Shown: piece by piece, positions 1 through 34,249 of the stretch
How positions within the stretch are numbered: position 1 is the stretch's first letter
Layout: each line of letters opens with the position of its first letter
Origin: Candidatus Arcticimaribacter sp.
GTDB lineage: Bacteria > Bacteroidota > Bacteroidia > Flavobacteriales > Flavobacteriaceae
Reading direction: 5' to 3'
Assembly (NCBI GenBank): GCA_003023645.1
Contig: PXYQ01000006.1
Location: 1 to 34,249 of the forward strand
Length of the DNA stretch: 34,249 bases
Program-made: the position numbers and the translations under genes
Notes under the pieces: generated by a model
Seen by the model: only the letters and a program-made list of their open reading frames with translations
Databases searched by the model: none
What the model was told of the DNA's origin: nothing

Positions 1-611
1 TCTTGATTCCACTCCAAAAGAAGATCAAACCAGTCGTCATTCCTATACCAGCTAATCCGAAACCATAATGATAACCATATTTTAAAGCTAACCAACCGCA
101 TAATAAGGGAGCAATCCATCCACCGATATTAATCCCCATATAGAAAATAGTGAATCCAGAGTCTTTTCTAACGTCACCTTCTTCATACAAAGCGCCAACA
201 AAAGTTGAAATATTGGGTTTAAAAAAACCATTCCCAACAATAATAAAAGCCAATGCTAAAAAGAAAGCAATATCATGCTCTATAGCTAAAACAAAATGGC
301 CGATAGACATTAAAATTCCGCCTAAAAAAATGGAAGAACGCATTCCTAATATCTTGTCAGATACTTGGCCTCCAATAACCGTACTCGCATAAACCAACGA
401 ACCGTAAGACGCATAAACAGCAGCAGTTGCATAATCTCTATTGGATAAGGATTTGAATATTTCTTCCACCATGTAAAGAGTAAGTAATGCCCGCATTCCG
501 TAGAAGCTAAATCGCTCCCAAAGCTCAGCAAAGAAGAGATAGGCTAAGCCCTTCGGGTGTCCTAGAAAAGCGGTATCATTATTTTGTTTAGCTTGTGTAT
601 GTTCTGACATA
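1..611 (-). CDS. POT/PTR-family proton-dependent oligopeptide transporter (N-terminal part; continues beyond window start)
   Basis: Reverse-strand reading from ATG at 611 gives MSEHTQAKQNNDTAFLGHPKGLAYLFFAELWERFSFYGMRALLTLYMVEEIF...GGQVSDKILGMRSSIFLGG...GNGFFKPNISTFVGALYEEGDVRKDSGFTIFYMGINIGGWIAPLLCGWLA; the WERFSFYGMRALL and FFKPNIS motifs are typical of POT transporters. Not in the ORF track because it is truncated. Confidence 0.92.
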
Positions 612-616
612 ATCGA

Positions 617-2779
617 TTATAGTTTATTGAGTATAAAGTTAGTCATCTTATTATAAAGATGAAGTCGTGTATTTCCACCATAAATTCCATGATTTTTATC
701 AGGATAAATCATTAATTCAAATGGCTTATTGGCCTGAACCAAAGCTTCTGCCATGCGCATGGTGTTTTGTAAATGCACATTATCGTCTCCAGATCCGTGT
801 ATTAATAAATAATCTCCTTTTAACAACTCAGGGTAATTGAATGGAGAATTAAGGTCATAGCCTTCCGGGTTTTCTTGAGGAGTTTGCATAAAGCGTTCTG
901 TGTATATGGTGTCATAAAAACGCCAGCTGGTTACAGGTGCAACAGCAATAGCTAGAGAGAAAACATCATTGCCTTTTAGAATACAATTTGTAGACATATG
1001 TCCTCCATAACTCCATCCCCAAATACCGATTCGTTCTGCATCTATAAAAGGTTTTTGTCCAAGCTTTCGTGCAACTTCAATCTGATCTAAGGTCTCAAAG
1101 TGAACCAATTGTTTGTAGGTTACTTTTTTAAATGCAGTTCCCTTGAATCCGGTTCCTCGACCATCTACACAAGCAACAATATACCCTTTTTGAACAAGAC
1201 TTTGATGCCAAAAATCATTGGTGTCATTCCATGAATTGGCTACTTTTTGTGAACCTGGACCTGAGTATTGATACATCAGGAGGGGATATTTTTTATTGGG
1301 ATCAAAGTCTTTCGGCTTTATCATCCACATATTGAGTTCATTTCCATTGATCTCAATTGTTGAAAATTCTTTAGTTGAAAGTGAATAGTTTGACAACTTA
1401 TTCTTCAGATCTGCATTGTCTTCAATCGGGCGGATAATTTTACCCGTTGCAGTTGATCTCAAATTATATTGGGTTGGTGTATTACTATCTTCAAAAGTAT
1501 GAATGTAGTATTTATAGTCAGCGCTAAAAGCAACACCGTTTGTTCCGTTTTCGGGACTTAAAGCCCTTTTTCTTGATCCATTTAGCTTTACAGAATATAC
1601 TGCTCGTTCTGTGCTTCCTGGTTCAACAGAGGCGTAATAAACTTCTTTTGTTTTTTCTTGAACACCAAAGAAACGTGTTACTTCCCAATTTCCTTGTGTA
1701 AGTTGCTTTTTGAGTGTTCCATCCGCTTTATAATGATAGAGGTGGTTATACCCATCGCGTTCACTCGTCCAAAGAAAACTTTCATCTTTCAAGAATTTTA
1801 AATTATCATGAACATCAACATAGGTGTTTTCACGCTCCTCCAAAATCACTTGAGCAGTTCGTTGTTGAATATCATAACTCCAAAGTTGTAAATGGTTTTG
1901 ATGGCGGTTGATGGTCTGAACCATTAATTTATTTTTATTTGGGCTGAATTTGATTCGTGGAATGTAATAAGGCTTTTCATCTCCTAACAAAATTGAAGTC
2001 ACATTTTTATCTGCTAGAGAATATAAATACAATCCAACAACTGAATTGGTTTCACCAGCTTTGGGATATTTGAACGTATAAGGGAATGGATATAAATTAT
2101 CGCCAATTACATCCATAGAATAGGTGGGAACCAATGTCTCGTCGAATTGCATAAAAGCCAGTGCGGATCCGTCAGCATTCCAATCAAATGCACGAACAAA
2201 ACCAAATTCTTCTTCATACACCCAATCCGACAATCCGTTGATGATATGCTCGCTTCCATCCGAAGTAATTTGTTCGATGGAGTTTGCTCCTAGATCTTTT
2301 ACATAGAGGTTACGTTCAAAAACAAAAGCAACCTTAGAACCATCTGGAGAAAATTTGGGCTCCTGTATCTTAGATCCAAACAACAAAGAGGTTTTATTGG
2401 TTGTTCTATCGTAAACAAAATACTTTGCACGTTTAGACCTTCTGTAAATCGGTTCGGTTTCAGATTCCAATAACAACTTCTTTTCATCTTTAGAAAAACT
2501 ATACGAAGTGAAAAAAGGAACTAACGCGCTTGTTGCAGAATTAACAATCTCTTCGGTTACATTAGCAGTGGCATAGTCGTAAGCAACTACTTTTGAGGTT
2601 CGGGTTCTTCGATCTACTTCCAATACGGTATACTGACTCACTGTGGTCAAAGGGTGAATTTCTTCTAATCGCTCAGATGAAAATTCAAAATTCCAAATCT
2701 CTTCGTTTGTAATTTCTTTAGTTTGTGCAACCAGTGCAAATGGAAACACTAGGACTAGGGCTAATCGTACTAATTTCAT
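617..2779 (-). CDS. S9 family peptidase (dipeptidyl peptidase IV-like), secreted
   Basis: Signal peptide; beta-propeller-like N-terminal region; catalytic motif GWSYGG with downstream GDDNVHLQN and KNHGIYGG. Confidence 0.93.
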   Translation of the reverse strand: MKLVRLALVLVFPFALVAQTKEITNEEIWNFEFSSERLEEIHPLTTVSQYTVLEVDRRTRTSKVVAYDYATANVTEEIVNSATSALVPFFTSYSFSKDEKKLLLESETEPIYRRSKRAKYFVYDRTTNKTSLLFGSKIQEPKFSPDGSKVAFVFERNLYVKDLGANSIEQITSDGSEHIINGLSDWVYEEEFGFVRAFDWNADGSALAFMQFDETLVPTYSMDVIGDNLYPFPYTFKYPKAGETNSVVGLYLYSLADKNVTSILLGDEKPYYIPRIKFSPNKNKLMVQTINRHQNHLQLWSYDIQQRTAQVILEERENTYVDVHDNLKFLKDESFLWTSERDGYNHLYHYKADGTLKKQLTQGNWEVTRFFGVQEKTKEVYYASVEPGSTERAVYSVKLNGSRKRALSPENGTNGVAFSADYKYYIHTFEDSNTPTQYNLRSTATGKIIRPIEDNADLKNKLSNYSLSTKEFSTIEINGNELNMWMIKPKDFDPNKKYPLLMYQYSGPGSQKVANSWNDTNDFWHQSLVQKGYIVACVDGRGTGFKGTAFKKVTYKQLVHFETLDQIEVARKLGQKPFIDAERIGIWGWSYGGHMSTNCILKGNDVFSLAIAVAPVTSWRFYDTIYTERFMQTPQENPEGYDLNSPFNYPELLKGDYLLIHGSGDDNVHLQNTMRMAEALVQANKPFELMIYPDKNHGIYGGNTRLHLYNKMTNFILNKL

Positions 2780-2874
2780 TGTAGGTGTGTTTTAAAAAAT
2801 TTATGGTAACCCAAAGTAGTGAATTTGAACTGACCACTAAAATAAAGTTGTGAAATATTCTTTCGCGAAAAATG

Positions 2875-2882
2875 TATCTTTG
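2875..2882 (+). promoter_or_regulatory. Candidate Bacteroidota -7 promoter element (TATCTTTG) upstream of HMG-CoA reductase
   Basis: Exact TAnnTTTG match 19 nt before the ATG at 2902; -33 TTG not at ideal spacing. Confidence 0.55.
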
Positions 2883-2901
2883 TACGTACTAAAATAATTG
2901 C

Positions 2902-4215
2902 ATGTCAAAAAATATTGCCGGGTTTTCAAGAAAAACTAAAGAAGAAAAAATTGAATGGCTCATTACTACTTACTTTGGTGGCAATAAAGATGCAAAGCAA
3001 ACACTCGTTTCTTATTGGAATTCAGATGATAAACTACAACAGCTTCATGACGAATTTATTGAAAACACAGTCTCTAATTTTTATTTACCCTTAGGCGTAG
3101 CTCCGAACTTCATTATCAACCAAAAGGAATACACTATTCCAATGGTTATCGAAGAGAGTTCTGTTATTGCCGCAGCTGCAAAAGCAGCGAAATACTGGGG
3201 AATACGCGGAGGGTTTCGAACTACTGTATTAGGGCAAGAAAAAATTGGGCAAGTACATTTTATGTACACAGGAGCTCCTGAAAAATTATTTTCTTTTTTC
3301 AAATCAATTGAAGCACAGTTCCATCAAGATACGGCAAGTATTACCAAAAACATGAATGCGCGTGGGGGTGGGATTTCATCCCTTACTTTAGTCGACAAAA
3401 CCATCGAACTCGATAATTATTACCAAATCCATGTGCGTTTCAATACGGTAGACTCAATGGGTGCGAATTTCATAAATTCTTGTTTAGAGCAATTTGCCAA
3501 AACTTTAGTTCGTGAAGCAGCAACACATGTTGATCTGAAAGGAGAAGAACCGATAGAAATTGTAATGAGCATCTTATCGAACTATGTTCCGAACTGTTTA
3601 GTAAGAGCTGAAGTTCGTTGTACAATCGATGCTTTGGAGCCAGAAGAAGGGCTGACTAAGCGAGAATTTGCAGAGAAATTTGTCCGCGCTGTTGAAATTG
3701 CACGTATTGAGCCACATAGAGCTGTGACGCATAATAAGGGAATCATGAACGGTGTTGATGCCGTAGTTCTAGCAACCGGAAATGACTTTAGAGCCGTAGA
3801 AGCTGGCATTCATGCATACGCATCAAGATCGGGGCAATACAGGAGTTTGAGTACAGCCACAATCACAGAAGATGAATTTTGTTTTGCACTTGAAATTCCA
3901 TTAGCAGTTGGTACCGTTGGTGGATTGACAAACTTACACCCTCTTGTAAAATGGTCTATGCAATTACTAGGAAATCCAAAAGCTTCTGAATTAATGGAAC
4001 TAATTGCTGTTGCTGGACTTGCTCAAAACTTTGGAGCATTGCGCTCTTTAGTTACCTCGGGAATTCAAAAAGGGCATATGAAAATGCACTTACTCAATAT
4101 ACTGAATCAACTCAACGCTGATCCATCACAAAAAGAAGCAGCAGTTGACCATTTCAAGACTACAGCTGTTAGCTTTAGCGCAGTAACCGAATTTTTAAAA
4201 GCTTCGAATGCTTAA
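2902..4215 (+). CDS. hydroxymethylglutaryl-CoA reductase
   Basis: Motifs DSMGANFINSCLEQ, TGNDFRAVEAGIHAYASRSGQYRSLS and GTVGGLTNLHPLVKWSMQLLG. Confidence 0.93.
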   Translation: MSKNIAGFSRKTKEEKIEWLITTYFGGNKDAKQTLVSYWNSDDKLQQLHDEFIENTVSNFYLPLGVAPNFIINQKEYTIPMVIEESSVIAAAAKAAKYWGIRGGFRTTVLGQEKIGQVHFMYTGAPEKLFSFFKSIEAQFHQDTASITKNMNARGGGISSLTLVDKTIELDNYYQIHVRFNTVDSMGANFINSCLEQFAKTLVREAATHVDLKGEEPIEIVMSILSNYVPNCLVRAEVRCTIDALEPEEGLTKREFAEKFVRAVEIARIEPHRAVTHNKGIMNGVDAVVLATGNDFRAVEAGIHAYASRSGQYRSLSTATITEDEFCFALEIPLAVGTVGGLTNLHPLVKWSMQLLGNPKASELMELIAVAGLAQNFGALRSLVTSGIQKGHMKMHLLNILNQLNADPSQKEAAVDHFKTTAVSFSAVTEFLKASNA

Positions 4216-5110
4216 ATTTTATAGTCCCGGAAAATTATTGATCACTGCGGAATACCTTGTACTTAGTGGTGCTAAAGCTTTTGCACTTCCAACTCAAAAA
4301 GGGCAACACATGCAGGTTACGCCTCTAGAAACTCCTGTACTTAAATGGAGAAGTTACACCCACACCCAAGAAGTTTGGATGGATGTAACCCTATCACTTG
4401 ACACTTTTGACTGCCTAGTGGACAATAAAACTCCTTTGTCTCTGATCAAAAAATTACAAGACATTTTAAAATGCGTTCGATCACTTCAGCCAACATTTTG
4501 TTCTACGGGTTTTGAAGTTCAAACAAACTTAGATTTTGACCGTAGCTGGGGATTGGGCTCCTCCTCTACTTTTATAAACAACATAGCACAGTGGGCACAA
4601 GTAAACCCTTACGAACTGCTCGACAAGACCTTTGGAGGGAGTGGCTATGATGTTGCCGTAGCTGAAGCTAAACAAGCCATATTCTTTACACGGAATCAAT
4701 ATACTCCTCTGGTTGAACTCTTGTCTTACAATCCATCTTTCAAAGATCAACTCTACTTTGTGCATTTGAATGAGAAGCAAGACAGTCAACAAGAAGTTGC
4801 TGCCTATAATAAACGCACCAAGCCGTCGAATAAGCAGATTGAATCAATCAATGAGCTTACGTCATCACTCCTAAAAACAAGTACATTGACGCGCTTTAAT
4901 GAATTGATTGTTACACACGAAAAAATAATTGGCTCATTGCTTCAGCAAACTCCAATTAAAGAGCGTTTATTTCCTGATTTTAATGGGGCAATAAAAAGCT
5001 TAGGAGCTTGGGGTGGAGATTTTATTTTAGCTACAGGGGATTCTTGCCCAACTTATTTTAAAGAAAAGGGGTATGCTACAGTAATTCGATACGATGAAAT
5101 GATTGCATAA
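4208..5110 (+). CDS. GHMP kinase (GYDIA-type, mevalonate-kinase-like)
   Basis: N-terminal YSPGKLLITAEYLVLSGAKAFALP; GLGSSSTFINN glycine-rich GHMP motif; GGSGYDVAVA; overlaps the HMG-CoA reductase ORF by 8 nt. Confidence 0.9.
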   Translation: MLKFYSPGKLLITAEYLVLSGAKAFALPTQKGQHMQVTPLETPVLKWRSYTHTQEVWMDVTLSLDTFDCLVDNKTPLSLIKKLQDILKCVRSLQPTFCSTGFEVQTNLDFDRSWGLGSSSTFINNIAQWAQVNPYELLDKTFGGSGYDVAVAEAKQAIFFTRNQYTPLVELLSYNPSFKDQLYFVHLNEKQDSQQEVAAYNKRTKPSNKQIESINELTSSLLKTSTLTRFNELIVTHEKIIGSLLQQTPIKERLFPDFNGAIKSLGAWGGDFILATGDSCPTYFKEKGYATVIRYDEMIA

Positions 5111-5139
5111 AAAAAGCCTCTGTAAACAGAAGCTTTTTT
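5110..5139. terminator. Bidirectional intrinsic terminator between convergent genes
   Basis: AAAAAAGCCTCTG-TAAA-CAGAAGCTTTTTT hairpin with A/T tracts on both sides. Confidence 0.8.
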
Positions 5140-5158
5140 AAAATAATATATTTTCTTC

Positions 5159-7270
5159 TTAGTAGTATAAAGAACGATTATCTGTAATCGTTGCAGAAGA
5201 CTCTAATGCATCAAGAACTAAACGAGCTACTTTTTCGCGTTCCAACTGTGCTAGAGTACTCGCAAAAGAAGAATAATCTTCTAAATCTTCAACTACGTTC
5301 TTAGCAGTTACTTGAAGCATATAAACTCCCTTGTTACCAATGATCAAATCAGAAGTATCATTAGCTTCCATCGCAAAGGCAGCACCAACCACGTAAGGTT
5401 CGTTACCTGCACCTACAAGGGTAGCGCTTTTTTGATTTACTGATAATGCAGAAACTACTTCAACGCTGTTTGCAGCAGCTAAATCTTCGAGTGATGTATT
5501 CGCTTTATTTGCTTTAACAAGCATGGCAGCTTTCTTCTTGTTTCTTATAATTTGACTAACCTCAGCACGAACTTCTTCTACAGTTGCTAATCCTTTATCT
5601 TTCTTACTCTTGAGCTTCACTATAGCATATCCACCATAAGAAAGACTAAAACGTTTTACATCTCCAACAGATGCATCTTCCCCAAAAGCCCATTGAACAA
5701 TTGAACGTTGATTTGGTAGTCCAGGTAGATTTTCGTCTAAAGCATCAATAGAATTTACCGTACGTAAATTGTAGTTCTCTGCCGTTGCTAAAGCCGCAAA
5801 GTCTTGTTTTGCAGAACCCATTTCAAATTGTGTTGCAGCTTGAAAAATTCCATTAGAAGTTTTCTCTGAAGGAACAATTTTTTGACTCACCGTAGCCAAA
5901 AGAACAAGATCTTGTTTGTCTGTTACTTTAACAACATGGAAACCATATTCTGTTTCTACTAATCCAACAGAGCCGATTCGAGCTTTTTTAGCGTAATCGA
6001 AAAACTCTTGAGTAATTCCACCTTCTTGAAAAAATCCTAAATCACCCGCAGATGTTTTGGTTGGACCGTCAGAAAATTTCAATGCAAGAACTTCAACTTG
6101 ACTAGGATCTCTTCTAGACTGTCTAAGATAATTGTTCGCTAATCTTTTAGCTTCTTCTTTCGTTCTTGTGATATCTGTAGAAGCACCTGTTGCTCCTTGG
6201 AAAGCAACAACAATATTGGATGCGCGTATTGAACCGTTTTTCTTACGATCTAATAAACGTGAAATTTGATAGGAGTCGATGTCTTTGTAAGGTCCAAAAA
6301 CAGCATCTTTTTCTAAGCCGTATAAGATGTCACCAAATTCTCTTGGTAACCTTCCTTTTGGTAAATAGAGTGAATCAAATCCTTTTTCAGAATATTTATC
6401 GACAAACTCTTGAACGTTTGTAGTTGACTTCAACCCTTGAATGGTATCCGTAAGCTTCGATACTTCGTTGTATTCAATTCGATCTTCTACTAAGGACTCT
6501 AAGTTGTTTCTAAGAAGTGCTTGGTCTTCTTCGGTAGCAGTTTCTAAAAAGGCTACATACTCAATTGCACGACTTGCTTTTGTTTCGTATGAAGAAGCAT
6601 TGTCCTTGATGTATGCTTTTATTTCTGAATCTGAAACAGAAACTAACGTATCGTTAATGCTTGAAAATGGAATTTGAACATAGTTCAAATCAAGGTTGTC
6701 ATTTTCTAGGTGAAATAATATCTGAGCTTCTTTATTTGTAATCCCAGTACTAGACTTAATTAAATCAAAGTAAATTGATTCTCTAGCAGAAGAAATAATA
6801 CCTGCTTCTTGTGATTTCCATTGCTCATAACCTTGAGGATTTTGATCTCTCATTTGTAGAATGAAATCAGCAAATAAACCAAAGTCAAAAAAACCAGCTT
6901 CGTTAATAAAACGAGCATCTGTTATAATGGATTCTGTAGAAGAAACTACTTGTTCAATTTGTTCTTTACCTGCATCGATACCCAAGGTATTCAACTCAGC
7001 TTCAAAAAGAGTGCTTTGAACGTATTGATTCCAAACAGCATTTACCGCCTGAATGGTTGAATATCCGTATTGACGTTCAGTTTGATCAACAAGAAATCTA
7101 AAGTTTTCAATTTTAATCTCTTCTTCATTAACAATTCCAATGGGATCAGAGGGTCCCGTTTCACCTGCTCCATTTCCGAATACTCCCGAAATAATAAAAG
7201 CAAATAATGCAAGTCCTATGATTAGAATTAGAAAGAACGACTTTTGTCTGATTTTACCTAATATGGCCAT
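5159..7270 (-). CDS. peptidylprolyl isomerase (SurA/PpiD-like with SurA_N-type and PpiC rotamase domains)
   Basis: Single N-terminal TM segment (FFLILIIGLALFAFIISGVFG); rotamase-like segment DGPTKTSAGDLGFFQEGGITQEFFDYAKKARIGSVGLVETEYGFHVVKVTDK. Confidence 0.9.
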   Translation of the reverse strand: MAILGKIRQKSFFLILIIGLALFAFIISGVFGNGAGETGPSDPIGIVNEEEIKIENFRFLVDQTERQYGYSTIQAVNAVWNQYVQSTLFEAELNTLGIDAGKEQIEQVVSSTESIITDARFINEAGFFDFGLFADFILQMRDQNPQGYEQWKSQEAGIISSARESIYFDLIKSSTGITNKEAQILFHLENDNLDLNYVQIPFSSINDTLVSVSDSEIKAYIKDNASSYETKASRAIEYVAFLETATEEDQALLRNNLESLVEDRIEYNEVSKLTDTIQGLKSTTNVQEFVDKYSEKGFDSLYLPKGRLPREFGDILYGLEKDAVFGPYKDIDSYQISRLLDRKKNGSIRASNIVVAFQGATGASTDITRTKEEAKRLANNYLRQSRRDPSQVEVLALKFSDGPTKTSAGDLGFFQEGGITQEFFDYAKKARIGSVGLVETEYGFHVVKVTDKQDLVLLATVSQKIVPSEKTSNGIFQAATQFEMGSAKQDFAALATAENYNLRTVNSIDALDENLPGLPNQRSIVQWAFGEDASVGDVKRFSLSYGGYAIVKLKSKKDKGLATVEEVRAEVSQIIRNKKKAAMLVKANKANTSLEDLAAANSVEVVSALSVNQKSATLVGAGNEPYVVGAAFAMEANDTSDLIIGNKGVYMLQVTAKNVVEDLEDYSSFASTLAQLEREKVARLVLDALESSATITDNRSLYY

Positions 7271-7380
7271 CGTATGGGTATTTAAATTTTTATTAGTTGC
7301 GAAAATACAATTTCCTAAGCAATAATAAAAGGGAATAAAATTATATAATGCAGCTTCCTCTCGAGTTGTGGTATACTATG

Positions 7381-8649
7381 CTAAGATTCTTTTACTCTTA
7401 GATGGATTCGCTCTATTTTAGTAGAGGAAACTTCAAGGATTTTAAACTCATATTGGGCTAAAGAAAACACATCGCCTTGTTGTGGGATTTCTTCTGTAAG
7501 ATGAACAATTAAGCCACCTAAGGTTTCGTAAAACTCTTCTTCTGGGAAGGAAAAGCCATAGGTAGTATTTAAATAATCAACCTCTAAACGGGCAGAAAAC
7601 TCAAATTCAGTATCGCTAACTTTTAGTTCGTAATGATCCACTTGATCGTGTTCATCTTCAATTTCACCAAACAATTCTTCAACAATATCCTCTACCGTTA
7701 TAATGCCTGAGGTTCCCCCATACTCGTCGAGCACAACGGCTAAGCTTTTACGCTTGCGTGTAAGGCGGTTCAGTACTTCATTTATTGGAAGCGGCTCATG
7801 AATGAATTCTACAGGTAGCAGTATGCTTCTTATTGATGTGGGTTTTTTCAGTAGTTCAAAGGCATGAACATAGCCCAAAATGTCATCAACAGAATTTTGA
7901 TATACTGGGATTTTAGATAAACCGGTAGTCATAAATAACTCCTTTAACTCTTGGATGTCTTTATCTATGTCAAGTGCAACCAACTCAGCTCTAGGTACCA
8001 TAACCTCACGAGCTTTCAAATCTGAGAACTCCAACGCGTTTTGAAAAATCTGAATTTCAGAATCCAGTTTTTCTTTGTCTGTTACTGACTCTACCTGTTT
8101 CTCAATATAATCGCCTAGTTCCCCTTTTGAAAAGGAAATTTCTGCCACCTCAGCTGAGGTTTTAAAAAACAATCGAAGAAGTCCGTCCGTGATTTTTATT
8201 ACAAAAAAAGTAATGGGATAGAAAATATAATAAAAAGCTGCTGCTGGAATAATGAAGAACTTAATTAATTTATTGGCATAGAGTTGGAAAAAAACTTTTG
8301 GAAGAAATTCCGCTGTCAACAATATAATTACGGTCGAAATAAGGGTTTGATAAAAAAGAATACTGATGGATAAGTTAGCTCCGTTTGCCTCAGGGTATAT
8401 GAGACTAATAATCCTATCTCCCATGAAAATCCCATAAACGACCAAGGAAATATTGTTTCCAACCAACATGGCAGCAATAAACTTAGAAGGCGTTTCGGTG
8501 ATGCGGGTTAAAATTCGTGCAACGATATTGCCCTGATTTTTTTCGATCTCAAGAAAAATTCTATCCGAAGAAATAAAGGCTATTTCCATACCCGAAAAGA
8601 AAGCAGAAAGCATCAGGCAAATAATAATTACAAAGTCAGTGACAACCAT
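7381..8649 (-). CDS. CNNM/CorC-HlyC family protein (hemolysin-like, CBS domains)
   Basis: N-terminal CNNM-like TM domain (SAFFSGMEIAFISSDR), CBS pair with VMVPRAELVALD, VVLDEYGGTSGIITVEDIVEELFGEIEDEHD, and C-terminal transporter-associated domain. Confidence 0.92.
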   Translation of the reverse strand: MVVTDFVIIICLMLSAFFSGMEIAFISSDRIFLEIEKNQGNIVARILTRITETPSKFIAAMLVGNNISLVVYGIFMGDRIISLIYPEANGANLSISILFYQTLISTVIILLTAEFLPKVFFQLYANKLIKFFIIPAAAFYYIFYPITFFVIKITDGLLRLFFKTSAEVAEISFSKGELGDYIEKQVESVTDKEKLDSEIQIFQNALEFSDLKAREVMVPRAELVALDIDKDIQELKELFMTTGLSKIPVYQNSVDDILGYVHAFELLKKPTSIRSILLPVEFIHEPLPINEVLNRLTRKRKSLAVVLDEYGGTSGIITVEDIVEELFGEIEDEHDQVDHYELKVSDTEFEFSARLEVDYLNTTYGFSFPEEEFYETLGGLIVHLTEEIPQQGDVFSLAQYEFKILEVSSTKIERIHLRVKES

Positions 8650-8838
8650 CTAGGATTTTCTACGTTCAAACTTCTTCCTATAGTTACGTCGGAACAAAAA
8701 CATGAAAATTGATAGAGCAGAAAACCCAATGAACAAATACGCTTTATCGCGTTGTATATCCCAAAGTGTGATCACTTCAAAAAGAGATACTACAGCTATG
8801 ACGATGTATAAGAATTCTGATATTTTATGGAATTTCAT
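8650..8838 (-). CDS. small predicted two-TM membrane protein
   Basis: 62 aa with two hydrophobic stretches, directly adjacent to neighbours in the same operon. Confidence 0.65.
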   Translation of the reverse strand: MKFHKISEFLYIVIAVVSLFEVITLWDIQRDKAYLFIGFSALSIFMFLFRRNYRKKFERRKS

Positions 8839-8854
8839 TCGAATGTTATTTGTG

Positions 8855-9421
8855 TTACTCAGCAGCCGCTTCTTCTTTTACAGCTACAGTACCGGTTAAT
8901 TTACCTGTCTGAAATTTAGTGAATTCTTTATTGGTATCCAATCGGTTTGCGAGCACATTGTATTCGGGCCCAACAAAACGAAACTCTTTTTCAGTGAAAA
9001 TCCAATCGTTATTTGCGTCCCAATAAAGCTGTTCTGTATTCAGAACAGAACCATCACTTGAAGTGAGACTAACATTTCCTACCAAATCAATGATTGAAGT
9101 CCCGTTATATAATGTACCAAAATCAGCCAATACAATATTTTCATTCATCAGTTCATCTAAAAAAGTAACTTTTAGTCCTTCAGGAAATTCAGAGTACTGA
9201 AGTGGTAGGTTAGAATAGTCTAGGTAAACCGGTGCTTCTAGAATGGCTTTTACACGTGTAGAATCGGTATATACCATGCGTATATTATAGCCTGTGCCAA
9301 CAGGTTCTTTTTTCTGAGCGTCAGTAAGGACAGGTTTATCAACCGACAAATCACAAGAACAAAAAAGGGCTGTCGCAAGAACGACAACCCTTAGTTTATA
9401 TTTTAATAGATAGTTTAGCAT
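8855..9421 (-). CDS. lptC: LPS export ABC transporter periplasmic protein LptC
   Basis: Lipoprotein-like N-terminus (LATALFCSCD); ADFGTLYNGTSIIDLVGNVSLTSSDGSVLNTEQLYWDANNDWIFTEKEFRF matches the LptC/OstA-like fold pattern. Confidence 0.85.
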   Translation of the reverse strand: MLNYLLKYKLRVVVLATALFCSCDLSVDKPVLTDAQKKEPVGTGYNIRMVYTDSTRVKAILEAPVYLDYSNLPLQYSEFPEGLKVTFLDELMNENIVLADFGTLYNGTSIIDLVGNVSLTSSDGSVLNTEQLYWDANNDWIFTEKEFRFVGPEYNVLANRLDTNKEFTKFQTGKLTGTVAVKEEAAAE

Positions 9422-10810
9422 TTAGAGATTCGGTACAGTGACACTTCCTCTGATCCAACAATCAAATTTAATTGTAGTCCCCGCATTCCCTTCTGTAAAG
9501 ATATCTGTTTTAGAAGGTGCTCTTCCCTCATAACTCAATGCAGTTTTATTTGCATTTTTCTTTAGGGATGCATCTACTTTTCCAGCTTTTCTAGCAGTTT
9601 TTGCTGCTAACCAGTATACTGCTCTTTTCTCGAATTGAGTGTTTCCACAATCGTTTGCAGAACTTGCATACAAACCTGCAATCATCAAATGAGCTTTTCC
9701 TAGGGAAGGCTGATATCCTAAAGCTTTATTTGCATAACTTCTAGCAGTTGACTTCCGGCCTCTTGCTTTGAATTCTAAAGCAATTTTATATAAAGTCTTG
9801 GCCTTTTTGTAAGGATCAGTTTCCAATGAAATAGATTCTTCGTAATAACGTAAAGCTTCACTGCTGTTTCCTCTCTTATCATTTAGTATTCCAAGATAGT
9901 AAGCCGAGTTAGCCGATGGAGCCAAAGCGTGAAGTGCTTCAACAATTGTTACAAACAAAGGATCATCTGAACATTCTTTGCTTTTCATACGTCCAGCAGC
10001 TCTATTCAACCAAACTGCATCGTTTTTATTTTCCTCAAAATTACGCGTATACAAAGGAATCAAGTTTTCACAAGTCGATTCTTTTGAAATAATAGCATCA
10101 AGGTTTGAAAGAAAAATACCAATGGCTTTTGAATTGGTATCATATTTCTTTCTATTCTTTAAATCCTTAGTTGTTAACGGAGATCCGCTTTCTTCTTTAT
10201 TCAAAATCACATCCAAATTTTTGGCCAACTTGGTTCCTTCAAGTTCAAATTTCTCTGAAACCTCTTCGTATTTGTTGAATAGTTTTTCTGGCGTTACTCC
10301 TGCTGCACCTGCTTTATATAGATCATACATTGTCTTGAAGTAGTTGTACAAACCTTTTGGATTGGTAAAACTATTAATGTCCTTAGTGTATGCGTCATCA
10401 AAAGTCGCGTAAACCTCAGCAGTAGTTCCCAATTTATAATCCATCATGGTTTGTGCCTTGCTTGCCAAAATACTACCGATCATGTTTTTTCCTTTTCTAG
10501 AAGGGAAATTCGCAATCCATTGATCGTATAACTTCATTAAATCTTGAGCTTCAGCATCTTTCGCTGCGCCTTCGGCATCTTTAAGTCTACTTTTCAGAAT
10601 GCGCTCACCATAAGTATAGATTGCTCTGTTGAGTTTTGGACATTCTGCTCGAACTGCATTCCATGGCTCATATGCTGCATCGTAGTTCTTAACCTTTGCA
10701 GATTCAGCAAAGATGGATAGGTTCTGATTACAAGTTTCGCTCGTTTGAGCACTAACGAAGCTTGTGCTAAGAATGAAAGTAAATACTAAGAAATTTGTTA
10801 GAGTTCTCAT
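9422..10810 (-). CDS. tetratricopeptide repeat protein, secreted
   Basis: Signal peptide; TPR-like repeats (SAYYLGILNDKRGNSSEALRYYEESISLETDPYKKAKTLYKIALEFKARGRKSTARSYANKALGYQPSLGKAHLMIAGLYA). Confidence 0.85.
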   Translation of the reverse strand: MRTLTNFLVFTFILSTSFVSAQTSETCNQNLSIFAESAKVKNYDAAYEPWNAVRAECPKLNRAIYTYGERILKSRLKDAEGAAKDAEAQDLMKLYDQWIANFPSRKGKNMIGSILASKAQTMMDYKLGTTAEVYATFDDAYTKDINSFTNPKGLYNYFKTMYDLYKAGAAGVTPEKLFNKYEEVSEKFELEGTKLAKNLDVILNKEESGSPLTTKDLKNRKKYDTNSKAIGIFLSNLDAIISKESTCENLIPLYTRNFEENKNDAVWLNRAAGRMKSKECSDDPLFVTIVEALHALAPSANSAYYLGILNDKRGNSSEALRYYEESISLETDPYKKAKTLYKIALEFKARGRKSTARSYANKALGYQPSLGKAHLMIAGLYASSANDCGNTQFEKRAVYWLAAKTARKAGKVDASLKKNANKTALSYEGRAPSKTDIFTEGNAGTTIKFDCWIRGSVTVPNL

Positions 10811-10824
10811 TTGATATAAATAAA

Positions 10825-12081
10825 TTAATTAAATTTTCTTTTGATGAACCAGATATCGTTTAGTGATAAACCAACGATTAGGTTCCAGTAGGATTCTTGG
10901 ATTAGGCCATTGTCTTGACTTCCGCGTTTTCCAAATTCTATACCAATATTTGCATTGGAATATCCTGCCATCGGCAAACTAACTCCAAAAGATATGCCAG
11001 TTTCTTTAAGCGGCTGATCGTTAAACAAAACCCCTGTATCTTCAAAGCGCATTCCTGCCCGATATACAATTCGTTTCCAATAACTTGTTATAGAACTATA
11101 GTCTGGCAAATAGAATCCACCAAAGGAAAGGCGTGATCCATTAGCATACGTTATGTTGTCTAAGGAAATAAAGTTATTAACATAGTCAGCTGAGTTACGC
11201 TGAGAATACTGTCCACCAACAAACCATTTTTTTTCTTTGGTAATTCCAAGTCCAAATGAATATTGATCACCCAAGGATATTGAAGTCTCTTTTAAATTTC
11301 TCGCTGCTAGGTCTACGTTTTCAAAATCCCCAAGATCCTGTGTTGTAACCGAGCGTGTAAAGTATACACTTTCGTTTGTTGCTGTCAAACTATTTTCAGG
11401 CACATAATATGCCATTGCATCAAGTCGAACCTTAGATGTAAGTGGGATTTTTAATTGTGTTGCAAAACGGTAATTAAAACCAACTAGAGAAGACGTTTTA
11501 GTGAAAAAAGTTCCAAAATCTATATTTTGTTCTTGTCTCGATGACTCGTTTGTGATTTTACCAAAGTTGTAGTTTGCACTCACTCCAAAGTTTAAGAATT
11601 CAAAAACCTTAAAACCTATACTTATAAAGGTTTGGTTCAAACCTCCATAACCCTCATTTCGGTTAACCACATTATTGATATCCTCGCTGTCAAAAACTGA
11701 TTGTAAACGATAACCGACTGAAGTAGCTGGTAAAATTCCAAAACCAAAAGTGAATTTCTTTGTTGGAATTGCAACCACTAAATAATCGATTGAGGCAGAT
11801 GTTACCGACTCGTTTGAGGCATTTGAAGATAATTTGGTGGATTTGTAGTTTAGACCAAGACTATAGGTTACTAGTTTTAAGTCTCCAAGGCTGGCAGGGT
11901 TATTTATGTTTGCGTGAAGCGAATCCGATACAATATCAAGTCCTCCCATATGTCTGTTAATTGCATTTCCTTTAAATGCAATTTCACCCAATCCACCAAT
12001 AGAATAGGGAGAAGACGTATTACTTTGGGCAAAAATATACGGTGATACAGTAAGGAATATTATGAGATATATGTATTTCAA
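10825..12081 (-). CDS. outer-membrane beta-barrel-like protein of unknown function
   Basis: Signal peptide; SSPYSIGGLGEIAFKGNAINRHMGGLDIVSDSLHANINNPASLGDL N-terminus and alternating amphipathic strands. Confidence 0.75.
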   Translation of the reverse strand: MKYIYLIIFLTVSPYIFAQSNTSSPYSIGGLGEIAFKGNAINRHMGGLDIVSDSLHANINNPASLGDLKLVTYSLGLNYKSTKLSSNASNESVTSASIDYLVVAIPTKKFTFGFGILPATSVGYRLQSVFDSEDINNVVNRNEGYGGLNQTFISIGFKVFEFLNFGVSANYNFGKITNESSRQEQNIDFGTFFTKTSSLVGFNYRFATQLKIPLTSKVRLDAMAYYVPENSLTATNESVYFTRSVTTQDLGDFENVDLAARNLKETSISLGDQYSFGLGITKEKKWFVGGQYSQRNSADYVNNFISLDNITYANGSRLSFGGFYLPDYSSITSYWKRIVYRAGMRFEDTGVLFNDQPLKETGISFGVSLPMAGYSNANIGIEFGKRGSQDNGLIQESYWNLIVGLSLNDIWFIKRKFN

Positions 12082-12806
12082 AGTTGTTTTTTGTTGAGTT
12101 CTAAGATATAATCCAAACCGGTTACCAAAAAATTCGGATGGGCAAATATGGTGTTTTTTAATCGTTTTGACAACTGCTTACTGTCTCCACCTGTTAAAAT
12201 TATTGTTAAATCATGATATTTTTGTTTGAAATGATCTATTTGCCCTTGAATTTCATAAAAAACGCCATTAAATACCCCAGCCTGAATTGAAGATTGTGTA
12301 TCCACACCAAAAGATCTTTCTATGGATTCATGAGCAATGAGTGGTAATTTGCCAGTAAACTCTTTCAAGCTTTTGTATCGCATAGTGTAGCCAGGGGAAA
12401 TCAATCCACCAACATAGGTGTTTTCTTGTGTTAAAATATCATACGTAATACAAGTACCTACATCGATGACCAAAACATTTTGTTTTGGGTAGGTTTTTGC
12501 AGCTGCAGCCATAAGTCCCATTCGATCTACCCCAAGAGTTTTTGGTGTTTTGTAAGTATTAGTAAAGGGAAAACGCAGAGTGCTTGCGGTTTTGAAAATA
12601 TTTTTCGACTCAAAAATCTTATTCAAGAAGTCCCAATCCAAGCCTCGAACATCGCAAATAAGAACAGAATTAATCTGTGGGTATTCTTCATGTATCACTT
12701 TAAAATCTTGATATACAGCATCCACATGTTGTATTAGGATGAGTTGACCCTCTTCAAAGACAGCAAGCTTTACTGCAGTATTACCTGCGTCAATAATCAA
12801 ATTCAT
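12078..12806 (-). CDS. coaX: type III pantothenate kinase
   Basis: MNLIIDAGNTAVKLAVFEEG, GVDRMGLMAAA, VIDVGTCITYDIL, GGLISPGYTMRYKSL; 4-nt ATGA overlap with the downstream gene. Confidence 0.93.
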   Translation of the reverse strand: MNLIIDAGNTAVKLAVFEEGQLILIQHVDAVYQDFKVIHEEYPQINSVLICDVRGLDWDFLNKIFESKNIFKTASTLRFPFTNTYKTPKTLGVDRMGLMAAAAKTYPKQNVLVIDVGTCITYDILTQENTYVGGLISPGYTMRYKSLKEFTGKLPLIAHESIERSFGVDTQSSIQAGVFNGVFYEIQGQIDHFKQKYHDLTIILTGGDSKQLSKRLKNTIFAHPNFLVTGLDYILELNKKQL

Positions 12807-12859
12807 AGTTGAAATTCGTTTCTGCTAAATTAAACATAATGAAATTTAGATAAAATGTT

Positions 12860-12890
12860 TTGTAGAGAATTAAAAAGGACACTATATTTG
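12860..12890 (+). promoter_or_regulatory. Bacteroidota-type promoter of tRNA-Phe (TTG - N20 - TATATTTG)
   Basis: TTG at 12860-12862 and TATATTTG at 12883-12890, ~14 nt before the tRNA 5' end. Confidence 0.75.
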
Positions 12891-12903
12891 CACCCATCCA
12901 AAA

Positions 12904-12976
12904 GGTACCTTAGCTCAGTTGGTAGAGCAATGGACTGAAAATCCATGTGTCCCTGGTTCGATTCCTGGAGGTACCA
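12904..12976 (+). tRNA. tRNA-Phe (anticodon GAA)
   Basis: Acceptor GGTACCT/AGGTACC, D-stem GCTC/GAGC, anticodon stem ATGGA-CTGAAAA-TCCAT, T-loop GTTCGATTC, discriminator A. Confidence 0.97.
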
Positions 12977-12977
12977 C

Positions 12978-13016
12978 AAAAACCCTTGATAATCTTATGA
13001 TTATCAAGGGTTTTTT
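12978..13016 (+). terminator. Intrinsic terminator downstream of tRNA-Phe
   Basis: AAAACCCTTGATAATC-TTAT-GATTATCAAGGGTTTTTT long hairpin with T-tract. Confidence 0.9.
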
Positions 13017-13112
13017 GATTTTATATAAAATCTAAAACTCAATATTTAATTTTTTTTTACTCGTTCATCTGAAAGTAAAATCATTTATCTTTAGTTAAAA
13101 TAAACACTATAT

Positions 13113-14063
13113 ATGAAACTGAATTTAATTTTATTTTTCTTTAGCACCATAATAACACTGAGCTGGGCACAATCACCTGATTTATCAAAGTATAACGAGG
13201 AGATTAAAAAAGTTGAGGACACCGTCAAATACTTTGAGGTCGAAAAAATCAACGATCAATTTTATATGTTGATCGGAGGCGGAGGTAATGTTGGGATTTT
13301 TGTTTCTGACAAAAACGTCATCATGGTTGACAATAAATATGAAATTATAGAAGAGGTGCTTATGTCTTCTCTAAGAGAAATTAGCTCGAATCCGATAAAG
13401 TACATCATAAACACTCATTACCATCATGACCATTCAGATGGAAATAGAGCTTTCGGAAAAATGGGAATCCCAATAATTTCTCATGAAAATGCAAAAGCTA
13501 GAATGCAAAAAGTAACAGAACTGTACGGAGGTATTTATGACTTTATAGATGGTTTTGTTCAAGATCAATATCCAACAGAGGCACTTCCTATAATTACATA
13601 CAGCAGTAAACTTACTCTCTCAGAAGGTAGTGAAGATATTGAAATGTATAACTTTGGATCTGGACATACAGACGGTGACTCCATAATATATTTTAAAAAC
13701 GCAAACATCATACACACTGGTGATGCTTTCGTTCGGTATGGCTATCCTTATGTGGATTTAAACAACGGAGGCTCGATCAAAGGAATTATCGAGATGTTGG
13801 GGTCTATTGCATCACTCGCAGATGACCAGACAGTTATTATGCCCGGGCATGGAAACTTGAGTTCCAAACAAGACGTGCTTGACTTAAGAAATTCGCTAAT
13901 GAACCTCTACCAAAAAACAGTTCTTGGTTTAGAAAAGGGACTAAGCTACCAAGAAATCGCAGATTCAGTTGATGAAACTTTAGCAGCTGATCCTATGATG
14001 CCAGAGGCTGAACTAACTAAATTGAATTACATTAAGTCAATTGAATTAGAGTTGAAAAAGTAA
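13113..14063 (+). CDS. MBL-fold metallo-hydrolase, secreted/periplasmic
   Basis: Signal peptide MKLNLILFFFSTIITLSWAQ; THYHHDHSDGN metal motif, GSGHTDGDS, HTGDAF, MPGHGN. Confidence 0.92.
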   Translation: MKLNLILFFFSTIITLSWAQSPDLSKYNEEIKKVEDTVKYFEVEKINDQFYMLIGGGGNVGIFVSDKNVIMVDNKYEIIEEVLMSSLREISSNPIKYIINTHYHHDHSDGNRAFGKMGIPIISHENAKARMQKVTELYGGIYDFIDGFVQDQYPTEALPIITYSSKLTLSEGSEDIEMYNFGSGHTDGDSIIYFKNANIIHTGDAFVRYGYPYVDLNNGGSIKGIIEMLGSIASLADDQTVIMPGHGNLSSKQDVLDLRNSLMNLYQKTVLGLEKGLSYQEIADSVDETLAADPMMPEAELTKLNYIKSIELELKK

Positions 14064-14080
14064 AGTTTATGATGTTATAA

Positions 14081-15406
14081 CTACTCTTTAAAATCAATTA
14101 ACGGATCGACAGGAGGTTTTTCCAGAATCTGCTCTTCTAGTTGCTCTACATTTCTAAGTTTCGAGAGCATCATTCTAGAACGTGTTGTTACGAGGTTTTC
14201 AATTTCGTTATTCGCCTCATTCAGTTTTTTCTGTGCTTTCTCTAGAACACCGCCAAAGGTTGTAAATTCTTTTTTAACAGACGAAAGCACATTCCACACC
14301 TCACTACTTCGTTTTTGTATTGCAAGTGTTTTAAAGCCCATTTGTAAACTATTGAGCATGGCTGCCAAAGTAGTAGGTCCGGTAATTACAATTTTATAAT
14401 CGCGCTGTAAGGTTGTTATTAAATCTGGTTGACGCACCACTTCTGCAAACAAGCCTTCGACTGGTAAAAACATAATTCCAAAATCCGTGGTATTCGGCGG
14501 ATCGATGTATTTACTTGAGATATCTTTAGCGAAGCGCTTAACCGATTGCACTAGTGCTTTTATTGAGGCATCGATTGCAACGGTATCTCCTGCGTCATAT
14601 GCAGTTTGAAGACGGATATAATCTTCTTGTGGAAACTTGGCATCAATGGGTAGGTAAACTGCCGAATCATTGGCATCTTTCCCTGGAAGTTTGATTGCAA
14701 ACTCAACAAGAGCGTCCGAACCTTTTTTAGTTTTGACATTTGAATCGTATTGCTCTGGAGATAAAATTTGCTCTAAAATATTACCCAATTGTATTTCACC
14801 TAAAATCCCACGGGTCTTCACGTTACTCAACACCTTTTTCAAGTCCCCTACTCCCGAAGCTAAATGCTGCATTTCTCCTAATCCTTTTTGCACCTGAAGC
14901 AATTGTTGCGTTACAATCTCAAACGATTTTCCTAGACGTTCTTCGAGGGTTTTATGAAGTTTTTCGTCGACCGTTTCTCGCATTTTCTCTAAGCGAATCT
15001 CTGTAGTTTTTACCAACTCTTCTTGTGTCAAGTTCATCTGATCAAACTTCTGACGTTGCAAGTCGTTAAACTCTTTAACGTTTTTAGAAAATGTGTCTTG
15101 AAACTCTTTAAGGTTGACTTTCAATTCTCCTCGATTTTCTTTTGCAGTAGTATTTAAGGTTTCATTTAACGAAACCAACTTGAGTTCCATTTTCTCTGTC
15201 AAGCGTTCCAAACCTTGGGTTAGCTCTTGTCGGTTGTCTTTTAAACTCTTAGAAAATTCTTCTCGGTTTATTATAAATTCGTTTCGAATACTGTTCTGAA
15301 GAATTTCGTTCATTTCAGAAGGTGCTTGTTGTCCTGGTTTCTTCAGTATTAAATACAACACTCCTAAAAGAGAACCCAACGCAGCAACAGCAGTTAAAAT
15401 AAGCAT
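14081..15406 (-). CDS. rmuC: DNA recombination protein RmuC
   Basis: N-terminal TM, long coiled coil, then GILGEIQLGNILEQIL, LPIDAKFPQEDY, FGIMFLPVEGLFAEVVRQPDLITTLQRDYKIVITGPTTLAAMLNSLQMGFKTLAIQKRSSEVWNVL. Confidence 0.95.
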   Translation of the reverse strand: MLILTAVAALGSLLGVLYLILKKPGQQAPSEMNEILQNSIRNEFIINREEFSKSLKDNRQELTQGLERLTEKMELKLVSLNETLNTTAKENRGELKVNLKEFQDTFSKNVKEFNDLQRQKFDQMNLTQEELVKTTEIRLEKMRETVDEKLHKTLEERLGKSFEIVTQQLLQVQKGLGEMQHLASGVGDLKKVLSNVKTRGILGEIQLGNILEQILSPEQYDSNVKTKKGSDALVEFAIKLPGKDANDSAVYLPIDAKFPQEDYIRLQTAYDAGDTVAIDASIKALVQSVKRFAKDISSKYIDPPNTTDFGIMFLPVEGLFAEVVRQPDLITTLQRDYKIVITGPTTLAAMLNSLQMGFKTLAIQKRSSEVWNVLSSVKKEFTTFGGVLEKAQKKLNEANNEIENLVTTRSRMMLSKLRNVEQLEEQILEKPPVDPLIDFKE

Positions 15407-15500
15407 ATAAAAAATTTATTGAAAATTAATGAATTATTTCGTTAGCGGAAACAATTGAGAAAACTACTTATTAACCTCAGGGATAAAAAGTGTTTAAAAT

Positions 15501-15531
15501 AAAAAAAGCCCTCCAAGTAATTGGAAAGCTT
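15501..15531 (-). terminator. Intrinsic terminator of the candidate small RNA
   Basis: 11-bp stem (two G-U pairs) with TTAC loop, followed on the minus strand by TTTTTTT. Confidence 0.8.
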
Positions 15532-15608
15532 CTCACTGGTTTTCTACAAACCTCTTGCACTTTCGTGCAAGCAACACAACATCTTTTCTCTGAAGTAGAG
15601 TGTAATTT
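15501..15608 (-). ncRNA. Candidate independently transcribed small RNA of unknown family
   Basis: Minus strand: TATCTTTG -7 element (15614-15621), then ~108 nt without a supported ORF, containing CTTGCAC-GAAA-GTGCAAG (15554-15571; GNRA loop on the minus strand only), GGTTT-GTAGA-AAACC, and terminator stem AAGCTTTCCAA-TTAC-TTGGAGGGCTT plus T-tract (15501-15531). Confidence 0.6.
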
Positions 15609-15613
15609 CTTTT

Positions 15614-15621
15614 CAAAGATA
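15614..15621 (-). promoter_or_regulatory. Bacteroidota -7 promoter element (TATCTTTG) for the candidate small RNA
   Basis: Exact TAnnTTTG on the minus strand; a TTTG lies 24 nt upstream, longer than the usual spacing. Confidence 0.5.
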
Positions 15622-15654
15622 CATCTTTCCTTGGAATTTTAATTCCAAAAAAAA

Positions 15655-16110
15655 TTATTCATAAACTATTGTTATCATTCTTGCAACACAGGCTGGTTTT
15701 CGCACGCCTTTAATCTCGATGGTTACCTTCCAAACAATCTTGAGGCTATTAAATTTTTGATCTTCAGCACTTTCTATATGAACTAGGCCACGCAAAAAAG
15801 AACCTTCTACTACTGGATGTGGAAAACGAACTTCTTCTAATCCGTAATTATAGCCCATTTTGAGGGAAGAAACTACAAGAGCATCGTTTAAAAATTTTGG
15901 GATTAAAGCTATCGACAAAAACCCATGGGCTATGGTAGACTTGTAGGGCGATTCAAGTTTTGCGCGTTCTTGATCGACATGGATCCATTGATAATCTTTT
16001 GTCGCAGCTGCAAAGTGATCGATCATTTTTTGTTCGACCTGCAGCCATGGAGTTGGCTCCAGTGTGGTTCCGAGTAGGGTTTTAAATTCGGTAAAATCTT
16101 TTAAGATCAT
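15655..16110 (-). CDS. MaoC family dehydratase
   Basis: IHVDQERAKLESPYKSTIAHGFLSIALIPKF hot-dog-fold MaoC motif. Confidence 0.9.
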   Translation of the reverse strand: MILKDFTEFKTLLGTTLEPTPWLQVEQKMIDHFAAATKDYQWIHVDQERAKLESPYKSTIAHGFLSIALIPKFLNDALVVSSLKMGYNYGLEEVRFPHPVVEGSFLRGLVHIESAEDQKFNSLKIVWKVTIEIKGVRKPACVARMITIVYE

Positions 16111-16152
16111 TGGGATTCTTGTTTAGGATTTTGATTTTAGGGTATTATTTGG

Positions 16153-16797
16153 TCATTCAAATTGTTTGAATATGAGATCGTTCATAATGTTGGCATGCAT
16201 CTCTATGTTTTCGTCGGTAAATGGTGAGATCCCGTATTCGGCTTCTAAAGTTTGTGCAAGAACAAAAAAACTACTGGTTGCTCCAAACATTATGCTCACA
16301 AAATTAGCAACAGGTATGGCTTTAAATTCTTCTAAATCTTTACTTTCTGTTATGGGTTTGTGACTGAACCAGACAACGGGCATTAGCAAGTGCTGACTGA
16401 CGAAATCGTATCGCCAAGATTTTCTCCCCATTTCCTGAAGCAAGATTTTATACATCGAAGGAAATTTCGCCATCAAATGTAAATATTGTCTAGTAAAGGC
16501 CTTTAATAATGCAATTCCACTTAAATCACTGTGCTCTTTTTGAACCTCCTCATAACGCAGCATAATCTTTGCCGACAAATGAATGATGGACTGCTTCCAA
16601 AGATCTTCTTTGTTTTCAAAATGGTAACTAATCAATGGCGTGGTAACACCGACCATAGACGCAACTTCTTTGAGTTGAGCTCCCTCGTACCCATGATCTG
16701 AAAAAACCACTAAAGCTGCTTCCAATAGCACAGTAGTATCTAGCTTTTCAGAAGCTACTGGTCTACCTCTTTTTCTTTTAACGTTCAAACTACTCAT
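16153..16797 (-). CDS. TetR/AcrR family transcriptional regulator
   Basis: N-terminal HTH: LLEAALVVFSDHGYEGAQLKEVASMVGVTTPLISYHFENKEDLWKQSI. Confidence 0.93.
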   Translation of the reverse strand: MSSLNVKRKRGRPVASEKLDTTVLLEAALVVFSDHGYEGAQLKEVASMVGVTTPLISYHFENKEDLWKQSIIHLSAKIMLRYEEVQKEHSDLSGIALLKAFTRQYLHLMAKFPSMYKILLQEMGRKSWRYDFVSQHLLMPVVWFSHKPITESKDLEEFKAIPVANFVSIMFGATSSFFVLAQTLEAEYGISPFTDENIEMHANIMNDLIFKQFE

Positions 16798-16841
16798 AAA
16801 GAAATAATTGCATCTTATTTTTAAAAAACATTGGGAATATG

Positions 16842-16899
16842 AAAATAATGAAATTTATTTGAAATTAAATTGAAATTAAATAAAATTTTCATCATTTTT
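16842..16899. promoter_or_regulatory. Candidate operator: imperfect inverted repeat flanking a tandem 11-bp direct repeat
   Basis: AAAATAATGAAATTTATTT ... AAATAAAATTTTCATCATTTT arms around TGAAATTAAAT x2 (16860-16881), between the divergent tetR and etfB genes. Confidence 0.4.
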
Positions 16900-16984
16900 G
16901 TATCATATACTATTTTAGTATTATTTACAATACCGTGCAAATTACTAGAAGTTAACAGAAAAAGAAACTTATTAAAGAAAATAT

Positions 16985-17731
16985 ATGAAGATCTTAGTTT
17001 GTATAAGCAATGTTCCCGATACCACATCGAAAATAAATTTTGTGGATTCGAATACAAAATTTGACACCCAAGGGGTACAATTCATCATCAATCCAAATGA
17101 TGAGTTTGGTCTAACTCGCGCCGTGTGGTTACAACAAAAACAGCAAGCCGAAGTAACCGTTTTGACAGTTGGTGATGCTAGTTGCGAACCTACACTGCGA
17201 AAATGTCTTGCTATTGGTGCAGACAAAGCAATTCGTGTTGATGCAGATCCGACGGATGGTTATTTTGTAGCCAAACAAATCGCAGCAGTTTGCGAAAAAG
17301 AATCGTATGACCTTATAATTGCTGGAAGAGAATCTATTGACCACAATGGTGCAATGGTTCCTGGTTTAGTTGCAGGGATGTTAGATTATGAATACATCAC
17401 CAATTGTATTTCTTTAGAAATAGAAAACGATCAAGCAACAGCAGCTCGTGAAATCGATGGTGGAAAAGAAATTGTAACCAGTGGTTTTCCTCTAGTAATT
17501 GGAGCTCAAAAAGGATTGGTTGAAGAGTCTGACCTTATTATACCTAACATGAGAGGTATTATGCAGGCTCGTAAAAAACCTCTTGAGGTTATGGCTGCTT
17601 CAGATGCAGTTGCTACTTCAACTGTTATTTCTTTCGACAAACCAGCTCCAAAAGGAGAAGTTAAATTGATTGACGCAGACGATATAGATACTTTAATCGA
17701 TTTACTTCACAACGAAGCAAAAGTTATATAA
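16985..17731 (+). CDS. etfB: electron transfer flavoprotein subunit beta
   Basis: MKILVCISNVPDTTSKINF, INPNDEFGLTRAV, IIAGRESIDHNGAMVPGLVAGMLDYEYIT. Confidence 0.95.
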   Translation: MKILVCISNVPDTTSKINFVDSNTKFDTQGVQFIINPNDEFGLTRAVWLQQKQQAEVTVLTVGDASCEPTLRKCLAIGADKAIRVDADPTDGYFVAKQIAAVCEKESYDLIIAGRESIDHNGAMVPGLVAGMLDYEYITNCISLEIENDQATAAREIDGGKEIVTSGFPLVIGAQKGLVEESDLIIPNMRGIMQARKKPLEVMAASDAVATSTVISFDKPAPKGEVKLIDADDIDTLIDLLHNEAKVI

Positions 17732-17750
17732 CTCTTTTAAAAACGAAATT

Positions 17751-18707
17751 ATGGCAGTAGTAATATACACAGAAACGGAAAATGGAAGTTTTAAAAAAGT
17801 AGCTTTCGAAATTGCATCATACGGAAAAGCACTAGCAGATCAAACCGGTCAAAAACTTGTTGCAGTCACCTTTAATCAAGAAGACGGAAGTGGCCTAGGC
17901 GCATATGGAGTTGATGAAGTAGTCAACATAACTGGAGCTTTCGCCTCTAGTTTTTCTGCAAAAAAATACGCAGCAGCACTTGCTCAAGTTGCTTCTGAAA
18001 AAGGAGCATCTTTAGTAGTTGTAAGTTCAAGTGCAAACAGCAAATATTTAGCTCCTTTATTGGCGGTTAAATTATCAGCAGCATATACATCCAATGTAGT
18101 TGCTCTTCCTGAAAGCACCGAACCACTTACACTCAAAAGAACCTGTTATACCAGTAAAGCTTTAAGTGTTGTAAGCTCAAACCAACCGATTAATATCATT
18201 GGGTTATCTAGTAATGCTTTTGGAATTATTGAAACACAAAGTTCTCCTTCACAAAGTAGTGTTGCCGCTGAAGAAGCATCAAGTTCTATGCAAGTTTCTG
18301 CAGTCGAAAAAGTAACTGGCGTAATAACCATAGCCGATGCAGACATCGTTGTGTCGGGTGGTCGTGGACTTAAAGGCCCCGAAAACTGGCATTTGATTGA
18401 AGATCTTGCAGCTACACTAGGAGCAGCAACTGCATGTTCCAAGCCTGTTTCAGATATGGGATGGAGACCGCACAGCGAACACGTTGGTCAGACTGGAAAA
18501 CCAGTAGCATCTAATCTATATATCGCAATTGGAGTTTCTGGTGCGATTCAGCATTTGGCTGGCATCAATTCATCTAAAGTAAAAGTAGTAATCAACATTG
18601 ACCCGGAGGCACCTTTTTTCAAAGCTGCTGATTACGGTATTGTTGGAGATGCATTTGAAGTACTTCCAAAGTTAATTGAAAAACTAAAAGCCTTTAAGGC
18701 AGCCTAA
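17751..18707 (+). CDS. etfA: electron transfer flavoprotein subunit alpha
   Basis: VVSGGRGLKGPENWHLIEDLAATLGAATACSKPVSDMGWRPHSEHVGQTGKPVASNLYIAIGVSGAIQHLAGINSSKVKVVINIDPEAPFFKAADYGIVGD. Confidence 0.96.
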   Translation: MAVVIYTETENGSFKKVAFEIASYGKALADQTGQKLVAVTFNQEDGSGLGAYGVDEVVNITGAFASSFSAKKYAAALAQVASEKGASLVVVSSSANSKYLAPLLAVKLSAAYTSNVVALPESTEPLTLKRTCYTSKALSVVSSNQPINIIGLSSNAFGIIETQSSPSQSSVAAEEASSSMQVSAVEKVTGVITIADADIVVSGGRGLKGPENWHLIEDLAATLGAATACSKPVSDMGWRPHSEHVGQTGKPVASNLYIAIGVSGAIQHLAGINSSKVKVVINIDPEAPFFKAADYGIVGDAFEVLPKLIEKLKAFKAA

Positions 18708-18733
18708 ATTTCAATCAATACATACTCTTAAAA

Positions 18734-18756
18734 GGCGCTCATCGAGCGCCTTTTTT
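18734..18756 (+). terminator. Intrinsic terminator after etfBA
   Basis: GGCGCTC-ATC-GAGCGCC followed by TTTTTT. Confidence 0.92.
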
Positions 18757-18960
18757 ATTGTTTTAAAACAGAAATCAACATCAGATCAATCACTTTGTTA
18801 TTTTGAATGAAAATGGTTTTCATCATAGCATGAATAACCTTTTGAAACAATAAAATACGAAGCACTTATTTTCAAAAAAAGAAGCATAAACAATTAATAC
18901 TATTTTTATCTTTAGCCTCCCATTTCAATGCAATCATAAAATTAACATTAAACGAAAGCG

Positions 18961-21519
18961 TTGCTAGATACAGGTGCTCAAAAAAAACATATTGCTTCTT
19001 GGACACTAATGCTGTGGATCAATTTACTTGTCGGTCAGGCAATTGATCCACCTGTATTGAACGCCGAAGGAGATCAAGCATATTGTGCATTGTCCGAACA
19101 AAATATCGTCACTGAATTTTCCATTGAGAACAATAGTGGCAGTGCAGTCACAGCTGTTTACATTCAAATCTCTTTGGGCTATGTGCAAGGAGAAGATATT
19201 TTACGGCTAACTGGAACACACAACATAAGCAGCAATTGGAGTCCAGCTGAAGCAAAACTGACACTTAAAAGCAATACATCTGAAGTCGATTACAACAATC
19301 TCGTAAGCGCAGTTCAAGATGTTATTTTTTATAGCAGCAACCCCAACCCTAGTCAGGATAAGTATTTTTCTATAACAATTGGAAGCGCAAATTACCTCCC
19401 CTCTACTCAACATTATTATGAATTTGTTCCTAGCTTGGGTATAACGTGGTCGGCAGCTAAGCTTGCAGCAGAGAACAAAAATTATTTTGGAATCCAAGGA
19501 TACTTGGCTACAATCTTGTCACAAGATGAGTCTAATATTTCTGGAAAATTGACCAATGGCGTCGGTTGGATTGGCGGATCGGATCAAGAAGTAGAAGGAA
19601 CTTGGAAGTGGGTAACTGGGCCAGAAGCGGGTACTGTTTTTTGGACCGGTCTTTCGAATGGAAGTTCGCCTAATTATGCAAACTGGAATAATAGCGAGCC
19701 TAACAATCTAGGAAACGAAGACTATGCTCACATCACAGACCCTTCAGTTGGACCTGCAGGGTCTTGGAATGATTTAGGAAACGCTGCGCAGAGTTCCGGA
19801 GCTTATCAAGCCAAAGGCTATGTTGTAGAATATGGAGGCAGTACTGGAGATCCTGAACTCAATATTTCTGCGAGTACTCGTCTTGTAATGCCTCGAATCA
19901 TTAGTGTTGAAGATTCCGAAGCGTGCTTCGGCGCTTCACAAACCCTAACTGTGAGTGCTACAGTTAGCGACATCAATTGGTACGACAGCGAAACAGCTAG
20001 CAATGTTCTATTTACTGGAACAACGTTTTCCATACAGCCTAGCAACACCACAACCTACTGGATCGATCTCATCCCTTCTGACTGTACAAATGAAATTCGA
20101 ACTCCAATAACTGCTACGGTGCATCAATTTCCAGTAATTATCAATCGAAATCTTATCATAGAACAATGTGATAATGACAATTTGAATGATGGAAGAACGC
20201 TTTTTAATCTCAATGCTTTTGGGGCACTAATTTCTCAAAATCACAGCAATGAAACATTTGAATTTTATACGAACTCAAACTATGATATTACTTCTTTAAT
20301 TCCGAACCCAACAGCCTACAGAAATGCTGCTTTTGAAGAGGTGTTTTTTGTTAAAATAAACAACGCTTTCGACTGTTCAGAAACTTCATCGCTAACCATA
20401 AAAGTAGGTGCTAGTCTTATCGATTCGAGTTTTTTCATTCCTTATGAAGTTTGTGAAACAGAAATAAAATCGCTCGATCCAGGGATTGAATATTGGAGTC
20501 GAGATACTTTTTTAACATTAGAAAAAGAGCTTGTTAATTCGAATTCAAAGTTTAGTTTACAAAGCATATTAATTACTTTTTACTCCAATAAAGATGATGC
20601 CGAACTTCGGCAAAATGGAATCAGCCTAGAGAATGAAACCGATGCATATGTCATGGAGACTCCCTACCTACAGGAGATATGGGCTCGTGTTGACAATCTA
20701 GATCTCAATACGATTTCTTGTCTTGGAATTCAAAAAGTTGCAAGTCTAAAAGTAAACAAGCTACCTGAGTTCGAGCGCTTGGATTCAAACAGCATTGTAT
20801 GCTTAAATCTTGATCCGATCACACTAGAGGTTGCATCTTCAGATAATCGAACGTATCGCTACAGTTGGACTAAAGACGGCATAGATTTCCCCTTAAACAT
20901 TGCAGGAGTAGATACACAGATTCTTGTTTATGAAGGAGGCATCTATGAAGTAACCGCTGAAACAACAGACGGAACAAATTGCTCAAAAAAGACAAGCATG
21001 GAATTGATTTCATCGGAGATAGCAACCCTAACACAAGATGACCTAACGGTAATTGACTTAGAGGGCGATACGGGTTCTGTGAAAATCACTATGACTAATT
21101 TAGGAGTTGGTGTATATGAATTTGCTATTGATGATCCGTTTGGTCCATACCAAGACGCTCCCTATTTCGACAACTTACTCCCCGGAATTCATATGGTATA
21201 CATACAGGATAAGAACGGCTGTGGGATAGCCGGAATAGAAGTGTCGATTCTTGGGCACATGAAATTTTTTAGTCCAAATGGTGATGGAATCAATGATTTT
21301 TGGAAGATACTCGGCGTTAGCGAAAATTTTCAGCCCAACAGTCGTGTTTATGTTTATGATCGAAATGGAAAACTGCTTGTTGATTTGGATCCCCTAGAGG
21401 TTGGTTGGGATGGTACCTATAACGGATTTCAGCTACCACAAGACGATTATTGGTTTAGGGTATTTTTTGACAATGGAAAGGAACGTATTGGACACTTTAG
21501 CTTATTAAGACCAGAATGA
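18961..21519 (+). CDS. T9SS type B sorting-domain protein with C-type lectin-like domain and Ig-like domain
   Basis: Lectin-like segment (WSAAKLAAENKNYFGIQGYLATILSQDESN...WIGGSDQEVEGTWKWVTGPEAG...NWNNSEPNNLGNEDYAHI...GSWNDLG...YVVEYGG); C-terminal FFSPNGDGINDFWKI...VYVYDRNGKLLVDLDPLEVGWDGTYNGFQLPQDDYWFRVFF. Start uncertain: TTG at 18961, or ATG at 19009. Confidence 0.9.
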   Translation: MLDTGAQKKHIASWTLMLWINLLVGQAIDPPVLNAEGDQAYCALSEQNIVTEFSIENNSGSAVTAVYIQISLGYVQGEDILRLTGTHNISSNWSPAEAKLTLKSNTSEVDYNNLVSAVQDVIFYSSNPNPSQDKYFSITIGSANYLPSTQHYYEFVPSLGITWSAAKLAAENKNYFGIQGYLATILSQDESNISGKLTNGVGWIGGSDQEVEGTWKWVTGPEAGTVFWTGLSNGSSPNYANWNNSEPNNLGNEDYAHITDPSVGPAGSWNDLGNAAQSSGAYQAKGYVVEYGGSTGDPELNISASTRLVMPRIISVEDSEACFGASQTLTVSATVSDINWYDSETASNVLFTGTTFSIQPSNTTTYWIDLIPSDCTNEIRTPITATVHQFPVIINRNLIIEQCDNDNLNDGRTLFNLNAFGALISQNHSNETFEFYTNSNYDITSLIPNPTAYRNAAFEEVFFVKINNAFDCSETSSLTIKVGASLIDSSFFIPYEVCETEIKSLDPGIEYWSRDTFLTLEKELVNSNSKFSLQSILITFYSNKDDAELRQNGISLENETDAYVMETPYLQEIWARVDNLDLNTISCLGIQKVASLKVNKLPEFERLDSNSIVCLNLDPITLEVASSDNRTYRYSWTKDGIDFPLNIAGVDTQILVYEGGIYEVTAETTDGTNCSKKTSMELISSEIATLTQDDLTVIDLEGDTGSVKITMTNLGVGVYEFAIDDPFGPYQDAPYFDNLLPGIHMVYIQDKNGCGIAGIEVSILGHMKFFSPNGDGINDFWKILGVSENFQPNSRVYVYDRNGKLLVDLDPLEVGWDGTYNGFQLPQDDYWFRVFFDNGKERIGHFSLLRPE

Positions 21520-22529
21520 TGAAGGAAATGCTAAAAAAATCCTTTCTCGTGGTTTTAGTCTTTGGTCAATTTATTGTCTTAAGCGCTCAAGGTTTTGTAC
21601 CCATATTCAACGAATATTTAGCGGAAAATCTATATATGGTTCATCCGGCTATGGTTGGAGTTAACCTTAAAAATGCTCGAATCAATCTCGGAAGTCGGCA
21701 GCAATGGTTTAATGTTCCTAATGCTCCAGGTACTAATCTACTTACACTAGAATACAAAGCGACAAAAAACGTAACGATGGGCTTACAACTCATCAAGGAT
21801 CACAACGGCTATCATTCTAAAAACTCCAACTACCTCACCTTCGGCTACCGAATTTATTTGAATGATGCCATTTGGAATACCCGACGTTCATTCCCGACTA
21901 AAAACGACAACATAAAAGAACTCTCCTTTGGAATTAACATCGGATCCATCAACTACAGCATCGATCAAAGGAGTTTTGATGCCCGAATTCCTGACCCACT
22001 ACTGAATGCCAACTCAAGTGGAACACGTTACCTTACAATTGATGCAGGAGCTGCTTACGTATCTACTCATTTATCTGCTCAGGTTTCAGTCAAAAACATC
22101 AACACGAACGATGCACAAGGAAACACTACAGATGGGGATGCAAACATAAATCTGTCAAAATTCAAGCATTACTTGGCTTCACTTCAGTATGAAATCTACT
22201 TCAATAACGGCTGGAATTTAGAACCTTCTTTTTTAATTCAATTTTTAGAAAAAACAGAAGAGAGCAGTTTGGATTTGAATCTAAAAATATATCGGTTGGT
22301 TAAGAAGGGTAGGATCTGGCTTGGAGCCTCTTATCGACAAAATTTCATTGAAATAGACACCCCTTCTGAAACTAAAACTCCAAAGCAAAACTATACTCAC
22401 TTTACTCCTGTTTTTGGAATGAATTATGGTCGTTATTTATTCTCCTATCATTACACTTCCAACCTTGGAACTTTAAACCTAGGCACTTCAGGCCTCCACT
22501 ATTTCTCACTTGGAATAACCCTCTTTTGA
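21516..22529 (+). CDS. PorP/SprF family type IX secretion system membrane protein
   Basis: FNEYLAENLYMVHPAMVGVNLKNARINLGSRQQWFNVPNAPGTNLLTLEYKATKNVTMGLQLIKDHNGYHS; ATGA overlap with the upstream type B T9SS protein. Confidence 0.92.
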   Translation: MMKEMLKKSFLVVLVFGQFIVLSAQGFVPIFNEYLAENLYMVHPAMVGVNLKNARINLGSRQQWFNVPNAPGTNLLTLEYKATKNVTMGLQLIKDHNGYHSKNSNYLTFGYRIYLNDAIWNTRRSFPTKNDNIKELSFGINIGSINYSIDQRSFDARIPDPLLNANSSGTRYLTIDAGAAYVSTHLSAQVSVKNINTNDAQGNTTDGDANINLSKFKHYLASLQYEIYFNNGWNLEPSFLIQFLEKTEESSLDLNLKIYRLVKKGRIWLGASYRQNFIEIDTPSETKTPKQNYTHFTPVFGMNYGRYLFSYHYTSNLGTLNLGTSGLHYFSLGITLF

Positions 22530-22557
22530 TTTAAAGATAATCTGTTTATACGTTAAT

Positions 22558-23655
22558 TTAAACCGTAAGATTGACATTAAATTCTGATGGGCTAACACCA
22601 GTTTCTTTTTTAAAATTTTTGAAAAAAGTAATCCTCGAGTTAAAATTACATTCCTGCGCTAAGGATTCAATTGTTTTGTGTTCAAGATAACCGGCTTTGA
22701 TGAGCCGTTTAGACTTTAAAACTTTAATTAAGTTGATGTAATCGTTTCCTCTATACAAACAATGGTAATTAAATAAATAGATTAAATGTGATTTCGGAAC
22801 AGCCAATTGAGAAGACAAGAAATCGATAGTAAAACTGTTCTCTTTTATCAGCTGATCGTTGCTTTGTAGTTTTATAAGCTTATAAATAAGGTCAGAAAAG
22901 GTGTCGATCATAGCCGTTTGAATATACAGGTGCTTTTGATCAACTTGTCGAATGGTTTTGAATTTCCAAAATTCTGAATTAGACTCTTCCACCACAATAT
23001 TTCTTAAAAGTATTATTTTTCCGTAAAGTATTATCGGATTCAAAAAAATATAAAAGAACAAGAAAAACCAAACCAGCGAAGCTATGACGTAAAAATCAAT
23101 CAGCCATTCGCGAGTGTCAAGTCCATAGTAAGCCTTAAGCACGAAAGCGGAAGCATAAATAACAGTAAAAGCGATCAATAAAACATAAACCCAACGTTTA
23201 ATGATTTCATCCTTTGAATGTGAATCTTTATTAGATTTAATAATTTCTCGAAACGTTAAAAATAAATAAACCCCTATAACAGTAAAAGCAAAAAATGAAT
23301 TCTGTTGATGTGATGTCTCAAAGAACAAAGTGCTGAAAAAAGTATATGTAACAGGCAAAATAAAATGGGTTAAATCCTTTTTAAAGTTGATTTTTTTAGT
23401 CAAAAGCGTACGCGAATATAAAAACATACAAGGTACTAATGACACAGAAAAAATTGCTGGGTAATTATCCAACAAGGTTAAATCAAGACTATTAAATGAT
23501 ATGTAAAAGATGAAAGCGCGATGAGAAATCTGCTGCACTATGATCAAAATCAGATACACATTTACTCTAATATTTGTTCTACCAGAAAACAACATGATGA
23601 ATATCAAAAGAGATCCAAGTAGGATATTAGAAACAAACAAAAGGCTCGTGATCAT
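22558..23655 (-). CDS. AraC-type transcriptional regulator with N-terminal multi-TM domain
   Basis: Several hydrophobic TM stretches, C-terminal HTH TIESLAQECNFNSRITFFKNFKKETGVSPSEFNVNL. Confidence 0.9.
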   Translation of the reverse strand: MITSLLFVSNILLGSLLIFIMLFSGRTNIRVNVYLILIIVQQISHRAFIFYISFNSLDLTLLDNYPAIFSVSLVPCMFLYSRTLLTKKINFKKDLTHFILPVTYTFFSTLFFETSHQQNSFFAFTVIGVYLFLTFREIIKSNKDSHSKDEIIKRWVYVLLIAFTVIYASAFVLKAYYGLDTREWLIDFYVIASLVWFFLFFYIFLNPIILYGKIILLRNIVVEESNSEFWKFKTIRQVDQKHLYIQTAMIDTFSDLIYKLIKLQSNDQLIKENSFTIDFLSSQLAVPKSHLIYLFNYHCLYRGNDYINLIKVLKSKRLIKAGYLEHKTIESLAQECNFNSRITFFKNFKKETGVSPSEFNVNLTV

Positions 23656-23683
23656 GTTTCAAATATACGAAAAATGTTTTAAA

Positions 23684-23703
23684 TACTATATATAAATATA
23701 GTA
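23684..23703. promoter_or_regulatory. Perfect 8-bp inverted repeat, candidate operator or AT-rich promoter element
   Basis: TACTATAT-ATAA-ATATAGTA, 29 nt upstream of the araC-type gene start and upstream of the divergent giant ORF. Confidence 0.3.
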
Positions 23704-23889
23704 AGTAATTATTTTGGTTCATTCTGATGTTTCTAAATGCAGAAAATCGTTTCGTATTCTGTTAAGACTAGATTTAATGACCTCAAATTAAGTAATTTTG
23801 AGTGTAATAACCATATTTTAGGTAGTGATTCATAGAATCAATATTTTAACTTCAAAAGTTCTACTTCCAATTATTCATAACAGCTTACT

Positions 23890-26800
23890 ATGAATTTAAA
23901 GATTCTTCAATTAATATTATTAACTATATTTTGGGCAAACTTTGCTGTTTCTCAAACAATAACCGTAACTAATTTAAACCCTTCAGGGTCTGGTTCACTC
24001 GAAAATGCAATAAATCAATATTCCAGTTCAGGAGGTACAATAGTATTTGCAAGTAATTTAAGCGGAACGATTACAATTTCATCTGGATTTACTAACATAA
24101 CATCAAATCTGACAATCACAGGTAACGGTAAAACCAATACCATAATCAGCGGTGGAGGAAGCTCCTCTAGAATGTTTAGCATAAGTGGTAACGGTAATCT
24201 TACACTAAACTCAATGACTCTAAAAAATAATGGAAATCCCGGAAGTAATGCGGGATCTATTTTTTATTTAAATAATGTTAATGGTGGTATTACCACGAAT
24301 GATGTTTTAATAACAGAGTGTTCCAATACCATTTCCTTCATCTCAAATAAAGGAACACTTAACGTCAATAATTCTCAAATTGACAATAATGCAGGAAACT
24401 ATCTTTTTAGATCTGATTGGGGAAATACACCCGAAGGATGTCCAATAAACGAATCTGTATTTGCCAACAAAACTATAATTCAGAATTCTGACATCACCAA
24501 TAATTCTGGTGTTGTTTTCTGGACGGAACGATTCGTTAAAATTGATAATTGTAATATTGCAAATAACAGCAGTAACATTTTCGCCTATTTTAGAGGAGTT
24601 AATGTCTATAAAGTTTTAGGTTCTAACATTGAGAACACCGGAGGGTTTAGCTTTTCTAGTTGGATTCAATCAAATACAGGTGGATGGGGAAACAAGATAT
24701 TGTGTTCAGATCATTTTTCATTTGATGGGAATACTTTTGTGAACAGTGGTAATATTACTATTCCGGTGAACTATGGGCCATCTTTTACGGTTGGTAATAA
24801 TTCTTTTGACCGTACAATATCAAACTATCTTTCATACGATTCTTCCAGCCCACCAACATTGTCCTCAAATAGTTTAGCGTCACCTCCATCTGACATCTCA
24901 TTATCTTCGACTTCAGTCGATGAAAATATTTCAATAGGTACTACAATCGGCGGTTTAACAACTACCGACGCTGGTAGCGGAGATTCACACACCTATTCAC
25001 TCGTTTCGGGGACAGGAGATACCGATAATGCAAGCTTCTCCATCAGCGGAGCCAATCTATTAACCAATACTGCTCTGGATTATGAAACCAAAAGCAGTTA
25101 CAGCTTACGAGTGCAAACATCCGATGGAACGGATTCGTATCAAGAAGCTTTTACCATTACCATTAACGATCTAAATGAAGCGCCTACAGACATCGGATTT
25201 GCTGGTACTTCAAGCCTTGAATATCTTGTTGTTGGAGGAGGAGGTGCCGGTGGAAAAGGTAATTCAAATGAAGGTGGCGGTGGCGGTGGTGCTGGTGGTT
25301 ACTTAACGGGAACCATTACTTCAATCTTTGGTGAAACATTCGCCGTTACAGTAGCAGCTGGTGGAACAGGAGTTAATTCTACAAGTAGTCCAGGAGGCAA
25401 TGGTGGAAATAGTTCTCTAGCAGGTCAAAATATTACTACTGTCACTGCTCTTGGCGGGGGCGGCGGTGGAGCTTGTAGTTCCGCAACAGGTTCTAATGGG
25501 GCTTCTGGAGGGGGAGGTTCAGGATGTAGTACAGATAGACCTGGAGGTTCAGGAACCACAGGACAAGGAAATAATGGAGGAACAGGACGATGGGTAAGTC
25601 GCTCACCCGGAAATGGTAATGGTGGCGGTGGTGGTGGTTCATCGTCTGCTGGAACGAACGGCGCTATTAGAAATGCCGGTACCATTGGTGGAGGAGGCGC
25701 GGGTACCTCAAACGACATAAGTGGCTCGACTACAATTTATACTGCTGGAGGAAATGGAGGACCTGGAAGAGCATATGGAAATTATAATCCACCTAATCAG
25801 ACAGGCAACTCAGGTAACGGTGGAATTGGTGGAACAAACTATTCTGGAGGAAATGGTGCAAATGGAACAGTCGTCATAAGATATAGTGGAAACCAAATAG
25901 CTACCGGTGGTACTGTTATCCAAAGTGGTGGATACACCATTCACTCTTTTACCCAGATTGAAAATTCATCAATTGTATTTCAAAGCGGTTCCGCATCTTC
26001 TTCCTCCTCTTCTATCGATGAGGGTGTAAGCATAGGCACATTGGTGGGTAGTTTGCTTGCGACAGATGAAGACGATTCCACAAACACGTTCACACTAGTT
26101 AGCGGAGATGGAGACACGCATAATGAATTATTTAGTATATCCAATTCTAACCTTTTGGTAAACGGTTTGATTGATTATGAACAAACACAGGTGCTGGATA
26201 TTCGAGTACAAGTTACAGATGGACAGTTTACTTATGACAAAGCACTGACCATTAACGTTAACGATGTAAACGAAGCTCTCACTGATATTGCCATAACTGC
26301 TTCCTCTGTTGATGAAAACCTTGCTTCAGCAACCACTGTTGGGGGATTGACCACTACAGATGGCGATAATGGAGACAGCTTTACCTATACCCTAGTTGAT
26401 GGTGTGGGTTCTGATGATAATGCAAGTTTCTCCATCAGCGGAGCCAATCTATTAACCAATACTGTTCTGGATTATGAAACCAAAAGCAGTTACAACATCC
26501 GTGTGCAAACATCCGATGGAACAGATTCGTATCAAAAAGCTTTTACCATTACTGTTAACGATGTAAACGAAGCACCTACTGATATCGACCTATCCGCAAC
26601 TGATGTTGATGAAAACCTTACCTCAGGAACCACTGTAGGGGGATTGACCACTACAGATGGCGATAATGGAGACAGCTTTACCTATACCCTAGTTTCGGGA
26701 ACAGGAGATACCGATAATGCAAGTTTCTCCATCAGCGGAGCCAATCTATTAACCAATACTGCTCTGGACTATGAAACCAAAAGCAGTTACAACATCCGTG

Positions 26801-29800
26801 TGCAAACATCCGATGGAACGGATTCGTATCAAGAAGCTTTTACCATTAATGTTAATGACCTTACAGAATCCTCGATTACTCAGGTGGCATCAAACAACCC
26901 CAATGGTACATACAGAATTGGTGAAACCATTGATATTCAAATAACATTTAATAATGCCGTTACCGTAAGTGGTTCTCCTCGATTGCTCTTAGAAACTGGA
27001 GACTCAGATTCTTATGCAACCTATTTTTCAGGCACTGGCTCTACAGTTTTGATCTTTCGTTATACGGTGAATGAAGATGATCTGAGTGGTGATTTGGATT
27101 ATGCTTCTACTTCTGCTTTAGAATTAAACGGTGGAACTATTGTCAGTTCAAGTAATACAGCTGCTGCCCTTAGTCTTCCTTCAATTGGAAGCAATAAGCG
27201 AATTAAAAAAATTGTAATTACTGAAAATTCTGGAGGACATCAAACCTTAAAAGCCATCCACATGATTGTTGCTCCTGACGGAGGATCGGTAATTGATGTA
27301 GCAACCACTAGTTTAGCAGGAGCTTCCACTACAGATACTCATCATCAAAATAATTTTGGTGACGATCGACTGGTAATTAATCTACTTCAAAATAAAACGA
27401 ATAATAAAAACTACACTTTTAACTCACCCGCTACAGCAGAAATAACCTTCAATCAAAGTTATAGTATTAATGATTTACATGAATTTACTTTTTATGGGTG
27501 GGCTCAATATAGTGGAGGCTATTATGGACGAATTGCTAATTTTAATTTTAGCTTTAAAGATGATGATGGAACAGAGGTTTATAGTTTTACCTCACCTTCA
27601 ACCTATCTAAACGGTTCTAGCCAGTTAGTAGTTCATCGTTTAATTGGTGAAAAAGGGGCCTCAGATGGTTCGATTTGGCAGGATGATATTAACGGACACT
27701 TTAGTTCAGCTGGTTATGGTAGTGGATGGTATATAAACAACCATACACTTCCTTCACATGGCGGAGGATCATCCCTTGCGAGTGTCAAAAATATTGTGAT
27801 TGATGGTATTCTAGCACCCACAATAACACAAACCCAAATTGCTTTGGACAACAGCTCTGTTTCCCTAAGCTTTTCTGAGGCAGTATTCAATACCAATAGT
27901 GGAAGTGGAAGTTTACAAGCAAATGATTTTACCTTATCTCTTTCTGGAGGAAATGCAACATTATCTTCAACAACTCCTTCAAGCATTAGTATTGATGGAA
28001 CGACTGCAACACTTGGTTTAGCTCTATCTGGAACACCAAATGGAAAAGAACTACTAACCGTTACTCCGGCAGTAAATTCTATTTATGATAGTGGTGGAAC
28101 GGCAGCAGAACCCATACAAAACAATAATACAAGCCATCTGATTCCGAATATTGTTACCACTAATTTGGTTCTTTTTCTTGATGCAGCGAACAATAGTTCC
28201 TATTCTGGATCTGGGAATAATTGGTATGACTTATCTGGAAATAACAATCATGGGGTCATTGACGGTTCAAGTTATAGTGCTGTCGGTGGAGGAAGTATAA
28301 GTTTTGATGGAACCAACGACCAGGTTATCATTCAAGACAACAACACCCTTGATTTCTCTAGTGAAATTACCATATCCTACGTCCTTGAACCCAATTGGGG
28401 TGATTGGAGCCCTTTTATAAGTAAAGGAGGAGAGACAAACAATCGTAATTTTAGTACTTGGGTGGGAAGTGACAAAGGAATTGATATCGATAATCGCTCA
28501 TCGGGATCCATTATAAAACCCACGTACACTGCATCTTCTGAAATGGCCAATGGAAGATTATCTGTAGTAACTGTCGCTATTGAAAATTCTACAGGAATAC
28601 TCAGAACCTACGTAAACGGAATACTAAGGAACAGCCAATCGGGCACACTGGGATCACCAAATTCAGGATTACTTTATATAGGAAGCCATGGTGATGAAAA
28701 TTTTGGGAGTGGGAAAATAAACAAACTACTACTCTATAATCAAGCATTGACAAATGACCAAGTCTATCAGAATTACCTTGCGATCACCAATACGCCTCAA
28801 ATCACAGTTGCCAGTATAACTTCTGACAATAGTTTGGCATCCCTAACTTTTGATCAGGTTACTTTCAACACAGATGCAGGAAGTGGGTCTTTACAAGCAT
28901 CTGATTTCACCCTATCACTTTCTGGAGGAAACGCTACGTTATCGTCTGCAACTCCATCGAGTATTAGTATTAGTGAAAACACAATTGAATTGGGTCTTTC
29001 TCTTTCTGGAGTTGTAGATGGAAATGAAGTTTTAACAATTTCTCCTGTTGCTCATGCTGTTTTTAATACTTATGGATTTGCGGCTACTTCAGCTCAAAGC
29101 AACAATACAGTAAATTTGATTTTCACAAATAGTGTACCTACGGACATTGCTTTATCTTCTTCTTCTATAAGTGAAAATGTTGTCACAGGTACAACCATTG
29201 GAGCCTTATCATCAACCGATGCAGATACTGGAGACATACATACCTATAGCCTGATTTCTGGAACTGGTGATACAGACAACGGAAGTTTTACGGTGAGTGG
29301 TACGAACCTACTCACTGCTACAGCCCTAGATTTTGAGGTTAAAAGCAGCTATGCGATAAGGCTAGAAACCTCAGACGGATCTGCTACCTATTCTAAAGCA
29401 CTTACCATTACTGTTAACGATGTAAACGAAGCGCCTACTGATATCGTCCTATCCGCAACTGCTGTTGATGAAAACCTTACTTCAGGAACTGTTGTAGGGG
29501 GATTGACCACTACCGATGTTGATGGTGGTGACACCTTCACCTATACCCTTGTTGGTGGTGGGAGTGACAATGATCGTTTCTCCATTAGTGGTGCTAACTT
29601 AGTCACCGGAGCTGGGTTTGATTTTGAGACTAAAAACAGCTACAGTGTCGTAATTCAAACATCCGATGGGTCTGCTACCTATTCTAAAACACTTACCATT
29701 ACTGTTAACGATGTAAACGAAGCGCCTACTGATATCGACCTATCCGCAACTGCTGTTGATGAAAACCTTACTTCAGGAACTGTTGTTGGGGGATTAACCA

Positions 29801-32800
29801 CTACCGATGTTGATAGTGGAGACACCTTCACCTATACCCTAGTTGATGGTGTGGGTTCTGATGATAATGCAAGTTTCTCTATCAGCGGAGGTTCAGAGGT
29901 ATCATATGCCCTTGACTTTGATGGATCAAACGATCATGTTACAACAAGTATTGATGCCGATAGGAATGTAATGCCCTCCACAACATGGTCGGGGTGGATT
30001 AAGCCGACAGGAACAAGTGGTTGGCAAGTGATTTTTGGTATGGAAGATGGCGGTTGGGATCGGATGTTAATTATTGAGTCTGGAAGCCTTCAGCTTTCTA
30101 TGGGGCAGACTGGTGGTAGATGGCAGACTGGTGTAAATGTATTGCCTAATGTTTGGCAACATGTAGTTGCTGTATATGACAATGGTTCGATGCGAATGTA
30201 TTTCAACGGAACTGAATACAGTACAGGAAATGACGAGGGCAATCATTCTTCAGCCGGAATGTTTACAATTGGAGGAAACCAAACACACTCTCCCCATAAT
30301 TACTTCAGAGGACTTATTGATGAAGTAGCCGTTTGGGACGAGGCTCTGAACGCATCAGAAATATCGACTTTATACAACACAGGAAGCGGTTTAGATGCTT
30401 CATCTAATTCAGGTAATTATACTTCTTCTTCAAACCTTGTTGGTTACTTTAAAATGAATGAAGGTTCTGGAACAACAATTACGGATTCAAGTGGAAGTGG
30501 AAATTCAGTTACACTAACCAATATGGATGCCTCCTCAGATTGGGTTACAGGAACTATTGCTCCAACTTCACAAAATCAAGGGAGTGGTACCGATTTACTT
30601 ACCGATGCTGTTTTTGATTATGAAACCAAAAGCAGTTACAATATTCGTGTGCAAACATCCGATGGGATGAGTTCTTACGAAGAAGCCTTTACCATTAGCG
30701 TGAATGATGTAAATGATGTACCTACCGATATTGACTTATCTACTTCCTCTGTAAACGAAAATGTTGCTACTGGAACTACTGTAGGGGGATTAACCACTAC
30801 CGATGCCGATAATGGAGATACATTTACCTATACTTTGGTCGCTGGAACGGGTGCTACCGACAATGCAAACTTCTCTATCAGTGGAGCCAACCTACTCACT
30901 GCCGCAGCTTTGGACTTTGAAACCAAAAACAGCTACAGCATTCGTGTACAAACATCCGATGGGACGGATTCGTATCAAGAAGTCTTTACCATTAGCGTGG
31001 ATGATGTAAACGAAGCACCTACTAACATAGAGATTTCGGGCGGTACAGCAGGTAGTAGTCAAATGATTTCAAGTGGGCTTATCGTACATTTAGACGCATC
31101 GAATGCTGCTTCTACAGCAACACCAAACAGTAGTTGGATCGATCTGTCTGGTAACGATAATCATGGTGATATCATGAACGGGGTCAGCTTTGAAAACAAT
31201 AACTTTAAAACCTCGAATGCTTCTGGACGGAGCGGTGTGCGTGTTGGACCACTACCAACGATCTTGAAAAACAACCATTCTTTCACTGTAGTGGTTAAAG
31301 TAACACCTCAATCTACCTCTGGAAATATTTTAGGCCTTTCTAGCAGTTCTGATCATGGTGGATGGAATGCACCCGTAATTCCAAGTGCAAATTCTAAGAT
31401 TTTCCCAGGACTTCACAACGCACATGGGCAATTTCAACGCCCTTTTGTCATTGGAACCACTTATGAATACGTATACAGCTTCAATCACACCAATAATGAA
31501 CATAAGTTTTATGAAAATGGTGAACTTGTAAATACAAGAACAGTCGGATTCGGTGCAGCTAACTCCTCTGGTTACCTATTTCTTGGAGATGACAACCCCG
31601 GATGTTGTGGCAATTATGAGGGAGTTCATTCAGCAGACTTTGCAGGAGATTATGAGCGTTTACTAGTCTATGATCAAGCCTTAACCGATCAAGAAATTAC
31701 TGGACTTTACCAATCAGGCCCTTCAGGAATAGAAGAAAACAGTGTGAATGGTACACTCATTACCACCCTATCGGCAACCGATCAAGACACCAACAATACC
31801 TACACCTATAGTCTTGTTGATGGCGCTGGGAATCTTGGCCGTGACAATGCTAGTGTAACGGTTTCTGGGACACAAATCCTAGTCAATGGACCCATTGATT
31901 ACGAAACAACTCCTTTTTTACTGATCAACGTTCAGGTCAATGACGGTACAAATACCTTAACCTCTTCTTTTACCCTTACCGTATTGGATGTAAACGACAA
32001 TGCGCCTACCGCAATGGCACTTTCAACCACCACTCTTGTTGAGGATTTGGTTTCTGGTTCAACCATAGCATCCCTTGCATCGGTTGATGCGGATACGGCT
32101 AGCTTAAACACCTTTAGTTATAGCCTAATTGATGGGGACGGATCCAACGACAACTCCAATAATCGCTTTACAATCAGCGGAAATTCGTTACTCAGTTCGG
32201 GTACTTTTGATTATGAAACTACTTCATCTCACAACATTTATGTGCAAGTCAATGACGGAGCAAATACCTACAATCAAGCCTTTACTCTTACGATCATCAA
32301 TCAAAATGATACCCCAACAGACATCGCTTTAAGTAACACATCATTTTTAGAAAGTGTTGCATCTGGATCAGTTCTTGCCACCATAACAACAACAGATCAA
32401 GACACCGCAGACACACATGCGTTTGCTCTAGCCAATAGTGGAGACACACAAGATGACGATAATGGAAGTTTTACGGTCAGCGGAACGCGTTTGATTACCA
32501 ACGTAGCTTTTGACTACGAAACCAAAACCAGCTATAACATTTACCTCAAGGTAAGTGATGGAACAAGTGACTATTACAAGGCGTTTACACTTAACATCAC
32601 CAATGTTAATGAAGCGCCTACAGAGATCAATTTTTCCCAAGAAAGCTTTTCGAATAATGGACTTATTTTACATTTAGATAGTGGGAATTCATCCTCTTAT
32701 CCGGGCTCAGGGAATACATGGTATGATTTAAGTGAAAATAATTATAACGCAGTTTTAATGAATTCACCCTCCTATTCAAGCTCTAGTGGGGGGCTCCTTA

Positions 32801-34249
32801 GTCTTAACGGTTCTAGCCAATGGATACAACTTAATTCATTCGCAGGGGCACTAACAAACAATAGTGCTTATACCATAAGCATATGGTTTAAGTCAACCGA
32901 AACGAACCCTTCTGGAGGACTTCATAACAATGCTATTTTTTCTATGCATACCGCCAACGGAGACAATCGATATAGAATTGGTGCTGCACCGGATGCCAAC
33001 AGAGGTTTGTATTACAATTTTGGTACCGGCTCGTCTGAAGGGCGTGTTAGTCAGATAAATTTACACGATAACCAATGGCATAATATGACCATTACTAAAA
33101 ACACTGGCGTAGAAGCTCAATTTTATATTGATGATGTTCTTAGAACGTCCAACGGTTCCATTACTAATGGAGTAAACTTTAATGGTGTTGGTCAAGTTTC
33201 GATTGGACAGGAATATGACGGTGGTAATACCTCTGATCATTTTCAAGGAGATATTCCCGTAGTGATGGTCTACAATAAAGCCTTAGAAGCAGACGACAGG
33301 TCTTCTCTTTATGGTAACTATAAAAAAAGATATATTGACGGTGAGCAGACGGAACCCGTTTCATCAGAAGGAAATGGAATTTCTATTACTGAAAATACAG
33401 CCCTAAATACGTTTGTTGGGACACTGCAAGCTGAAGATCAAGACACCAACAATACCTATACCTATAGTCTTGTCGATGGCGCTGGGGATCTTGGACGTGA
33501 CAATGCTAGTGTAACAGTTTCTGGGACACAAATCCTAGTCAACGGACCCATTGATTACGAAACAACTCCTTTTTTACTGATCAACGTTCAAGTCAATGAT
33601 GGTGAAAATACCTTAACATCTTCCTTTACAATCACTGTAGTGGATGTAAACGACAATGCGCCTACCGCAATGGCACTTTCAACCACCACTCTTGTTGAGG
33701 ATTTGGTTTCTGGTTCAACCATAGCATCCCTTGCATCGGTTGATGCGGATACGGCTAGCTTAAACACCTTTAGTTATAGCCTAATTGATGGGGACGGATC
33801 CAACGACAACTCCAATAATCGCTTTACAATCAGCGGAAATTCGTTACTCAGTTCGGGTACTTTTGATTATGAAACTACTTCATCTCACAACATTTATGTG
33901 CAAGTCAATGACGGAGCAAATACCTACAATCAAGCCTTTACTCTTACGATCATCAATCAAAATGATACCCCAACAGACATCGCTTTAAGTAACACATCAT
34001 TTTTAGAAAGTGTTGCATCTGGATCAGTTCTTGCCACCATAACAACAACAGATCAAGACACCGCAGACACACATGCGTTTGCTCTAGCCAATAGTGGAGA
34101 CACACAAGATGACGATAATGGAAGTTTTACGGTCAGCGGAACGCGTTTGATTACCAACGTAGCTTTTGACTACGAAACCAAAACCAGCTATAACATTTAC
34201 CTCAAGGTAAGTGATGGAACAAGTGACTATTACAAGGCGTTTACACTTA
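23890..34249 (+). CDS. Giant secreted multidomain adhesin-like protein (beta-helix, cadherin-like repeats, Gly-rich, SwmB-like and LamG domains); 3' end beyond window
   Basis: Reading frame 1 from ATG 23890 (MNLKILQLILLTIFWANFAVSQTITVTNLNPSGSGSLENAIN...) appears open to 34248 (3453 codons, read by eye). Repeats of type EAPTDIDLSATxVDENLTSGTxVGGLTTTDxDxGDxFTYTLV...NASFSISGANLLTNTALDYETKSSYNIRVQTSDGTDSYQEAFTIxVND. Missing from the ORF track, presumably because no stop occurs in the window. Confidence 0.93.
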   Translation, partial: MNLKILQLILLTIFWANFAVSQTITVTNLNPSGSGSLENAINQYSSSGGTIVFASNLSGTITISSGFTNITSNLTITGNGKTNTIISGGGSSSRMFSISGNGNLTLNSMTLKNNGNPGSNAGSIFYLNNVNGGITTNDVLITECSNTISFISNKGTLNVNNSQIDNNAGNYLFRSDWGNTPEGCPINESVFANKTIIQNSDITNNSGVVFWTERFVKIDNCNIANNSSNIFAYFRGVNVYKVLGSNIENTGGFSFSSWIQSNTGGWGNKILCSDHFSFDGNTFVNSGNITIPVNYGPSFTVGNNSFDRTISNYLSYDSSSPPTLSSNSLASPPSDISLSSTSVDENISIGTTIGGLTTTDAGSGDSHTYSLVSGTGDTDNASFSISGANLLTNTALDYETKSSYSLRVQTSDGTDSYQEAFTITINDLNEAPTDIGFAGTSSLEYLVVGGGGAGGKGNSNEGGGGGGAGGYLTGTITSIFGETFAVTVAAGGTGVNSTSSPGGNGGNSSLAGQNITTVTALGGGGGGACSSATGSNGASGGGGSGCSTDRPGGSGTTGQGNNGGTGRWVSRSPGNGNGGGGGGSSSAGTNGAIRNAGTIGGGGAGTSNDISGSTTIYTAGGNGGPGRAYGNYNPPNQTGNSGNGGIGGTNYSGGNGANGTVVIRYSGNQIATGGTVIQSGGYTIHSFTQIENSSIVFQSGSASSSSSSIDEGVSIGTLVGSLLATDEDDSTNTFTLVSGDGDTHNELFSISNSNLLVNGLIDYEQTQVLDIRVQVTDGQFTYDKALTINVNDVNEALTDIAITASSVDENLASATTVGGLTTTDGDNGDSFTYTLVDGVGSDDNASFSISGANLLTNTVLDYETKSSYNIRVQTSDGTDSYQKAFTITVNDVNEAPTDIDLSATDVDENLTSGTTVGGLTTTDGDNGDSFTYTLVSGTGDTDNASFSISGANLLTNTALDYETKSSYNIRVQTSDGTDSYQEAFTINVNDLTESSITQVASNNPNGTYRIGETIDIQITFNNAVTVSGSPRLLLETGDSDSYATYFSGTGSTVLIFRYTVNEDDLSGDLDYASTSALELNGGTIVSSSNTAAALSLPSIGSNKRIKKIVITENSGGHQTLKAIHMIVAPDGGSVIDVATTSLAGASTTDTHHQNNFGDDRLVINLLQNKTNNKNYTFNSPATAEITFNQSYSINDLHEFTFYGWAQYSGGYYGRIANFNFSFKDDDGTEVYSFTSPSTYLNGSSQLVVHRLIGEKGASDGSIWQDDINGHFSSAGYGSGWYINNHTLPSHGGGSSLASVKNIVIDGILAPTITQTQIALDNSSVSLSFSEAVFNTNSGSGSLQANDFTLSLSGGNATLSSTTPSSISIDGTTATLGLALSGTPNGKELLTVTPAVNSIYDSGGTAAEPIQNNNTSHLIPNIVTTNLVLFLDAANNSSYSGSGNNWYDLSGNNNHGVIDGSSYSAVGGGSISFDGTNDQVIIQDNNTLDFSSEITISYVLEPNWGDWSPFISKGGETNNRNFSTWVGSDKGIDIDNRSSGSIIKPTYTASSEMANGRLSVVTVAIENSTGILRTYVNGILRNSQSGTLGSPNSGLLYIGSHGDENFGSGKINKLLLYNQALTNDQVYQNYLAITNTPQITVASITSDNSLASLTFDQVTFNTDAGSGSLQASDFTLSLSGGNATLSSATPSSISISENTIELGLSLSGVVDGNEVLTISPVAHAVFNTYGFAATSAQSNNTVNLIFTNSVPTDIALSSSSISENVVTGTTIGALSSTDADTGDIHTYSLISGTGDTDNGSFTVSGTNLLTATALDFEVKSSYAIRLETSDGSATYSKALTITVNDVNEAPTDIVLSATAVDENLTSGTVVGGLTTTDVDGGDTFTYTLVGGGSDNDRFSISGANLVTGAGFDFETKNSYSVVIQTSDGSATYSKTLTITVNDVNEAPTDIDLSATAVDENLTSGTVVGGLTTTDVDSGDTFTYTLVDGVGSDDNASFSISGGSEVSYALDFDGSNDHVTTSIDADRNVMPSTTWSGWIKPTGTSGWQVIFGMEDGGWDRMLIIESGSLQLSMGQTGGRWQTGVNVLPNVWQHVVAVYDNGSMRMYFNGTEYSTGNDEGNHSSAGMFTIGGNQTHSPHNYFRGLIDEVAVWDEALNASEISTLYNTGSGLDASSNSGNYTSSSNLVGYFKMNEGSGTTITDSSGSGNSVTLTNMDASSDWVTGTIAPTSQNQGSGTDLLTDAVFDYETKSSYNIRVQTSDGMSSYEEAFTISVNDVNDVPTDIDLSTSSVNENVATGTTVGGLTTTDADNGDTFTYTLVAGTGATDNANFSISGANLLTAAALDFETKNSYSIRVQTSDGTDSYQEVFTISVDDVNEAPTNIEISGGTAGSSQMISSGLIVHLDASNAASTATPNSSWIDLSGNDNHGDIMNGVSFENNNFKTSNASGRSGVRVGPLPTILKNNHSFTVVVKVTPQSTSGNILGLSSSSDHGGWNAPVIPSANSKIFPGLHNAHGQFQRPFVIGTTYEYVYSFNHTNNEHKFYENGELVNTRTVGFGAANSSGYLFLGDDNPGCCGNYEGVHSADFAGDYERLLVYDQALTDQEITGLYQSGPSGIEENSVNGTLITTLSATDQDTNNTYTYSLVDGAGNLGRDNASVTVSGTQILVNGPIDYETTPFLLINVQVNDGTNTLTSSFTLTVLDVNDNAPTAMALSTTTLVEDLVSGSTIASLASVDADTASLNTFSYSLIDGDGSNDNSNNRFTISGNSLLSSGTFDYETTSSHNIYVQVNDGANTYNQAFTLTIINQNDTPTDIALSNTSFLESVASGSVLATITTTDQDTADTHAFALANSGDTQDDDNGSFTVSGTRLITNVAFDYETKTSYNIYLKVSDGTSDYYKAFTLNITNVNEAPTEINFSQESFSNNGLILHLDSGNSSSYPGSGNTWYDLSENNYNAVLMNSPSYSSSSGGLLSLNGSSQWIQLNSFAGALTNNSAYTISIWFKSTETNPSGGLHNNAIFSMHTANGDNRYRIGAAPDANRGLYYNFGTGSSEGRVSQINLHDNQWHNMTITKNTGVEAQFYIDDVLRTSNGSITNGVNFNGVGQVSIGQEYDGGNTSDHFQGDIPVVMVYNKALEADDRSSLYGNYKKRYIDGEQTEPVSSEGNGISITENTALNTFVGTLQAEDQDTNNTYTYSLVDGAGDLGRDNASVTVSGTQILVNGPIDYETTPFLLINVQVNDGENTLTSSFTITVVDVNDNAPTAMALSTTTLVEDLVSGSTIASLASVDADTASLNTFSYSLIDGDGSNDNSNNRFTISGNSLLSSGTFDYETTSSHNIYVQVNDGANTYNQAFTLTIINQNDTPTDIALSNTSFLESVASGSVLATITTTDQDTADTHAFALANSGDTQDDDNGSFTVSGTRLITNVAFDYETKTSYNIYLKVSDGTSDYYKAFTL
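24000..24880 (+). other. Predicted right-handed parallel beta-helix-like N-terminal domain of the giant protein
   Basis: SLENAINQYSSSGGTIVFASNLSGTITISSGFTNITSNLTITGNGKTNTIISGGG...LTLNSMTLKNNG...ITTNDVLITECSN...LNVNNSQIDNNAGN pattern. Confidence 0.6.
25216..25893 (+). other. Glycine-rich domain of the giant protein
   Basis: EYLVVGGGGAGGKGNSNEGGGGGGAGGYLTG...ALGGGGGGACSS...GGNGGPGRAYGNY...NGGIGGTNYSGGNGANGTVVIRYSG. Confidence 0.85.
26280..26870 (+). repeat. Two adjacent near-identical cadherin-like repeats (~97 aa each)
   Basis: DIAITASSVDENLASATTVGGLTTTDGDNGDSFTYTL... and DIDLSATDVDENLTSGTTVGGLTTTDGDNGDSFTYTL...; long identical stretches at nucleotide level. Confidence 0.9.
27820..28140 (+). 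repeat. SwmB-like beta-sandwich domain, copy 1
   Basis: TITQTQIALDNSSVSLSFSEAVFNTNSGSGSLQANDFTLSLSGGNATLSSTTPSSISIDGTTATLGLALSGTPNGKELLTVTPAVNSIYDSGG; second copy at ~28800-29130. Confidence 0.65.
28155..28785 (+). other. LamG-like jellyroll domain 1 of the giant protein
   Basis: TTNLVLFLDAANNSSYSGSGNNWYDLSGNNNHGVIDGSSYSAVGGGSISFDGTNDQVIIQDNNTLDFSSEITISYVL...INKLLLYNQALTNDQVYQNYLA. Confidence 0.85.
28800..29130 (+). repeat. SwmB-like beta-sandwich domain, copy 2
   Basis: ITVASITSDNSLASLTFDQVTFNTDAGSGSLQASDFTLSLSGGNATLSSATPSSISISENTIELGLSLSGVVDGNEVLTISPVAHAVFNTYG. Confidence 0.65.
29890..30588 (+). other. LamG-like jellyroll domain 2, nested in a cadherin-like module
   Basis: FSISG|GSEVSYALDFDGSNDHVTTSIDADRNVMPSTTWSGWIKPTG...NVWQHVVAVYDNGSMRMYFNGTEYSTG...FRGLIDEVAVWDEALNASEISTLYNTGSG...TSQNQGSG|TDLLTDAVFDYETKSSYNIRVQTSDG. 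Confidence 0.88.
31039..31725 (+). other. LamG-like jellyroll domain 3, nested in a cadherin-like module
   Basis: NEAPTNIEIS|GGTAGSSQMISSGLIVHLDASNAASTATPNSSWIDLSGNDNHGDIMNG...FAGDYERLLVYDQALTDQEITGLYQSGPS|GIEENSVNGTLITTLSATDQD. Confidence 0.85.
31985..32593 (+). repeat. Long direct repeat, copy A (identical to 33641-34249 by eye)
   Basis: Offset 1656 nt; starts TGGATGTAAACGACAATGCGCCTACCGCAATGG; ORFs 32129-32332 and 33785-33988 in the supplied track encode the same 67-aa peptide. Confidence 0.95.
32638..33378 (+). other. LamG-like jellyroll domain 4, nested in a cadherin-like module
   Basis: NEAPTEINFS|QESFSNNGLILHLDSGNSSSYPGSGNTWYDLSENNYNAVLM...DNQWHNMTITKNTGVEAQFYIDDVLRTSNG...VVMVYNKALEADDRSSLYGNYKKRY...|ISITENTALNTFVGTLQAEDQD. 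Confidence 0.85.
33641..34249 (+). repeat. Long direct repeat, copy B, truncated by the window end
   Basis: Same sequence as copy A over all 609 visible nt. Confidence 0.95.

Follow-up and report, generated by a model that had tools for sequence, protein, structure and literature searches.

A LamG domain nested within a cadherin-like repeat of a giant surface protein from Candidatus Arcticimaribacter

Introduction

Does the LamG domain encoded in a giant open reading frame (ORF) of Candidatus Arcticimaribacter sp. (Flavobacteriaceae) stand between two cadherin-like repeats or inside one, and what would such a placement do? We addressed this question in a single window, the whole 34,249-nucleotide stretch analysed here (contig PXYQ01000006.1, assembly GCA_003023645.1). 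Split host modules that carry ligand-binding domains are already known from RTX adhesins. In AhLap of Aeromonas hydrophila, FrhA of Vibrio cholerae and MpIBP of Marinomonas primoryensis, split Ig-like domains project ligand-binding domains, and in one AhLap case the chain exits after the first beta-strand (PMC12077191, PMC10865825). The terms 'LamG' and 'cadherin' are absent from the main text of both papers. A survey of Bacteroidetes fibrillar adhesins reported many adhesive domains in mid-protein positions (PMC8286594); 'cadherin', 'LamG' and 'nested' are absent from its main text. No paper was found in a literature search combining LamG, cadherin and 'nested domain'.

Results

The giant surface-protein ORF (23890–34249, forward strand) was a single open frame of 3453 codons up to the contig end, open across the whole split region, with a signal-peptide-like N-terminus and its 3′ end off the contig. 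Its Pfam content comprised 13 cadherin stretches (Cadherin PF00028, E 1.5e-83), four Laminin_G_3 domains and one Gly_rich_2 domain. Alignments placed an intact cadherin-like module directly 5′ (29434–29724, +) and another directly 3′ (30721–31017, +) of the split one. A non-cadherin block (26869–29136, +), with Ig-like stretches and one that resembled LamG by eye, stood in series: according to half-module HMMs, full modules stopped before it and restarted after it at profile position 1. This block alone had no Pfam match at E 0.001. A cadherin and LamG block was apparently duplicated (31780–32079 and 33436–33735, 1656-bp spacing, 94% identity), the second copy heading toward the contig end.

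The N-half of the split module (29725–29889, +; residues 1946–2000, PTDIDLS...SFSISG) covered profile positions 1–55, and the C-half (30589–30720, +; TDLLTDAVFDYETKSS...VNDVNDV) covered positions 56–99. The cut lay between SISG and TDLLT: the N-half ended in NASFSISG, the C-half opened with TDLLTDAVFDYETKSSYNIRVQTSDG... at 30589, and the module resumed at profile position 56 and was complete by 30720. According to the half-module HMMs, the break ran from profile position 55 to 56 across a gap of 233 residues, with no loss or overlap. This bore out the original prediction that a complete LamG domain of approximately 233 codons interrupts a cadherin-like module mid-fold; the interruption lies at a hairpin turn. 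The insert (29890–30588, +) was exactly 233 codons long. It matched Laminin_G_3 (PF13385) over the whole profile (1–151/151; insert residues 11–159; E 4.9e-28, 98.6 bits) and carried a C-terminal LVGYFKMNEGSG...DWVTG extension. The accompanying claim that every uninterrupted module reads FSISG-ANLLTNTALDYETKSS was overstated, as other modules read TVSG-TNLLT, SISG-ANLVTGAGFDFE or TVSG-TRLIT in the same register. The nearest relatives of the insert were ordinary LamG domains with approximately 30–37% identity; no close donor of the insert LamG was found, the best match having approximately 37% identity.

With the half-module HMMs, the N-half scored 82.0 bits and the C-half 70.3 bits, each ranking third of the 14 corresponding halves in the window. 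Both were near the top of the distribution over 53 modules in three proteins (medians of 50.5 for N-halves and 50.9 for C-halves). The acidic calcium-site positions E16, D31, D301, E303 and D316 were invariant in an alignment of the split host with intact modules, and calcium binding is predicted. Judged from their sequence, the two halves are not decayed fragments of separate repeats, a reading that the original prediction had weighed, because their profile coverage is complementary (1–55 and 56–99) and they score like the best intact modules.

The insert and its host were modelled with AlphaFold2. The LamG relatives used came from a single-protein scan, which returned LamG relatives only. 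In a first model, built with LamG rows only, the LamG blocks had pLDDT values of approximately 53–86 and the host was unfolded. Mixed cadherin and LamG alignments were placed wrongly by MAFFT, and approximately 650 random row sets plus greedy extension were screened for placement. A second model, built from a 14-row set with cadherin rows, gave pLDDT values of approximately 54–88 for the LamG domain and 28–60 for the host halves; its rows were chosen to let intact modules bridge the split, and its host strands are no independent evidence. Foldseek matched the modelled LamG domain to pentraxin, PAPP-A and agrin LG-type folds, and we assign the insert an LG/jelly-roll fold with moderate confidence. 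The two host halves would pair into one sandwich, as their sequences suggest. Since this pairing was modelled at low confidence, we only infer that the LamG domain projects laterally from the stalk.

The same split, identical in length and with 87–88% identity, was present in AC_MB531, an independently assembled metagenome-assembled genome (MAG) of a sister species (same genus); there it lies on a 953-kb contig. Pairwise comparison (NG86) of the window with AC_MB531 gave a dN of 0.072 and a dS of 0.343 overall, and 0.071 and 0.282, respectively, for the insert. The dN was alike in both halves and the insert, a rough estimate for such short segments. The dN/dS of approximately 0.2 indicates purifying selection on the split unit, including the insert.

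Could the halves be leftovers of two different repeats that flank a serial LamG domain and no longer fold together? Repeats recombine, the host modelled poorly, and the two halves had different nearest modules at the DNA level (those at 26278, 26575 and 29434 for the N-half, with 84–86% identity; those at 24886, 26278, 26575 and 30721 for the C-half, with 75–79%), but the exactly complementary break, the half-scores near the top of all modules, the kept acidic positions and the low dN/dS in both halves across two species make this unlikely and favour a single repeat split by the insert.

A nested arrangement had been predicted to be unusual. This was not the case for nesting as such, which is frequent in the protein family; rarity applies only to the D-hairpin site. 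With a sorting into nested and serial that was devised after the data had been seen, the half-module HMMs placed another 13 domains (LamG, Gly-rich or PA14) inside cadherin modules of the window protein and two AC_MB531 proteins. Twelve were LamG or Gly_rich_2 domains that followed a kept A strand (PTxIxF-like), with the module resuming at profile position 4–10; given the relatedness of the three proteins and the duplicated blocks common to them, these 12 cases do not equal 12 events. The remaining one was a PA14 domain near strand B, with the module resuming at profile position 24. This PA14 nest, in a giant protein of the sister species (locus L035, 5912–6553), represents a third insertion site. 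The window itself contained, at approximate coordinates assigned from the half-module HMMs and Pfam, a nested Gly_rich_2 domain (25207–25990, +) between strand A (APTDIGF) and strand A′ (SIDEGVSIGT), a second nested LamG domain (31042–31722, +; APTNIEIS ... IEENSVNGT) and a third (32641–33369, +; APTEINFS ... ITENTALNT), the latter two also at the A/A′ site. The A/A′ nests are less certain than the D-hairpin split because only a short A strand precedes the insert.

After each of two large Ig-type blocks in the same three proteins, a full module began at position 1, and these blocks were classed as serial. By eye, the AC_MB531 protein began with LamG- and PA14-like stretches ahead of its first cadherin. 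Given this start and the LamG-like stretch in the serial block at 26869–29136, lectin-type domains in these three proteins appear to be mostly, not always, nested. Elsewhere, SBBP beta-propeller repeats in Prochlorococcus (L037, 3311–4672; L039, 6584–7915) were apparently nested between strands A and A′ of a cadherin-like module of this type, and PA14 domains occupied the A/A′ site of cadherin-like modules in two Verrucomicrobiaceae MAGs, in near-identical form (L079, 3254–3793; L082, 4100–4639).

The insertion might also be merely tolerated, the LamG domain being a structural filler or spacer without a ligand-presenting role. The recurrence of lectin-type nesting in these proteins and the purifying selection on the insert render this improbable, even though Flavobacteriaceae have numerous and diverse LamG domains and we only infer a ligand role for the insert. 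We prefer a split repeat that presents its LamG domain as a binding head.

No second independent D-hairpin split was found with the half-module HMMs among 802 N–C module pairs at 132 loci, some of which overlap within a genome; as the HMMs derive from this repeat subtype, more distant cadherins were under-sampled. Apparent D-hairpin splits at L079 and L172 proved to be ordinary cadherin repeats in which one half had been missed. The search within the genus covered 19 genomes, of which the window genome and AC_MB531 alone contained the split. Outside the genus, searches with a host plus LamG query covered 301 genomes of the family, 396 of the phylum and 398 of the order (overlapping samples), and a module alignment was run against 395 genomes of the class; no full split was found. 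Altogether, these searches reached about 1,000 other genomes; few candidates were scored per genome, and alignment was used to check the longest of the partial spans. On inspection, a long match at L182 was an unrelated protein bearing a LamG domain, and the host-side extensions of those at L006, L009, L016 and L030 looked like chance. A search of other Flavobacteriia for the same split had been suggested; the split was recovered in the sister species, with no independent case found elsewhere among the loci and genomes covered.

As judged from its occurrence in two related genomes only, the D-hairpin split is one evolutionary event. The same-length split on the 953-kb contig of AC_MB531 further argues that it is neither chance nor an assembly artefact. 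That assembly or binning joined unrelated stretches in this repetitive region of a fragmented MAG (190 contigs, 84% complete) is scarcely credible, as the frame is open throughout and the other species carries the identical split with 88% identity.

The two AC_MB531 giant proteins comprised 5974 and 3409 codons. In the first, Pfam matched TSP_3 repeats and CHU_C within the final 2663 residues, and the next gene encoded PorP_SprF; the second protein had the same terminal sequence as the first. Pfam matched no RTX repeat family in the window ORF or in these 2663 residues. Type B C-terminal domain (CTD) proteins bind PorP-like barrels (PMC9143113). The protein family appears to be type IX-secreted. 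The window protein, whose C-terminus lies beyond the contig end, would by analogy be exported by type IX and held by a PorP/SprF-like barrel, like its sister-species relatives. Upstream of the giant ORF (18961–22529, +), a CHU_C-ended protein with Ig_7 was directly followed by a PorP_SprF gene, a predicted type IX substrate-and-anchor pair. PADLOC detected nothing in two upstream genes.

Discussion

We estimate a probability of roughly 75% that a cadherin-like extender repeat of this giant Bacteroidota adhesin is a split domain that holds a LamG head off the stalk. The chain would exit the repeat at the turn that joins the FSI-ending strand to the one starting with LLT, fold a complete LamG jelly roll, return and finish the repeat. 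The termini of a LamG jelly roll lie close together. The LamG head would be held sideways off a stalk stiffened by calcium, with no break in the tandem array, and it may bind a glycan or other ligand.

By analogy, the arrangement appears to work like RTX split-domain ligand presentation, but the protein is not an RTX adhesin. In both cases, a domain with adjacent termini interrupts a stalk repeat of beta-sandwich type; ligand binding and off-axis projection are known for the RTX adhesins and presumed here. The chain exit after the first beta-strand in AhLap resembles the A/A′ nests of the window and sister proteins. RTX adhesins differ in having type I secretion, Ig-like split domains and CBM, RTX or vWFA heads, whereas the window family looks type IX-secreted and has a cadherin-like host, a LamG head and a D-hairpin site. 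The protein also resembles SprB-like type IX, type B-CTD proteins with PorP/SprF (PMC9143113), being a giant repetitive surface protein whose sister relative ends in CHU_C followed by PorP_SprF; in contrast to those, the window protein is cut off by the contig end before its C-terminus. With the fibrillar adhesins (PMC8286594), it would share adhesive domains in mid-protein positions.

A broader proposal is that in bacterial non-RTX giant adhesins, lectin-type heads are commonly carried within cadherin repeats, at a small number of sites that the fold can accommodate (the A/A′ turn, strand B and the D hairpin), with spacer blocks placed between repeats, so that mid-module insertion would predict ligand-binding domains. 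We advance it tentatively and consider it rather less probable than its opposite. Annotation pipelines read such nested domains as serial. If the split-domain reading of the window protein is true, mid-module insertion would point, from sequence alone, to ligand-binding heads in long repetitive proteins, and the split-domain presentation of binding heads would extend beyond type I RTX adhesins to giant cadherin-stalk proteins of Bacteroidota.
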